From Aquificota bacterium (GTDB lineage: Bacteria; Aquificota; Aquificia; Aquificales; Aquificaceae): a stretch of DNA of 64,000 nt. The translations under genes and the position numbers were made by a program. A model generated the notes under the pieces. That model was not told the origin of the DNA. It did not search any database and saw only the letters and a list, made by a program, of their open reading frames with translations. Below are positions 1 to 64,000 of the stretch, in pieces; the stretch's first letter is position 1, and every line of letters starts with the position of its first letter. The stretch is from assembly GCA_018771605.1 (NCBI GenBank), contig CP076324.1, positions 992,001 to 1,056,000 on the forward strand, written 5' to 3'.

Positions 1-268
1 AATTAGAAAAAACCATATCATAGAGGTGCATAAGGTAAGCCTGACCCACACCGGCCACGGCCTGTTTAAGGCTTAGCTCCTTTGGTCTCTCTTTTAGCCC
101 AAGCTTTTTTACCCCACACAGCACGGCACCAGAAGAGACCAACAAAGCTTTTATACCTTCTTCCCTCAAGGCTTTTATCTCCCCTGCAAGTCTGGAAAGA
201 AAGGCAAGGTCTATGTCCCCATCCTTAGTCTGTATAAGGTTAGACCCCAACTTTACTACTAATAGCAT
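1..268 (-). CDS. proB: Glutamate 5-kinase, N-terminal part (cut by window edge)
   Basis: The reverse strand reads from an ATG at 268 off the window edge, giving 89 residues beginning MLLVVKLGSNLIQ. The KLGSNL start, the LVSSGAV motif near residue 45 and the QAVAGVGQ segment near residue 70 are typical of the amino acid kinase domain of glutamate 5-kinase, which phosphorylates glutamate in the first step of proline synthesis. It is divergent from kdsA, with only 20 bases between the two starts, so the two promoters must overlap or lie inside each other's genes. The C-terminal part, including any PUA domain, lies outside the window. Confidence 0.85.
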   Translation of the reverse strand, partial: MLLVVKLGSNLIQTKDGDIDLAFLSRLAGEIKALREEGIKALLVSSGAVLCGVKKLGLKERPKELSLKQAVAGVGQAYLMHLYDMVFSN

Positions 269-285
269 AAGATGTTATATTTTAA

Positions 286-2420
<2,135 letters not shown>

Positions 2421-2449
2421 GAGAATATAATAATCCCTTTGAACCTATT

Positions 2450-2461
2450 GGGTGAGAAATT
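2450..2461 (+). repeat. Partial copy of the IS/MITE end sequence
   Basis: GGGTGAGAAATT matches 12 of the 17 bases of the terminal repeat seen on the insertion sequence at 51473-52438 and on two short elements in this window. It lies about 30 nt upstream of the purF start. It is probably a relic end, but 12 bases could occur by chance. Confidence 0.35.
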
Positions 2462-2473
2462 AAGTATAGGAAC

Positions 2474-2504
2474 TTTTTCAAATATTTTGAAAAAAAATTG
2501 AAGC
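2474..2504. repeat. Dyad-containing repeat, copy 1
   Basis: On the reverse strand this holds GCTTCAA, a T8 run and CAAAATATTTGAAA. The same string, with T7, occurs on the plus strand at 62588-62615. The core TTCAAAATATTTGAA is a dyad with 6-base arms around ATA. The copy forms the T-rich tail of the clpB terminator. Confidence 0.6.
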
Positions 2505-2523
2505 AAAGCCCCCATAAGGGGGC
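2490..2523 (-). terminator. Rho-independent terminator of clpB
   Basis: On the minus strand a GCCCCC/GGGGGC stem with a TTAT loop (2508-2523) follows the clpB stop by about 9 nt. It is followed by TTTGCTTCAA and an eight-T run. This separates clpB from purF, which is transcribed in the same direction. Confidence 0.8.
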
Positions 2524-2532
2524 TATAGCCTT

Positions 2533-5496
2533 TTATGAGGTTATGGGTTTAAAGACCAGATTGCCTTCTTCCGATAGGTCCACCAACACCCTTTGGCCAT
2601 CCTTTATCTCGCCCTTTATGATGAGGTTTGCAAGTGGAGTTTCAAGGTGTTTTTGGAGCGTTCTCTTTAGTGGTCTTGCGCCGTAGGCTGGGTCATAGCC
2701 AAGCCTTACAAGGTGTTCTTTTGCCCTCTCTGTTAGCTCTATGCTTATGTTCCTCTCCGCCAACCTTTTGTTTATTCCTGCCACCAAAAGGTCTATGATT
2801 TGGAAAAGTTCCCTCATGGTAAGAGGCTTAAAGACTATGACCTCATCTATACGGTTCAAAAACTCAGGCCTAAAGTGGTAACGAAGCTCCTCAAGGACCC
2901 TCTCCTTTGCCTTCTCAAACTCCCTTTGAACCTTTTCTTCATCCCCATCCACAGAGATGCTAAGCAGATATTGTGAGCCTATGTTGGAGGTCATGATAAT
3001 AACCGTATTTCTAAAGTCCACCGTCCTGCCGTGAGAGTCTGTTAGCCTTCCGTCGTCAAGCACCTGCAAGAAGAGGTCAAAAACCCTTGGGTGGGCCTTT
3101 TCCACCTCATCAAGGAGTATAACAGAGTAGGGCTTTCTCCTTACGGCTTCTGTTAGCTTTCCACCCTCTTCGTAGCCCACATAACCGGGTGGTGCGCCTA
3201 TGAGCTTTGCCACGCTATGTTCTTCCTTAAACTCGGACATATCAAGCCTTATTAGGGCATCCTCATCTCCAAAGAGTAGCTCGGCCAAAGCCTTTGAAAG
3301 CTCCGTTTTACCCACGCCTGTGGGACCAAGGAATAGGAAGCTTGCGATGGGTCTTTTTGGGTCCTTTAGGCCAGCCCTTGCCCTCCTTATGGCCTCGGAG
3401 ACTGCCACCACCGCATGCTCTTGGTCTATTACCCTCTTATGGAGTTCTTCTTCCAGCTTTAACAGTTTTTCCACTTCTTCTTCCCTTAGCTTGGACACTG
3501 GTATGCCAGTCCATTCGGAGACCACTTGGGCCACGTCATCCCATGTCACTACCAACTCCTCTGCTTTTTTGGACTCAAGCTCCTTAAGCTCCTTTTCAAG
3601 CTTTACCTTTTCAATCTTTAGGTTTGCTTCCCTTTCATAGTCTCCCTTCTCAGAGGCCTTTAGAATCTCCTGGTCAAGCTCCTCCATCCTCCTCTTTATT
3701 TCTGCTATCCTCGCATCCACACCACCAGCCTTAGAAAGTAAGGCTTGCTTTTCCTTTTCCAACTGAACCTTCTTTATCTTTAGCTGTGCCTCCTTCTCGT
3801 AGTTGCCTTCAAGGTAAGCCTTTTGGATCTCTTCCTCAAGGCTCCTTAGCTTCCTTTCTATCTCTTGAACCTCTGGAGGGACGGCCACAGCCGAGAGCTT
3901 TCTCCTTGCGGAAGCTTGGTCAAGGGCATCTATGGCCTTGTCTGGAAGCTTTCTAAAGGTCACGTACCTTTTTGTGAGCTTTACAGCAGCCTCTAAGGCC
4001 TCATCGGATATCTTTACCTTGTGGTGTTTTTCAAGCTTTGGCCTTAGGCCCTTTAGTATCTCAAGGGTTTCTTCCTCTGTAGGCTCTTCCACATATATGG
4101 GCTGGAACCTCCTTTCAAGGGCTGGGTCCTTCTCTATATACTTTCTGTATTCGTCCACCGTGGTAGCACCTATGACCCTTATCTCACCCCTTGCTAAGGG
4201 TGGCTTTAGCATGTTGCCCGCATCCACTGCACCTTCCGCCTTTCCTGCACCCACTACTGTGTGTATCTCATCTATAAAGAGTATTACATTGCCTCTTTGC
4301 TTTGCCTCTTCCAAAAGGCTCTTGAACCTTTCTTCAAACTCTCCCCTATACTTGGACCCAGCTATTATGGAACCTATATCTATGGCTATGATGGATTTGT
4401 CCTGAAGCTCTACCGGCACCTCCTTGTTTACTATCCTTTGGGCAAGCCCTTCCACTATGGCAGTTTTCCCTACTCCCGGGTCTCCAACAAGAACTGGGTT
4501 GTTCTTTGTCCTTCTCAAAAGCACTTCAATGACTTGGTTTATCTCCCTTTCCCTGCCTATTACAGGGTCAAGCTTGCCCTCCCTTGCCATCTGGGTGAGG
4601 TCCACCCCAAACCTCTCAAGGGCAGACTTTTCTTCTTCTCTTAGTTCTTGTGCTACGTCCTTCATCTTTTCACCTCCTGCTATATCTTCTAAAATCTTAC
4701 CAGCTATGGTATCTTTTGCCTCTAAAAGGCTTGCTACTATATGATAAGGTTCAACTTGAGATAGCCCTTCGGCTACCGCCTTGTCTTGTGCCTTTTCAAA
4801 GACCTTTATAAGGTTCTCCGAATAGTCAAAGGCTGGCTCCTTGCCAAAGACTATCTTCCCAACCGCATCCTTTACCCTTTCGGGCGACAGGCCTATTTCT
4901 TTTGCCTGCTCTACAAGGCTTGAAGCCTCAAGGGCCTTCTTTATAAGCCCGTCTATGCTTAATTTATTTTCAAGGAATGCCCTCACATCCTCCTGTTTAA
5001 AAACTGTGGAAAGGCTCCTTTCTACACTCTCCAACTGGCTTCTTATCTGGCTTTCCAACCTTTCAAGCCTTGTAAGCTCTATCTGGAGTTCTTGTAGGCT
5101 CCAATAGTCTCCATAGCGCTTTGCCCTTTCTATCTCCTCTTTTATTTCTCTTTTAGCCCTTTTTACTTTATCATATTCAATCTGTAGCTGTCCTATGTCC
5201 GACTTTACTTGCATTATCTTGCTTCTTAGGTCTATAAGGTGCTTGGCCTCTTGTTCCACAGCTTTGTTTATCTGAGAAGATAGCTTATCAAGGTATTCGG
5301 AAACCTTTCCATAAAGGCTCTTTGCGTCTATTCCTCTCTTTTCCAGATATTTTGCCAAGGCGGACTTTTCATCGGAAAGAAGGGCCAAAAGTAGGTGGTC
5401 TGTATCCACCTTACTATCTCCCCTCTTTTTTGCCAGTTCTTTTGCCTTGTTTAAATATTCAAGGGCTTTTGCAGACAGTAGGTTCTCGCTAATCAT
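2533..5496 (-). CDS. clpB: ClpB disaggregase, long form
   Basis: The 987-residue AAA+ chaperone rescues aggregated proteins with DnaK. Two ATPase modules are present, with Walker A motifs GDPGVGKTA and GPTGVGKTE and a long middle coiled coil between them. It is about 120 residues longer than the common 860-residue form. The extra length is in the N-terminal region: the first Clp_N repeat (about 1-62) is parted from the second (about 225-290) by a charged coiled-coil stretch around 70-175. Aquifex ClpB is recalled to be similarly long. A GGAGGTGG ribosome site precedes the ATG, and promoter and terminator flank a single-gene unit. The final domain runs to the [14 protein letters not shown] end, so the protein is complete. 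Confidence 0.96.
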
Positions 5497-5527
5497 CTTC
5501 CACCTCCAAAATTTTATAGTAGTTTTT

Positions 5528-5555
5528 ATAATATGCTTTAGTGTATTTTTGTCAA
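5528..5555 (-). promoter_or_regulatory. clpB promoter
   Basis: Minus strand TTGACA (5555-5550), a 16-nt spacer, then TATTAT (5533-5528). The ATG follows about 31 nt further with a strong GGAGGTGG site. No HrcA-type (CIRCE) inverted repeat is visible. Confidence 0.75.
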
Positions 5556-5616
5556 GTTTTGCCTTGAGAAAGCTTTTTTCTTCCCTATACCTTCCTTAAT
5601 GGTATAAAATTAAGGT

Positions 5617-5889
5617 ATGGTAGCCTATAGGGTTTATGTCAGCGGTATAGTGCAGGGGGTAGGCTACAGGGCCTTTACAAAAAGGCTTGCTCATAGCTAT
5701 GGCCTTGCAGGTTGGGTAAAAAACTTGCCCGATGGTAGGGTGGAGGTCTTTGTGCAGGGGGATGAAGAGGTAGTGTGGGCTTTCTTAAAAGAACTTTTTA
5801 AGGGTCCTCCCGCGGGAAGGGTAGACCGCATGGAGGTCCTAAAGGAGGTGCCAAGAGATGAAGAAAGGGATTTTACTATTAGGTATTAG
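5617..5889 (+). CDS. acyP: Acylphosphatase
   Basis: The 90-residue protein hydrolyses carboxyl-phosphate bonds in small acyl phosphates. The signature GIVQGVGYRAF (residues 10-20) holds the catalytic Arg18, and Asn36 lies in GWVKNLPDGRVEV. The length is the usual one. TAAAAT ends 6 nt before the ATG and no Shine-Dalgarno is seen, so the transcript may be leaderless. The last 32 nt overlap the start of the LysM gene downstream, whose ribosome site lies inside acyP. Confidence 0.93.
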   Translation: MVAYRVYVSGIVQGVGYRAFTKRLAHSYGLAGWVKNLPDGRVEVFVQGDEEVVWAFLKELFKGPPAGRVDRMEVLKEVPRDEERDFTIRY

Positions 5890-7450
5890 CCTTAGCTTTG
5901 CCCTTGCCTTTGAGTGTAAAGATTATACGGTAAGGAAGGGTGATAGCTTAGAAAAGATAGCCAAAAGGGAAGGCGTAAGCCTTGAAAGCCTAAAAAAAGC
6001 TAACAAAAACATAGATGAAAGACAGCTTAAAGTGGGTCAAAAGCTATGCATACCTGTCAAAAGCGCAAAAAAGGCCACATCAGAAAAATATGCCATATAT
6101 GAGGTTAAAAAGGGTGATACTCTTCAAAAGATAGCGGAAAGCTTTGGGGTTGATGTGGAAGATTTAAAGGAATTTAACGGTTTAAAGGATGAAAAGATTG
6201 TAGAAGGACAAAAGATAAAGATACCAGCGCCAAAGGCTATATCAAAAAAGAAGGGAGAAGATAAAGACTATGAACTCTACACGATTAAACGTGGTGGTAG
6301 GCTAAAGGATGTGGCAAAGGCCACTGGAGTGCCTTTAAAGGAGCTTGAAAAACTAAATCCTGACCTAAAAGGCAAGTTTTTGTCTGCTGGCACAAAGGTG
6401 AAGATACCAAAAGACGCCACTCAAGCGAAGAAAGAGGAAGGCAAAAGAGAAGAAGATTACCAGTTTTACACGGTTAAAAGAGGAGCAAGGCTAAAAGATG
6501 TGGCAAAAACCACGGGAATATCTTTAAAAGAACTTGAAAGGCTTAACCCAGAATTGAAAGATAGATGGCTTAAAGCTGGAACTAAAGTAAAAATACCAAA
6601 AAGTTCCATGGAAGCGAAATCCGGTGAAGGAACAAAGGAAGAAGGCTATGCTTATTATAGAGTCAAAAGAAAGGTTAAGCTTGAACATGTGGCAAAAGCC
6701 ACCGGCACATCTTTAAAAGAGCTTGAAAGACTAAATCCAGACCTTAAAGACAAATGGCTCTCCCCAGGGACCAAGGTGAAAATACCCGTCAAAGAGGCAA
6801 AAAGGACAAAGGAGGAGGGCAATTATGACTTTTACACCGTTAAACGTAGCGGAAGGCTAAGGGATGTGGCAAGGGCCACGGGAGTGCCTTTAAAGGAACT
6901 TGAAAAGCTTAACCCAGAATTAAAAGGCAAATTGTTAAAGGCTGGAACGAAGGTAAAAATACCAAAGCAAGAGGTGGCTTCTAAGCCTGTTCAAGAGGAG
7001 ATGCCCAAAAAGGATGAAAGAAATAAGGAGGACAAGTATATTGTCAAGGACTTAGAGAAGGAGAATAATAAAACAAGCGCAAGCTTACCAAGGAACCTCA
7101 ATATACTACCGCCGGTAGAAGGTAAGATATCAAAAGTGCCAAAGGGTGTGGAAATACATGCACCATGTTCTGCACCAGTAAAAGCAGTAGAGGATGGTAG
7201 AGTGATATACAGCGGTGGAGACCTACAGGCTTATGGGAACATGGTTATAATTGAGCATGATAATTTTATATCCTTGTACGCTTACAATGAGACAAACCTT
7301 GTCAAAAGGGGAGAAAGGGTAAGCAAAGGGCAAACCATAGCAAAGGTGGGCAAAAAGAACAACTCCGATGAGTGTATGCTAAGGTTTGAAATAAGAAACA
7401 AGGAAGGTATTCCTTTGGACCCAACGGAGTATATTAAGGATATTCAGTAA
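5858..7450 (+). CDS. Secreted six-LysM protein with degenerate M23 domain
   Basis: The 530-residue protein begins with a signal peptide (MKKGILLLGISLSFALAF). Six LysM peptidoglycan-binding modules follow, at about 20-70, 83-128, 145-190, 208-253, 273-318 and 330-375. Modules 3-6 are near copies joined by Lys/Glu-rich linkers. The C-terminal 110 residues have the fold pattern of an M23 (LytM) peptidase, with A..PV.A..DGRV and GNMVIIEHDN. The zinc ligands are missing, however: the HxGxD position reads KGVEI and the HLH position reads MLR. By analogy with EnvC and NlpD it may activate an amidase rather than cut peptidoglycan itself. AGGAGGTG lies 9 nt upstream of the ATG within acyP. The end overlaps upp. 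Confidence 0.85.
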   Translation: MKKGILLLGISLSFALAFECKDYTVRKGDSLEKIAKREGVSLESLKKANKNIDERQLKVGQKLCIPVKSAKKATSEKYAIYEVKKGDTLQKIAESFGVDVEDLKEFNGLKDEKIVEGQKIKIPAPKAISKKKGEDKDYELYTIKRGGRLKDVAKATGVPLKELEKLNPDLKGKFLSAGTKVKIPKDATQAKKEEGKREEDYQFYTVKRGARLKDVAKTTGISLKELERLNPELKDRWLKAGTKVKIPKSSMEAKSGEGTKEEGYAYYRVKRKVKLEHVAKATGTSLKELERLNPDLKDKWLSPGTKVKIPVKEAKRTKEEGNYDFYTVKRSGRLRDVARATGVPLKELEKLNPELKGKLLKAGTKVKIPKQEVASKPVQEEMPKKDERNKEDKYIVKDLEKENNKTSASLPRNLNILPPVEGKISKVPKGVEIHAPCSAPVKAVEDGRVIYSGGDLQAYGNMVIIEHDNFISLYAYNETNLVKRGERVSKGQTIAKVGKKNNSDECMLRFEIRNKEGIPLDPTEYIKDIQ

Positions 7451-8061
7451 AAAGTCTATCGCCCATATCTCCTACGCCCGGCACTATGTAGCCCTTTTGG
7501 TTTAGCCCTCTATCTACGCTTACAACAAACAGGTTCACATCTGGATGTAAAGAAAGCACCTTTTCTATCCCCTCTGGAGAAGCCACCAAGTTCAAAGAGA
7601 ATATCCTTTCAGGCCTTTCTGCTTTTATCTCCTCCAAAGCCATACTCAAAGTGCCGCCCGTTGCCAGCATGGGGTCAAGCACTATAATCCATTTGTCCTT
7701 TATGTCTGGAATCCTTTTGTAATACAGTGTGGGCCTTAGGCTTTCTTCATTCCTCCTTATGGCCAAAAAGCCTGCCTTTGCCCTTGGAAAGGCTCTTAAA
7801 GCTCCGTTTAGCATGGGCATGCCAGCCCTAAGTATGCACAGAAGCACAATTTTTTTCTTCTTCAACAAACTCAAAAATACTCTCTTCCAAAGGAGTTTCT
7901 ATTCTTTCGTTCCTAATGGGTGCCTCTTCCATCAAGTAGGGCATACACATTAAAGTTAGCTCTTCCACAAGGCTTCTTAGCCTTTCTGGTGGATTTCTTT
8001 TGTCTCTTATTGTATTTAGCTTGTGTTTCAAGAGTGGATTATCAAGCACTTTCAACGGCAT
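7434..8061 (-). pseudogene. upp: Uracil phosphoribosyltransferase, frame broken at an A7 run
   Basis: Two overlapping minus-strand frames together make one Upp. The first (8061 to about 7856) ends IETPLEESIFEFVEEE; the second continues KIVLLCILRAG and carries the PRPP loop VLDPMLATGGT and the uracil-binding GYIVPGVGDMGDR end. Removing one A from the A7 run (T7 at 7850-7856 on the plus strand) gives an unbroken 208-residue protein, the usual Upp length. The enzyme salvages uracil to UMP. The break may be a sequence error, a recent mutation, or a site of transcriptional slippage; all residues downstream look conserved, which argues against an old pseudogene. The start overlaps rusA by 20 nt. 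Confidence 0.85.
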
Positions 8062-8416
8062 CTTTAAACTCTCCTATGCGCACAATGGTGCCTTGCTGGC
8101 CCTTTATAACCCTCTTTATGGTTCTTACTTCATATATCTGGCTATCGTTTTTGATAACTCCCCCCTTCTCCAAAATGTCCCAAAGACTTTTTAGCATGTT
8201 ATCTATATCCCTTCTCCTGTGGTTAGGAAGCACAAGCTCTACATAAACGGAAAGTTTACTTTCAAGCGGCTCACCCTTATACTGCTCTTTTATCTCCCAT
8301 AAGGCCCTAACCTCCCAGTTCTTTACCCTCGGCGGCTTAAAGACCTTGCCACCTTTTCTCCTTATGTATCTGTTGCTCTTTGGAACAGGAAGCAAAGAGA
8401 GCCTAAGCTCTATCAT
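8042..8416 (-). CDS. rusA: RusA-family Holliday junction resolvase
   Basis: A 124-residue protein with the RusA pattern: PVPKSNRYIRRKGGK near residue 10, the RRDIDNMLKSLWDIL motif near 70 and GVIKNDSQIYE near 85, which supply the metal-binding aspartates. RusA cuts four-way DNA junctions; it is best known from prophages but is also a standing gene in Aquifex. I chose the ATG at 8416, which overlaps the previous stop in ATGA, over a start 21 nt upstream. It sits in a coupled set dapA-DUF4149-rusA-upp. Confidence 0.85.
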   Translation of the reverse strand: MIELRLSLLPVPKSNRYIRRKGGKVFKPPRVKNWEVRALWEIKEQYKGEPLESKLSVYVELVLPNHRRRDIDNMLKSLWDILEKGGVIKNDSQIYEVRTIKRVIKGQQGTIVRIGEFKDAVESA

Positions 8417-8805
8417 CTTCTCATCAAAAGCACACACATAACTAAAACCAAGAGAAGGCTAAGAAGGTTTACTCCCATGGAAATACCATGCCATTTCATA
8501 AAGGCGTTATAATCCACAGGCTTTAGGGCGTGTGCTGTGGGAAGTATATAAAAGACATGTATGGCATTGAGAAAAAGGGTTAAGAGGGCCATAAGAGCTA
8601 TAAGCCTTCCAAGCTTAAAGCCTAAGATAAGGGTTATGAAGGAAACCACCAGACCAATGCTGAAATAAACTGGAAAGACCCTTTCTACCACCGCACCAGC
8701 TTGCTCCTTTTGGAGGACTCTAAAGAGGGTGGGAGCTACAAAGAAGCTAAAGAAGGAGCCAAGCCCAAGGTAGGCTGAGTTTATAAACAGGAGAAATTTA
8801 CTCAT
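8413..8805 (-). CDS. DUF4149/TMEM205-like membrane protein
   Basis: A 130-residue protein with four hydrophobic segments and the sequence pattern of DUF4149, including GLGSFFSFFVAPTLFRVL at the start, VERVFPVYFSIGL in the middle and FMKWHGISMGVNLL near the end. The function of the family is unknown. It overlaps the dapA stop by 8 nt and the rusA start by 4 nt, so it is translated with them. The family call rests on recalled motifs. Confidence 0.7.
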   Translation of the reverse strand: MSKFLLFINSAYLGLGSFFSFFVAPTLFRVLQKEQAGAVVERVFPVYFSIGLVVSFITLILGFKLGRLIALMALLTLFLNAIHVFYILPTAHALKPVDYNAFMKWHGISMGVNLLSLLLVLVMCVLLMRR

Positions 8806-9688
8806 CTCTGACCACCGGAAGGTTGTAGGACCTTAACACTTGAAGTAGTTTTTTTTCATTTTCTGGCTTCATGGGACACATGGGCAGTCTAAACTCCTTT
8901 TCGCACATACCAAGGGCCCAGCAGGCTGTTTTTACAGGGATAGGGTTGGTTTCTATGAAAAGTATCTTAAAAAGGTCAAAAAGGTGGTAGTGCATTTCCC
9001 TCGCCTTTTGAAAATCACCCTTTAGGGCATAATCTACCATGGCCTTTACTTCCCTCGGCATTATGTTGTTTGCTACAGATATAACCCCCTTGGCACCCAA
9101 AGCCATCATAGGCAAGGTTAGAGAATCATCTCCAGAGAGTATGGTGAAGTTTTCTCCCAAAAGCCTCCTTAGTTCTGATATTCTATCCATGTTTGGCGTA
9201 GATTCCTTAGAGCCTATTATATTTGGGCAATCTTTTACAAGCCTGTATATGGTTTCCGGTGCTATCTCCACACCCGTCCTTGAAGGTATGTTATAAAGGA
9301 TTATGGGAATATCCACCTCATCGGCCACCGTTTTGAAGTGCTGATAGAGGCCTTCCTGAGTTGGCTTATTGTAGTAAGGCACCACCAAAAGACAAGCATC
9401 CACACCCACCTTTTTGGCATGGGTGGTTAATTCTATGGCTTCGTGGGTGGCGTTGGCTCCTGTTCCAGCTATTATCTTTATCCTACCCTTGGCGTAGTTT
9501 ACCGCATGCTCTATAACCTTTTCATGTTCTTCAAAGGTCAAGGTGGGCGATTCGCCAGTTGTTCCACACACAAGTATGGCGTCCGTATGGTTGTTGATAT
9601 GAAAATCTATAAGGTTCTCAAGGGCTTTGAAATCCACTTCTCCATCTTTGAAAGGCGTGATGAGAGCTACTATTGACCCATAAAACAT
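8798..9688 (-). CDS. dapA: 4-hydroxy-tetrahydrodipicolinate synthase
   Basis: The 296-residue enzyme condenses pyruvate and aspartate semialdehyde in lysine and peptidoglycan precursor synthesis. It shows GTTGESPTL, PYYNKPTQEGLYQHF, YNIPSRTGVE with the active-site Tyr, and IIGSKES with the Schiff-base Lys. An open frame continues 49 codons upstream, but the family begins at MFYGSIVALITPF. TATAAT lies 7 nt upstream of that ATG, so I place the start at 9688. It leads a unit with DUF4149, rusA and upp. lysA at the window end belongs to the same pathway. Confidence 0.94.
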   Translation of the reverse strand: MFYGSIVALITPFKDGEVDFKALENLIDFHINNHTDAILVCGTTGESPTLTFEEHEKVIEHAVNYAKGRIKIIAGTGANATHEAIELTTHAKKVGVDACLLVVPYYNKPTQEGLYQHFKTVADEVDIPIILYNIPSRTGVEIAPETIYRLVKDCPNIIGSKESTPNMDRISELRRLLGENFTILSGDDSLTLPMMALGAKGVISVANNIMPREVKAMVDYALKGDFQKAREMHYHLFDLFKILFIETNPIPVKTACWALGMCEKEFRLPMCPMKPENEKKLLQVLRSYNLPVVRDE

Positions 9689-9695
9689 GGAATAG

Positions 9696-9701
9696 ATTAT
9701 A
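9696..9701 (-). promoter_or_regulatory. dapA -10 hexamer
   Basis: TATAAT on the minus strand, 7 nt before the chosen ATG and with no Shine-Dalgarno between. This would give a leaderless or near-leaderless mRNA. Confidence 0.5.
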
Positions 9702-9787
9702 ACACCAAAAAGCATGTAGGGTAAGAAATCCCCCTTGGGAAATTGGACCTTTAATTTCTTTATTATGTAAAAGAAAATAATTAGCAG

Positions 9788-9816
9788 TTGCATTTTTTTA
9801 GCATTATGTTTATAAT
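9788..9816 (+). promoter_or_regulatory. Promoter of the dihaem peroxidase gene
   Basis: TTGCAT (9788-9793), a 17-nt spacer and TATAAT (9811-9816). A leader of about 35 nt with AGGAGGTGAT leads to the ATG at 9857. Confidence 0.75.
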
Positions 9817-9856
9817 TATATCCATATATTAGCAAAACCTAATAGGAGGTGATATC

Positions 9857-10918
9857 ATGAGGAAAGGAAGGTGGTTGGTAAGTGGTCTGGTTTTGGGTGC
9901 AGGGGCCTTTGCGGTAGTAGCCTATGCAGGAAAGGCTTCCAAGGACATAATAACTCCACAGGAGGCAAGGAAATATTTCTCACCCATCACCCAAAAGGTG
10001 GTAGACAACCCACAAAATCCTGTAACACAACAAAAGGTAGAGCTTGGTAGGATGCTTTATCACGACCCTAGGCTTTCCAAAAGCGGCCTTATAAGCTGTA
10101 ATACGTGCCACAACCTTGCCAGCGGAGGAGTAGACAACCTTCCAACAAGCATAGGACACAAATGGCAAATGGGACCTGTTAATGCTCCCACAGTTTATAA
10201 TGCAGCCTTCCACATAGCCCAGTTCTGGGATGGAAGGGCAAAGGACTTGGAGGAGCAAGCCAAAGGGCCCATACTTAACCCCAAGGAAATGGCCATGCCA
10301 AGCGAAGAGGAGGCAGTAAAAAGGATAGCTTCCATCCCACAATACAGAGAACTGTTTGCAAAGGCTTTCCCTGGTGAAAAGGAACCTATAACCTACGATA
10401 ATATTGCCAAAGCCATAGCAGCCTTTGAAAGGACACTTCTAACACCTTCTCGCTTTGACAAGTTCCTAATGGGTGATACAAAGGCTCTAACAGCAGAAGA
10501 AAAGAAAGGACTAAAGCTTTTCATTGAAAAGGGTTGTGCAAGCTGTCATAATGGTGTGGCTTTGGGTGGAACTATGTTCCAAAAGATGGGTATTGTAAAG
10601 CCATACAACTCCACAAGCCCGGCAAAGGGAAGGTATGATGTGACCAAGAAGCCAGAGGATATGTATGTCTTCAAGGTTCCATCTCTTAGGAATGTGGAAA
10701 GGACTGCACCATACTTCCACGACGGTCAAGTTTGGAGCTTGGAAGAGGCTGTAAGGATAATGGCGGATATCCAGCTTGGAGTTCAGCTAAAGGATGATGA
10801 GGTAAGGGCTATAGTAGCCTTCCTTAAGTCTTTGAACGGTGAGATTCCAAAGCATGCTTTGACACTGCCAGTCCTTCCACCATCCACCGAAAAAACACCA
10901 AAACCTTCCTTTGACTAA
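9857..10918 (+). CDS. Dihaem cytochrome c peroxidase (CcpA/MauG family)
   Basis: The 353-residue periplasmic protein has a signal peptide (about 1-24) and two c-type haem sites, CNTCH at 81-85 and CASCH at 227-231. Other family marks are GPVNAPTVYNAAF, FWDGRAKDLEEQA and FKVPSLRNVERTAPYFHDG. Such enzymes reduce H2O2 with electrons from a small cytochrome. MauG-like relatives modify proteins instead, so the substrate is inferred. It is a single-gene unit with its own promoter, strong ribosome site and terminator. Confidence 0.9.
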   Translation: MRKGRWLVSGLVLGAGAFAVVAYAGKASKDIITPQEARKYFSPITQKVVDNPQNPVTQQKVELGRMLYHDPRLSKSGLISCNTCHNLASGGVDNLPTSIGHKWQMGPVNAPTVYNAAFHIAQFWDGRAKDLEEQAKGPILNPKEMAMPSEEEAVKRIASIPQYRELFAKAFPGEKEPITYDNIAKAIAAFERTLLTPSRFDKFLMGDTKALTAEEKKGLKLFIEKGCASCHNGVALGGTMFQKMGIVKPYNSTSPAKGRYDVTKKPEDMYVFKVPSLRNVERTAPYFHDGQVWSLEEAVRIMADIQLGVQLKDDEVRAIVAFLKSLNGEIPKHALTLPVLPPSTEKTPKPSFD

Positions 10919-10925
10919 TACCCCA

Positions 10926-10950
10926 CGGGGGCTTTGCCCCCCATTTAAAA
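10926..10950 (+). terminator. Terminator after the peroxidase gene
   Basis: A GGGGGC/GCCCCC stem with a TTT loop begins 8 nt after the TAA. The following ATTTAAAA is only weakly T-rich, so termination efficiency is uncertain. Confidence 0.6.
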
Positions 10951-11011
10951 CTCAGAAAAACTTGAAACTTTCAACACTTTGACCTAAATTTAAGCACTCC
11001 ATACTTGTGCT

Positions 11012-12280
11012 ATGAAGGTAGGTGTTATAAGCTTAGGGTGTGCTAAGAATTTGGTGGATACGGAAGTGCTTTTGGGTAAGCTACGGGCTGGGGGTGCCAA
11101 GCTTGTAAGCGACCCTAAAAAAGCGGATGTAATAATCATAAACACATGCGGTTTTATAGACCCAGCCAAGCAAGAGGCCATAGAAACCATCCTTGAGTTC
11201 TCAGATAAGAAGAAGGTCATCGTAATGGGTTGTTTGGTGCAAAGGTATAAGGAGGAGCTTCAAAAGGAAATACCAGAGGTTATGGCCTACTTTGGCACAG
11301 AAAGTTGGGACCAGATAGTGGAGTTTTTGGGCCTAAGGCCTACCAAAGAAGTCAAAAGGGTTATCACCACTCCAAAATCCTACGCCTACTTAAAGATAGC
11401 TGAAGGTTGCAACCGCCTTTGTTCCTTTTGCGCCATTCCAAACATAAGAGGAAAACATCGTTCAAGGCCTTTGGAAGACATTATAAGGGAGGCAAAGGAT
11501 CTTGCAGAGGAGGGCATAAGGGAGCTATGCGTAGTCTCTCAAGACACCACCTATTACGGGAGGGACCTCTACGGCAAAGGATATCTTTTAAGGCTTCTTG
11601 AGGAGCTTGAGAAGATAGAGGGTATAAGATGGATAAGGCTCTTGTACCTTTATCCCACGGAGATAGAAAATGACCTCATTGATTACATGGCAAGCTCTCA
11701 AAAGCTCATTCCTTACTTTGATATGCCTTTACAACACATATCAAGCCAAGTCTTAAGGAGTATGAGAAGGGGCTACGATGAAGCCTTTGTAAGAAAGCTT
11801 ATAGAGAAGATAAAAAATAAGCTACCCAATGCAGTCCTTAGAACCACCTTTATAGTGGGCTATCCTACGGAAAGTTTGGAAGACTTTGAAAGGCTTTTAT
11901 CTTTTGTATGGGAGGGCCACTTTCACTGGGTAGGTGTCTTCACCTACTACCAAGAGGAGGGCACCCACGCCTTTGGCCTTGGAGACCCAATACCAATGCA
12001 GGAAAAGGAAAGAAGGAAGGAAGAATTGTTAAAGGTCCAGGAGGAGATAAGCAAGAGAAAGAACGAGGAGTTTGTAGGGAAGGAGTTTGAGCTTTTGGTG
12101 GATGGCTTTGATGAAGAGTTTGGCTTTGTGCCAGTGGGAAGGATTTACGCACAGGCTCCAGAAGTGGATGGAATAACTTACATAGAAACGGAGAGAGAGT
12201 TAAAGCCGGGCGACCTTATAAAAGTTAGGATAACCCAAGTGGGAGGGTATGATCTGGGAGCTGTGGAAGAAGTAAAATAA
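11012..12280 (+). CDS. rimO: Ribosomal protein S12 methylthiotransferase
   Basis: The 422-residue radical SAM enzyme adds a methylthio group to an aspartate of ribosomal protein S12. The start KVGVISLGCAKNLVDTEVLL is the RimO-type UPF0004 domain with its cluster Cys. The radical SAM motif CNRLCSFC lies near residue 134, preceded by LKIAEGC, and a TRAM-like domain ends the protein. SLGCAKN separates RimO from MiaB, which reads TYGCQMN. The gene is followed by the tRNA-Arg promoter. Confidence 0.93.
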   Translation: MKVGVISLGCAKNLVDTEVLLGKLRAGGAKLVSDPKKADVIIINTCGFIDPAKQEAIETILEFSDKKKVIVMGCLVQRYKEELQKEIPEVMAYFGTESWDQIVEFLGLRPTKEVKRVITTPKSYAYLKIAEGCNRLCSFCAIPNIRGKHRSRPLEDIIREAKDLAEEGIRELCVVSQDTTYYGRDLYGKGYLLRLLEELEKIEGIRWIRLLYLYPTEIENDLIDYMASSQKLIPYFDMPLQHISSQVLRSMRRGYDEAFVRKLIEKIKNKLPNAVLRTTFIVGYPTESLEDFERLLSFVWEGHFHWVGVFTYYQEEGTHAFGLGDPIPMQEKERRKEELLKVQEEISKRKNEEFVGKEFELLVDGFDEEFGFVPVGRIYAQAPEVDGITYIETERELKPGDLIKVRITQVGGYDLGAVEEVK

Positions 12281-12300
12281 TGCTACAAACTCCTAAGGGC

Positions 12301-12329
12301 TTGATAAACAAAAGCCCAAGTGCTATAAT
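12301..12329 (+). promoter_or_regulatory. Promoter of tRNA-Arg and probably the trehalose operon
   Basis: TTGATA (12301-12306), a 17-nt spacer and TATAAT (12324-12329), ending 9 nt before the mature tRNA 5' end. No other promoter is seen before otsAB. Confidence 0.8.
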
Positions 12330-12338
12330 TATCTCTTA

Positions 12339-12412
12339 GTCCCCGTAGCTCAGAAGGATAGAGCGCGAGATTCCTAATCTCGAGGTCGGCGGTTCGACTC
12401 CGCCCGGGGACG
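12339..12412 (+). tRNA. tRNA-Arg (anticodon CCT)
   Basis: A full cloverleaf is present. The acceptor GTCCCCG (12339-12345) pairs with CGGGGAC (12405-12411). The anticodon stem CGAGA/TCTCG encloses TTCCTAA with CCT at 12373-12375. The T stem GGCGG/CCGCC encloses TTCGACT. The discriminator is G12412 and CCA is not encoded. The otsAB coding sequence starts 13 nt after the tRNA end. Confidence 0.95.
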
Positions 12413-12425
12413 CTTGCATAAAGTC

Positions 12426-14606
12426 ATGAAATTAGTTATAGTAGCAAACAGGCTTCCCCATAGCGTCAAAAGTGTTGAACCTTTAGAGCTTCAAAAAAGT
12501 CCGGGCGGTCTGGCATCTGGACTGTATACCTTTTTAAAAAGGGCTTCTGTAGAAGACTGGTTATGGGTGGGATGGGCAGGCTCCAGCCTGAGCAAAAAAA
12601 GTATAGAAAAGATAAGGGATGTTCTGCGAGAAGAACACAGGATACTTCCCGTGTATGTACCTGAAAGGCTAATGGATAGATTTTACAATGGTTTTTGCAA
12701 CAAAACCCTCTGGCCCCTCTTTCACAGCATGCCCACCCTATCATCCTATGAAAGAAATGCCTGGGAAAGCTACTTAGAGGTAAACAGGCTATTCTTAAAG
12801 ACGCTTCTTGAACATACCCAGTTAGACTCGGATACTTTCCTCTGGATACACGACTACCATCTTATGCTACTGCCTGCCCTCGTGAGAGAGGCTATGCCTT
12901 ATGCAAACATAGGCTTTTTCCTTCATATTCCTTTTCCACCGCCGGAGATATTCGCCCAACTTCCGTGGAGGAGGGAAGTATTGGAGGGTCTTTTGGGTGC
13001 AGACCTGATAGGCTTTCACACCTACGAATACACCACCAACTTCCTCCGCAGTCTAATGAACGTCTTAGGCATTGAACATACTATGGGGGAACTCATTTAT
13101 AAGGACAGAGTTGTAAAAGTGGGTACCTTCCCTATGGGTATTGACTTTCAACTCTTTAACGAGTTTAAAGGGGATGAGGAAAAGGTAAAGGCTATAAGGG
13201 AAACCTTAGGCAACAAACGCATAGTCTTTTCAGTGGATAGACTGGACTACACGAAAGGAATATACAATAGACTGCTTGCCTTTGAAGATTTTTTAAACAG
13301 AAGAAAAGACTGGCACGGAAGGGTGGTGATGATACTAAACCTTGTGCCTTCAAGGGAAGGGGTAGAGCACTACCAAAGGATGAAAAGACAGATAGAGGAA
13401 AAGGTAGCGCAGATAAACGGCGCTTTTGGACACATAGAATGGGTACCCATACTATACCACTACAAATCTTTGCCCACCGAAGAGCTTATAGCCTACTACA
13501 GAGCTTGTGATGTTATTTTAGTAACCCCCATAAAAGACGGCATGAACTTGGTGGCTAAGGAGTTTGTTGCCTCAAGAAGGGATTTGAGGGGCGTTTTAGT
13601 GCTTTCTGAATTTGCAGGAAGTGGTAAGGAACTCGGTGAAGCCCTTCTGGTGAATCCAAACTCTGTAGAGGAGCTTTCAAAAGCTATAGAAAACGCCCTT
13701 GAGATGCCAGAAGAGGAGCAAGAAAACAGGCTTCGCATAATGCAGGAAAGACTAAGAAGATACGATGTGCTAAAATGGGGCATGGATTTTATAGAAAGTC
13801 TTAAAGGAGCCGTCTCCAAGAGGAATATGCTAAAAACAAGGGAGCTAAACAGCAGACTCCTGAAGAAGTTAAAGGACATGTATAAAGGCGCAAAGAAAAA
13901 GATCCTCTTTATAGATTATGACGGCACGCTTGTGCCCATAGCTAAACGCCCCAGTTTTGCAGTGCCTACCCAAGAGGTAAAAGAACTGTTAAGAAGGCTA
14001 AGCGGTGTAGAAAACACAAGGGTGGTTTTGATATCCGGCAGGAGAAAGGAAGAGCTTGAAAACTGGTTCGGAGACCTGCCTATAGTCATTGTAGCCGAAC
14101 ACGGATGCTGGGTCAGAAGACAGGGAAGCGATTGGGAAGCCACTTGTAGTATGGACAATGAGCTGAGAGAAAGGGTAAAGACAATAATGGAGGTGTATGT
14201 GGATAGACTGCCCCAGTCCTTTCTGGAAGAAAAGAACTCTACCTTAGCCTTTCATTACAGGAATGCAGACCAGGAGATGGCTTCTATTTTAGTATCCAGC
14301 TTAGTGGATGAGCTTACAGCCCTCCTGTCAAACACGGACATGTCCCTTCTCTTAGGTAATAAGGTGGTGGAAGTAAGAAAGTCCGGTATAAACAAAGGCA
14401 CGGTAGCTCTGTCCTTCTTGCAAGAAGAGGATTACGATTTTGTGCTAGCTATAGGCGATGACGTAACGGATGAAAACATGTTTAAAGTATTACCTTCCAA
14501 TGCAGTAAGCATCAAAGTGGGCACAGGCTCATCCTTTGCAAGGTATCATGTAACTTCCCAGCAGGAAGCTCTGAATTTATTAAAATACCTGATGAGCGAT
14601 GACTGA
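12426..14606 (+). CDS. otsAB: Trehalose-6-phosphate synthase/phosphatase fusion
   Basis: The 726-residue protein joins two enzymes of trehalose synthesis. Residues about 1-460 are a GT20 synthase (VIVANRLPHS, LWIHDYHLMLLPALVR, FSVDRLDYTKGI, KDGMNLVAKEF). Residues about 490-726 are a HAD phosphatase (LFIDYDGTLVPIA, GDDVTDENMF). The first makes trehalose 6-phosphate from UDP- or ADP-glucose and glucose 6-phosphate; the second removes the phosphate. I chose ATG 12426; an in-frame TTG at 12414 starts one base after the tRNA. No Shine-Dalgarno is seen. The stop overlaps the next start. Codon use looks richer in CTG and CCGG than in neighbouring genes, by eye. Confidence 0.93.
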   Translation: MKLVIVANRLPHSVKSVEPLELQKSPGGLASGLYTFLKRASVEDWLWVGWAGSSLSKKSIEKIRDVLREEHRILPVYVPERLMDRFYNGFCNKTLWPLFHSMPTLSSYERNAWESYLEVNRLFLKTLLEHTQLDSDTFLWIHDYHLMLLPALVREAMPYANIGFFLHIPFPPPEIFAQLPWRREVLEGLLGADLIGFHTYEYTTNFLRSLMNVLGIEHTMGELIYKDRVVKVGTFPMGIDFQLFNEFKGDEEKVKAIRETLGNKRIVFSVDRLDYTKGIYNRLLAFEDFLNRRKDWHGRVVMILNLVPSREGVEHYQRMKRQIEEKVAQINGAFGHIEWVPILYHYKSLPTEELIAYYRACDVILVTPIKDGMNLVAKEFVASRRDLRGVLVLSEFAGSGKELGEALLVNPNSVEELSKAIENALEMPEEEQENRLRIMQERLRRYDVLKWGMDFIESLKGAVSKRNMLKTRELNSRLLKKLKDMYKGAKKKILFIDYDGTLVPIAKRPSFAVPTQEVKELLRRLSGVENTRVVLISGRRKEELENWFGDLPIVIVAEHGCWVRRQGSDWEATCSMDNELRERVKTIMEVYVDRLPQSFLEEKNSTLAFHYRNADQEMASILVSSLVDELTALLSNTDMSLLLGNKVVEVRKSGINKGTVALSFLQEEDYDFVLAIGDDVTDENMFKVLPSNAVSIKVGTGSSFARYHVTSQQEALNLLKYLMSDD

Positions 14607-15225
14607 TGTATTTTACTTTAAAACGGAGATATGGGTGCCTCTCTACACGGGAGTTAAAGCAGAAAGCCTTCAGGAGTTTTATGAGGCTCTTCTCAGTGTG
14701 CCAAACGGTAGCCTCCTCTACCACCTGTACATAAACCTTTTTAACTATCATAACCTGCCAACCATGTACACCAACAGTTTTGCTTACTGGTTTCAACACA
14801 TAGGCTGCGATGCTCTGGCGGAAAAAATAAGCTCCATAGACCCAACCCGTTATCATGACCTGGAAGCCCTCAGGGAAAGGCTGATAGAAATACTTTCAGA
14901 ACACAAAGAGGACTGCGCCAAAAGACAGGCAAGCCCCTTTTATTTTATGGATATATACAGAGAGGTAATTGACACGGGAGAGCATGCCACCAGCCTGGAA
15001 GAACTCATAAAAGGCATAGAAAAATCCAGCATATATTCTCTTTTTCACCACCTTATAACCTCAAAGATTGACAATAAAAGGGTGATAAACGACTACTCCC
15101 AATGGCTCATGAGTATGGGCTATCCGAAGAAGGCGGAGCTCATAGAAGCTTTAGATTTATACGCGCTTAACCTGTATGAGGTGAAAAGTCTTATACTGGA
15201 GATTCTAAAAGATGATAAGACTTGA
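14599..15225 (+). CDS. DUF5752-like protein of the trehalose operon
   Basis: A 208-residue soluble protein with no signal peptide or membrane segment. It resembles a family of unknown function (recalled as DUF5752) found beside trehalose synthase genes. Visible features are FYFKTEIWVPLYTGVKAES at the start, a helical HLYINLFNYHNLPT segment and FAYWFQHIGCDALAEKIS near residue 60. It overlaps otsAB by 8 nt and treT by 14 nt, so the three are translated together. A role in regulating or scaffolding the trehalose enzymes is only a guess. Confidence 0.7.
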   Translation: MTDVFYFKTEIWVPLYTGVKAESLQEFYEALLSVPNGSLLYHLYINLFNYHNLPTMYTNSFAYWFQHIGCDALAEKISSIDPTRYHDLEALRERLIEILSEHKEDCAKRQASPFYFMDIYREVIDTGEHATSLEELIKGIEKSSIYSLFHHLITSKIDNKRVINDYSQWLMSMGYPKKAELIEALDLYALNLYEVKSLILEILKDDKT

Positions 15226-16426
15226 GGATTACGCAAAATATACAAACGGTGAAGCTATTGAAGAACTGCAGAAAATAGCCGAAGATTTAAAGGGTCTTAA
15301 AGTGCTTCATATAAACACCACAAGAGAAGGCGGTGGTGTTGCGGAGATACTTTCGCGCTTAGTGCCCCTTATGCAAGCCTTAGGCATTCAAACCCACTGG
15401 GAAGTTTTTACAGGTCCGGAAGAATTCTTCAGGTTTACAAAAAAGCTACACAACATGCTCCATCTGCCGGGCTCTGGCACCATAGAAAGCTCTGAAGTAG
15501 CCCTGTATTTGAAGACTACCTACACAAACCTGGAAAGGATAAGGACGCAGGATTACGATGTGGTGTTTGTGCACGACCCACAGCCTATGGGCATGGTTAT
15601 AAACAAAGAGAAGCATCAAAAATGGGTCTGGAGATGCCACATAGATACCTCCACCCCGGACCCTAAAGCCTGGGACTTTATAGAGCTCTTTGTGAATGCT
15701 TACGATGTTGCCATTTTCCATATACCGGAGTTTGTCTACGAGAAGCTCAGCATCCCTTCCTACATCATACCACCCTCTATAGACCCTCTACATCCTAAGA
15801 ATGCGGAAATTGAGGAAGATTTCAGAATAAATACCCTTACCAAATACGGCATAGACCCGGAAAGGCCTATACTCCTGCAGGTTTCTCGCTTTGACAGGCT
15901 AAAAGACCCCTTTGGTGTATATAAGGCTTACAGAATGGTAAAGGAAAGGTATGACTGCCAGCTAATATTTGCCGGCTCTTACGCCGGCGATGACCCGGAA
16001 GGACAGGAGGTATACACAGAGCTTATAAACCTTACCGCTGGAGAGAAAGATGTCTTTGTTCTAAATTTGCCACCCAACAGCCACTTGGAGATAAACGCTC
16101 TTCAGAGGTCTGCCACTGTGGTATTTCAAAAGTCCATAAGAGAGGGTTTTGGGCTTGTAGTTTCGGAAGCTATGTGGAAGGAAAAGCCCGTCATAGGCGG
16201 TAATGTGGGCGGTATAAGAAGGCAAATCGTAGATGGTTTGACCGGGTTTCTGGTGAGCACCGTTGAAGGAGCCGCCTATAGGGCAAGACAGCTACTTGCG
16301 GACAAAGAGCTAAGAATAAAAATGGGCCTTTACGCAAAAGAAAGAGTAAAGCATCGCTTTCTGATAATAAGACATCTTAAAGACTACGTAGCACTCATAA
16401 GGAGCCTATGTTTGAAAAGGTCTTAA
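15212..16426 (+). CDS. treT: Trehalose glycosyltransferring synthase TreT
   Basis: The 404-residue GT4 enzyme makes or breaks trehalose using a nucleotide-glucose and free glucose. The start LKVLHINTTREGGGVAEIL, the VFVHDPQPMGM and WRCHIDTSTPD segments, LLQVSRFDRLKDPFGV and the EX7E-like IREGFGLVVSEAMWKEKP are those of the TreT group known in Thermococcus and Thermoproteus. With otsAB this gives the operon two separate routes to trehalose. The last 19 nt overlap the ClC start. Confidence 0.88.
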   Translation: MIRLEDYAKYTNGEAIEELQKIAEDLKGLKVLHINTTREGGGVAEILSRLVPLMQALGIQTHWEVFTGPEEFFRFTKKLHNMLHLPGSGTIESSEVALYLKTTYTNLERIRTQDYDVVFVHDPQPMGMVINKEKHQKWVWRCHIDTSTPDPKAWDFIELFVNAYDVAIFHIPEFVYEKLSIPSYIIPPSIDPLHPKNAEIEEDFRINTLTKYGIDPERPILLQVSRFDRLKDPFGVYKAYRMVKERYDCQLIFAGSYAGDDPEGQEVYTELINLTAGEKDVFVLNLPPNSHLEINALQRSATVVFQKSIREGFGLVVSEAMWKEKPVIGGNVGGIRRQIVDGLTGFLVSTVEGAAYRARQLLADKELRIKMGLYAKERVKHRFLIIRHLKDYVALIRSLCLKRS

Positions 16427-18107
16427 ATAAAACCTTCAAAAAACACCTTATGTATGTATTGTTGGGCGTCCTCTGTGGTTTTGTGGCGGTAATCTTTGTG
16501 TATGCAATAGATTTAGTGGAAAGCTACACTTTGAACCTCATTGCTCACTACTACCCTCCTAAACCTGCCGGAGAAGGCTACAGAGAAGCCTTTACCTTTT
16601 ATCCTGAACGTTTTTACCTCCTGCCCCTTCTTACCGCTCTTGCTGGACTGATTTCCGGAATTTTAACAACCTTTTTATCTCCGGAATCTGCGGGCGTAGG
16701 CACCGACTCGGCAATAAAAGCCTACCATGAAGAAAAAAGGCTCTCCTTTTTGTCCTCCGTGGTCAAGTTGATAACCTCTTCTTTCACCATAGGCATGGGT
16801 GGCACCTCCGGAAGGGAGGGACCCATAGCTCTGATAGGTGCAGGTATAGGTTCTACCCTGTCAAGCCTTTTACAGCTTCCTAAGGAAGAAGGAAGAGTTA
16901 TGCTGGGGGTAGGGCTCGGAGCCGGTATTTCTGCCATATTCAAAGCTCCTCTGGCTGGTGCCTTAATAAGCGCGGAGGTGTTTTTTAAAAAGGACTTTGA
17001 CATAGAGAACTTGATACCGGCCTTTTTGGCTTGTATAAGCTCCTATATAACGGTGGGTTTTTCCTTGGCTTTGAGCCAATATTTTCGGTGCATATTCCGG
17101 AGGGTGTAAATCTAAAGGCTTCTGCACTCTTTGCCTACTTTTTCTTCGGTTTGTTCTGTGCCATCTTTGTGAGGCTCTTTATTTTACTATTCTTCAGGGT
17201 AAAAGCTCTTTTTGAAGAATTAAAGATAAAGCATTATTTAAAGCCTGTTATCGGCGGATTTATGGCAGGCATTGTGGGAATACTTTCACCCTTTGCCATA
17301 GGAAACGGGTACGGATATCTGCAACTTATACTGGATTTAAAGCTAACAGACCCTCTGCTTATACTTGCCGGGGCTATTGGGGTTGCTTTGGGTGTTTCCT
17401 TTACCCTTGGCTCTGGTATGTCCGGCGGTATCTTTGGACCTTCTGTTATGATAGGTGGTCTTTTTGGGGCTTTCTATAGCCTGCTTCTCAACGGATACTT
17501 TGGGCTTGACCTTCATGTGCCTTCCTTTACTGTAGTGGGAATGGTAACCTTCTTTGGAGCTTCCGCAAAGGCTCCCCTCTCTACACTTATACTCATATCA
17601 GAAATGACAGGAGGATACTCCCTTTTGGTGCCTGCCATGCTTTCCATATTCACCGCTTACCTGCTTTCCGGAGATAGGAGCATCTTTCCAAGTCAAGTCA
17701 ATACAAGGCTTGATTCCGTAGCATACAGGGAAGAATGGGGGCTTTTGAAGCTTGAGAAGCTCAAGGTAAAGGACTACATGGCTGAAGCTATAACCCTGCA
17801 AGCCCACCAGCCTGTAGAAGAGGCTAAAAGACTGATGCAAGAGCATTTAATTAGCGGTCTGGTGGTCTTAGAAGGGGGACGGCTTGTCGGAATCCTCACA
17901 AAGAGCGACCTCAGTAAGGAAGGAAAGACCGTAAGAGACCTAATGAGCGTCAATGTTATAACCGTAAAGCCGGAAGAGAGCTTAGCCAATGCGCTCAGAC
18001 TTATGCTCACAAAGGGTATAGGGCATCTTCCCGTAGTTAAAGAAGAAAAACTTTTGGGCATCATAACTCGCGAGGACATAGCAAGGGCGGTAAGGGAGTT
18101 AAAATAA
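16408..18107 (+). pseudogene. ClC-family chloride channel/antiporter with CBS pair, frame broken at a T5 run
   Basis: Two frames join into one ClC protein: 16408 to about 17062 (first half) and about 17060 to 18107 (second half plus two CBS domains). Adding one T to the T5 run at 17058-17062 gives TVGFFLGFEPIFSV and a 566-residue protein. Motifs include the gating-Glu GREGPIALIGAG, APLAG, GSGMSGGIFGPSVMIGG and CBS pairs ending LVGILTKSDL and LLGIITREDI. The position of the inner proton glutamate of E. coli ClC reads Val (LISAEV), so coupling to protons may be lost. It is the last gene of the trehalose operon. The break could be a sequence error, a real mutation or a slippage site. Confidence 0.85.
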
Positions 18108-18111
18108 AAGT

Positions 18112-18603
18112 ATGCTACAGATAGAGGTGCTTCAGGGAAGCCTACTTGAGATTGAGGCTGATGCTATTGTGAACCCTTCTAACTCTCTGGGCTATATGGG
18201 TGGTGGTGTGGCAGGGGTTATAAAGAGGGCTGGAGGGGAGGAGATAGAAAGGGAAGCCATAAAAAAGGCACCCATACCCGTAGGTTCTGCCATAATTACC
18301 ACGGCGGGAAGGCTTCCCTTTAAGGGTGTGATACACGCACCCACCATGGAAGAGCCTGCCATGGAAACCACAGAGGAAAAGGTAAGGAAAGCGGTAAGGG
18401 CTTCCCTTGAGCTGGCTGATAAGCTTGGCTTTGAAAGTATTGCCATGCCCGGCATGGGCACTGGTGTGGGTAGGCTTCCAAAGGATATAGCTGCAAGGGC
18501 TATGATAGAGGAGATAAGGGCTTTTAAGCCATTAAGCCTAAGAAAGGTAATTCTTGTAGACTTAGATAGCCAGATGGTGGAGGAGTGGAGGAAAAACCTC
18601 TGA
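18112..18603 (+). CDS. Macro-domain protein
   Basis: The 163-residue single-domain protein has the ADP-ribose-binding signature: ADAIVNPSNSLGYMGGGVAGVIKRAGG near the start and AMPGMGTGVGRLPKDIAARAM in the second half. Macro domains bind or hydrolyse ADP-ribose and its derivatives, often removing the group from proteins or acetyl-ADP-ribose. It follows the ClC stop by 4 nt and abuts pabB, but its codon use looks like the host genes, so it may not belong to the trehalose island functionally. Confidence 0.9.
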   Translation: MLQIEVLQGSLLEIEADAIVNPSNSLGYMGGGVAGVIKRAGGEEIEREAIKKAPIPVGSAIITTAGRLPFKGVIHAPTMEEPAMETTEEKVRKAVRASLELADKLGFESIAMPGMGTGVGRLPKDIAARAMIEEIRAFKPLSLRKVILVDLDSQMVEEWRKNL

Positions 18604-19625
18604 ATGAGGCTTATCCTTTCTGGGGGGTGGCTAAAAGAAAGGGGCATTTTTGAAGCAAATGTAAAAAAAGTCCATTTCCTTAACTCCTTAAAAGATTTAA
18701 AAGATGTAAAACTTGGCTTTATTGTCCTCTCTTACCATCTTTCTTCACAGACTTTAAACCTTCATTTAAAGGATTCTTCTTACCCCAAAGTCATAATTTT
18801 GGAGCTTGAAGGCTTTTCACCCTTTAACAGAAAAAGGAAGGATACAAACCTTAAGCTTTTAGCCTCATCCCTTGATGAAAAGGCTTATGTGGAAAGGGTA
18901 AAAAAGGTAAAGGAGTTTATCTCTGAAGGCGTCGTATACCAGCTTAACCTTACCTGTAGGTTTGACTTCCATCTGGATGGTAAGCCTCTTGACCTTTTTT
19001 TGAAGTATTACAAGGCACAACCAGTGCCTTATGCCTTTTTTCTTGACCTTGAGGACTTTTACCTTATAAGCGGTTCTATGGAGCTTTTTTTGGAAAAGAG
19101 GGGAATAAGTTGGTTAGCAAGCCTATAAAAGGCACGGCAAAAAGAAAGAAGGACTTGGAAAAAAGCCAAAAGGACAAAGCAGAAAACCTCATGATAACAG
19201 ACATGGTTAGGAACGACCTTTCAAGGGTTGCCATGCCAGGTAGTGTAAGGGTGGAAGAGCTTTTTAAGATTGAAAGGTTTAAAACACTCTTTCAGATGCA
19301 CTCCTCGGTTGTGGCACAAACGAGGGAAAGCCTTCAAAACATACTAAAAGAGACCTTTCCACCAGCCTCTGTGGTAGGCGCTCCCAAGAGGAAGGCGGTG
19401 GAGATCATAGACCTTTTGGAGCCTCACAACAGAGAATACTACTGCGGGTGTGCGGGCCTTGTAAGTGAAGAGGACTTTACCTTGAGCGTGCTTATAAGGA
19501 CTGCCATGGGCCATGGTAATAGGCTTTCTTACTATGCGGGTGCGGGCATAGTTTGGGATTCTGTACCAGAAAAGGAGTGGCAAGAGGTTCTTCTAAAGAC
19601 AAAGGCCTTTTATAGCTTAAAATAA
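18604..19625 (+). pseudogene. pabB: Aminodeoxychorismate synthase component I, frame broken by one base
   Basis: Two frames make one chorismate-using enzyme. The first (18604 to about 19103) holds VVYQLNLTCRF and SGSMELFLEK; the second (to 19625) holds KLVSKPIKGT, MVRNDLSRVA, PPASVVGAPKRKAVEII, CGCAGLVSE and YYAGAGIVWDS. The PIKGT Lys fits PabB, which makes aminodeoxychorismate for folate. One extra base in the A4 (19094-19097) or G4 (19100-19103) run restores a 340-residue protein. All motifs downstream remain intact, so decay is at most recent. It begins directly after the macro-gene stop. Confidence 0.85.
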
Positions 19626-19632
19626 AATCATT

Positions 19633-20484
19633 GTGAAGGTCATACCACCACAGGAGAGGTTTTTCAACTTTGAAGATTCAGAAAGGCTAAAGGACTTTTT
19701 CCTAAAAGCCTGTGAGGTTTTTAAGGACTACAGGTTTATCATGCTTCCCTCCCTTGAGATATACAGCCATGAGCTTTATGGAGAGAGTCCTTTTATAGTT
19801 GGTAGCCTTCAGGATGGAAGCCTTTTGTGTCTTAGAAGGGATTGGACTGTGAGCCTTGCGCGCTTTTTGAGCCTTCAAAAGGATTTGCCCCTACCCCTAA
19901 AGGTCTTCTATTGGGGAAACGTTTTCTCACCAGGGGGAAGCTTGGAAAGTTATCAGGTGGGCGTGGAACTCCTTGGAGACCCATCCGTAGAGGCGGAGGT
20001 GGAGGTCCTTCAGTCCATAGGCGACTACCTAAGGGCTTGTGGTATGGAGAATCTTACCCTTAGCCTTGGACATGTGGCCATAGTGGAAGAACTTCTAAAT
20101 AAGTATGGAGAGTCTTACAGGCAAGCCATACTGGAGAAGAACTTCTCCCTTCTTTCCTCCGTTGGGCCTTTAAGGGACCTTTTGCTTGCCAATGGAGGCT
20201 TTGAGGTGCTTGATTCTTTTGAGAAGAAATATCCAGAGTTTTCTACCCATTGCCATAGGCTAAGGGAAGTGGCCCAAAGGCTAAAAGGCTTTAACATCCT
20301 CTTTGACCTTTCCGAAATTAGACCAAAGGCCTACTATACGGGCCTTGTCTTTGAATTTTTCCATCCAAGGGTGGGACAGCCTTTGGCTGGGGGAGGAAGG
20401 TATGACGGCCTTTATAAAAACCTTGGTAGGGATATATGCGCCTTCGGCGGTGCTATTTACCTTGACCTTTTGTTAGAGGTTTAG
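19633..20484 (+). CDS. hisZ: ATP phosphoribosyltransferase regulatory subunit HisZ
   Basis: The 283-residue protein resembles the catalytic core of histidyl-tRNA synthetase without the anticodon domain. It has [13 protein letters not shown] (motif 2-like), [30 protein letters not shown] and [11 protein letters not shown]. Such proteins are HisZ, which partners the short form of HisG at the first step of histidine synthesis. The start is GTG (19633), with TAAAAT shortly upstream. The short length, against about 320-420 for many HisZ, is noted. Confidence 0.8.
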
Positions 20485-20500
20485 CTTAAAATATTCATAC

Positions 20501-22078
20501 ATGCCCTACTATATATTCGTCACCGGTGGTGTGCTTTCTTCTTTGGGAAAGGGTGTGGCCTCAGCCTCCATAGCCTCCCTCCTTGAAGAGCAAGGTCTTA
20601 AGGTAAACATACAAAAACTGGACCCATACCTAAACGTAGACCCCGGCACCATGAGCCCTTACCAGCATGGAGAGGTCTATGTTACAGAAGATGGAGCGGA
20701 AACAGACCTTGACCTTGGACACTACGAGAGGTTTACAAAGAGGTCCATGACTAAGAAAAACAACGTAACGGCTGGTAGGGTATATTACAACGTGATACAA
20801 AGGGAAAGGGAGGGTGGCTATCTTGGTGCCACGGTGCAGGTCATTCCCCATATAACCGATGAGATAAAAAGGCTAATAAGGGAGGTGGAGGAGGACTGTC
20901 ATGTGGTCATAGTGGAGGTGGGTGGGACGGTGGGAGATATAGAAGGCTTGCCCTTTTTGGAGGCCGTGCGCCAGCTTTCCATGGAGGTGGGAAGGGAAAA
21001 GGTGCTTTTTGTTCATATTACCTATGTGCCTTTTATAAAGACTGCGGGAGAGCTAAAGACCAAGCCCACCCAACACTCGGTCAAGGAACTAAGGGCCATA
21101 GGCATACAGCCTGACATAATCCTCTGTAGGTCGGAGATGGAAATTCCAGAGGGTATAAAGGAAAAGATAGCCCTTTTTACAAGTGTTCAAAAATCTGCGG
21201 TCATATCCGCACCAGATTTGGAGTTTATATACGAGGTACCACTTGTCTTTAAAAAACAGGGTCTTGACAGGCTTATAGCCCAACACTTTGGCTTTGAATA
21301 CAAGGAAGTAAAAAGCAAGTGGGAGGATATAGTTCAAACTCTTAAGTCCGCAGAAAGGGAGGTAAAGATAGCCCTTGTAGGCAAGTATGTGTCTTTGAAG
21401 GATTCTTACAAAAGCGTAGTTGAGGCACTTATACATGGTGGTATAGCCAATGGGGCAAGAGTGAAGGTTATTTGGGTTAATTCGGAGGATTATGATGAAA
21501 AGGTTTTGGAAGAAGCCCATGGCATACTGGTGCCCGGTGGCTTTGGAGAGAGGGGCATAGGTGGAAAGCTAAAGGCTCTTAGCTATGGAAGGGAGTCAAA
21601 AAAGCCCACCTTTGGCATATGCTTGGGCATGCAACTTATGTGTGTAGAATTTGCCAGAAATGTGCTTGGGCTAAAGGAGGCCAATTCTACCGAGTTTGAC
21701 CCCTTCACGCCCCATCCAGTAATAGACCTGATGGAAGAACAAAAGAACATAAAGGAGCTTGGTGGCACCATGAGGCTTGGCTCTTACCCTTGTAAGCTCG
21801 TAGAAGGCACAAAGGTAAGGGAGATTTACAAGCAAGAGCTAATATATGAGAGGCACAGGCACAGGTATGAGTTTAACAATAAATACAGAGAGCCTTTCCA
21901 AGAGGCTGGTATGGTCTTTTCTGGCCTTTCGCCCGACGAAAGGCTTGTGGAGATAGTGGAATTAAAGGAACATCCTTGGTATATAGGCTGTCAGTTTCAC
22001 CCAGAGTTCAAAAGCAAGCCCTTCCAACCCCATCCCCTTTTTGTCTCCTTTATCTCCGCCTGCTTACAAGGTCAATGA
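20501..22078 (+). CDS. pyrG: CTP synthase
   Basis: The 525-residue enzyme aminates UTP with glutamine nitrogen. The synthetase domain shows [39 protein letters not shown] and [14 protein letters not shown]. The glutaminase domain shows [10 protein letters not shown], the nucleophile in GICLGMQ and the His in [17 protein letters not shown] ends 8 nt before the ATG and no ribosome site is present. The end overlaps the convergent phosphoesterase by 29 nt. Confidence 0.96.
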
Positions 22079-23195
22079 CCGCCACGTCCGGTGGTGAGAA
22101 AAGCCTCATGGGAGGACCTCCTGTGCCTACGCCCTTGCTTATATAGATGTAAGAGCTTCCAAGCTTATGAAGGCCCCTATCGCCTATAAACAGCCTTGTT
22201 AGAATAAACCTGCCTATAGGGTAATAGACTCCACCATGGGTATGTCCAGAGAGCATAAGGTCAAAAAGTTTTTCTGCTCCAGTCTCCAGCCTTGGCTTGT
22301 GCTTCAAATAAATAACAAAGCTTTCTCTTTTTGTCTTTTGAAGAAGTTCCTTGTCCGAAAGTGTGCCATTACAAGCCTTAAAAAACCTACATTCATCGTC
22401 ATCTATTCCCACTATGCTTATGTTGTAGTCCTTAAGATAGACTACCCCGCCCCTCAAAAGTCTAAAGCCAGCCCTTTCCGTAAAAGCTATGGCTTGGTCT
22501 ATACCTCTGTAATACTCATGGTTTCCCAAAACGGCATACTTTCCAAGGGGTGGGTCCATCTTAGAGAGGGCATCCGCAAGGTAAGCCTTGTTTTGCATAT
22601 TTCCATCCACAAGGTCTCCCGTGGACAAAACCATGTGAGGCTTTTCCCTCTTATAAACTTCCAGCACAAGCCCTACCTTATCCATACCCATAAGGGGTCC
22701 CAGATGAAGGTCTGATATATGAAGTATTTTTATGTGGCTCACATCCTTTGGAAGCTTGTCTGTTTCTATAACAAACCTTTCCACCTTTAAATTAAGGGTT
22801 TCATAATAGCTGTAAGCAGAGAGGCTAAGGGAAAGGAATAAGATAAGGGCTAAGGAAGTCTTTGCCGAAGGTGTGGGAAGGGGGTTTATATTGAAAAATC
22901 TTTTTGAGATAAAAACAAAAGCCCTATAAAGGTCAAAGAAAAGGCCAGAAAGGGAAAAGTAGAGAAGAAAGCCCATCCAAAGAAGGCCTATTAAGGCTGT
23001 AAAGTATGCCACGCTTTGGTCCAGCCTTGCATCCGCATACCTCCAGATAAAGGGAGAGAAAAATCCCAAGATGAATAAAAATGCCACAACAAGCCTTAAA
23101 CCCTTTCCCTTGATGGCAGGCTTTACGATTCTTGTGTAAGTATAAAGGTGCATAAGGGCAAAGATGGACAGAAAGAGAGGGATAAACCACCTCAT
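22050..23195 (-). CDS. Membrane-anchored metallophosphoesterase
   Basis: The 381-residue protein has about four N-terminal membrane segments (to about residue 135) and a calcineurin-like domain facing, probably, the periplasm or membrane surface. Metal-ligand motifs are [29 protein letters not shown] and LSGHTHGG. The domain is of the YkuE/YaeI type, some members of which act on lipid phosphates; the substrate here is unknown. It overlaps the response-regulator stop by 4 nt and ends inside pyrG. Confidence 0.85.
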
Positions 23196-23863
23196 AAGCT
23201 TATCTTGTAGCCAAAGCCTCTTACCGTTTGTATAGCCTGTCCCTCCTCACCCAGTTTTTCCCTTAGCTTTTTTATATGCACATCCACCGTCCTATCGTAT
23301 ACATCCCTTTTTAGCACTCTTTCTATAAGGTATTCCCTGCTAACCGGCTTGCCGTAGTTCTCAAGAAGGGCTTGTAGAATTAGGAATTCTGTGGGTGTAA
23401 GGTCCAATATTTGGCTACCTCTCCTCACTTCTTTTTTCTCAAGGTCCACCTCAAGGCTTCCAAGCCTAAAAAGTGTTTGCCTTTTCTCCTTTCCAACCCT
23501 TCTCAAAACGGCCTTAACCCTTGCTATTAGCTCCTTGACAGAAAAGGGCTTGGTTATATAATCATCCGCACCAAGGGAAAAGCCTTTAAGCTTGTCCTGT
23601 TCCATGTCCCTTGCAGTTATAAATATGATGGGTATGTCCTTTAGTTCTGGGTTATTCCTTATATGCTGGGCTATCTTAAAGCCATCATAGTCTGGAAGCA
23701 TAACATCAAGAAGCACCAGGTCTGGTGGCTGGGACCTTAGAAGTTCTACGGCTAAGGTGCCTCTATGAGATAAAATAGTCTCGTAGCCTTCCTTTCTTAG
23801 ATTATAAGCTATAAGCTCTGCCAGGTCCTTATCATCCTCCACTATAAGCACCCTTAGGCTCAT
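23192..23863 (-). CDS. OmpR/PhoB-family response regulator
   Basis: The 223-residue protein has a receiver domain with Asp10, Asp11, phosphoacceptor Asp53, Thr83 and Lys105, then a winged-helix DNA-binding domain ending DRTVDVHIKKLREKLGEEG and VRGFGYKI. It resembles PhoB/PhoP. No kinase is adjacent, but a kinase coupled to phoU lies at 32852-34564 and is a possible partner; that link is inference. It overlaps the genes on both sides by 4 nt within a long minus-strand array. Confidence 0.9.
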   Translation of the reverse strand: MSLRVLIVEDDKDLAELIAYNLRKEGYETILSHRGTLAVELLRSQPPDLVLLDVMLPDYDGFKIAQHIRNNPELKDIPIIFITARDMEQDKLKGFSLGADDYITKPFSVKELIARVKAVLRRVGKEKRQTLFRLGSLEVDLEKKEVRRGSQILDLTPTEFLILQALLENYGKPVSREYLIERVLKRDVYDRTVDVHIKKLREKLGEEGQAIQTVRGFGYKISL

Positions 23864-25695
23864 ATCTTTGTAGGCTTTATCCTTATAGCCACTTCGTCCG
23901 GGTTTATCACATCACCAACGGATATAAGTATCTCCTCCACCACGCCGTTAACGGGGCTATGTACCTCATTCTCCATCTTCATAGCCTCCACCACGAAAAG
24001 CACATCACCCTCTTTTACCTCCTGTCCCACATTTACCTTTATATTCACCACCTTTCCAGATATGGGCGATGCCACATCTCCAACTCCTACAGGCTTTGGC
24101 CTTTTCGGCTTTACTTCTGTGCCTAAGCTTATCTCTCCATAAGGTGTAGGTACATGCTCAACTTCTCTGAGTGGCTTTAGCATAACCTCTTCCAGCTTTC
24201 CATCAAGCCTTATAAAGAAGGTTTTACCCTCTGGAGTTGGCTCACCCCTTCCTGCAATCTGCACATGGTACTGCTCTCCGTGGACGGTGATTATAAACTC
24301 CACTGGTATGTTTTCTTTTTTCTCTTCAATTAGCTCTTCTGGGGGTAGTTTTTCTCCCCTCTCTCTAAATTCAAAGAACTCTTTGGCAACCAATGGAAAG
24401 AGGGCGTAGGAAAGTATGTCTTCTTCGCTCTTTGCTCCTGCCTTTATGGCCTCTTCTCTAATGCTTGGTAGCTCTGGTTTTAGAAGGTCTGCAGGCCTTA
24501 TATGGTATATGGGTTCTTCGTCTCCAAGTATCTTCTTTATTATCTCCTCCGGTATGGGTGCGGGGGGTTTTCCGTATAGGCCCTTTACATAGTCCTTTGT
24601 TTCCTTTGTCACCACCTTATACCTTTCTCCATGGACTACATTAAGGAAAGCTTGAGAGCCTACTATTTGACTGGTGGGTGTTACCAAGGGTGGATAGCCA
24701 AGGTCCTGCCTTACCCTTACCACCTCCTCAAGCACCTCAGGAAGCTTGTCTTCCATACCCTGTTCCTTTAGCTGGCTTATAAAGTTGGATATCATGCCAC
24801 CGGGTACTTGGTGCAAAAGCACTCCCACATCTGGGTATGGTGGTAGCACATCATACTTTTTGTACTTTTTCCTTACATTTACAAAAAGGTCTCCAGCCTT
24901 TTGGTAAAGCTTTTCATCTACCCTTATTTCATAGCCAAACTCCCTAAGGGTGTATATCATGGTTTCACCCGGGGGGTGGGAAGTCTGACAAGACAGGCTA
25001 TAGAAGACCGTATCTATCATATCTGCGCCAGCCTCTATGCCTTTTAGCTGGGCCATCTGGGCAAGGCCTGCGGTGGTTTGGGTATGAAGATGGACAGGAT
25101 AGTTGGGAAATTCAGATTTAAGGGCCTTTACCAAGTCATAGCATACCTTTGGGGACAAAAGGCCAGCTTGGTCCTTTATGGATATGATATCTATGCCCAT
25201 ATCCACCAATTCTTTTGCTACGCTTACGTAATACTCTATGGTATGCACCGGGCTTATGGCATAAGAAAGCACACCCTTGACTATGGCTCCAAGCCTTTTG
25301 GCCGTTTCTATGGACTTTCTCATATTCCTTGTATCATTGAGAGCATCAAAGATCCTAAAGACTTCAATCCCGTTATCATAGGCCCTTTTTACAAACTCCT
25401 CCACCACATCATCGGGGTAGTGCCTGTAGCCTACCACATTCTGTCCTCTTAGGAGCATTTCAAGCTTGGTGTTTGGTGCATGCTTTTTAAAGAGCCTAAG
25501 CCTTTCCCACGGGTCTTCCTTTAAATACCTTAGGCATACATCAAAGGTGGCACCACCCCAAACCTCCAAAGACCAAAAGCCACATTTATCAAGCACCTCT
25601 ATTATGGGAAGCATATCCTCCGTTCGGACCCTCGTGGCCAACAAAGACTGTATGCCGTCCCTTAGAGATACATCGGTTATAAGAATTTCCCTCAT
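23860..25695 (-). CDS. Biotin-dependent 2-oxoacid carboxylase subunit B
   Basis: The 611-residue protein has an HMGL-like carboxyltransferase domain (ITDVSLRDGIQSLLATR, EVWGGATFDVCLRYL, FRIFDALNDTRNM, HLHTQTTAGLAQM), a conserved carboxylase domain, and a biotinyl domain with VEAMKMENEV near the C terminus. It is either pyruvate carboxylase subunit B, 2-oxoglutarate carboxylase large subunit (CfiA of Hydrogenobacter) or oxaloacetate decarboxylase alpha. The biotin carboxylase subunit is not in the window, so the substrate is open. In an Aquificaceae host it would feed the reductive TCA cycle. It follows thiL by 9 nt. Confidence 0.88.
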   Translation of the reverse strand: MREILITDVSLRDGIQSLLATRVRTEDMLPIIEVLDKCGFWSLEVWGGATFDVCLRYLKEDPWERLRLFKKHAPNTKLEMLLRGQNVVGYRHYPDDVVEEFVKRAYDNGIEVFRIFDALNDTRNMRKSIETAKRLGAIVKGVLSYAISPVHTIEYYVSVAKELVDMGIDIISIKDQAGLLSPKVCYDLVKALKSEFPNYPVHLHTQTTAGLAQMAQLKGIEAGADMIDTVFYSLSCQTSHPPGETMIYTLREFGYEIRVDEKLYQKAGDLFVNVRKKYKKYDVLPPYPDVGVLLHQVPGGMISNFISQLKEQGMEDKLPEVLEEVVRVRQDLGYPPLVTPTSQIVGSQAFLNVVHGERYKVVTKETKDYVKGLYGKPPAPIPEEIIKKILGDEEPIYHIRPADLLKPELPSIREEAIKAGAKSEEDILSYALFPLVAKEFFEFRERGEKLPPEELIEEKKENIPVEFIITVHGEQYHVQIAGRGEPTPEGKTFFIRLDGKLEEVMLKPLREVEHVPTPYGEISLGTEVKPKRPKPVGVGDVASPISGKVVNIKVNVGQEVKEGDVLFVVEAMKMENEVHSPVNGVVEEILISVGDVINPDEVAIRIKPTKI

Positions 25696-25704
25696 GAGTG
25701 AAAA

Positions 25705-26631
25705 TTATAACATCCTAAAATGGTCAAAGCCCGTAGGTTCAAGGGGCCTATCATCCAAATACACACCCTCTCCCTCTTCCACAAAGCCTATATGGGTCAT
25801 GCTTAAAAAGGGATTGAGCCTTTCCATTGGGTGGGTAAAGAGAAGCTCGTAGTCTTCTCCACCAGATAGGGCATACTCAAGAGGGTCCTTGCCGTGCTTT
25901 TTGCAAAAGCTTATAAGCTCCTTAGATAAGGGTATCTTTTCGGAGAATAACCTTACCTTTACAGAGCTTGCCTTTGCAAGCTTTAGAGCATCGGAAGATA
26001 GTCCATCGCTTATGTCCATACTGGCTGTGGCATACTTGGATATGTGTTTTACAAAGTCAATCCTTGCGGTGGGCCTTAGATGTTTTTCTATAAGCCTTAG
26101 TTCAAAGTCTTCATAGCTTTTTTTATCCATAAGCAAAAGCTCAAGGCCTGCCTTTGAATCTCCAAGGGTTCCGGAGACAAACACACCATCGCCTACCTTT
26201 GATCCCTTCCTTCCCACAAACCTATCCGCCTTTCCTATCATAAAAACGTCAATGCATAGCTTTTCACCCTTGCTCACATTTCCCCCTACCACCTCACAGC
26301 CATAAAACTCACAGGCCCTTTTTATACCAAAATAGACTTCCTCTATGTATTTTACCTCCATATCTGGAAGCACCAAGGAAACAAGGGCATAAAAAGGCAT
26401 CCCACCGTTTGCCACCACATCGCTCACATTGACCGATATGGCCTTCCAGCCTATGGCGGATGGTGGATAATTTAGCTTAAAATGTCTGTCTTGCAAAAGC
26501 ACATCACAAGTGAGGAGTAGCAAGGAACCTCCCAACTGCACCGGCGCCGTATCATCCCCTATGATTCCACTTCTTAATACATCCTTTAACCTTTCTATAA
26601 GGCCAAACTCTCCAATTTCTGATATTTTCAT
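25705..26631 (-). CDS. thiL: Thiamine-monophosphate kinase
   Basis: The 308-residue enzyme phosphorylates thiamine monophosphate to the active diphosphate. Family motifs are GDDTAPV near residue 22, TCDVLLQDRHF, SVNVSDVVANGG, VGGNVSKG, GTLGDSKAGLELL, MDISDGLSSDALKLA and LSGGEDYELLFT. It overlaps the NIL-domain gene by 4 nt and lies 9 nt before the carboxylase gene. The reductive TCA cycle needs thiamine diphosphate for its 2-oxoacid oxidoreductases, a loose functional fit. Confidence 0.94.
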   Translation of the reverse strand: MKISEIGEFGLIERLKDVLRSGIIGDDTAPVQLGGSLLLLTCDVLLQDRHFKLNYPPSAIGWKAISVNVSDVVANGGMPFYALVSLVLPDMEVKYIEEVYFGIKRACEFYGCEVVGGNVSKGEKLCIDVFMIGKADRFVGRKGSKVGDGVFVSGTLGDSKAGLELLLMDKKSYEDFELRLIEKHLRPTARIDFVKHISKYATASMDISDGLSSDALKLAKASSVKVRLFSEKIPLSKELISFCKKHGKDPLEYALSGGEDYELLFTHPMERLNPFLSMTHIGFVEEGEGVYLDDRPLEPTGFDHFRML

Positions 26632-26870
26632 TCTGTAAAGATCTGCCCTTCTATGGGCTGGACCAATACGCCCCTTTCTTCAATAAACTTTACAGCCCTT
26701 TCAATCTCTTCTGCATCACCGTCCATTTCAACGGTCAATATGCCCGTATCCTTTGTAACCTTTGCCGTTCTTATATTTACCACCACATCAAAGTTTTTAC
26801 ACACCATACAAAGCACAGGCTCTTTCACCTTTTCTTCTGGGTATATAAGCTGGAGCCTTATAACATTCAT
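26628..26870 (-). CDS. NIL-domain protein
   Basis: An 80-residue protein that appears to be a lone NIL domain (MNVIRLQLIYPEE, KVTKDTGILTVEMDGDAEEIERAVKFIEERGVLVQPIE). This ferredoxin-like fold is usually attached to methionine ABC transporters or ferredoxins and may sense a ligand. No other domain is present. An in-frame codon lies 45 nt further upstream, inside the preceding gene, but TATAAT lies 7 nt before the chosen ATG. It may have its own promoter. Confidence 0.7.
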   Translation of the reverse strand: MNVIRLQLIYPEEKVKEPVLCMVCKNFDVVVNIRTAKVTKDTGILTVEMDGDAEEIERAVKFIEERGVLVQPIEGQIFTE

Positions 26871-26877
26871 ACCAAAG

Positions 26878-26883
26878 ATTATA
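26878..26883 (-). promoter_or_regulatory. -10 hexamer before the NIL-domain gene
   Basis: TATAAT on the minus strand directly follows the TGA of the EAL/HDOD gene and ends 7 nt before the ATG. It may be an internal promoter giving a leaderless mRNA. Confidence 0.45.
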
Positions 26884-28132
26884 TCAGAGTTTAAGCATGT
26901 ATTCAGCCTTTTCAAAGGCTTCTGTTGCTATTGATATTAATGTATTTCTATCTATACCGGTTAGCTTTTCTAAGTTTATAACTATATCATTCTTTGTTGG
27001 GTCTTGAGCCTTCAAAACCTCAGGGAACTTCTCCTCAATGAAAATAGCATGGTTCAATATGTTTCTTAAATGTATGTTCTTTCCTGTATATCCATCTATT
27101 ATTTCTTGCTTTATCTTGATTTCTTTAAGAAAAGTTATCTTATCCATGTTTAATATCTCGCCTATTAGCGAAAATAGTCCAATTAAATATGCTTCAGATT
27201 CGTATTCCGGCTTTATTATCTCCGCAATTCTTTGAGCTATTATAGCTCTTACAAGGGACTTTTTCCATAGCTCTGGGTTTTCTATAGACATATAATCGTT
27301 CATAGCTAAAACCAAAAGGAAGTTTTTAAGATTCTTTAACCCCAACATGGCGCAAGCCTGTTCTATGCTTTTTATTTCTTTTATGGGTGAATAATAGGCA
27401 GAGTTAACAAGGCGAAGAATCTTAGCCGTCATACCAACATCCGTTGCTATAATGTCCGCTATTTCTTTTGGACTTTCTGCGGTGTGAAGTAAAGCTATGA
27501 GTTTAAGTAATGTAGTCTTTAAATAGGGCGCTGTTTTGAACTCTTTTAATATGAATGGACTTTCTAAATACATGCCTTGGAAAAAATCTCCAACAGTTAA
27601 AGCTTTTTTATATTCCTCCTCATTTTCTATTCTTGAGATGAGGATTTTTTTTGCCGTTGCCTTTCGCTATTTCAATTGTTTTTGGGTCAAGATGCTTTAT
27701 ATTTGTAGATATAATATGTACCTTATCAAGTAATTTTGCCATTTTTTCATTTCCTAAATACTTCTCATCTAAACAAAATAGGACATCTTGCTCTATGTAT
27801 TTATCCATAACATTAAGCACTTGCCTATATACTATTTCTCCAACGGGTATTTGAGGTTCTATAACATCTATAATAAGCTTTTTGGGGTCAAGTAATTCTA
27901 TAGCCTTGTTAATTAAAGAATCCAAAGAAACATTTATCATTACTCTTTTGCCTTCACCAATCCTATCTATACCTTGCTCTAAAATAATCTCTATTATTAT
28001 GTAAGTAGCCCTGCTATAAGGAACTTCCTTAGGGTATTCATAAAAATTGTCCTTTTTCCTCAAAAAGACTTCAAAGGCAAACCTCCTACCTTCCCTATCA
28101 AATATGGGTTGCTTTGCTATAAGGAAGCTCAT
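26884..28132 (-). pseudogene. EAL-like/HDOD signalling protein, frame broken at an A8 run
   Basis: Two frames form one YuxH-type protein: an N-terminal degenerate EAL domain ([35 protein letters not shown]) and a C-terminal HDOD domain (FKTAPYLKTTLLKLIALL, ATDVGMTAKILRLVNSAYY, AMLGLKNLKNFLL). Removing one A from the A8 run (T8 at 27645-27652 on the plus strand) joins KGNGKK to ILISRIENEEEYKKAL and gives 415 residues. The EAL motif reads FEVFLR, so c-di-GMP hydrolysis is unlikely; such proteins are thought to be signalling adaptors. The 5' end overlaps glyA by 35 nt. The AT-rich codon use differs somewhat from its neighbours. Confidence 0.8.
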
Positions 28133-29384
28133 TAAGAACCTCTTTCAGCTCAGGGTATAGAGGAAACTGTTGGCAAAGCTCTATTACTTCTTTGCGAACA
28201 TCCTCTATAACCTTCTCATCCTTTATATTATCAATGACCTTAGCTATTAGTCTTGCTATGCGTCTCATCTCATCCTCTTTCATTCCTCTTGTGGTCATGG
28301 CGGGCGTGCCTATTCTAATACCGCTTGTCTTTGTGGGTGGTAGGGGGTCAAAAGGCACTGCATTCTTGTTAACCGTTATGTTTGCCTTTCCCAGTGCTTC
28401 TTCTGCTTCTTTGCCGGTTATACCCTTGTTCCTCAGGTCAAGGAGGACTATGTGGCTGTCCGTTCCGCCCGTAATCACCTTAAAGCCAAGTTTTAAAAAC
28501 TCCTCCGCCATAGCCTGTGCGTTTATAATTACCTGCCTTGCGTAGCTTTTAAACTCCTCCGTCATAGCTTCTTTGAAGGCCACAGCCTTTGCCGCTATCA
28601 CATGCATTAGAGGACCACCCTGTATCCCGGGAAATACACTCTTATCTATATCTTTGGCAAACTCTGCCCTACACAATATAAAGCCGCCCCTTGGCCCTCT
28701 CAAGGTTTTATGAGTGGTTGATGTTACAAAGTGGGCATAGGGAACAGGGTTTGGATAAACTCCGCCGGCAATAAGGCCAGCATAATGGGCCATATCCACC
28801 ATAAGGTAGGCTCCCACATCCTCCGCTATCTGTGCAAACCTTCCCCAGTCTATTATCCTTGGATAGGCTGAAGCACCCGCCACTATCATCTTGGGTTTGT
28901 GTTCCTTTGCAAGCTTCCAAACCTGATCATAGTCTATAAGCTCTGTTTCTGGGTTTAGCCCATAGTAATAAACTTGATAGACCTTTCCGGAGAAGTTTAC
29001 CTTTGCACCGTGGCTTAAGTGTCCTCCGTGGGCAAGGTCCATTCCAAGGATTACATCACCTGGCTTTAAAAAGGCCATATAAACCGCCATATTGGCCTGA
29101 GAGCCAGAATGGGGTTGTACGTTGGCATGCTCTGCACCGTATATCTTTTTAACCCTTTCTATGGCAAGACTTTCTGCAATATCTACAAACTCACATCCTC
29201 CGTAGTACCTTTTGCCGGGAAGCCCTTCCGCATACTTGTTGGTTAGCACAGAACCTTGAGCCTCCATAACCGCAAGAGAGGTAAAGTTCTCCGACGCTAT
29301 AAGCTCAAGGTGGTAGAACTGTCTGTTATACTCCTGCACTACAGCCTGGTATATTTCTGGGTCTGTCTCTTTTAAGTATCTCAT
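28098..29384 (-). CDS. glyA: Serine hydroxymethyltransferase
   Basis: The 428-residue PLP enzyme interconverts serine and glycine with tetrahydrofolate. Motifs include [46 protein letters not shown], the PLP-Lys in [15 protein letters not shown] and [18 protein letters not shown]. It follows guaA by 10 nt. folD, elsewhere in the window, uses its one-carbon product. Confidence 0.96.
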
Positions 29385-29394
29385 CTTTAATATT

Positions 29395-30924
29395 TTACTC
29401 CCATTCTATGGTAGCTGGTGGTTTTGAAGATATATCATAAACCACTCTGTTTATACCCTCTACCTCGTTTATTATCCTCCTCATTACATGGTCAAGGAAC
29501 TCGTAGGGAAGCCTTGACCAATCTGCGGTCATTCCATCTGTACTGTCCACAGCCCTTAGGCCTACAACCCTTTCGTAGGTCCTCACATCTCCCATAACAC
29601 CTACGCTTTTTACTGGCAGAAGAACAGCAAAGGCCTGCCAGACCTTATCATAAAGCCCCCATCTTTTTAGCTCTTCTATAAATATGCTGTCCGCTTCTCT
29701 GAGTATTTCAAGGTCCTCCCTTTTTACCTCTCCCAATATCCTTATGGCAAGACCAGGTCCAGGGAAGGGATGCCTCCTTAGTATGCCCTCTGGCACTCCA
29801 AGAATTTTTCCCACTTGCCTTACCTCATCCTTGAAAAGTTCTCTCAAGGGTTCAAGAAGCCTTAAGTTCATCCTCTCTGGCAAACCACCTACGTTGTGAT
29901 GGGTCTTTATCACCTTTGCGCCTGGAATGCCCGCACTTTCCACCACATCGGGGTAAAGGGTGCCTTGAAGAAGATAATGGGCATCCACCTTCTTGGCTTC
30001 CTCCTCAAAAACCTCAATAAAGGTATGTCCTATTATTCTTCTCTTCTCCTCTGGGTCCTCCACACCCTTTAACCTTTCTAAAAACAGATCCTCTGCATCC
30101 ACCCTTTTAAAAGGCAAGCCCATATCTCTAAAGTAGCCTTCTACCTCCTCCACCTCACCCTTTCTCAAAAGCCCATGGTTTACAAATATGCAGTGTAACT
30201 GTTCTCCAATGGCCTTATATGTTAACAAGGCGGATACGGTAGAATCCACACCACCAGAAAGGGCGCATATAACCCTTTTGGGCCCCACCTCTTGTCTTAT
30301 TTCCTCCACCTTTTCCTTTACAAAATCCCCCATCCTCCAGTTTTCTTCGGCGTGGCTTACCTCAAAAAGGAAGTTTCTTATTATCTCCTTACCATATTGG
30401 GTATGGGCCACTTCTGGGTGAAACTGTACTCCGTAGATAGGCTTTTCTCTGTATCTTATAACGGCGTAGGGAGAGTTTTCTGTATTGGCAAGGCTTTCAA
30501 AGCCTTCTGGCAATCTTACCGCCTTGTCCGCATGGCTCATCCACACATCAAATTCCTGGGGCAAGCCTTTGAAGATTGGGTCTTCTTTGAGGACCTTTAG
30601 CCTTGCCCTACCGTACTCCTGCCTTTGGGACCTCTCCACAGTTCCACCAAGCTGATGCACTATAGCCTGAAGGCCATAGCATATGCCAAGTATGGGAAGT
30701 CCCAAAGTGTATATACTTGGGTCTGGTAAAGGGGCATCCTCTTCATACACAGAGGCGGGTCCACCGGAGAAGATAAGGCAATATGGGTCTTTTTCCCTTA
30801 TCTCTTCTGGGGTTATATAATAAGGCACTATTTCACTGTATACACCAAGCTCTCTTACCCTTCTTGCTATAAGCTGTACATACTGAGAGCCAAAGTTTAA
30901 GATTAAAGCAGGCCTCTTAACCAC
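29395..30924 (-). CDS. guaA: GMP synthase (glutamine-hydrolysing)
   Basis: The 509-residue enzyme aminates XMP to GMP. The class I glutaminase domain has GICYGLQ and GVQFHPEV, the ATP-pyrophosphatase domain has [12 protein letters not shown] and the C-terminal dimerization domain ends [11 protein letters not shown]. The start is GTG at 30924, with TATAAT 8 nt upstream and no ribosome site. It is the first gene of a tight minus-strand array of eight genes down to 22050. A short mobile element abuts its promoter. Confidence 0.96.
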
Positions 30925-30932
30925 TTTTAATA

Positions 30933-30938
30933 ATTATA
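30933..30938 (-). promoter_or_regulatory. guaA -10 hexamer
   Basis: TATAAT on the minus strand, 8 nt before the GTG start and only 4 nt from the end of the mobile element at 30943. The -35 region, if any, would lie inside that element. Confidence 0.5.
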
Positions 30939-30942
30939 CTAT

Positions 30943-31115
30943 ACGTCGGGTGAGAAATTCATCCTTTGTAGTGGCAGGTTTTAAACCTGCCAGATTATAA
31001 AACATCGGGCGGGCCAAAGACCCGCCCCTACATTGTTTGTCTCATTTATTTTTAACAAAAGGTATGATGGCATCCAGTTGTTTAATTAATTTCTCATTCC
31101 ACGTTCGCCCGGCGT
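30943..31115 (+). mobile_element. Short non-autonomous element (MITE-like), copy A
   Basis: The left end ACGTCGGGTGAGAAATT (30943-30959) differs by a base or two from each end of the IS at 51473-52438. The right end (31088-31115) is the inverted copy split by an 11-base insertion. Inside are two palindromes preceded by GTAG: one on the plus strand (GTAG at 30968, arms GGCAGGTTT/AAACCTGCC at 30973-30991) and one on the minus strand (GTAG at 31031-31028, arms GGGCGGG/CCCGCCC at 31007-31027). The right half matches the inverted element at 62393-62564. No coding potential is seen. Confidence 0.7.
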
Positions 31116-31121
31116 TATAAT
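31116..31121 (+). promoter_or_regulatory. -10 hexamer of the TonB-like gene
   Basis: TATAAT starts one base after the right end of the short element and ends 8 nt before the ATG at 31130, with no Shine-Dalgarno site. Confidence 0.5.
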
Positions 31122-31129
31122 TCAAAATT

Positions 31130-31825
31130 ATGGAAAGTAAAATGGAGGGCTTACTACACTTTGCTGTGTCTTTGGTTCTAAATCTAATTTTATTTACACT
31201 TCTTTCCATATACCTTTTTATAAAAGTGGATACGCCACCAAAACCACCATTACAGGTATATTTGGAGGATATACCAAGGATAGAGGAAGTAAGGCTGGTA
31301 CGTGAAAGGCCATCGGTTGGCCAAAGACCTAAGGAAGGTGAAGGAACTTTAAAGAAAGGAAGGGAGAAGATAAGCGCATCACCTATGCAGGTTGATAGAG
31401 ATAGGGGAGATGTGCAGGTGCCAAAGGGTATACCAAAGGAAGAACCCTCCTTGCTTCAGGATATAGAACAGAGGATAAAAGGAAAGCAAAAGGAAGTGAA
31501 AGAAGAAGGCATAAGGACCTCCGAGCTTGGTGATATAGTGGCTGTTGTCTCTCCAAGCGGTATAGGTCTTTCTGGAAGTGGAAGGTCTGCGGTCTATATT
31601 CCACCGTTGCCCAAAGTGGTTTCAGATGAGCCTTTGAGCGTGCTTAAAATAAGGATATGGGTGGAGCCTTCTGGGATGGTATCAAAGGCTCAGATAGTTC
31701 AGAGGAGTGGATCTCCTCGGGTAGACCAGATGATGCTTAACTTTGTAAAAGGTATTAAATTTGAGCCTATAAAGGATAATATTGTTCAAACGGGTATAAT
31801 AACCTTTAGGTTTAAAGGAGGTTAG
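31130..31825 (+). CDS. TonB-like energy transducer
   Basis: The 231-residue protein has one N-terminal membrane segment (about 8-30), a charged linker of about 110 residues and a TonB C-terminal domain (LSVLKIRIWVEPSGMVSKAQ, SGSPRVDQMMLNFVKGIKFEP, GIITFRF). TonB links the proton-driven ExbBD motor to outer-membrane receptors. The linker lacks the usual Pro-Lys/Pro-Glu repeats, so it could instead be a TonB-domain protein of other use. No exbBD lies nearby. A second ATG 12 nt downstream is possible. The next gene starts 2 nt after the stop. Confidence 0.75.
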   Translation: MESKMEGLLHFAVSLVLNLILFTLLSIYLFIKVDTPPKPPLQVYLEDIPRIEEVRLVRERPSVGQRPKEGEGTLKKGREKISASPMQVDRDRGDVQVPKGIPKEEPSLLQDIEQRIKGKQKEVKEEGIRTSELGDIVAVVSPSGIGLSGSGRSAVYIPPLPKVVSDEPLSVLKIRIWVEPSGMVSKAQIVQRSGSPRVDQMMLNFVKGIKFEPIKDNIVQTGIITFRFKGG

Positions 31826-31827
31826 GC

Positions 31828-32397
31828 ATGGTATGTATTGCACACCTTGAACTATGTCCTTATTGTAAAAGGATAGCTCTAATGGTCTGCGAGTATGATG
31901 AGCCATACCCAAGGGTGGAAGCAGAATGCCAATGCTGTGGCTATAAGGCTTATGATGTGCCAATGAGGCTAACTTCAGAAGACTTTAAAAACATACTGGA
32001 TAAGCTGGGAAGAAAGCTTATAGGAGAGGTATGCATAGATGATAGGTGTGGTTCTTCAAAGGTCATAAGGCTTATAAAGGAAGGAAGCTATGCAGAGTAT
32101 AGGTGTCTTGAATGTGGTTCAGAGTGGAACAGCGATGAGGTGCAAAGAGCCATAGACCGTATTAAATCCATACAAAGGTCTTTAAAGAACGGCAACAGGC
32201 TTATGGAACTTCTAAAAGCTGGCGAGGGAGAATGCCCATTGTGTGGATGGGATATAGGGCACGCCCATGTGGGTTATGCTGTTTCCATAGAGTGCTTTGT
32301 TTGTGGCTACCATACGGATACAAAGGAAATAATACCAGAAGTGGATCCTGCCACACTTAACTGTCCTCAGTACGAAAAATCGGAGGAGACGGGTTGA
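31828..32397 (+). CDS. Triple zinc-ribbon protein of unknown function
   Basis: The 189-residue protein has three successive Cys4-type ribbons: CPYC (10-13) with CQCC near 34-37; CIDDRC with CLEC in the middle; and CPLC with CFVC near the end. The third ribbon also holds a GHAH sequence. No enzyme motif or membrane segment is visible. It may bind nucleic acid or protein partners or hold metal. It lies 2 nt after the TonB-like gene, with a GGAGG ribosome site at the end of that gene, and overlaps the next frame by 4 nt. I do not recognise the family. Confidence 0.75.
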   Translation: MVCIAHLELCPYCKRIALMVCEYDEPYPRVEAECQCCGYKAYDVPMRLTSEDFKNILDKLGRKLIGEVCIDDRCGSSKVIRLIKEGSYAEYRCLECGSEWNSDEVQRAIDRIKSIQRSLKNGNRLMELLKAGEGECPLCGWDIGHAHVGYAVSIECFVCGYHTDTKEIIPEVDPATLNCPQYEKSEETG

Positions 32398-32882
32398 ATC
32401 TCCCACATAAAGAGTTTCTTAGGTACGAAAACTGGAAGGACCAGTTTCTCAAGGACTATAACAAAATAAGCTCGGAAGAGATAAAAAGGTTGGCGGAGGA
32501 CCTAAAGGACAGGTATGAAGGCCTTGAAGAAAGGCTTTTAAAGGCCCTTCTTTCCATGTATGTGGGAGGCTATGAGAAAAGGGTGGAAGACCCAGAAGTA
32601 AGATATTGGACCAATTGGGCTGGTATAAAGACATACAAAACCTTTAACGGCTTTCCACAGCTTTCGGACATAGAACTCTCCTTTGCCTTCTATGCCATAG
32701 GTAAGGTTTTTGTGCCTTTGCTTTTGCACGAAAGGGGTGTAAAGTCGGAAAGTTTTAAAAAGCTTCCTCCAGAGGAACAGGAGAAGGCCGTTATGGAGGA
32801 GTTAGAAGTAATATGGGAAAACCATCTTATAAGGGTCCTTCAAATCCTTCCCTACCTTGGTCTCAATTCAACCAGCAGATAG
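32394..32882 (+). CDS. Hypothetical helical protein with TTG start
   Basis: A 162-residue protein of mostly helical, charged sequence, with conserved-looking aromatic stretches (YWTNWAGIKTYKTFNGFPQL) and no signal peptide. The start is taken as TTG overlapping the TGA of the zinc-ribbon gene (GGTTGA); the first internal ATG is about 50 codons in. The coding sense is supported by the clean frame and by tight coupling. The last 31 nt overlap the convergent kinase gene. Function is unknown. Confidence 0.65.
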   Translation: MNLPHKEFLRYENWKDQFLKDYNKISSEEIKRLAEDLKDRYEGLEERLLKALLSMYVGGYEKRVEDPEVRYWTNWAGIKTYKTFNGFPQLSDIELSFAFYAIGKVFVPLLLHERGVKSESFKKLPPEEQEKAVMEELEVIWENHLIRVLQILPYLGLNSTSR

Positions 32883-34564
32883 AAGCCTCCTCTTTGGGCT
32901 ATAGCCTTTATTCTCCAGTCATGAAGCTCTGCTATGTGCTTGACTACGGCAAGGCCCAAGCCCATGCCCTTTGGGTTCTCCGAATGGTAAGGCAAAAAGA
33001 TTACCTCCTCTTTGCCCTCCTCTATACCAGGACCATCATCCCTGTAGACCATGCTATCCTCCCTTAGTTCAACCCACACATTCCTTGCACCCCATTCAAG
33101 ACTGTTGTTAAAAAGGTTAAAAAACATATCCCTCAAAAGTCTTTCATCTCCAATAACCTTTAAGCTTCCTTCCACTTCTATTTTTATATCCTCATATATG
33201 CTTGCCACCTGCCTTATAAGGTCTCCAAGCTCAAGCTCCCTAAAGTTTGGCTCTACTTCCACCGAAAGACTTCTAAACTGGTCTATGGTTCTCTTTATCC
33301 TTTCCAGCTCCTCAAGTATAATGCTGGCCATCTGGGCAACCCTTTCCATATCACACTGCCCCCTCTCCAAGGACCTCAAGAGCCTTTCCAGGTTTAAGCT
33401 TATGGGTGTGAGCGGGTTTTTTATCTCATGGGCTATTCTCTTTACGGCCATCTGCCATGTTTTGAACCTTTCTGCCAATATAAGGGTCTCAAGATCCTCA
33501 TACACTATCACCCTGCCTATATCCAACTCTATGGTGCTTTCCCTTACACTTGCCTTCTTTGAAAGCTCCTCATAGGCCCTATTTTGGAACCTTTCCCCAT
33601 CCCTCGAAAGGAAAACTATGCCCACGGGCAGGGCATTAAAAAGCTGAACAAGCATTTCTTTTTCCTTATTAAGCCTCTGATAGAGTTTTTTAAGTTCTTC
33701 CTTCATGGTTAAAAAGTTCATACCAAGCTCTTGAACTTCATCGCCAGTCTGCGGAACTTCCACGTTAATGTCAAAGTTTCCCTTGGCTATCTCCCTTGCC
33801 TTTTGAGTTAGCTTTTCAAGGGGTAGGCTAATATGCCTTGCTATAAGATTCCCAAACCATACGGCGGACAAAAAGGACAGAAAGCCAGCAAGCACAAGAA
33901 AATACACATAAATGCCACCTATAATATCCCTTGCTTTGACCATATTTCTAAGCTCTGTGGATATTCTTTTTATATCCTCTATTAGGCCTACGGCCCTGTG
34001 TTCCCTTGAAAGCACAAGGCGATATCCATCCACACACAGGCTTATGCTATCTTCTCCTATGGCTTCTTTACAGTTTGGGTCCTCAATTACATCTTTTACA
34101 CCTTTTAGCTTTTTAAAGCTTTCCGCCAAGCCACTATTTTTTAACAAAACAAACATATCTCTATAGGCTTGTGCTCTCTTTAACTCCTCCTCTTGAATTA
34201 AGATGCTAAGGTTTTCGGATTTTTTTGCTACCTCCTTTAGCTGTCCGCTTACAAAGGACTTTGTAGATTGGAGTAAGATTATGGCTGTGGCCAAGTTAAG
34301 GAAGATAAGAGGTGTAATGATATAAAGCATAAGGCTTGTGGAAAGTTTTTTTCTTAGCTGTGCTCTTTTTCCCGCAAGGTAAGCCTTTATAAACTTTCTG
34401 AAGAATATCATAAAGACAATAAACAAAACAAGAAGGTCAAGGTTTATCACAAGTAATACAAGTGGGTAGCTTATATTCCAGATTTTTCGCAGGTTGTCAA
34501 GGAAGGCTATGTTTATTAAAAGAAAGGTTAAAAGGAATAGGGCAAAAGCTACATAAAGCCTCAA
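32852..34564 (-). CDS. Membrane sensor histidine kinase (NtrY/PhoR-like)
   Basis: The 570-residue kinase has several N-terminal membrane segments (about 3-100), a short sensor region, another segment at about 215-238, a HAMP region (about 240-290), a short PAS-like stretch, and the HisKA motif RIAHEIKNPLTPI with His379. The ATPase domain has FFNLFNNSLEWGA (N box) and MGLGLAVVKHIAELH (G box). The dimerization motif is of NtrY type. It overlaps the phoU stop by 4 nt, so a phosphate-sensing (PhoR) role is likely but not proven. Its regulator may be the PhoB-like protein at 23192-23863. Confidence 0.88.
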   Translation of the reverse strand: MRLYVAFALFLLTFLLINIAFLDNLRKIWNISYPLVLLVINLDLLVLFIVFMIFFRKFIKAYLAGKRAQLRKKLSTSLMLYIITPLIFLNLATAIILLQSTKSFVSGQLKEVAKKSENLSILIQEEELKRAQAYRDMFVLLKNSGLAESFKKLKGVKDVIEDPNCKEAIGEDSISLCVDGYRLVLSREHRAVGLIEDIKRISTELRNMVKARDIIGGIYVYFLVLAGFLSFLSAVWFGNLIARHISLPLEKLTQKAREIAKGNFDINVEVPQTGDEVQELGMNFLTMKEELKKLYQRLNKEKEMLVQLFNALPVGIVFLSRDGERFQNRAYEELSKKASVRESTIELDIGRVIVYEDLETLILAERFKTWQMAVKRIAHEIKNPLTPISLNLERLLRSLERGQCDMERVAQMASIILEELERIKRTIDQFRSLSVEVEPNFRELELGDLIRQVASIYEDIKIEVEGSLKVIGDERLLRDMFFNLFNNSLEWGARNVWVELREDSMVYRDDGPGIEEGKEEVIFLPYHSENPKGMGLGLAVVKHIAELHDWRIKAIAQRGGFYLLVELRPR

Positions 34565-35229
34565 TGCATTTCCTTATCCTTAATGTGTTGGTGCTTGACC
34601 ACTTCGCCTTCGGACCAGTAAATGGTCATCTCCGCTATGTTCTCCGCATGATCCGCCATCCTTTCAAAGTGCCTTGCCACAAAGGAAAGGTGTATGGACC
34701 TCTTTATGTTCCTTGGGTCCTCAAGCGTGTAGGTTATAAGCTCTCTTTGAACCTGGTGGTATAGCTCATCCACCATATCGTCCCTTTCTATAACCTTCTT
34801 TGCAAGCTCCACATCCCTTTGGAAAAAGGAAAGGACCGCATCTTCTATCATGCTCTTTACATTGGATGCCATAAGGGTAAGATTCACGTAGGGCTTTAGG
34901 GGTGGCTCTTGGGCAAGGAGTATGGACCTTTCTGCTATGTTTTCCGCCTCATCCCCTATCCTCTCAAGGTCCGAGACTATCTTATACATACCCATTATTA
35001 GCCTTAGGTCTACAGCCTCCGGCTGGTAGAGGGCTATCATCCTTATACACCTTCTTTCTATCTCCACCTCCATCTGGTCTATCTGGTCATCACCCTTTAT
35101 AATCTCTTCTGCAAGCCCCACATCTTGTTTGTTAAGAGATTCTATGGCCTTATCCACCGCTTCCTTTACAAGCCCAGCCATCTTAAGAACCAATCCTTTT
35201 GTTTCTTCCAACTCTTGAAAAAGCTTCAT
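34561..35229 (-). CDS. phoU: Phosphate-signalling protein PhoU
   Basis: The 222-residue all-helical protein has the two PhoU repeats with metal-binding E/DxxxD patterns (IERRCIRMIALYQPEAVDLRLIMG, LERIGDEAENIAE and FERMADHAENIAEMT). PhoU damps the PhoR kinase when phosphate is plentiful. Here it is coupled directly to a histidine kinase while the pstSCAB genes are not in the window. An AGGAGG site precedes the ATG. It follows the mod operon in the same direction after 24 nt. Confidence 0.92.
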   Translation of the reverse strand: MKLFQELEETKGLVLKMAGLVKEAVDKAIESLNKQDVGLAEEIIKGDDQIDQMEVEIERRCIRMIALYQPEAVDLRLIMGMYKIVSDLERIGDEAENIAERSILLAQEPPLKPYVNLTLMASNVKSMIEDAVLSFFQRDVELAKKVIERDDMVDELYHQVQRELITYTLEDPRNIKRSIHLSFVARHFERMADHAENIAEMTIYWSEGEVVKHQHIKDKEMH

Positions 35230-35253
35230 ACTATTCCTCCTAAATATAGTATT

Positions 35254-35934
35254 TTAAGTGGAGTTTGTTAAGATTTGGTTAATAACCTCTATCACCCTTC
35301 CTTCCTTTATCCTTACTATCCTGTCTGCAAGCCTTAGAGCCTCTTCCTTGTGATGGGTCACCATAAGGGTTGGGATGTTATAGCTCCTTTGAAAACTCTT
35401 TAGCTCCTCTTGAAGCTCTGCCCTTAGCTCCTCATCAAGGGCAGATAGAGGCTCATCCAAAAGAAGCACCTTAGGCTCCCTTGCAAGGGCTCTTATAAGG
35501 GCCACCCTTTGCCTTTGCCCTCCAGATATTTGATTGGGCCTTTTGTCCTTTAGGCCCTCAAGCCTTACCTTTCTCAAAAGCTCAAGAGCCTTTTCTTTAT
35601 CTTCTATTTTCATCCCATACATCACATTTTCCAAAAGGCTCATGTTTGGAAATAGGGCATAATCTTGAAATACAAAGCCCACATGCCTCTTCTGTGGTGG
35701 AAGGTTTATACCCCTCTTTGAATCGAACCAAACCTCCCCATTTACTTTAATGTATCCCTCCTGTGGCCTTTCCAAACCAGCTATACATCTCAAAATTGTG
35801 GTTTTTCCACTGCCAGATGGCCCCCAAAGCACCAAAAACTCACCATTCCTTAGCTCAATATCCACGTCAAGCCAAAAGTCTCCTTCAGCTCCGTGAAGCC
35901 TCTTTTTGACCTTTATGATTATCAAAGGACCCAC
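35254..35934 (-). CDS. modC: Molybdate/tungstate ABC transporter ATPase
   Basis: The 226-residue ATPase has Walker A GPSGSGKTT, the signature ISGGQRQRVALIRALA, Walker B VLLLDEPLSALD and an H-loop TLMVTHHKEEA. It lacks the extra C-terminal MOP domain of E. coli ModC. Its start overlaps modB by 13 nt. Substrate is inferred from the modAB neighbours; tungstate is as likely as molybdate in a hyperthermophile. Confidence 0.88.
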   Translation of the reverse strand: MGPLIIIKVKKRLHGAEGDFWLDVDIELRNGEFLVLWGPSGSGKTTILRCIAGLERPQEGYIKVNGEVWFDSKRGINLPPQKRHVGFVFQDYALFPNMSLLENVMYGMKIEDKEKALELLRKVRLEGLKDKRPNQISGGQRQRVALIRALAREPKVLLLDEPLSALDEELRAELQEELKSFQRSYNIPTLMVTHHKEEALRLADRIVRIKEGRVIEVINQILTNST

Positions 35935-36584
35935 CTCCTGTTTATCATGTAAAGGGCCAATAGGCTAAGGAAGGACAAGGAAAGAAGTAAAAGAGAATAT
36001 AGGTGGGCTGTGACGTAGTCTATGGATTCTACCGCATTGTATATGACTATGGAGGCCACCCTCGTTTTGCCCTCTATGTTTCCACCTACCATAAGCACCA
36101 CGCCAAACTCTCCCAAGGTGTGGGCAAAGGAAAGCACAAAGCCCACAAGTATGGAAGCCTTCATGTTGGGCAGGATAACTCTAAAAAGGGTTTCAAGCTT
36201 GGATTTTCCTAAGGTCCAGCTTGCCTCTATTAGACTTTTTGGAACGCTCCTGTAGCCAGAGATCAAAGGATGGGTCATCATGGGAAGGCTGTATATAACG
36301 GAGGCTATAACGAGGCCTTCAAAGGTAAAGACAAGCTGGTAGCCCAAAAGCCTTTCCCAAAGGGCGCCCAAGGGGCCATTTTTTGAAAAAAGGATTAAAA
36401 GGTAAAAGCCAAGCACGGTGGGTGGCAAAACAAGGGGCAAGGTGGTAATAACCTCCAGCACAAGGGCAAGGGGGCTTTTGGAGTAGGCCATGTAGTAGGC
36501 AAGAGGAATGCCTACAATAAGAAGGATAAAGGAGGTGATAAGGGAAAGCTTTACCGTCAGCCAAAAGGGCCCAAGGTCCATCAT
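35922..36584 (-). CDS. modB: Molybdate/tungstate ABC transporter permease
   Basis: A 220-residue permease with about five membrane segments and the EAA-type loop SLIEASWTLGKSKLETLFRVILP near residue 140. PLVLPPTVLGFYLL is typical of ModB. Start and stop overlap the modA and modC frames (4 and 13 nt), so the three are co-translated. Confidence 0.9.
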   Translation of the reverse strand: MMDLGPFWLTVKLSLITSFILLIVGIPLAYYMAYSKSPLALVLEVITTLPLVLPPTVLGFYLLILFSKNGPLGALWERLLGYQLVFTFEGLVIASVIYSLPMMTHPLISGYRSVPKSLIEASWTLGKSKLETLFRVILPNMKASILVGFVLSFAHTLGEFGVVLMVGGNIEGKTRVASIVIYNAVESIDYVTAHLYSLLLLSLSFLSLLALYMINRRWVL

Positions 36585-37336
36585 CTATCTCCCGGAAGTA
36601 AAAAGCCATACTTTGTAAAGACCTTCCTCGCTTCCGTAGAGGCTACAAACTCATAAAACCTTCGTGCACTTACAAACTTTTGACCCTCCTTTGTTATCAC
36701 ATAGCCTTGAAGTATCCTTTTATGCTTGTCTTCTGGCACCAGCCAGTATCTTCCTACCATTTCAAGCTCTGGAGCCTTTGCCAAGGAAAGGGCTATAAAG
36801 CCAAGGTCTGCCGCACCGGACCTAATATAGCTGGCGGTCTGGGCTATGTTTTCTCCTATTACAAGTTTATCCTTAACCTTTTGAAAAACACCATAGGCCT
36901 CAAGGGCCTCCTTTGAAGCCTTCCCGTAGGGTGCATGATCCCAGTTGGCTATGGCTATCCTTTTTACCCTTGGGTCAAGGAGAACTTCTGGGAACTTGGA
37001 AGGGTCAAGGCCCGAATCCTTTCTTGTCCAAAGTACTATCCTCCCTATGGCGTAAGGCTTTGGCTTTGTAATGGCATAGCCTTCTTTGTATAGCTCTTCC
37101 GCATACTTCATGTCTGCGGAGAAGAATATGTGGTAGGGCGCTCCAGCCTTTATCTGGGCAAAGCCCTTACCAGAAGAGCCAAAGATAAGCTCTATCTTGT
37201 CTTCTGGATATTTTTTCATGTAAATGTCCGCCAGCTCTCTTAGGGCAAACTGAAGGTCAGCGGCGGCAAAAACCCTTATGACTTCTGCCTTGACAAGGCT
37301 AAAGGAAAGAAGGAGAAAAAGTATAATCAACCTCAT
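36581..37336 (-). CDS. modA: Molybdate/tungstate-binding periplasmic protein
   Basis: The 251-residue protein has a signal peptide (MRLIILFLLLSFSLVKAE) and the ModA pattern: VFAAADLQFALRELADIY, IFGSSGKGFAQIKAGAPYHIFFSAD, and ANWDHAPYGKASKEALEAYG near the middle. It delivers the oxyanion to ModBC. It overlaps the regulator stop by 4 nt, so the regulator is the first gene of its operon. Confidence 0.92.
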   Translation of the reverse strand: MRLIILFLLLSFSLVKAEVIRVFAAADLQFALRELADIYMKKYPEDKIELIFGSSGKGFAQIKAGAPYHIFFSADMKYAEELYKEGYAITKPKPYAIGRIVLWTRKDSGLDPSKFPEVLLDPRVKRIAIANWDHAPYGKASKEALEAYGVFQKVKDKLVIGENIAQTASYIRSGAADLGFIALSLAKAPELEMVGRYWLVPEDKHKRILQGYVITKEGQKFVSARRFYEFVASTEARKVFTKYGFLLPGDR

Positions 37337-38316
37337 GTTATGGCTTCCTCCACGCTAACTTCTGGCTTATAGCCGGGTATTTGGGAAATAAGGCTTTTGT
37401 AAGTTTTTGACCTCAAAAGGCTCAAAAGCCTAAGAAAGCTTTTATCCTCTTCTAAATCCTCCCTGTAGCAAAGGCAATAGTCTTCTGTTTCTATAGTAAA
37501 GAACTCCAACCCATAACTGTAGGCATAGACCTTTGTACCCACACCCGCTTCCGCCAAGCCCTCCCTTATGGCAAAGGCCACCTTCTCATGGTCCGCATTG
37601 ACCACCTTATATTTTTTTATACCAATATCTTCTCTTATCTCCTCAAAGACCTTCCTTGCACCGCTTCCTTCCTCCCTTGCAAGCCAAAGCCTATTTTTTA
37701 GCCCTTTAAGGCTTGGCCTTTCCCTTGTCAGAATGCCCTCTTCCCAGGAGAAGACTTTTATAACCTTATAGCCCTTTCCAAGATAATCTTTTACAAGCCT
37801 GTAGTTCTCCTCAAAGCTTCCCATATGCAAACCAGCCATATGTACATAGCCTTCCTTCAAAAGCTCAAGGGCCTTTAGGCTTGAGGCGTTTATTGTAAGA
37901 AGTCTTATACCCTCTTGGAGAAGGGTTCCAGTCAAAAGCTTTAAAGAGTTATCACATCCAGCAAAGGAAAAGGTAGGGATGTTTAGCCTTTTGAACCAGC
38001 TGGTTTTCCCATTCTTATAAAAGCCATCCACATCCACATATTCCATATCCACTGGAGCTATAATTCTTTTAGGACCTACCAAATAGCTTATAAAAAGGCC
38101 TTCTTTAAAGCCTGGGAAAACACTGTATTCTTCCTGTAAGAATAATTCCTCCACGCCACACCCAAAGGCCCTTGCCAGCCTAATGGCGTAATCTACAGAA
38201 GGCATAACATTACCAGATTCTATAGAACTTATGGTGGTCCTTGGTATGCCAGTTATTTTTGAAAGCTCTTCTTGAGATAGGCCAAGTTTTTGCCTGTATT
38301 CTTTTATTCTATTCAT
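37333..38316 (-). CDS. XRE-type regulator with oxyanion-binding (PBP) domain
   Basis: The 327-residue protein has an N-terminal helix-turn-helix (YRQKLGLSQEELSKITGIPRT, about 5-60) and a C-terminal PBP-like domain of the kind fused to ModE-type or LysR-type regulators (NSLKLLTGTLLQEGIRLLTIN, LWLAREEGSGARKVFEEI, DHEKVAFAIREGLAEAGVG). It likely senses molybdate or tungstate directly and controls its own modABC operon; that is inference from fusion and position. Its own promoter region ends only 9 nt before the ATG. Confidence 0.82.
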   Translation of the reverse strand: MNRIKEYRQKLGLSQEELSKITGIPRTTISSIESGNVMPSVDYAIRLARAFGCGVEELFLQEEYSVFPGFKEGLFISYLVGPKRIIAPVDMEYVDVDGFYKNGKTSWFKRLNIPTFSFAGCDNSLKLLTGTLLQEGIRLLTINASSLKALELLKEGYVHMAGLHMGSFEENYRLVKDYLGKGYKVIKVFSWEEGILTRERPSLKGLKNRLWLAREEGSGARKVFEEIREDIGIKKYKVVNADHEKVAFAIREGLAEAGVGTKVYAYSYGLEFFTIETEDYCLCYREDLEEDKSFLRLLSLLRSKTYKSLISQIPGYKPEVSVEEAIT

Positions 38317-38325
38317 TGTCAGTTT

Positions 38326-38354
38326 AATGTACTATATAGACGAAATATTGTCAA
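38326..38354 (-). promoter_or_regulatory. Promoter of the mod operon
   Basis: Minus strand TTGACA (38354-38349), a 17-nt spacer and TACATT (38331-38326), ending 9 nt before the ATG. TGTC/GACA half-sites near both ends could be an operator, but this is unproven. Confidence 0.55.
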
Positions 38355-38396
38355 GCCTTTGCTTAAGATAAATTGTGTTAAAATTCCCTGAAGGGG

Positions 38397-40457
38397 ATGG
38401 ATAGATTTTTACCTTTCCTGTTATGGTTAAGAGTTTATAACAGAAAGGTTTTTACTCAGGACCTTGTGGCAGGGCTAACAGTTGCTGTAGTTCTTGTGCC
38501 TCAATCTATGGCCTATGCTCTTATTGCTGGCCTTCCACCTGTATATGGTTTGTATGCAGCTTCAATCCCTGTAATAATAGCTACCCTTTTTGGTAGTTCT
38601 CCACAACTTGCCACTGGACCTGTGGCTATAGTGTCTTTTCTTACTTTTACATCGCTTACAAGTTATGCGAAGCCAGGAGAAGAAAAGTTTATTGAACTTG
38701 CCATACTTATGGCGTTCTTGGTCGGAATTATTCAAATAGCCATAGGTGTTTTTAGACTTGGCTTTCTTGTTAGTTTTGTGTCACATGCTGTTATTATGGG
38801 TTTTACTAACGCCGCAGCCATAATCATCATAATCACGCAGATACCAGCCCTGTTGGGTATAAAGGTGGAGCAAAGGGAGCTTATCTTCCAAAACCTTTAT
38901 GAAATAGCTATAAACGTTCCCAAAACCAACCTTTACACCCTTGTGTTAGGTTTGGCCTCCATAGGTATAATAATTGGCCTAAGAAGGATAAATAGAAATA
39001 TTCCATCTGCCCTTGTGGCAGTTATTATCTTTACAGCTCTTTCCTATTTTCTATCCTTTGAAAGCTATGGTATAAGGGTTGTGGGAAACATTCCACAAGG
39101 GCTTCCTTACCCCTCCATACCCTACATAGATCTTGACCTTTTGGATAGACTTCTTGGCAAGGCTTTTATCATAGCACTTGTGGGTTTTATGGAAGCTTAC
39201 GCTATAGCCAAGTTTATAGCTAACCAAACAAAGCAAAAGCTGGATGTAAACCAAGAGTTAATAGGGCAAGGTCTTGCTAATTTGGTAGGTTCCTTCTTTA
39301 AAAGCTTCCCAGTAAGCGGTTCCTTTTCACGTTCTGCGGTCAACTTCCAAGCTGGTGCAAAGACGGGCATGTCCAACATAATAAGCGCCTGCTTTGTGAT
39401 AGCAACCCTTTTGCTTGCTGGGCCACTCCTTTACTACCTTCCAAGGCCTGTCCTTTCCGCCATAGTGATAACAGCAGTTTTAAGCCTTATAAGACCACAT
39501 TATTTTATTCACCTGTGGAAAACTAACAGGTATGATGGCATATCCGCCATAACTACCTTTGCCCTCTCTTTCATAATGAAGCCAGACTATGCCATACTAA
39601 TAGGTGTTTTCTTATCTTTGTCTCTATTCCTTTGGAGAAGCCTTCATCCTAGAATAGTGAGAATGTCCAGGGATCCTATTAGTGGTACTTTTGTAAATGC
39701 AGAAGCAAACAACTTACCTATATGTCCACAAATTGAAATGTTAAGGCCTGAAGCCTCTTTATACTATGCCAATGTAGAAAACATATTGGAAGAGATAAAA
39801 AATATAATAAAAGACAAGCCTGCTTTAAAATACCTTGTAATAGATGGAGAGTCTATAAACTATGTGGATGGAACGGCTCTAGAGGTACTGTACGACTTTT
39901 GTGAAGATTTAAAAAATCTAGGTATAAACCTTGTTTTTGTAAATGTGAAAGCTCCTGTAAGAGAAGCCATGATACATTCTGGTTTTTTGGACGAGCTCGG
40001 CAAGGAGAACATCCTTCCATCAAAGGGCTATGCCATAGGCTTTTTGTTTAAAAGCCTGGATCATCAGTATTGTGCAAAGGTATGCCCTTACGCCTTATTC
40101 AATGAGTGCTATACGGTTAAAGATTATGTTAAGTTTGAGCCAGCTGAAAACCCAATAAGGTCTATATACGAAGGCCTTTCCAAGTATGAAGACGTGGATG
40201 TTTATGTGGGAAGAGCTTATGGTAGCCTTATACTAAAGGCTAACAGCATAGAGCTTGATCTCAGAAGCCAAGATTTTTATACTGATGGAAGCGCTATCTA
40301 TATACCCTCCACCAAGGTTGTAAAGAAGATGGGTGAACTTGTATCACTGGGAAGTTTGTGCAACAAAAAGGACTGTATCATGAAAAACGGCTTTATTTAT
40401 CTTGGTAGCACTACACAAGAGATGGTAGAAAACCTTAAGAAGATAGTCAAATCCTAA
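38397..40457 (+). CDS. SulP-family anion transporter with STAS and extra C-terminal domain
   Basis: The 686-residue protein has about 11-12 membrane segments (VAGLTVAVVLVPQSMAYALIAGLPPVYGLYAA start, FPVSGSFSRSAVNFQAGAKT middle) and a STAS domain at about 435-545. Sulfate or bicarbonate is the usual substrate. A further 130 residues follow STAS, with three to four Cys (YCAKVCPYALFNEC, later CNKKDC), which ordinary SulP proteins lack. Bicarbonate uptake would suit an autotroph, but this is inference. It is divergent from the mod operon and overlaps the next gene by 11 nt. Confidence 0.88.
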   Translation: MDRFLPFLLWLRVYNRKVFTQDLVAGLTVAVVLVPQSMAYALIAGLPPVYGLYAASIPVIIATLFGSSPQLATGPVAIVSFLTFTSLTSYAKPGEEKFIELAILMAFLVGIIQIAIGVFRLGFLVSFVSHAVIMGFTNAAAIIIIITQIPALLGIKVEQRELIFQNLYEIAINVPKTNLYTLVLGLASIGIIIGLRRINRNIPSALVAVIIFTALSYFLSFESYGIRVVGNIPQGLPYPSIPYIDLDLLDRLLGKAFIIALVGFMEAYAIAKFIANQTKQKLDVNQELIGQGLANLVGSFFKSFPVSGSFSRSAVNFQAGAKTGMSNIISACFVIATLLLAGPLLYYLPRPVLSAIVITAVLSLIRPHYFIHLWKTNRYDGISAITTFALSFIMKPDYAILIGVFLSLSLFLWRSLHPRIVRMSRDPISGTFVNAEANNLPICPQIEMLRPEASLYYANVENILEEIKNIIKDKPALKYLVIDGESINYVDGTALEVLYDFCEDLKNLGINLVFVNVKAPVREAMIHSGFLDELGKENILPSKGYAIGFLFKSLDHQYCAKVCPYALFNECYTVKDYVKFEPAENPIRSIYEGLSKYEDVDVYVGRAYGSLILKANSIELDLRSQDFYTDGSAIYIPSTKVVKKMGELVSLGSLCNKKDCIMKNGFIYLGSTTQEMVENLKKIVKS

Positions 40458-41580
40458 ATACAAGTCCTCTTATAAGAACAGAATATGTAAAGTAGAGCCA
40501 TAAGGCGAGGTAAGGTACTGCTGCCAAATTAGATAGGGGTTGGCCTTGGGCCTCTGCAAAGACCATCCAAGCCAGAGCGACCACGGTAAGGGGCAAGATT
40601 CTCCTTATAGCCTTTTCATCCACAAGGTCCGAAATATAAACACCTTCTTTGTTGGAAAATCTCACGTTGTAAACGATTCTTGGATAGAGGTGTGACATAC
40701 CACCCATTATGGTAATAGCTGTAAAACCATAGATATGCAAGTCGAAATGTAAAAGGACCATATGAGAAACCAGCTCTTTACCAGCCATAAAAGAGCCTAT
40801 TAGCATGCCGATGGGAAGTATAAAGAGGGCAAGCAAAAAGTATTTTATAACGTAAGGAATCTCCTTTGGCGTGCGCCTTTTTGCAAAGATGGAGTAGATC
40901 AGGTAAAGGTAGTATCCTACAAAAACTAAAACAAAGAAGCTCATAAGGGCTATGAGTTTATAGGAATAAAGGTAAAAGCTTATAAGAAAAGGTGGTGTGG
41001 AGAGAAGGCCCATATAGAAAAGTCTTTTGCTCAATGTTAGATTAAGAGGCTCCATGTAAATCATTGGTATCCAAGCAAGCTCCACACCTATTACCACATT
41101 TAGCATAAAACCGACTGTTAATGTATGGATAGCTAAAGCGAAGGGTACATAAGCAAACTCTGAAAGGACAAGAAAGATGCCAGATAAAAGGAAGTAAAGG
41201 CTACCTACAGTTAAAAACTTTACAGTTATGGGCTGGAAGTTCCTTATAGAAAGTAGCACATGGAAAAAGAAAAGAAAACAGGAGACAAGGTGAATAAGGC
41301 TACCTATGAGATGGTTGAAGCTGTAAAAGGCTATAGAAGAGGTAAGACTCAAGGCAAATACCACATAAGAAAGCCAAGGGACTTTCAATGGCCTGTTTTG
41401 TGAGTTGGGCACTATCTGGTACATGGCCCCCATTATGGTATGTGCCACAAAGCCGAAAACTGCTACTATCCATAGGGTTTTAACATCCGTGGTAAAGGTT
41501 CTGAGAAATATAGAATAAAGGATGTCAAAAACCGCAAGGAAGAAAAAGGGTATGCTTACCTTAGATACGTAAAACATCAC
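40447..41580 (-). CDS. Polytopic membrane protein, haem-copper oxidase subunit I/NnrS-like
   Basis: A 377-residue protein with about eleven hydrophobic segments. Histidines lie at helix positions that recall haem-copper oxidase or NnrS proteins: FVAHTIMGAMYQIVP near residue 47, AIHTLTVGF in the middle, and LLHFDLHIYGFTAITIMGGMSHLYPRIV near 290. No copper-site or proton-channel motif is certain. It may bind haem and act in nitric oxide or redox stress, but I cannot name a function. It starts 4 nt inside the cupin gene and ends inside sulP. Confidence 0.6.
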   Translation of the reverse strand: MMFYVSKVSIPFFFLAVFDILYSIFLRTFTTDVKTLWIVAVFGFVAHTIMGAMYQIVPNSQNRPLKVPWLSYVVFALSLTSSIAFYSFNHLIGSLIHLVSCFLFFFHVLLSIRNFQPITVKFLTVGSLYFLLSGIFLVLSEFAYVPFALAIHTLTVGFMLNVVIGVELAWIPMIYMEPLNLTLSKRLFYMGLLSTPPFLISFYLYSYKLIALMSFFVLVFVGYYLYLIYSIFAKRRTPKEIPYVIKYFLLALFILPIGMLIGSFMAGKELVSHMVLLHFDLHIYGFTAITIMGGMSHLYPRIVYNVRFSNKEGVYISDLVDEKAIRRILPLTVVALAWMVFAEAQGQPLSNLAAVPYLALWLYFTYSVLIRGLVFRI

Positions 41581-41879
41581 ACAACAAAGGCTATTACAGT
41601 CATATCTTGCAGGGCAACAAAACCATGTGGCTCCGAAGGCTCATAGAGGAGTGCCTCTCCCTTTCTTAGCCTTTCCATTTTTTCTTCGCTACCCACAAAA
41701 AAGTCTCCTTCGCCTTCAAGCACAAGTGTTATAACCCTATGGGGTGATGTATGAAGAGGAATCTTCTGCCCTGCTTTTAGATGGAAGGCTATACATTTTA
41801 AATCCGCTCTTGAATAAAGTGCCTTTTTCACGGGCATAAAATCTGAAAAGTTTGGCTCTGATTTCAACAGCTGTGCCAT
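41577..41879 (-). CDS. Small cupin protein
   Basis: A 100-residue single-cupin protein. Motif 1 is LHTSPHRVITLVLEGEGDFFVG and motif 2 runs through LLYEPSEPHGFVAL, giving candidate metal ligands at His, His, Glu and His. It lies between two membrane-protein genes (overlap of 4 nt with the following one, 2-nt gap to the previous), so it likely works with them as a metal-bound sensor or small enzyme. Its substrate is unknown. Confidence 0.75.
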   Translation of the reverse strand: MAQLLKSEPNFSDFMPVKKALYSRADLKCIAFHLKAGQKIPLHTSPHRVITLVLEGEGDFFVGSEEKMERLRKGEALLYEPSEPHGFVALQDMTVIAFVV

Positions 41880-41881
41880 AT

Positions 41882-42328
41882 TTAACCTCCAAATCTTAAT
41901 TTAACTGCAAGGTAAACTATCAAAAGGCTTAGGAAAAGGTTTATAAAACCTAAAAACTTGGCCATAAGCCTGTGAAAGCTTGAAGATATAGCCCTTGGTC
42001 CAAAGTAAAGGTCATGAATGAGGGAAACTACTACCACGAGTAAAAATAAACCTATCTTTTGAAGCAAAGTTTTTGTGTAGATGTTTGAAAGGTCAAAAAG
42101 GCTTGAAATGCCAACTATATAATGTATGTTTATAAGGCCTGTGATAAAAAGAATAAGTAAAGAAGCAAATGTACCATAAAAGCTAAAGCGCCTTCCCACC
42201 TCTTGAAAAACCTGGTCCCTTATGGGTAGCTTTCTTACAAAGGGAGACACGACAAAGACTAAAAATATCATGCCACCTACCCAAAGGGTAGCAAAAACAA
42301 TGTGTAAAAATAAAACCAACTCTTTCAT
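41882..42328 (-). CDS. CopD-like four-helix membrane protein
   Basis: A 148-residue protein with four membrane helices. LVLFLHIVFATLWVGGMIFLVFVVSPF at the start resembles the CopD/TMEM205 superfamily, and His residues near 9, 69 and 107 (SLIHDLYFGPRA) could hold haem b. It is the first gene of the set with the cupin and the haem-copper-like protein. AT-rich sequence of about 70 nt separates it from the groL terminator. Confidence 0.65.
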   Translation of the reverse strand: MKELVLFLHIVFATLWVGGMIFLVFVVSPFVRKLPIRDQVFQEVGRRFSFYGTFASLLILFITGLINIHYIVGISSLFDLSNIYTKTLLQKIGLFLLVVVVSLIHDLYFGPRAISSSFHRLMAKFLGFINLFLSLLIVYLAVKLRFGG

Positions 42329-42369
42329 AGTAAATCCTTACTTATATTTTAATCTTTTAAAAAAAATTG

Positions 42370-42394
42370 TCAATAAAAGGCCCCAGAGGGGGCC
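42370..42394 (-). terminator. groESL terminator
   Basis: On the minus strand GGCCCC/GGGGCC arms around CTCT (42379-42394) follow the groL stop by about 10 nt and lead into TTTTATTG. A further T8 run follows. Confidence 0.75.
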
Positions 42395-42403
42395 TGAGGC
42401 TTT

Positions 42404-44065
<1,662 letters not shown>

Positions 44066-44359
44066 TTACTCAATTATTGCAAGCACTTCATCCTCAGACA
44101 TGATAAGGAATTTTTCTCCATCAAGCTCCACCTCGGTGCCCGCATACTTGTTAAACACCACCTTATCACCGGGCTTTACCTTAGGTGGAACTTGTTGACC
44201 GTTTTGCAAAAGCTTGCCCTCTCCAACTGCTATAACTTCACCTATTTGAGGCTTTTCCTTTGCTGTGTCTGGTATGATTATGCCAGAGGCTGTTCTTTGT
44301 TCCTGTTCCTCAAACCTTTTGACCACAATCTTATCGTATAGTGGTCTCAGCTTTGCCAT
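44066..44359 (-). CDS. groS: Co-chaperonin GroES
   Basis: The 97-residue co-chaperonin caps Gro[38 protein letters not shown] and [30 protein letters not shown] are family marks. A GGAGGTGG site precedes the ATG. It is first in the groESL operon. Confidence 0.97.
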
Positions 44360-44392
44360 GTTCCACCTCCTTTAGGGGATTTTACGATAGAT

Positions 44393-44421
44393 ATTATATT
44401 AACATCCCATTATTTTGTCAA
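44393..44421 (-). promoter_or_regulatory. groESL promoter, full sigma-70 consensus
   Basis: Minus strand TTGACA (44421-44416), exactly 17 nt, then TATAAT (44398-44393). The leader to the ATG is about 33 nt. No CIRCE repeat or sigma-32-like site is visible. Confidence 0.85.
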
Positions 44422-44451
44422 GAGGTATTTAGAAAAATTTGAGCATGTCAA

Positions 44452-44468
44452 ACTAATATTTTATTAGT
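44452..44468. repeat. Dyad upstream of groESL
   Basis: ACTAATA and TATTAGT flank TTT in perfect inverted symmetry, 31 nt upstream of the groESL -35. It may be a binding site; AT-rich chance symmetry is possible. Confidence 0.4.
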
Positions 44469-44564
44469 CCAGAATATGTACTAAATTGGTGTATACAAAG
44501 GACTTAGGAAAAAGATTATCCTTAAGGCTTTGAAAAGGTATATAATATTATTTCTAGGTCTGCA

Positions 44565-44654
44565 GGAGAGGTGACCGAGTGGCCGAAGGTGCAGCACTGG
44601 AAATGCTGTGTACGGGCAAACCCCGTACCGCGGGTTCGAATCCCGCCCTCTCCG
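44565..44654 (+). tRNA. tRNA-Ser (anticodon GGA)
   Basis: The acceptor GGAGAGG (44565-44571) pairs with CCTCTCC (44647-44653). The anticodon stem CAGCA/TGCTG encloses CTGGAAA with GGA at 44599-44601. A long variable arm (TACGGGCAAACCCCGTA) is class II, as expected for serine. The T loop is TTCGAAT. CCA is not encoded. TATAAT at 44541-44546 is a likely -10. Confidence 0.95.
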
Positions 44655-44655
44655 T

Positions 44656-45912
44656 TTAAGCCTTCTTAACCTTTAAAATCATGCCTTTTACTTCTTCAAC
44701 CACCACTTGCTCTCCTTTTTTCAAAGGCTCATCGCTTATGGCATTCCATATCTCACCGTGTATAAAGACCTTCCCTTTTCCATTCACAAAATCTGCATAA
44801 ACTTCCCCTTGTTCTCCAATAAGCTCTTCTGTTCCAAGCATCTTTTTACGTTTCTGTGCTTTTAATCCGAGTCTTCCCGCAAAAAGGAAAAAACCTACTG
44901 TAAGGATGACCATGGTGGCTATAACGCTTATTGGAATATCTCCATAGGGCGATTCTGGGTTTATAAGAATTAAAGAGCCAAGAGCAAGGGCTATAGCACC
45001 TGCAACCGCAAGCCCACCAAAGGTGGGAGTTATAAGCTCCAGTATAAGGAGAAGAATTCCAGCAAGGATAAGGAGTAAGCCAAGCCAGTTGATACCTATA
45101 ACCCCAAGGCCATAAAGCCCTAGAAGAAAGCATATAACACCTACCGTGCCAGGTATTATGGTTCCTGGATTGTAAAGTTCAAAGAAAATGCCATAAAAAC
45201 CTATAAGAAGAAGCATGTAGGCAATTGTAGGGTTTGTTATTATGCTAAGAAATTCTTCCCTTAAGCTCTTACCTATTTCTACCACCTGAAGGCCCTTAGT
45301 TTTAATAACCACTTCCCTACCGTGTTTTTTTATTACTTTCCCATCCAACTTTTCCAAAAGGTCTTTCCTATCCGTCGCTATAATATCTATAACCTTTTCC
45401 TTTAGTGCTTCTTCTGGCGTAAGAGATATGGCTTTAGTTACCATCTTTTCCACAGTTTGAGGGTTTCTTCCCTTCTCCTTAGCAATACTACGCACAAAAG
45501 CTAGCATATCTTGCATAACCTTTTGCTTCATAGCCTCATCCATCTTTTCACCACCCATCTGCACAGGCGTAGCTGCACCTATGTTTGTCCCGGGAGCCAT
45601 CACAGCCACATCTGCTGAGAGAGTTATTATGGCACCGGCGGAAGCTGCACGGCCACCCGGTGGATAAACAAAGACCACCACAGGAAGGGGAGTCCTTTGA
45701 AACTCTTGAATGACCTCCCTCATGGAGCTTTCAAGGCCCCCGGGTGTGTTCAATTCAAGAATAAAAAGGCTCCCCCCCTCTTTCTCCGCCTTTTGCAAAC
45801 TTCTTTTTATATGGTCCACCATGAGGGGTGTTACGGCCTCTTGCCACTTGGAGATGAATATCTTTGCGTTGGAAAAGGCTATAAGGGAAAGCAGTATGAT
45901 CAAAAGCTTCAT
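44656..45912 (-). CDS. NfeD-family membrane serine protease
   Basis: The 418-residue protein has a signal peptide (about 1-16), a ClpP-like protease domain with the nucleophile region GRAASAGA (Ser91) and a likely catalytic Lys near 131. About five membrane segments (about 225-350) and a C-terminal OB-fold NfeD domain ending VVVEEVKGMILKVKKA follow. Such proteases are found with stomatin partners in hyperthermophiles and are thought to act in membrane quality control. No stomatin gene is adjacent here. The stop is 2 nt from the tRNA-Ser end. Confidence 0.88.
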   Translation of the reverse strand: MKLLIILLSLIAFSNAKIFISKWQEAVTPLMVDHIKRSLQKAEKEGGSLFILELNTPGGLESSMREVIQEFQRTPLPVVVFVYPPGGRAASAGAIITLSADVAVMAPGTNIGAATPVQMGGEKMDEAMKQKVMQDMLAFVRSIAKEKGRNPQTVEKMVTKAISLTPEEALKEKVIDIIATDRKDLLEKLDGKVIKKHGREVVIKTKGLQVVEIGKSLREEFLSIITNPTIAYMLLLIGFYGIFFELYNPGTIIPGTVGVICFLLGLYGLGVIGINWLGLLLILAGILLLILELITPTFGGLAVAGAIALALGSLILINPESPYGDIPISVIATMVILTVGFFLFAGRLGLKAQKRKKMLGTEELIGEQGEVYADFVNGKGKVFIHGEIWNAISDEPLKKGEQVVVEEVKGMILKVKKA

Positions 45913-45927
45913 AGGAAAATCTTAAAT

Positions 45928-46545
45928 CTACTTTATCCTGCTTGCAAGCTCTTCAAGAACTTCCTCAATCCCTATATTTCTTACAGTGAGCATGAGAAGA
46001 AGATGGTAAAACATGTCGGAGGCTTCCGCCCTTATCTCTTCCGGCATACCTCTTTTTAAGGCTATAAGGGTTTCAATGGCCTCTTCACCAAACTTTTGAA
46101 GTATTCTATCTTCACCCTCTTTAAAGAGCTTTACCGTGTATGAGTTTTCTGGCATCTCTTCAAGCCTTTGTTGTATTATCTCTTGGAGCCTTTGAAGTGT
46201 TTCAAAGGGAAGCACCCTCTTTACCTTTTTCCCCTCAAGGTCCCTAAAAAAGCAATTCCTTTCCCCCGTATGGCAAGCCCTGTTTTTTTCTTGCAAGACA
46301 ATATAGAGCAAAACATCCTCATCACAGTCAACCCTTATCTCCACCACCCTTTGAAGCTCTCCAGAGCTTTCACCCTTTTTCCATATAGCCTTTCTTGACC
46401 TTGAGTAGTAGTGGGCATAGCCCGTTTCTATGGTTTTCCTTATGGCCTCCTCGTTGGCCCAAGCGAACATCCTTATCTCACCAGTCCTATAATCCTGTGC
46501 TATTACAGGTATTAGGCCCTCTTGGTTAAACTTGAGCTGTAGCAT
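45928..46545 (-). CDS. hisIE: Phosphoribosyl-AMP cyclohydrolase/phosphoribosyl-ATP pyrophosphatase
   Basis: The 205-residue fusion does steps 2 and 3 of histidine synthesis. Residues about 1-110 are HisI ([61 protein letters not shown]). Residues about 118-205 are HisE ([27 protein letters not shown]). The start lies within the scpA 3' end (20-nt overlap), with TATAAT 8 nt upstream on the same strand. Confidence 0.95.
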
Positions 46546-47137
46546 CCCTCTTAATTATAATCCTTAAGTCTTCAAAAGGTTTTTCTTGTTCTATGTCTAC
46601 AATGTCTTCTTGATATAGCACCATAAGGGCCATTAGGTATGGCACAAGGTTTTTCCCAAGGATAATCTGATAAAAGGAAAGGACCATGCCCTTCTCTTTA
46701 AAAAGATTTTTAAGCTCTTGGAGAGCGTCTTCAAACTTTGATATGTGTATGGGGAATTTTCTTTCTCTCCTCCTTTTCACGGATACCTTCACCTTTCTTA
46801 TGACCTTTTTTGCCTTCTCAAGCCTGTCTGTTAAATCCTCTATTATCTCTTCCTGTTGGCTTTCAAACTGTTCCACTATTTCCTCAAGAGTTATCCTTTT
46901 CCTTTCTCTCTTTTGCTTTGGCTCTGGAAAGAGGACTTCCGCCTGCTTTTTAAGAAGAAAAGAGGCTGCCAAAAGGGCCCTTGCGGGCACCCTCAGGTCA
47001 AGTAGTTCGTGCCTTTTTATCTCCTCCATGTAAGCCTTTGCAAGGGCGCATATATCCACATCCCAAGGGTCAAGCTTTCCCTCCTCCACAAGCCTGTAAG
47101 CAAGGGCAAAGGGGTGTTCTTCTTCAAAGCGCCACAT
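46526..47137 (-). CDS. scpA: Segregation and condensation protein A
   Basis: The 203-residue kleisin bridges the SMC heads. [29 protein letters not shown] near the start, [24 protein letters not shown], and a C-terminal winged helix ([39 protein letters not shown]) are typical of ScpA. Length is on the short side. It overlaps accD by 14 nt and hisIE by 20 nt. No scpB is nearby. Confidence 0.87.
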
Positions 47138-47957
47138 GTCTTCTCCAATAGGTGGCCATCTTTATAAGGCTATAAAGGGTATCCTTTAGGTCCTTTCTAT
47201 GCACCACCATATCCACCATACCCTTTTCAAGCAAAAACTCCGATGTTTGAAAGCCTTCTGGAAGCTGTTGTTTAATGGTCTGCTCTATAACCCTCGGCCC
47301 TGCAAAGCCTATAAGGGCCTTTGGTTCAGCTATTATTATGTCTCCAAGGAAGGCAAAGCTTGCAGACACACCGCCCGTAGTGGGGTCTGTAAGCACAGTT
47401 ATATAGGGTAGTCCCTTTTCCTTTAAATAGCCCACGCCTATGGAAGTCTTTGCCATCTGCATGAGGGATAGTATGCCCTCTTGCATGCGAGCACCGCCGG
47501 AGGTTATCACAGCCACCAAAGGCAGGTCCTTTTCCTTTGCATGCTTACATGCCCTATAAAACCTCTCACCCACCACCGACCCCATGCTACCACCTATAAA
47601 GCCAAAGTCCATAACCGATAGCACAATCCTTTCATCCTTTAAAAGCCCCTCTGCCACTATCATAGCCTCAGAAAGTCCAGTGCTTTCTTGTGCCTGTTTT
47701 AGTCTTTCTTTGTAGCCCTTTGTGTCCTTAAAATTAAGCGGGTCTGTAGGCTTTATTTCCTCAAAGAGAATTTGATAGTCTTTTAGTAGGTATTCAAGCC
47801 TATCTTTTGCAGGCATGTTAAAGTGATGTTGGCACTTTGGACAAACGTTTAGGTTCTTCTTTAATTCAGGGATGTATAGGAGGGATTTACAGCTTTCGCA
47901 CTTGGTCCAAAGGACCTCCTTCTCCTCCTTTTTTCTAAATCTGTCCAAAAAGCCCAT
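47124..47957 (-). CDS. accD: Acetyl-CoA carboxylase carboxyltransferase subunit beta
   Basis: The 277-residue subunit transfers CO2 from biotin to acetyl-CoA for fatty acid synthesis. A four-Cys zinc finger ([17 protein letters not shown]) precedes the crotonase-like domain with [23 protein letters not shown] and [18 protein letters not shown]. An open frame extends upstream 44 codons, but the family begins at [16 protein letters not shown] lies 7 nt before that ATG. It is divergent from cysS. Confidence 0.94.
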
Positions 47958-48006
47958 TAATGCTATTTTACCATTAGGAGCTAACAATGAATTAAAATAT
48001 ACCACT

Positions 48007-49479
48007 ATGAGCCTTCGCATATACAACACCTTAACGGGCAAGGTAGAGGAGTTTGTTCCTATCAACCCTCCAAACGTGCTTATATACACCTGCGGTGTAA
48101 CCGTTTATGATGACTCCCACGTGGGCCATGGAAGAAGCCTTATAGTCTTTGATGTTTTTAGAAGATTTCTTGAACATATGGGATATAGGGTCAAGTTTGT
48201 CAGAAACTTCACGGATGTGGATGACAAGATAATAAACAAGGCAAAGGAAGAATGCGCTGACTTTATGACCATAGCCAACAGGTATATAGCCAGCTACTAC
48301 ATTGATATGGAAAACATAAGGGTAAAGCCTGCCGATGTGGAGCCGAGGGTAACGGAGCATATAAAGGAGATTATAGAAGTTATAAAGGCTTTGATAGATA
48401 AGGGCTATGCCTATGAGTCGGGTGGGGATGTCTATTTTTCCGTGTCTGCCTTTCCCGAGTATGGAAAGCTTTCAAAAAGGAACATAGAGGAGCTTGAGGC
48501 TGGCGCAAGGGTGGAGCCATCGGAGAAGAAGAGAAATCCTTTGGACTTTGCCCTTTGGAAGTCTGCCAAGGCTGGAGAGCCTGCTTGGGATTCTCCTTGG
48601 GGGCCCGGAAGGCCAGGCTGGCATACAGAGTGCGTTGCCATGATCTTCAAACACCTTGGGCAGACCATAGACATCCACGCCGGAGGCCTTGACCTTGTCT
48701 TTCCTCACCATGAAAATGAGATAGCACAGGCGGAAGCCTTGACGGGTAAGCCCTTTGCGCGCTATTGGGTTCATAACGGCCTCGTCACCGTTGGCGGTCA
48801 AAAGATGTCCAAGTCCCTTGGCAACTACATAACCCTCAAAGAGGTTTATTCTAAATACCATCCGGATATCCTTCGGCTTTTAGTCCTCTTTACACACTAC
48901 AGAAGCCCCTTGGATTTCTCTTGGGAAAAGATGGAAGAGACAAAAAGGGCCTACGAGAGGCTTTTGAACGCCTTGGAAGACCTTGAGCTTTTGAAAAAAC
49001 TACCAAGCTATGAAGAAAAGGGAACCCACCCACTATTTGAAAAGGTAAAGGAAGCAGAAGAGGCCTTCTTCCAAGCCCTTGGCGAAGACTTTAATACGCC
49101 ACAGGCCTTGGCGGTGGTTTATAACTTGGTGAGTGAATTAAACAAGATAAAAAACAAGGCCTTTTCGGAAGGCAAAATATCCCATCAAGAGCTTCAAGCC
49201 TACGAGTTTGCGGTGGATTCCCTTATAAGGAACTTGAGGGGAGTTTTTGGCCTTCTGGAAGATTACAGGCCCCAGTGTGAGGTTAAAAAAGTGGTCCAAA
49301 GGGAGCTATCTGCTGGAGAGGTGCTTGATACAAGGCTTATAGATTTGCTTATAGAGGTTAGAAGCATGGCAAGGAAGGAGAAGGTCTTTACCATTGCGGA
49401 CCACATAAGGGATAGGTTGAAAGAACTTGGTATAATCCTTGAAGATACACCGGCGGGGACAAAATGGAAAAGACAGTAG
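48007..49479 (+). CDS. cysS: Cysteinyl-tRNA synthetase
   Basis: The 490-residue class I enzyme has [18 protein letters not shown] with the HIGH-like motif, zinc ligands including the C of the HTECVAM region and HHENEIAQ, and KMSKSLGN. An upstream open frame of 45 codons is antisense to accD, so the start is ATG 48007 ([11 protein letters not shown]). TAAAAT lies 8 nt before it. Confidence 0.96.
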
Positions 49480-50333
49480 GCATTATACTTGACGGAAAGG
49501 CGCTCTCAGAGAAGATAAGAGGAGATATAGCCCAAGAGGTAAAGGAATACCTTTCAAAGGGCCTTAGGCCTCCCACCCTTGCGGTCATACTGGTAGGAGA
49601 AGACCCAGCAAGCCAAGTGTATGTGTCAAACAAGGAAAAGGCATGCCAAAAGGTAGGCATAAGGTCTCTCTCTTACCGCCTTCCCTACAACACAACCACG
49701 CAAGAACTACTTGAGCTTATAGCCCAGTTAAACGCCGATGAGGAGATAGATGGCATTCTTGTACAGCTACCCCTACCATCCCATATAAACCAGCAAGAAA
49801 TAATCCTTGCCATAAGCCCCAAAAAGGACGTTGACGGATTTCATCCAGAAAACATGGGAAGGCTTGTAGCACGTATGGAAGATGGCTTTATACCTTGCAC
49901 ACCACTGGGCATAGACCTGTTGCTTAACCATTACGGGATAGAGCTAAAGGGCAAAGATGTGGTAATAGTGGGTGCTGGCTTTATAGTGGGCAGGCCACTT
50001 AGCCTTCTTATGCTTTGGAGGGATGCCACAGTGAGCGTTTGTCATATATATACAAAGGATATAAAGGAATACACCAAAAGGGCGGACATACTCATATCAG
50101 CCACGGGCGTGCCGGGCCTCATAAAGGCCCACATGGTAAAGGAGGGTGCGGTAGTGGTGGATGTAGGTATATCAAGAGTAGGAGACAGGATAGTGGGGGA
50201 TGTGGACTTTGAAGAAGTAAAGGAGAAGGCCTATGCCATTACACCCGTGCCCGGTGGTGTGGGACCCATGACGGTGACGGGCTTGCTTCTTAACACTTTG
50301 AAGGCTTATAAGAAAAGGTTTAGGCTTGAGTGA
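49464..50333 (+). CDS. folD: Methylenetetrahydrofolate dehydrogenase/cyclohydrolase
   Basis: The 289-residue bifunctional enzyme shows [31 protein letters not shown] with the catalytic Lys, [25 protein letters not shown] and [22 protein letters not shown]. The dinucleotide site reads [15 protein letters not shown] where many FolD have GRSxIVGxP; this small change is noted. It overlaps cysS by 16 nt and argD by 14 nt. Confidence 0.95.
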
Positions 50334-51447
50334 GAACCTCCCTCAATATCTCCACAGCCTCATCTACATGCCTCTCTTCTATTATGAGAGGTGGGACAAA
50401 CCTCAAGACCCTTTCTGAAGTGCAGTTTATCACAAGGCCCCTCTCAAGGGCTTTTTGAACTATTTGAGAACAGTCTCTTTCTAATTCAAGGCCAAGCATA
50501 AGGCCCTTCCCCCTTACCTTTCCAACCTTTAGCTCTTCAAGCTTCCTTTTAAAGTAGCTTCCTACCCTTTCTACTTGAACCAAGAGTTTTTTTACCCTCC
50601 TTACCACCACCTTGGCGCTTGTGCAGGCAAGAGGATTTCCCCCAAAGGTGGAGCCGTGAGAACCCGGCCCAAAGGCATCTGCCACCTCATCCCTTGCCAA
50701 GATGGCACCTATAGGCACACCGCCACCAAGGCCTTTGGCAAGGGTTATAATGTCTGGCTCTATATTGTAATGCTGGCAGGCGTAGAACTTTCCAGTCCTT
50801 CCTATGCCCGTTTGCACCTCATCCACTATCAAAAGTAATCCTTCCCTTCTGCAAAGCTCTTGAATCTTTTGCATAAATTCAAAGTCTGCCTCCCTTATGC
50901 CACCCTCACCTTGAATTACCTCAAGCATTATGCCAGCCGTATCCTTTTTTAAGGCTTTTAGCACAGAGTCAAAGTTGTTTAGCTCTGCATAGTCAAAGCC
51001 GTCCAAAAGAGGCTCAAAGCCCCTTTGTATCTTCTCTTGGGCTGTGGCCGACATGGATCCAAAGGTCCTCCCATGAAAGGAGTTATAAAAGGTGATTATC
51101 CTATACCTTTTTTCTCCCCTTTCATAAAAAAATTTTCTTACAAGCTTTATGGCACCTTCGTTGGCTTCCGCTCCGCTGTTGCAAAAAAAGACTTTCCCAG
51201 AAGTCCAAAACTCCTCCACAAGCTCCTTTGCAAGCTCCTCCTGCCACGGGTTTTCAAAGAGGTTGGAGATGTGCAAAAGCTCTTTTGCTTGATTGCATAT
51301 AGCTTGTGTTAGCTCTGGGTCCTTGTAGCCAAGGGCGTTTACCGCAATGCCCGCAAGCATATCAAGATATCTTTTCCCCTTATCATCATAAAGATAAACA
51401 CCTTCTCCTCTTACAAACCTAACGGGAAGCCTTTTGTATGTGTTCAT
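50320..51447 (-). CDS. argD: Acetylornithine aminotransferase
   Basis: The 375-residue PLP enzyme of arginine synthesis shows FVRGEGVYLYDDKGKRYLDMLAGIAVNALG, NSGAEANEGAIKLVRK, FHGRTFGSMSATAQ, DEVQTGIGRTGKFYA and the PLP-Lys in ITLAKGLGGGVPIGA. I chose MNTYKRLPVRF at 51447 over an ATG 9 nt upstream because TATAAT at 51463-51458 leaves only 1 nt before that earlier ATG. An insertion sequence sits 26 nt upstream and its target duplication covers the start region. Confidence 0.93.
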   Translation of the reverse strand: MNTYKRLPVRFVRGEGVYLYDDKGKRYLDMLAGIAVNALGYKDPELTQAICNQAKELLHISNLFENPWQEELAKELVEEFWTSGKVFFCNSGAEANEGAIKLVRKFFYERGEKRYRIITFYNSFHGRTFGSMSATAQEKIQRGFEPLLDGFDYAELNNFDSVLKALKKDTAGIMLEVIQGEGGIREADFEFMQKIQELCRREGLLLIVDEVQTGIGRTGKFYACQHYNIEPDIITLAKGLGGGVPIGAILARDEVADAFGPGSHGSTFGGNPLACTSAKVVVRRVKKLLVQVERVGSYFKRKLEELKVGKVRGKGLMLGLELERDCSQIVQKALERGLVINCTSERVLRFVPPLIIEERHVDEAVEILREVLTQA

Positions 51448-51472
51448 AAGGTGCATGATTATAGTTTATCAT
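51446..51472. repeat. Target duplication, left copy (27 bp)
   Basis: Identical base for base with 52439-52465 and directly abutting the IS ends. It includes the TATAAT -10 of argD and the start-codon region. Confidence 0.9.
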
Positions 51473-51529
51473 ACGCCGAGTGAGAAATTCCCTTTAAGCT
51501 AAACCTTCCATATCAATAAAAAGACAGCA

Positions 51530-51550
51530 GGGCTACTATAATAGTAGCCC
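51530..51550 (+). promoter_or_regulatory. Hairpin ahead of the transposase start
   Basis: GGGCTACTAT and ATAGTAGCCC are perfect inverted arms around a single A. It lies 12 nt before the GGAGG ribosome site. It may attenuate or block translation from read-through transcripts. Confidence 0.65.
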
Positions 51551-51574
51551 TAAAAATCATCGGAGGTTTTTATC

Positions 51575-52423
51575 ATGGAAATTATACCACCTTACCTACG
51601 CATCTACCAACAAATCCTAAAAGACCTTGAAAATGCCTTGCCATTCCTTAATGTGCCAAAACCAAAAGCAGGCAGAAAGCCTAAACTCACAGACATCCAT
51701 ATAGCAGCCATCTTTATACTCTCCTACATAACCAATACAAAAGTCCTCACCTTAGCTAAACTACTTATTGACCCATCCATACAATCATGGCATATCTTCA
51801 GAAGATACAGACTCAAGAGAGTATACAGGATATTGAGAGAATACAAGCTTTATAGATTGAAGCTTATGATTTTAGCAAGGCTTTTGTATGGTAAGAAGAT
51901 AGAACTTGTAATAGATGGAACCATAGTGGACATAGCCAATGTAAACAGGGCGAGGACACAGAAGATAAGGAGGGTAAGAGGGAAGGTATGGTGGGCAAAG
52001 AGGAGAAGGAAGATAGTTCGGAGAGACAATGGGAAGGTAGTGGAGTTTGAGGAGGTCAGGTATGGCATGTTGATGATGGTGTTATGTGATAGGTGGGGAA
52101 GAGTTTATGATGTGTGGATAAGCTTTGGAAGTGTGCATGAGGTTAGGGCATTTAGGGAAAGGAAGAGAAGGAGTTTATGGTTTAGGAAGCTTGTGGAGAG
52201 TTGTGTGGTGTATGGAGATAGGGGTTATAGGGGTTGTGAAGGTGTGATTGTGTGTGGTAGTAGGGAGATGAGGGCAAAAAGGCAGGTAGTGGAAGGTGTT
52301 ATAAGTCAGATAAAGCTTTTTAATGCTGGTAGTGGGTGGAGGACTTTAACTTGTGTGCTTGTGTATGTATATGCTTATGCTATTGGATATAGCTATTATA
52401 GGAGGGGTGAACTTGAGGTCTAA
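51575..52423 (+). CDS. IS transposase (DDE type)
   Basis: The 282-residue protein has an N-terminal helical DNA-binding region (KAGRKPKLTDIHIAAIFILSY) and a DDE core: Asp114 in LVIDGTIVDIA, Asp215 in VYGDRGYRGC and Glu240 in RQVVEGVISQIKLFNAGSG. An Arg/Lys-rich insertion lies at 125-150. A GGAGG site is 8 nt before the ATG. Base skew changes along the gene: the first 240 nt are G-poor and C-rich, the last 350 nt G-rich and C-poor. Confidence 0.9.
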   Translation: MEIIPPYLRIYQQILKDLENALPFLNVPKPKAGRKPKLTDIHIAAIFILSYITNTKVLTLAKLLIDPSIQSWHIFRRYRLKRVYRILREYKLYRLKLMILARLLYGKKIELVIDGTIVDIANVNRARTQKIRRVRGKVWWAKRRRKIVRRDNGKVVEFEEVRYGMLMMVLCDRWGRVYDVWISFGSVHEVRAFRERKRRSLWFRKLVESCVVYGDRGYRGCEGVIVCGSREMRAKRQVVEGVISQIKLFNAGSGWRTLTCVLVYVYAYAIGYSYYRRGELEV

Positions 52424-52438
52424 TTTCTCACCCGGCGT

Positions 52439-52465
52439 ATAAGGTGCATGATTATAGTTTATCAT
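52439..52465. repeat. Target duplication, right copy (27 bp)
   Basis: Perfect direct copy of 51446-51472, on the far side of the insertion sequence. It holds a spare argD -10 region and start codons that now precede the IS rather than argD. Confidence 0.9.
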
Positions 52466-52500
52466 GTTTCCAATCCCTTAAGGATTGATTTTACAGCTAT

Positions 52501-52794
52501 TTAAACATAAACAACCTCGCTCAATATGTAGCTTTTAAGTCTGGGTTTAATGGCTTTTATTACAAGGTCTACCTTTATTCCAAATAAGTCTTCAAGGTAA
52601 AACTTTAAATCCATATAATTGTCAAAGTTTTTTTTGCCTTCTTCAAACTCCACAAGCACGTCCAAATCACTCTCTTTACTTTCCTCACTCCTTACATAGG
52701 AACCAAAAATACCTATCTCTCTAACGCCAAACCTGTTTCTAATTTCATCAAGATGACTGGATAGAATTTCTTTTATCTCTTCAAAGTGTCTCAT
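52501..52794 (-). CDS. MNT-type nucleotidyltransferase (antitoxin-like), orphan
   Basis: A 97-residue minimal nucleotidyltransferase with GSYVRSEESKESDLDVLVEF near residues 30-50, giving the GSxxR and DxD motifs, and VDLVIKAIKP for the third acidic residue. MNT proteins usually pair with HEPN toxins, which they neutralise by AMPylation. No HEPN gene is next to it; the downstream side is 35 nt and then the IS. GGGGTG precedes ATG 52794; a GTG 9 nt upstream is possible. Confidence 0.78.
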   Translation of the reverse strand: MRHFEEIKEILSSHLDEIRNRFGVREIGIFGSYVRSEESKESDLDVLVEFEEGKKNFDNYMDLKFYLEDLFGIKVDLVIKAIKPRLKSYILSEVVYV

Positions 52795-52818
52795 GGCACT
52801 CACCCCATAATAGTAATT

Positions 52819-54510
52819 TTAGACATATTCATTGGTTATCGGCACCCTCCAATCCTTTCCAAAGGCCCTTTTTGTAAGCTTTGGACCCACTGGTGCTTGT
52901 TTTCTTTTGTATTCTGCCCTCTTTAACATACTTAAGACCCTTTTTACCACCTCCTCCTCAAAGCCTTGGTCTACTATAGACTTTAGATCTAGACCCTCTT
53001 CTATGTAAAGCATGAGTATTCTGTCAAGGACCTCATAAGGTGGGAGGGTGTCTTGGTCTGTTTGGTTAGGCCTTAGCTCTGCGCTGGGTGGCTTGGTAAG
53101 AACCCTTTGAGGAATGTCTGGCCTTATGGAATTTCTATACTGGGCAAGCCTGTAGACCATGGTCTTATAGAGGTCCTTTATTGGAGCAAAGCCCCCGGCC
53201 ATATCTCCATATATGGTTCCATAGCCCACCGCTATCTCGCTCTTGTTGGAAGTAGAAAGCACAAGCCATCCATAACGGTTGGAAAGGTAAAAGAGTATGT
53301 TTGCCCTTATGCGTGCCTGAAGGTTTTCTTCCGCAACGGTTAGCTCCTTTGAATCAAAGGCCTGAAGGTAAGCTTTGTAAAGGCCTTCTATAGGATACTC
53401 CAAAAGCTCTATGCCAAGGCTTTCTACCAAGCTATAAACATCTTCCCTGCTCTCCTTTGAGGTAAACTCGGAAGGCATGAAAACTCCTACCACCCTTTCC
53501 TTTCCAAGGCTATCTACTGCAAGGCATGCCACCAAAGAAGAGTCTATACCGCCAGACAAGCCCAAAGCCACCCTTTCAAAGCCATTCTTCTCCACATAGT
53601 CCCTTATGGCCAATGTGATAGCCTTATAAAGCTCCTCCTCTTCTTTTGGGCCTTCTTCCACCCTTGGTGGCATCTTCTCCCTTTTTGGAAGGTAATAGAT
53701 TTCAAGCCTGTTCTTTTCTTCTACCTTTCTCTCCCTTAGCCTTAGGTCAAAAAGCCTTTTCCTCCTTACCATGTTTATATCAAGGCTTACAGTGAGTAGG
53801 TCCTCCTCAAAGGCCTTTGCCCTTGCCAAAATCCTTCCTTCCGGGTCTATTACCATACTGCGACCATCAAAGACCAGCTCATCCTGCCCTCCCACCATAT
53901 TTACATATACCACGTAGGCAATATTGTCCTCAGCCCTTGCCTTCAAAAAATTTTCCTTAAACTCATGCTTGCCCTTATAATAGGGAGAAGCGTTTATGTT
54001 TATAAGCACTTGACAGCCCGAAAGGGCATAGAACCTCTCCCAACCGTCAGGATGCCAAATATCCTCACATATGGAAAAGCCCAGCCTTAGGCCTTCCACT
54101 TCAAGGATAAATGGCTCTCCTCCAGCCCTAAAGTATCTCTTTTCATCAAAGACAGAATAGTTGGGTAAAAAGGTCTTTTTGTATATGCCAAGCACCTTCC
54201 CACCACCCAAAAGCACAAGGGCATTATAGAGGTCTCCATCATAGTAGGGCATGCCAATGACCGCAAGGGACTCCCTTTTTGTGGAAAAGTCCAAAAGCTC
54301 CTCAAGGGCCTTGTGGCACTTTTGTATAAAATCAAGCCTCAAAAGAAGGTCTTCTGGAGGATAACCACATAAGGAAAGTTCTGGAAAGATGACCATGTGG
54401 CTTTGGCTGTCAGCCTTTTCCCAAAAGTCCTTTATCCTTTTTAAATTCCCTTCTATGTCTCCCACCTTTGGGTTTATCTGGGCCATGGAAAGGCTTAGAA
54501 ATTCAGGCAT
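52819..54510 (-). CDS. nadE: Glutamine-dependent NAD+ synthetase
   Basis: The 563-residue enzyme makes NAD from nicotinate adenine dinucleotide. The N-terminal nitrilase-type glutaminase (about 1-270) shows VIFPELSLCGYPPEDLL, KKTFLPNY and the Cys in FSICEDIWHPDG. The synthetase domain shows ALGLSGGIDSSLVACLAV and STSNKSEIAVGYGTIYGDMAGG. TAAAAT lies 6 nt before the ATG and there is no ribosome site. Confidence 0.95.
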   Translation of the reverse strand: MPEFLSLSMAQINPKVGDIEGNLKRIKDFWEKADSQSHMVIFPELSLCGYPPEDLLLRLDFIQKCHKALEELLDFSTKRESLAVIGMPYYDGDLYNALVLLGGGKVLGIYKKTFLPNYSVFDEKRYFRAGGEPFILEVEGLRLGFSICEDIWHPDGWERFYALSGCQVLININASPYYKGKHEFKENFLKARAEDNIAYVVYVNMVGGQDELVFDGRSMVIDPEGRILARAKAFEEDLLTVSLDINMVRRKRLFDLRLRERKVEEKNRLEIYYLPKREKMPPRVEEGPKEEEELYKAITLAIRDYVEKNGFERVALGLSGGIDSSLVACLAVDSLGKERVVGVFMPSEFTSKESREDVYSLVESLGIELLEYPIEGLYKAYLQAFDSKELTVAEENLQARIRANILFYLSNRYGWLVLSTSNKSEIAVGYGTIYGDMAGGFAPIKDLYKTMVYRLAQYRNSIRPDIPQRVLTKPPSAELRPNQTDQDTLPPYEVLDRILMLYIEEGLDLKSIVDQGFEEEVVKRVLSMLKRAEYKRKQAPVGPKLTKRAFGKDWRVPITNEYV

Positions 54511-54613
54511 GCTATAATTTTAAAGCAAAGCTTGAGTGGAAATCTTTGAAACAGCCTCAAACTACCTTGACTAATCAAAAAAGCTTTTATAATTTATAAT
54601 GGAGGTAGCAGGA

Positions 54614-54823
54614 ATGTTTATGGAGAAGAACACCAACGTACAGGATGAGTATATTGAGGAGCTAAAGAAAAAGGGTGCCAATATAACCATATTCCTTACA
54701 AGAGGCACCAGAATAACGGGCAAGATACTTGACCATGATAAGTACACCATACTGTTGGAAGTAGAAGGTGAACCAAGCCTTATATACAAGCACGCTATAA
54801 GCACCATAGTGCAAGGAGGTTAA
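54614..54823 (+). CDS. hfq: RNA chaperone Hfq
   Basis: A 69-residue Sm-like protein that pairs small RNAs with mRNAs. Sm1 is ITIFLTRGTRITGKILDHDKYTILLE and Sm2 is SLIYKHAISTIV with the YKHAIS signature. GGAGG at 54601-54605 sets the start at 54614 rather than the ATG at 54599, which would overlap that site. It is followed directly by hflX, an order kept in many bacteria. Confidence 0.95.
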   Translation: MFMEKNTNVQDEYIEELKKKGANITIFLTRGTRITGKILDHDKYTILLEVEGEPSLIYKHAISTIVQGG

Positions 54824-55929
54824 TGAAGACCCTACTGGTAGGCCTATTAGAATCCAATAAGTCAGAAAGCAGGGAATCCCTTGAGGAGCTTAAGGAGCTT
54901 GTAAGGGCAGTAGGTGGCAAGTGCATAGGTTATATACTCCAGAAAAAAAGCCATCCAGACCCAAGGTTTTATGTTGGTGCTGGAAAGGTAGAGGAGATAA
55001 AACAGGTGGCCGAAGGCACTGGTGCTGATGTTATCATCTTTGATACCTTTCTAAGCCCATCGCAGGTGGCAAACCTTGAAAAGGCCATAGGTAGAAAGAT
55101 TATGGACCGTGCGGACCTTGTGCTTGAGATATTCTCCAGAAGGGTGAGGTCAAAGACGGCCAAGCTTCAGGTGGAGCTTGCCAAGCTAACCTATGAGCTT
55201 CCAAGGCTATATGGAAGAGGAAAGGAGCTATCCAGGCTTGGTGGTGGTGTGGGGACAAGGGGTCCCGGTGAGCAAGAGGCGGAGATAAGGAGAAGGTGGA
55301 TAAAGAAGAGGATACAGCAGATAAAGGAGGAGCTTGAGGACATAAAGAGGCAAAGAAGAGAGCAAAGGAAAAGGAGGGAAAGCTCTGGAGACCTAAAGGT
55401 GGTAAAGGTGGCCCTTGTGGGATACACAAACGTAGGAAAATCAAGCCTTTTGAGGCTTTTGACAGGCAGGGAAACCTTTGTGGCAGACATGCCCTTTGCC
55501 ACCTTGGATACAAAGACCTCCGCCAAGTTCCTCTTTCCGGACATAAAGGTGCTTATCACCGACACGGTGGGCTTTATAAGGAAGCTTCCACCAGAGCTTA
55601 TAGAGTCCTTTAAGGCCACTCTTGAAGAGGTGCAAGAGGCGGACATCCTTTTGCATGTGATAGACATCTCGGACAAAAAGTGGCTTGAAAAGGTAAAGGT
55701 GGTAAAAGAGATTCTAAAGGACCTATCTGCAGATGAAAAGCCTGTTATATATGTCTTTAACAAGGCTGATAAGGTGGTGGAGAAAGAGGAAGATATTAAA
55801 TACCTTACAGAACCAGCCTTTATGGATGGTAGGGCTGTGGTGATTTCTGTGGAAAAGGGGTGGGGGATAGAGGAGCTTCTGAAGGCTATAAGAGAAAAGG
55901 TAGAAGAACTTCAAGAGGCGGTGCGATGA
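54823..55929 (+). CDS. hflX: Ribosome-associated GTPase HflX
   Basis: The 368-residue GTPase splits stalled or heat-damaged ribosomes. N-terminal HflX domain features are KSHPDPRFYVGAGKVEEIK and the GGGVGTRGPGEQEAEIRRRWIKKRI linker. The G domain has GYTNVGKSSLL, DTVGFIRKLPPELIESFKATL and NKAD. The ATG overlaps the hfq stop by one base. The end overlaps purA by 4 nt. Confidence 0.95.
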   Translation: MKTLLVGLLESNKSESRESLEELKELVRAVGGKCIGYILQKKSHPDPRFYVGAGKVEEIKQVAEGTGADVIIFDTFLSPSQVANLEKAIGRKIMDRADLVLEIFSRRVRSKTAKLQVELAKLTYELPRLYGRGKELSRLGGGVGTRGPGEQEAEIRRRWIKKRIQQIKEELEDIKRQRREQRKRRESSGDLKVVKVALVGYTNVGKSSLLRLLTGRETFVADMPFATLDTKTSAKFLFPDIKVLITDTVGFIRKLPPELIESFKATLEEVQEADILLHVIDISDKKWLEKVKVVKEILKDLSADEKPVIYVFNKADKVVEKEEDIKYLTEPAFMDGRAVVISVEKGWGIEELLKAIREKVEELQEAVR

Positions 55930-57224
55930 AAAAACATCTTGTTTTGCTGGGCGCCCAGTGGGGCGATGAAGGAAAGGGAAAGGTGGTAGATCTGCTTTCT
56001 GCAGGCTTTGATGCAGTGGTGCGATACCAAGGGGGTAGCAATGCAGGCCACACGGTGGTGGTAGGTGGAGAAAAGTTCATACTTCACCTTTTACCAACGG
56101 GCATACTTCATGAGCATACCATAGGCATAGTGGCCCAAGGCATGGTGGTGGATTTAGAGCTTTTGGTAAAAGAGATAAAAGATATTGAAGAAAGGGGTTT
56201 AAAAGTTTGGGACAGGGTTTTTGTGAGCAACAGGGCGCACCTTGTAATGCCCTATCATAAGGTGCTTGACTCTCTTTTTGAAAGAAAAGGCAAGATAGGC
56301 ACCACCTTGAGGGGTATAGGTCCTTCCTACATGTTCAAGTATGGAAGGAAGGGTATAAGGGTCTGCGACCTTGAGGACAAGGACAGGACCTACAGGCTCA
56401 TAAAAGACAATCTGGAGTTTGTGCAGGACCTTTGTGAGAAGGTCTACTGTGAGAACCACAAGCTTGACCTTGAGGAGATGTTTGAAAAAACTATGGAAAG
56501 CTACAATAAGATAAAAGATAGGGTGATAGATACTACGAGGTGGCTTCTTGATTTTAAGGGTAGGGTGCTTTTTGAGGGTGCGCAGGGAACCATGCTTGAT
56601 GTGGATATGGGCACCTATCCTTATGTGACCTCTTCCAACGCCTCCGCCTTGGGCCTTTCCAGTGGAACGGGCCTTCCTCCAAAGTACTTTTCTGATGCCA
56701 ACTTTTGGGCTGTATCAAAGGCATACACCACAAGGGTGGGTGAAGGGCCCTTTCCAACGGAGCTAAAGGATGAGATGGGAGAAAAACTGAGGGAGAGGGG
56801 TGGAGAGTATGGGGCCACTACGGGAAGGCCAAGGAGATGCGGATGGCTGGACCTTGTGGCTTTGAAGTATGCGGTGGAGGTAAACGGCCTTGACGGCCTA
56901 ATAATTACCAAGCTGGATGTATTGGATGAGTTTGAGGAGATAAAGCTATGTGTGGCCTATGAGTATAAAGGGCAGACCATTGACCACTTTCCGGCAAGCC
57001 TGAGCCAGCTTGAAAGCATAAGGCCCATATACAAGAGTTTTAAGGGGTGGCAAAGGGATACAAAGGGAGCAAAAAGCCTCTCCCAGCTTCCAAAGGAAGC
57101 CCTTGACTATCTGGATTTTATCCAAAGCTACCTTGGCGTGCCTATTGTGATGCTCTCTACCGGTCCTGAGAGGGAAGAGTATTTTTGGCTACAAGAGCCA
57201 GCTTACCAAGAAAAAGTAAGATAG
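55926..57224 (+). CDS. purA: Adenylosuccinate synthetase
   Basis: The 432-residue enzyme makes adenylosuccinate from IMP, GTP and aspartate. Motifs are LGAQWGDEGKGKVVDLL at the start, RYQGGSNAGHTVV, GTTLRGIGPSYMFKYGRKGIR, GAQGTMLDVDMGTYPYVTSSN and GRPRRCGWLDL. An in-frame ATG 66 nt upstream lies in hflX; the family start is 55926. It has a 4-nt ATGA overlap with hflX and ends 68 nt inside the convergent permease gene. Confidence 0.96.
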   Translation: MKKHLVLLGAQWGDEGKGKVVDLLSAGFDAVVRYQGGSNAGHTVVVGGEKFILHLLPTGILHEHTIGIVAQGMVVDLELLVKEIKDIEERGLKVWDRVFVSNRAHLVMPYHKVLDSLFERKGKIGTTLRGIGPSYMFKYGRKGIRVCDLEDKDRTYRLIKDNLEFVQDLCEKVYCENHKLDLEEMFEKTMESYNKIKDRVIDTTRWLLDFKGRVLFEGAQGTMLDVDMGTYPYVTSSNASALGLSSGTGLPPKYFSDANFWAVSKAYTTRVGEGPFPTELKDEMGEKLRERGGEYGATTGRPRRCGWLDLVALKYAVEVNGLDGLIITKLDVLDEFEEIKLCVAYEYKGQTIDHFPASLSQLESIRPIYKSFKGWQRDTKGAKSLSQLPKEALDYLDFIQSYLGVPIVMLSTGPEREEYFWLQEPAYQEKVR

Positions 57225-57918
57225 CCACCAAGGACTGCAAAAAGGCCATACTGTAGCCAGTGGGAAGGTCAAGCTTAAAGGATATGCCTATGGCCAAAAG
57301 GTTCAAAAGGGTGCCAAAGGCCCAAGCAAAGATTAGGCCTCTACCAAGTAGCAGAGAGGCTAAGGCTGGTGCCACCAGAAGGGAAAAGACTACCAAAACG
57401 CCCACAAGCTTTACCGAACTGGCAAGGGTAAGAGAAAAGAGGACAAAAAAGGAAAGCTCCTGAAAAAACTCTTTGAGACGCCTTCTAAAATAGAGAAGAA
57501 GGCCTATAACAAAGTAAATTATGGCTGTTTTGAAGACCTCCTCTCTTTGCACAAAGAGTATGTCGCTGGCCGTTATCTTCTTTAGTTCCTCCATACCAAA
57601 AGGTGAAAAGGAAAGGATAAGGACAACGGAGGAAAAGCCCAAAGCATACAAAAGGCCTATAAAGGCTTCTGTGTATTCTTTGATCCTTTGAGAGAAGGCT
57701 ATAAGGAGGCTTGCAAGGAGGGAAAATATTAAAGAAAAAAGATAAAGGTGTTCTCCATGAAAGAGAAGGAGGGAGAGGGCAAGGCCCACTCCGGAAAACT
57801 GAGCTACCGCAATATCGGTAAAGATTATGCCCCTTTTTACTATCTCCCTTCCAAAGTAGGCATGGATGCCCACAAGCACTACAGAAAGCAAAAAGCTGTT
57901 TAGAAAGATGTCCATCAT
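57157..57918 (-). CDS. Metal ABC transporter permease (ZnuB-like)
   Basis: A 253-residue ABC-3 family permease with about eight membrane segments (FLLSVVLVGIHAYFGREIVKRGIIFTDIAVAQFSGVGLAL start). It would move zinc, manganese or iron handed over by the ZnuA-like protein. No ATPase subunit is in the cluster. It overlaps the ZnuA-like gene by 4 nt and purA by 68 nt at the 3' end. Confidence 0.88.
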   Translation of the reverse strand: MMDIFLNSFLLSVVLVGIHAYFGREIVKRGIIFTDIAVAQFSGVGLALSLLLFHGEHLYLFSLIFSLLASLLIAFSQRIKEYTEAFIGLLYALGFSSVVLILSFSPFGMEELKKITASDILFVQREEVFKTAIIYFVIGLLLYFRRRLKEFFQELSFFVLFSLTLASSVKLVGVLVVFSLLVAPALASLLLGRGLIFAWAFGTLLNLLAIGISFKLDLPTGYSMAFLQSLVAILLFLGKLALVAKNTLPSQDR

Positions 57919-58784
57919 TTTGAAAGCCTCCTAAGTATTTCATCAAAAAGGCCAAAGAGGTCCTTTACACCTTCCACATCTACATCATGGGGAAGCATAA
58001 CTGCCTTGGCTCCTATGGCCTCCGCCACTCTCTTGGCAGGCTTTGGTTCTCTAAATACTTCATAGACTACAAACTTTACTCCCTTTGACCTGTTTATAAG
58101 CTCTTCCAGATGTTTGGCCGTAGGTGGGATGCCCGGCAAAGGTTCTAATGTGCCTGCGTTTTCTATTCCGTATCGCACAAAGAGGTAATCATAGGTCTTG
58201 TGATATTGTATAACCTTTGTGCCTCTTAGCTTGGAAAAGCCCTCATCCCACTCTTTTAGCTTTTGGCTCCACCTTTTTAAGAAGCCCTCAAGGTTTGAAG
58301 TGTAAAAGGCACAGTTCTTTTGATCAAGCTGGCACATCTTATCCTTTATAGCCTTCGCCAGTGTGGGTATGTTGTGGGGGTCTAAGTTGTAGTGGGGGTT
58401 TCCCTCAGGATGCACATCTCCCATAGCTCTTGAGACAGAGAGAGGCTTTTCTATTAGATTTACATAGCTTGAGAGGTCCAAAAAGCCTTCCCTTCCGGGC
58501 TGTATTTTGGGATTGTTGGATTGCTGTATTAGCGGTGGCAAAAAGCCTATCTCAAGGCTTGCGCCGTTTATGATAAGGAGGTCTGCATCCCTTAGCTTTG
58601 CTATATGGGAAGGCCTTGGCACTACAAAGTGAAAATCTTCAGTGGGCTTGGCTATAACATGTAGCCTTACTTTATCCTTTCCTATTTCCTTAACAAGCTC
58701 ACCTATCCAAGGATAAACAGCAACCACCTTTAGCTGGGCAAAGGAAAGAGAAAGGCTAAGGAGTAGTATTAATAGGCTTCTCAT
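57915..58784 (-). CDS. Metal-binding periplasmic protein (ZnuA-like)
   Basis: The 289-residue cluster A-I binding protein has a signal peptide (MRSLLILLLSLSLSFAQ). Candidate ligands are the His residues of DFHFVVPRPSHIA, HPEGNPHYNLDPHN and IQYHKTYDYLF, plus the acidic pair near PHDVDVEG. The His-rich loop usual in zinc ZnuA is short (DVHPEGNPHYN), so manganese or other metals remain possible. The start overlaps the small Cys-rich gene by 29 nt. Confidence 0.88.
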   Translation of the reverse strand: MRSLLILLLSLSLSFAQLKVVAVYPWIGELVKEIGKDKVRLHVIAKPTEDFHFVVPRPSHIAKLRDADLLIINGASLEIGFLPPLIQQSNNPKIQPGREGFLDLSSYVNLIEKPLSVSRAMGDVHPEGNPHYNLDPHNIPTLAKAIKDKMCQLDQKNCAFYTSNLEGFLKRWSQKLKEWDEGFSKLRGTKVIQYHKTYDYLFVRYGIENAGTLEPLPGIPPTAKHLEELINRSKGVKFVVYEVFREPKPAKRVAEAIGAKAVMLPHDVDVEGVKDLFGLFDEILRRLSK

Positions 58785-58953
58785 GGCTTTTCCTCCCTAA
58801 AAGCTTTTTTGTGCCAATGTATAGGGCAAGGCTTACCACACTGGCGGAAGAGCCAAGGCATGCGGGACAATGTCCACAACCACAAGATAACATATAAAGA
58901 AAGCCCCCCGAGGAGGGCAAAAGAGGCAAAAGCTTAAAGGATACTTTTTTCAT
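58756..58953 (-). CDS. Small Cys-rich membrane peptide
   Basis: A 65-residue protein with a CGCGHCPAC stretch near residue 24, followed by one hydrophobic segment (LGSSASVVSLALYIGTKKLL) and a basic tail. A first hydrophobic stretch precedes the Cys cluster. It lies between the porin-like gene and the ZnuA-like gene, overlapping the latter by 29 nt with a GAGGAAAA ribosome site. Metal handling is likely from context; I do not recognise the family. Confidence 0.6.
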   Translation of the reverse strand: MKKVSFKLLPLLPSSGGFLYMLSCGCGHCPACLGSSASVVSLALYIGTKKLLGRKSHEKPINTTP

Positions 58954-58963
58954 ATTTTCCTCC

Positions 58964-60388
58964 TCAGAAGGGATGGGCGCCGTGGGCTCCTATGGCAAAG
59001 TTAAACTGGAGGATGACCTCCTTTACCGGCTTTCTCACACCATCCTTGTAAAAGGCTCTGTTCTCTCCAAATTGTAGCCTAATGCGTGAAAACTCAGTAG
59101 GGCCATACTCCACCATGGCATAGTAGGCCGGGAGGTTTTTGGGAAGGTCCTCTTTTGTGCCGTCTACCTTTACAGTGTTTTTGTTTATTAGGTTATACTG
59201 GATGCCCACTCTCCATTGCTTGTTTATCCTACCTACAAGCTGTAGGTAAAAGCCTCCCTGTTTCTTGGTGATGTAAGGCGAGCCTATAAGATTGCTATTT
59301 TGGTCAAAATTGTACCTTATGCCCTTTTGATCCCTATACATATACTCACCTTGCAGTGATATATACCTTATGCTGTCTATCTGGTATCTGGTGGTTAGGT
59401 CAAGGCCGTAGAGTTTGGTTTTAGCATCAAACCTTTCGTGATCTTCGGCCTCTCTATGCCTGCCCTGTGCGTAGGATATACCAGTCAATATGGAAAGGTT
59501 GCCAATATCAAAGGATGTTTTCACATAACCTATATAAAGGTTTGGCACACTCCTGTTTTTGACTTCAAAAATATTGTTGGGGTCGTTTGGATCTTCTATT
59601 GTAAAACCCTTATAGTTAAAGCTCTGCTCATTCTCTCCCTGCAATACCTCTGCACCAAGGAGAAGGTAAAAGGGTGTGGGCGCAAGCCAGTTTAAGCCTA
59701 TACCCTTTTCCACAAGGCCATCTTTTCCCAAAAAGACCTTATTAACAAGGGGCTGGGTGGCAAAGTCCCAAGCGTGTGGATGTTGGGAATTTAACCTTCC
59801 GAAGGAACTTCTAAACTTTCCTACCTTTAGCTGAAGGCCAAAAGGCAAGCCTCTGGTTACTGCGTAGGCCTCCTCCAACTCTGAACCCTCCTCCGAGAAG
59901 GGTATGGTGGCATAGAGGTCAAAGTATGGGTCCACGGGCGCATAAAGGTATAGCTCTCCATAGTTTAGGTTAAAGCCTCTACTTTCGTTTAGGCCAGCGT
60001 GGCCATGCCCTTCATGCTTGTGTGCATGGAAAAGGCCCGGTATCTCAAGGCTTTTGTATTCCTCATCCTTTCTGTTTCTTCCTACCAAAGAGGTATCCAC
60101 TATAAAGGCTATGTCTGGCAAAAAGGCTGTTTGCCTAAGAGGGGTTATCTGGTAAGCTTTTAGCCTGTCGTCATACTTTGCCCTTAGCTGTAGGCTTCTG
60201 TCTGCAGGCAAGGGCCTTTCGGCCTTTTTCTCCTCTTGGCCCTTTTGTGCCTTTTCTAAGGCCTCTATCTTCTTTTCAAGCTCCTTTATTATCTTTCTTT
60301 GTTCCTCAAGCTGTCTTTTTAGCTCTTCTAAGCTCTCTTGAGCAAAGGAAAGGCTAAATATACCAAGTAAAAGAGCTAACTTTTTCAT
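58964..60388 (-). CDS. Outer-membrane porin-like protein with His-rich loop
   Basis: The 474-residue protein has a signal peptide (about 1-17), a coiled-coil segment (about 20-60, LEELKRQLEEQRKIIKELEKK) and then alternating beta-strand sequence ending in FNFAIGAHGAHPF. A His-rich loop FHAHKHEGHGHAGLNES near residue 120 suggests metal binding. The AGGAGGTG site fixes ATG 60388 over a GTG 9 nt upstream. It is a presumed channel or receptor feeding metal to ZnuA. Confidence 0.75.
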   Translation of the reverse strand: MKKLALLLGIFSLSFAQESLEELKRQLEEQRKIIKELEKKIEALEKAQKGQEEKKAERPLPADRSLQLRAKYDDRLKAYQITPLRQTAFLPDIAFIVDTSLVGRNRKDEEYKSLEIPGLFHAHKHEGHGHAGLNESRGFNLNYGELYLYAPVDPYFDLYATIPFSEEGSELEEAYAVTRGLPFGLQLKVGKFRSSFGRLNSQHPHAWDFATQPLVNKVFLGKDGLVEKGIGLNWLAPTPFYLLLGAEVLQGENEQSFNYKGFTIEDPNDPNNIFEVKNRSVPNLYIGYVKTSFDIGNLSILTGISYAQGRHREAEDHERFDAKTKLYGLDLTTRYQIDSIRYISLQGEYMYRDQKGIRYNFDQNSNLIGSPYITKKQGGFYLQLVGRINKQWRVGIQYNLINKNTVKVDGTKEDLPKNLPAYYAMVEYGPTEFSRIRLQFGENRAFYKDGVRKPVKEVILQFNFAIGAHGAHPF

Positions 60389-60439
60389 GTCAAGCACCTC
60401 CTGTAGTAGTTTTTTGAGATAAAAGGTCCTTAAGAAGCC

Positions 60440-60706
60440 TTACACCACAGGAGGTGCCCTGTTATAGGTGCTTTTAACAAGGAGTTTTTCTTTGGGTTGT
60501 ATTGGTTTTTGAGGCTTTTCAATATGTGGATAGAGGGGCGAAAGCTTGAGGTCTAATTTTTGAATCTTGTTATCTACTGGAGTGTATTGAATAATACAAA
60601 GGCTACAATCGGTATGTATTTTGTGGTCCTCATGATGGTGTTCCGCATGGACAAAATCCACAAAGAAGAGGAGAAGGGCAATAAGTAAGTGGAACAACTT
60701 TTGCAT
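60440..60706 (-). CDS. Small secreted His/Cys protein (DUF2946-like)
   Basis: An 88-residue protein with a signal peptide (MQKLFHLLIALLLFFVDFVHA) followed by EHHHEDHKIHTDCSLC and ending YNRAPPVV. The CxxC and RAPP ending recall DUF2946 proteins associated with copper or zinc loci. It is first in the metal locus, 51 nt upstream of the porin-like start. The family call is tentative. Confidence 0.6.
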   Translation of the reverse strand: MQKLFHLLIALLLFFVDFVHAEHHHEDHKIHTDCSLCIIQYTPVDNKIQKLDLKLSPLYPHIEKPQKPIQPKEKLLVKSTYNRAPPVV

Positions 60707-60842
60707 CTTGGTCTTAATTTTAAAGTTAATATTCTACTCCAATTTATGATGAAAATCACTGTGTAAGTTGGAACTTGTAGGTCTATTACTTATAGCTTTA
60801 AGGATATAATAATGTATAAATACTCTTAAAAGGAGGTTTAAA

Positions 60843-61217
60843 ATGGAACAAAAGGCGCCCGACTTAGTAATAATACTCCTCACCGGAAAGGAAAATCCCA
60901 AAAGGCTTCCTTCTGCCTTTTTCCTTGCTTCCACTGCTGCTGCGGAAGATATGAACGTGGTAGTTTATTTTACCGGTCCGGCAACGGAACTTCTCAAGAA
61001 GGGTGTGGCAGATAGCATCTATCCCATGGAAGGTGGACAGCCCCTTTCCTACTTTATCAAGCTTGCCTTGGACAACGGCGTTCAGATGGTAGCATGCAAA
61101 CAATCTTTGGACCTAAACGGCATGACAGAAGAAGATTTAGCCTACAACTTCCCAGTGCTTACACCAACGCAAGCTCTTCCAACCCTTGGTATGGCTGGAA
61201 GGGTTCTAACTTGGTAA
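60843..61217 (+). CDS. DsrE-family protein
   Basis: A 124-residue protein of the DsrE/DsrF-like fold (PDLVIILLTGKENPKRLPSAFFLASTAAAEDMNVVVYFTG, GVQMVACKQSLDLNGM). The Cys in VACKQS is where sulfur-relay members carry persulfide. Many sulfur-oxidising Aquificaceae have several such proteins, so a sulfur-carrier role is plausible. AGGAGG precedes the ATG. It overlaps the convergent heptosyltransferase by 12 nt. Confidence 0.82.
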   Translation: MEQKAPDLVIILLTGKENPKRLPSAFFLASTAAAEDMNVVVYFTGPATELLKKGVADSIYPMEGGQPLSYFIKLALDNGVQMVACKQSLDLNGMTEEDLAYNFPVLTPTQALPTLGMAGRVLTW

Positions 61218-62141
61218 TAGACTCAAGGCTTTTTTAAAAACTATTTCTGGTTCTATCTGCAGGCATGGGAAGGGATAATCTCCCAGCCTGCACTTCCCCT
61301 TTCCATGTAAATCACAAGGTTGGCAATCAAGGCCCTTTAAAAGATATATACCTTCTTCTTTACTCAAGGCAAAGCCAAAGGTGGGATGGGTTCCACCGTA
61401 TATCTGCACGGCCTTTGTGCCTACAGCCCTTGCCATATGCAAAAGCCCGGAATCATTGCCAATAAAGAGCATGGCACCCTTTATTACCGCCAATACATCC
61501 AACAAGGACAAAGTACCACAAAGGTTTATACCTGTCCAGTTTTTACACAGATTCCTGTCCTTTTCATCTCCTACAAAGACAACCTTATAACCTTCCCTTT
61601 CAAAAAGCTCCGCCACCCTATCAAAGTATGGATATCTTTTCTTTTCATACCTTGCTCCAGGACCTATACACACATACCTATCTCCCAGCTTCTCTTTCCA
61701 TGTCTTTAACCTTTCTTCCGATAGAATTATCTTTGGTTTGCCAGTTTTATAACCTATGGTTTGAAGATAGGCGTCTACTACGCTGTAATCCTTTCTAAAG
61801 GTTTTGAAGTATATGGCAAGCCTGCGTCTTAAGGAATGTTTTTTATAACTTTTCCAAGTTCCTCCCAACCTTAGCCTTAAAAGAAACGTTCTTAAATTTT
61901 TGTGCATATCCAAGTAAAGGTCAAAGCCCTTTAACCTATTAAGGTTTTCTTTACTAAAAAGCTCGCCCTTTTCCACCCGAAGGACCTCAAGCCTTGGGTC
62001 CTCTAAGAAGACTTCTCCATAAGGTCTAAAGGTTAAAAGGTATGGCTTGTAGCCCAGCTCCAACAAAGGATCTATAAGGCAGGAGGTAAGAACCACATCA
62101 CCCAAAGAAGATAGCCTTACTATAAGAGCTTTTCTATCCAC
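61206..62141 (-). CDS. LPS heptosyltransferase (GT9)
   Basis: The 311-residue glycosyltransferase adds heptose to the LPS inner core. The start KALIVRLSSLGDVVLTSCLIDPL and the C-terminal LLDVLAVIKGAMLFIGNDSGLLHMARAVGTKAVQIYGGTHP are typical of WaaC/WaaF. The acceptor cannot be told. It is coupled to moaD by an 8-nt overlap. kdsA at 289 serves the same polymer. Confidence 0.9.
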   Translation of the reverse strand: MDRKALIVRLSSLGDVVLTSCLIDPLLELGYKPYLLTFRPYGEVFLEDPRLEVLRVEKGELFSKENLNRLKGFDLYLDMHKNLRTFLLRLRLGGTWKSYKKHSLRRRLAIYFKTFRKDYSVVDAYLQTIGYKTGKPKIILSEERLKTWKEKLGDRYVCIGPGARYEKKRYPYFDRVAELFEREGYKVVFVGDEKDRNLCKNWTGINLCGTLSLLDVLAVIKGAMLFIGNDSGLLHMARAVGTKAVQIYGGTHPTFGFALSKEEGIYLLKGLDCQPCDLHGKGKCRLGDYPFPCLQIEPEIVFKKALSLLPS

Positions 62142-62367
62142 CGCTCACAGGGGGTATTAGTGCCACCCTCTCATCCCCTTTTAGCTCGTATTCATCTCCC
62201 ACATACTCCTCATTTACCGCAAACCTGACTACCTTAAGAACAGGCTCCAACTCTGGATACTTTTCAATTAGAAGCTGGCGCAGTTGTGAGATGTTGCCTT
62301 TGAACTCTATTTCCTCTTGATCCTTCTTTAGCCTTTCTCTAAGTATGGCAAAGTATAACAGCTTCAT
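62134..62367 (-). CDS. moaD: Molybdopterin synthase sulfur-carrier subunit
   Basis: A 77-residue ubiquitin-like protein ending in the GG needed for thiocarboxylation (ALIPPVSGG). FAILRERLKKDQEEIEF and ISQLRQLLIEKYPEL are family marks. The start is ATG 62367; an extra upstream frame would cover the promoter TATAAT at 62383-62378. It may share use with modABC in this window. Confidence 0.88.
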   Translation of the reverse strand: MKLLYFAILRERLKKDQEEIEFKGNISQLRQLLIEKYPELEPVLKVVRFAVNEEYVGDEYELKGDERVALIPPVSGG

Positions 62368-62377
62368 ATACCTATTA

Positions 62378-62383
62378 ATTATA
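62378..62383 (-). promoter_or_regulatory. moaD -10 hexamer next to a mobile-element end
   Basis: TATAAT lies 10 nt before the ATG. Seventeen bases further upstream is TTCTCA, inside the terminal repeat of the element at 62393. argD has the same spacing at the IS. Confidence 0.5.
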
Positions 62384-62392
62384 GGCGAATAC

Positions 62393-62564
62393 ACGCCGGG
62401 TGAGAAATTAATTAGGAAGCTGGGATACCATCATACCTTCTTGCTAAAAATAAATGAGACAAGAAATGTAGAAGCACGGCATGCCGTGCAACTACTAATA
62501 AAAAATCCAAAAGTAGTGGCGGGTCTTGAACCCGCCTGATGTTTTATAATTTGGCAGGTTTAAA
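62393..62564 (-). mobile_element. Short non-autonomous element (MITE-like), copy B
   Basis: The end ACGCCGGGTGAGAAATT (62393-62409) matches the IS end. The inside is the inverted counterpart of copy A at 30943-31115 over much of its length. It contains a perfect 16-base palindrome GCACGGCATGCCGTGC (62474-62489) preceded by GTAG, and a second GTAG hairpin with arms GGCGGGT/ACCCGCC (62518-62536). The other terminal repeat is missing. The 9-base ATAGGCGAA occurs at both flanks (62381-62389, 62565-62573) and may be a target duplication. Confidence 0.65.
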
Positions 62565-62587
62565 ATAGGCGAAAGAGTTGCAACACA

Positions 62588-62615
62588 GCTTCAATTTTTT
62601 TCAAAATATTTGAAA
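62588..62615 (+). repeat. Dyad-containing repeat, copy 2
   Basis: GCTTCAA, T7 and CAAAATATTTGAAA; matches 2474-2504 on the other strand apart from one T. Both copies lie within 200 nt of the mobile-element end sequence. Confidence 0.6.
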
Positions 62616-62677
62616 TGGCCACAACGGTGGAGTATAAAAACTTGAAGAAAGCACTCTAACTGGCTTAAAATAAAGCC

Positions 62678-63178
62678 ATGGCCATAGCTATAACCCTTCT
62701 TAGGTTTTTTCTTATTGTGCCAACTCTATACGCCTTAGAAGAGGAAAGCAGGAAGCTTGCGGGCTTTTTTATACTCTTGGCTGGTGTATCCGATTGGTTA
62801 GATGGTGGAATAGCAAGGAAAAACAAAGAAGTGAGCAAGCTGGGAACGTTGCTTGACCCGCTTGTGGATAAAGCCTTTGTGCTTTCCATCCTTTCCTTTT
62901 TTCTTTATAAGCAGGAAATAAGCCTTTTGCCTTTTGTGCTTTTACTTTTGCGTGAGCTTTCTGTTTCCTTCCTGAGAAGCCTGTCTGTAGAAAAGGGCTA
63001 TGTCATGCCAGCATCCTACCTTGGGAAGGCAAAGGCCTTTTTTGAGTTTTTGACCCTGTTGGCTCTATCTTTTGGCTTTGGGATTTCAAGCCTTTTGCTT
63101 TGGATTTCTGTAGTATTGGCTTATCTTTCTATGTACGATTATGTGATCAAGTATCTGTCTTATGAAAAAAGGGCTTAG
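62678..63178 (+). CDS. pgsA: CDP-alcohol phosphatidyltransferase (PgsA-like)
   Basis: The 166-residue membrane enzyme probably makes phosphatidylglycerol phosphate from CDP-diacylglycerol. The family signature SDWLDGGIARKNKEVSKLG...DPLVDK has all the DG, AR, G, D and D residues. Four to five membrane segments follow. TAAAAT lies 6 nt before the ATG. The 283 nt upstream hold mobile-element copy B and the dyad repeat. Confidence 0.85.
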   Translation: MAIAITLLRFFLIVPTLYALEEESRKLAGFFILLAGVSDWLDGGIARKNKEVSKLGTLLDPLVDKAFVLSILSFFLYKQEISLLPFVLLLLRELSVSFLRSLSVEKGYVMPASYLGKAKAFFEFLTLLALSFGFGISSLLLWISVVLAYLSMYDYVIKYLSYEKRA

Positions 63179-63185
63179 TCTGTTG

Positions 63186-63191
63186 TATAAT
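63186..63191 (+). promoter_or_regulatory. lysA -10 hexamer
   Basis: TATAAT ends 8 nt before the ATG of lysA; the spacer AAAGCACC holds no ribosome site. Confidence 0.5.
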
Positions 63192-63199
63192 AAAGCACC

Positions 63200-64000
63200 A
63201 TGCTTGGCGAATACAACCCATACCTTGAATACAGAGGAGAAGAGCTTTATCTTGAGGGCCTTTCCCTAAGGGCCTTGGCAGAAGAGCTGGGAACTCCCCT
63301 TTACGTTTATAGCGCCAGCTACATAAGGGATAGATTGAGGGCTTACAGGCAGGCCTTTCCAGATGCCCTTATATGCTACGCCGTAAAGGCCAACTTCAAC
63401 CCCCACATAATAGCCTTGGCTAAGGAAGAGGGTGCGGGTGCGGATATTGTATCCGGTGGAGAGCTATATGCCAGCCTAAGGGCTGGAGTGGAGCCTTCCA
63501 AAATAGTATATGCGGGCGTGGGCAAAACGGTAAGGGAGCTTGAGTATGCTATAAGCTCTGACATTCTCATGTTTAACGTAGAATCTCATATGGAGCTGGA
63601 CGTGCTAAATGATATAGCTGGAAGGCTTGGCAAAAAGGCACGTATAGCCATAAGGGTAAACCCAGATGTGGACCCCAAGACTCACCCTTACATATCCACA
63701 GGCATGAAAAAGAGCAAGTTTGGCGTAGATATAAAAACAGCAAAGAAGGAATACGAGTATGCAGGAAAACTGAAAAACCTTGAAGTAGTTGGCATACACT
63801 GCCATATAGGCTCTCAAATACTGGACACCTCTCCTTATATAGAAGCCTCACAAAAGGTGGTAGAGCTTTACCATGACCTTTTAAAGTCGGGTTTTGACAT
63901 AAAATACCTTGACCTTGGCGGTGGTCTTGGCATAAAGTATAAACCAGACCAGTCCAATCCAGACCCTACGGACCTTGCGCAAGCCATACTTCCTAACCTT
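63200..64000 (+). CDS. lysA: Diaminopimelate decarboxylase (cut by window edge)
   Basis: The first 267 residues of the PLP enzyme that makes lysine from meso-diaminopimelate. GTPLYVYSASYIRDRL, the PLP-Lys in CYAVKANFNPHI, GAGADIVSGGELYASL, INPDVDPKTHPYISTGMKKSKFG-type sequence and VGIHCHIGSQI are seen. The frame is open to the window end. The ATG is set by the MLGEYNPYLEYRGEELYLEG start and the -10 8 nt upstream. Confidence 0.93.
   Translation, partial: MLGEYNPYLEYRGEELYLEGLSLRALAEELGTPLYVYSASYIRDRLRAYRQAFPDALICYAVKANFNPHIIALAKEEGAGADIVSGGELYASLRAGVEPSKIVYAGVGKTVRELEYAISSDILMFNVESHMELDVLNDIAGRLGKKARIAIRVNPDVDPKTHPYISTGMKKSKFGVDIKTAKKEYEYAGKLKNLEVVGIHCHIGSQILDTSPYIEASQKVVELYHDLLKSGFDIKYLDLGGGLGIKYKPDQSNPDPTDLAQAILPNL

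Follow-up and report, generated by a model that had tools for sequence, protein, structure and literature searches.

Between the divergent guaA gene and a TonB_C-domain gene of an Aquificota bacterium lies a short element in which two hairpins, each tagged with GTAG on its own strand, face each other between IS-type ends, and the locus raises the question of which transposition system moves such an element, a RAYT-dependent REP system, a DDE transposase or both. The window, that is, the whole stretch of DNA that was analyzed, comprises 64,000 nucleotides (positions 992001-1056000) of a genome consisting of a single contig of 1,722,082 bp; positions below are those of the window unless genome coordinates are stated. 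Copy counts were obtained by whole-genome searches, and direct reading covered the stretches around the matches. The element, MITE copy 1 (30943-31115), is assigned to the minus strand by its TGAGACAA arm. Its left terminal inverted repeat is ACGTCGGGTGAGAAATT (30943-30959, plus strand), and on direct reading the second terminal inverted repeat (31088-31115, minus strand) is split by an 11-bp insertion and reads AATTTCTCA, TTCCACGTTCG and CCCGGCGT in succession. The first GTAG and its hairpin, GGCAGGTTTTAAACCTGCC, occupy 30968-30991 of the plus strand (genome 1022968-1022991; GTAG at 30968-30971), and the head-to-head partner GGGCGGGTCTTTGGCCCGCC occupies 31008-31031 of the minus strand, which in the plus-strand view appears as the hairpin GGGCGGGCCAAAGACCCGCCC with CTAC at 31028-31031. 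The conserved MITE core AAATAAATGAGACAA follows at 31037-31051 (minus strand). The letters and coordinates of the original prediction for this element, namely, the ends, the GTAG at 30968 and the minus-strand GTAG at 31031-31028, proved right when re-read directly. The folding of MITE copy 1 gave z-scores of -5.6 and -5.1 on the two strands, which none of 200 shuffles equaled.

A TATAAT motif is located on either side of MITE copy 1, one at 30933-30938 on the minus strand, 8 nt upstream of the GTG start of guaA (30924), and one at 31117-31122 on the plus strand, 7 nt upstream of the ATG of the TonB-like gene (31130). Because a promoter scan of 30500-31500 returned no sigma-70 promoter pair, the term "-10-like" is used here for the TATAAT motif alone. 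No target duplication was recognizable at MITE copy 1, the search of the window against Rfam returned two tRNAs only, and the plasmid database contained nothing matching the element or the transposase described below. The second element predicted in the window, with two further GTAG hairpins, was likewise confirmed. MITE copy 2 (62393-62565, plus strand) retains the left end, the arm and a three-hairpin cargo, of which the palindrome GTAG-AA-GCACGGCATGCCGTGC-AA-CTAC (62468-62495, plus strand) and the GTAG hairpin GGCGGGTCTTGAACCCGCC (62513-62536, plus strand) are complete, with GTAG at 62468 and 62513; half of a third hairpin is also present, the right end having been deleted inside it. ATAGGCGAA is found on either side of the break of MITE copy 2 (62553-62575) and looks like a remnant of a target duplication.

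The genome-wide distribution established that these elements belong to a large family. DNA of the first element gave 78 matches across the genome, and the 17-bp end ACGCCGGGTGAGAAATT, allowing up to three mismatches, was found at 109 sites versus 2 for the reversed control. The number of MITE copies, intact and degraded, is roughly 40-50, and a generic GTAG-hairpin pattern gave 30 matches (control, 0), which speaks against chance as the source of either window element. The 17-bp ends of the MITEs are common to an autonomous IS of 966 bp, of which there are about 21 near-full copies encoding a 282-aa protein that is 96-100% identical among copies. In the window, this IS occupies 51473-52438 (plus strand), and its gene (51575-52423, plus strand) encodes the 282-aa transposase with a predicted DDE/RNase-H fold and a distant likeness to IS982. 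As expected of MITEs, the short elements share their ends with an autonomous IS, lack coding capacity and occur in multiple copies, and the DDE transposase encoded by that IS probably mobilizes them in trans.

Several features were also observed beside IS copies. A small nucleotidyltransferase-domain ORF (NTP_transf_2, MNT-like; 52501-52803) directly adjoins the IS copy of the window. At genome 160009-180442, the 27-bp repeat ATGAGTTATATGTATAAGCCTTTATAC is present at the outer sides, and only there, of two identically oriented IS copies, and the 20.4 kb between these copies appear as if they formed a composite transposon or had arrived by IS recombination. At genome 428699-428769, 71 bp adjoining an IS copy match, in reverse complement, the flank of a distant IS copy (left of 1286538).

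The identity of the transposase was addressed by structure prediction and profile searches. The predicted structure (mean pLDDT 77) aligned best, in the VIA realignment, with the Tn5 transposase (Z 12.1, 224 residues), and further DDE transposases as well as retroviral integrases came next in the structural ranking; with Foldseek by itself, the model had no significant match (none at E <= 0.001; E > 0.1). A DDE/RNase-H fold is thus predicted for the protein. IS982 was the only transposase family model of NCBIfam to respond (E 1.6e-6), with a score of 27.9 bits that lies far under the curated cut-off of 130; Pfam returned no meaningful family, and a PDB sequence search with the transposase alignment returned nothing. 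Members of the IS982 family are 845-1282 bp long, encode transposases of 208-326 aa and have ends of the form AC(N)6T(N)5TT (PMC7335449). The element is similar in its length of about 1 kb (966 bp), its single transposase of approximately 280-300 aa (282 aa), its DDE chemistry and its ends, AC-GCCGGG-T-GAGAA-ATT, which begin with 5'-AC and have T at position 9, with a deviation at position 15. The IS982 review (PMC7335449) does not mention Aquificota, and its family table gives target duplications of 2-10 bp, in contrast to the 23-32 bp found here.

The long target duplications, which like the autonomous IS did not figure in the original prediction, are a property of the IS and the MITEs alike. 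At the IS copy of the window, 27 bp, ATAAGGTGCATGATTATAGTTTATCAT, are exactly duplicated on its left (51446-51472, plus strand) and right (52439-52465, plus strand). Direct repeats near the junctions were found at 21 of 43 IS/MITE copies as opposed to 1 of 2000 mismatched flank pairs, and a recognizable duplication is absent at half of the 43. The repeats are 18-38 bp long (median 24), mostly 23-29 bp. In this same genome, those of the MITEs (18-29 bp) resemble those of the IS (19-38 bp, exact in 14 IS copies). Similar duplications were found in two relatives. G038, which belongs to another family of the order and has a transposase 49% identical, contains exact duplications of 27 and 32 bp, and G036 contains a 24-bp duplication as well as two MITEs with near-repeats of 27 and 32 bp. 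Long duplications are also mentioned for IS1182, a different element (PMC7335449), and the long-TSD subgroup of the IS1202 family shares the property of unusually long target duplications, at 16-28 bp (PMC10132070). In contrast, its well-described members are about 1.5 kb long with a Tn7 TnsB-like transposase of 441-457 aa and ends in 5'-TGT, and no conserved target was found for the long-TSD group (PMC10132070), unlike the target described below. Membership in IS1202 is ruled out by the length of 966 bp, the 282-aa transposase and the ends in 5'-ACG. The literature searched on long duplications at promoters and on Aquificales MITEs, which excluded subscription journals and ISfinder, contained no description of the element.

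In an alignment of 42 outer ends, C occupies position -1 in 30, the next base is A in 32 and the one after it is T in 37, and the target consensus, as read from these flanks, is the dyad-symmetric C/AT...AT/G (slashes, junctions). At 11 of the 42 ends (10 of 21 sites), the boundary coincides exactly with the start codon of a frame that is open over at least 80 aa, compared with a mean count of 0.24 at other offsets. When conditioned on ATG, 11 of 23 end ATGs open a frame versus 26 of 211 nearby (Fisher p = 1.3e-4). A perfect TATAAT lies inside 9 of the 21 duplications versus 3.0 expected (p = 0.003). The duplicate thus often reaches from a -10-like box into the start codon, of which it includes two letters, and the neighboring gene keeps its core promoter. 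Insertion therefore appears, from these flanking sequences, to tend to copy the core promoter rather than destroy it, and this promoter sparing would be the reason that the insertions are tolerated. The placement could equally be the product of selection, with insertion occurring at any C/AT...AT/G dyad and the harmless events surviving, and the chances of this explanation are about even. The consensus itself ends in AT/G, by which some ends become start codons, and insertions within genes would be purged. The excess of frame-opening ATGs over the nearby ones speaks against this explanation, but selection would also yield such an excess.

The GTAG hairpins are bound to the MITEs. As predicted, they occur in inverted pairs enclosed by DDE-type ends, and they do so in many copies. 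For 29 of the 30 matches, a MITE core or end is no more than 115 nt away; the exception, at genome 720665, reads like 23S rRNA and recurs nearly unchanged in relatives. Independent dispersed units were thus not found, all 29 non-rRNA matches being inside MITEs, and in 40 relatives the pattern occurs near control level. The cargo occupies a fixed position within the MITE, with TGAGACAA(nCAAT) on one side and (A)AAGGATGAATTTCTC on the other, and its stems comprise GGCAGG/GGCGGG pairs, a third palindrome, GCACGGC, and GGCACGC/GGCACGG pairs. By a loose count that includes degraded copies, 25 of 49 have GTAG; CTAC was seen in 20 of 27. Two copies, at genome 1556897 and 1240522, both degraded, are hairpin-free. 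The less diverged MITE arms mostly accompany the GGCAGG/GGCGGG or GCACGGC kinds. Most GGCACGC copies, like the two without hairpins, have more diverged arms, and the comparison thus suggests that the cargo was gained and then exchanged; possibly, the hairpin-free copies instead lost their cargo by deletion. G036 has the same ends around a different hairpin pair, GATTCTTCGCTTCGCTCAGAATGAC and its partner, so paired palindromes would have entered MITEs of this IS group on two occasions or more. The GATTCTTCGCTTCGCTCAGAATGAC hairpin is present in 95 copies in G036, and among 30 of these examined, 8 lie between two recognizable ends, 8 have one end and the rest have none.

The origin of the cargo is indicated by an exact 23-mer, GTAGNGGCACGCTGATGCGTGCC, which also occurs in other genomes, in six stretches from Gammaproteobacteria, Planctomycetes, Chloroflexi and Gloeobacterales. 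In a gammaproteobacterial MAG, it stands directly before the gene of a 188-aa RAYT, which matched the NCBIfam REP-associated tyrosine transposase model with E 3.4e-20 and 72 bits, just missing the cut-off of 80 bits, and in a planctomycete MAG, it is part of a head-to-head dimer of the same kind. Since an identical copy of the 23-mer adjoins a RAYT gene in a different phylum, the hairpin cargo is probably REP-like in origin, and its presence in the MITE may be explained by capture. The hairpins could instead be home-grown parts of the MITE, such as transcription terminators or RNA stabilizers, that are REP-like in looks only, with GTAG...CTAC as the outer part of a long palindrome. Such an origin would accord with the GTAG/CTAC pair within one palindrome, GTAGAAGCACGGCATGCCGTGCAACTAC, in several copies and with the confinement of the hairpins to MITEs, and the different paired hairpin in MITEs of the related genome may mean that a pair is useful whatever its sequence. 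It is nevertheless considered unlikely in view of the exact 23-mer in unrelated phyla, beside a RAYT gene or in REP arrays, and of the tag common to four distinct GTAG stems.

As in the GTAG REPs and REPINs known with RAYTs (PMC3733652, PMC3116915), the tag lies 5' of a short GC-rich hairpin and the hairpins form head-to-head dimers. They differ in that no RAYT was found in this genome or in 14 genomes of the genus and no copies were found outside the DDE MITE; the main text of the survey of GTAG sequences does not mention Aquificota. GTAG-15 of Anabaena variabilis (PMC3733652) resembles the present case in having REP dimers within a longer palindrome of constant sequence. That palindrome is tied to no named IS, whereas the MITE enclosing the hairpins here is partnered by a full-length IS and shows target duplications.

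An active REP/RAYT system, which would spread GTAG dimers with the DDE MITE as one landing site among others, would explain the GTAG tags, the head-to-head pairing and the hairpin-free MITE copies, all of which resemble REPIN insertion, as well as the RAYT gene flanked elsewhere by the identical 23-mer. Against it, neither a RAYT nor another Y1 transposase was detectable in the genome itself, no RAYT was found in 14 genomes of the genus, and across this genome, 40 relatives and 136 genomes of the phylum, nothing scored above the RAYT cut-off, the yield of the Y1 search being IS200-sized or partial proteins and one odd match inside a 1408-aa frame. The restriction of every detected non-rRNA GTAG hairpin to DDE MITEs and the near-control level in relatives also count against this system, which is largely refuted and very improbable. 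Two loci of the Y1 search are of separate note: the match in the 1408-aa open frame (G066:C1:292172-292477, same family) is RAYT-like with E 2.8e-18, and an IS200-like Y1 gene at G006:C1:750300-751956 is in two parts about 1.3 kb apart, possibly split by an insertion. Since no RAYT/Y1 gene was found, the hairpins have the appearance of captured REP dimers for which the DDE element is now the sole means of movement. The idea of a live, RAYT-moved REP family is consequently not supported. The proposed mix of two transposition systems stands for the REP-like cargo in DDE ends and fails for the RAYT, which weakens it to a single DDE system with a REP dimer, fossil or captured, as its passenger.

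The element is a DDE MITE with REP cargo, of an IS982-like group with atypically long duplications. In all likelihood, it is mobilized by the DDE transposase of the IS, carries a captured REP dimer and inserts with a stagger of about 23-28 bp at promoter dyads. According to the proposed mechanism, a REP dimer with GTAG tags (REPIN-like: GTAG-hairpin...hairpin-CTAC) would have entered an ancestral MITE at a single internal site, and the DDE system would then have amplified this composite as well as derivatives whose hairpin pair had later been replaced by other GTAG hairpins. Without a REP transposase, the hairpins would be passengers or, at most, structural or RNA modules. At C/AT...AT/G dyads in AT-rich promoter DNA, the transposase may join the element to the target strands with a stagger of about 23-28 bp, and repair of the gap across the staggered stretch would yield the duplication. 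The duplicate would often run through a -10-like box to the AT of ATG, leaving the neighboring gene with a core promoter and start codon. More tentatively, with odds somewhat below even, the elements may represent an unrecognized IS982-like group that inserts with a stagger of 23-32 bp at promoter and start-codon dyads, rebuilds the promoter on insertion and has MITEs that repeatedly capture and spread REP-like pairs without a REP transposase; "promoter-sparing" transposition could serve as the name for such promoter-rebuilding insertion.

The long duplications pose the structural question of how target strands at a distance of 23-28 bp are held by so small a DDE transposase, and the elements offer a testable case of limiting harm through duplication of a whole core promoter. 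REP-type palindromes can be inherited and amplified without a RAYT by riding a DDE MITE, and such carriage complicates the rule that REPs imply a RAYT and provides a route for the spread or exchange of REPs.
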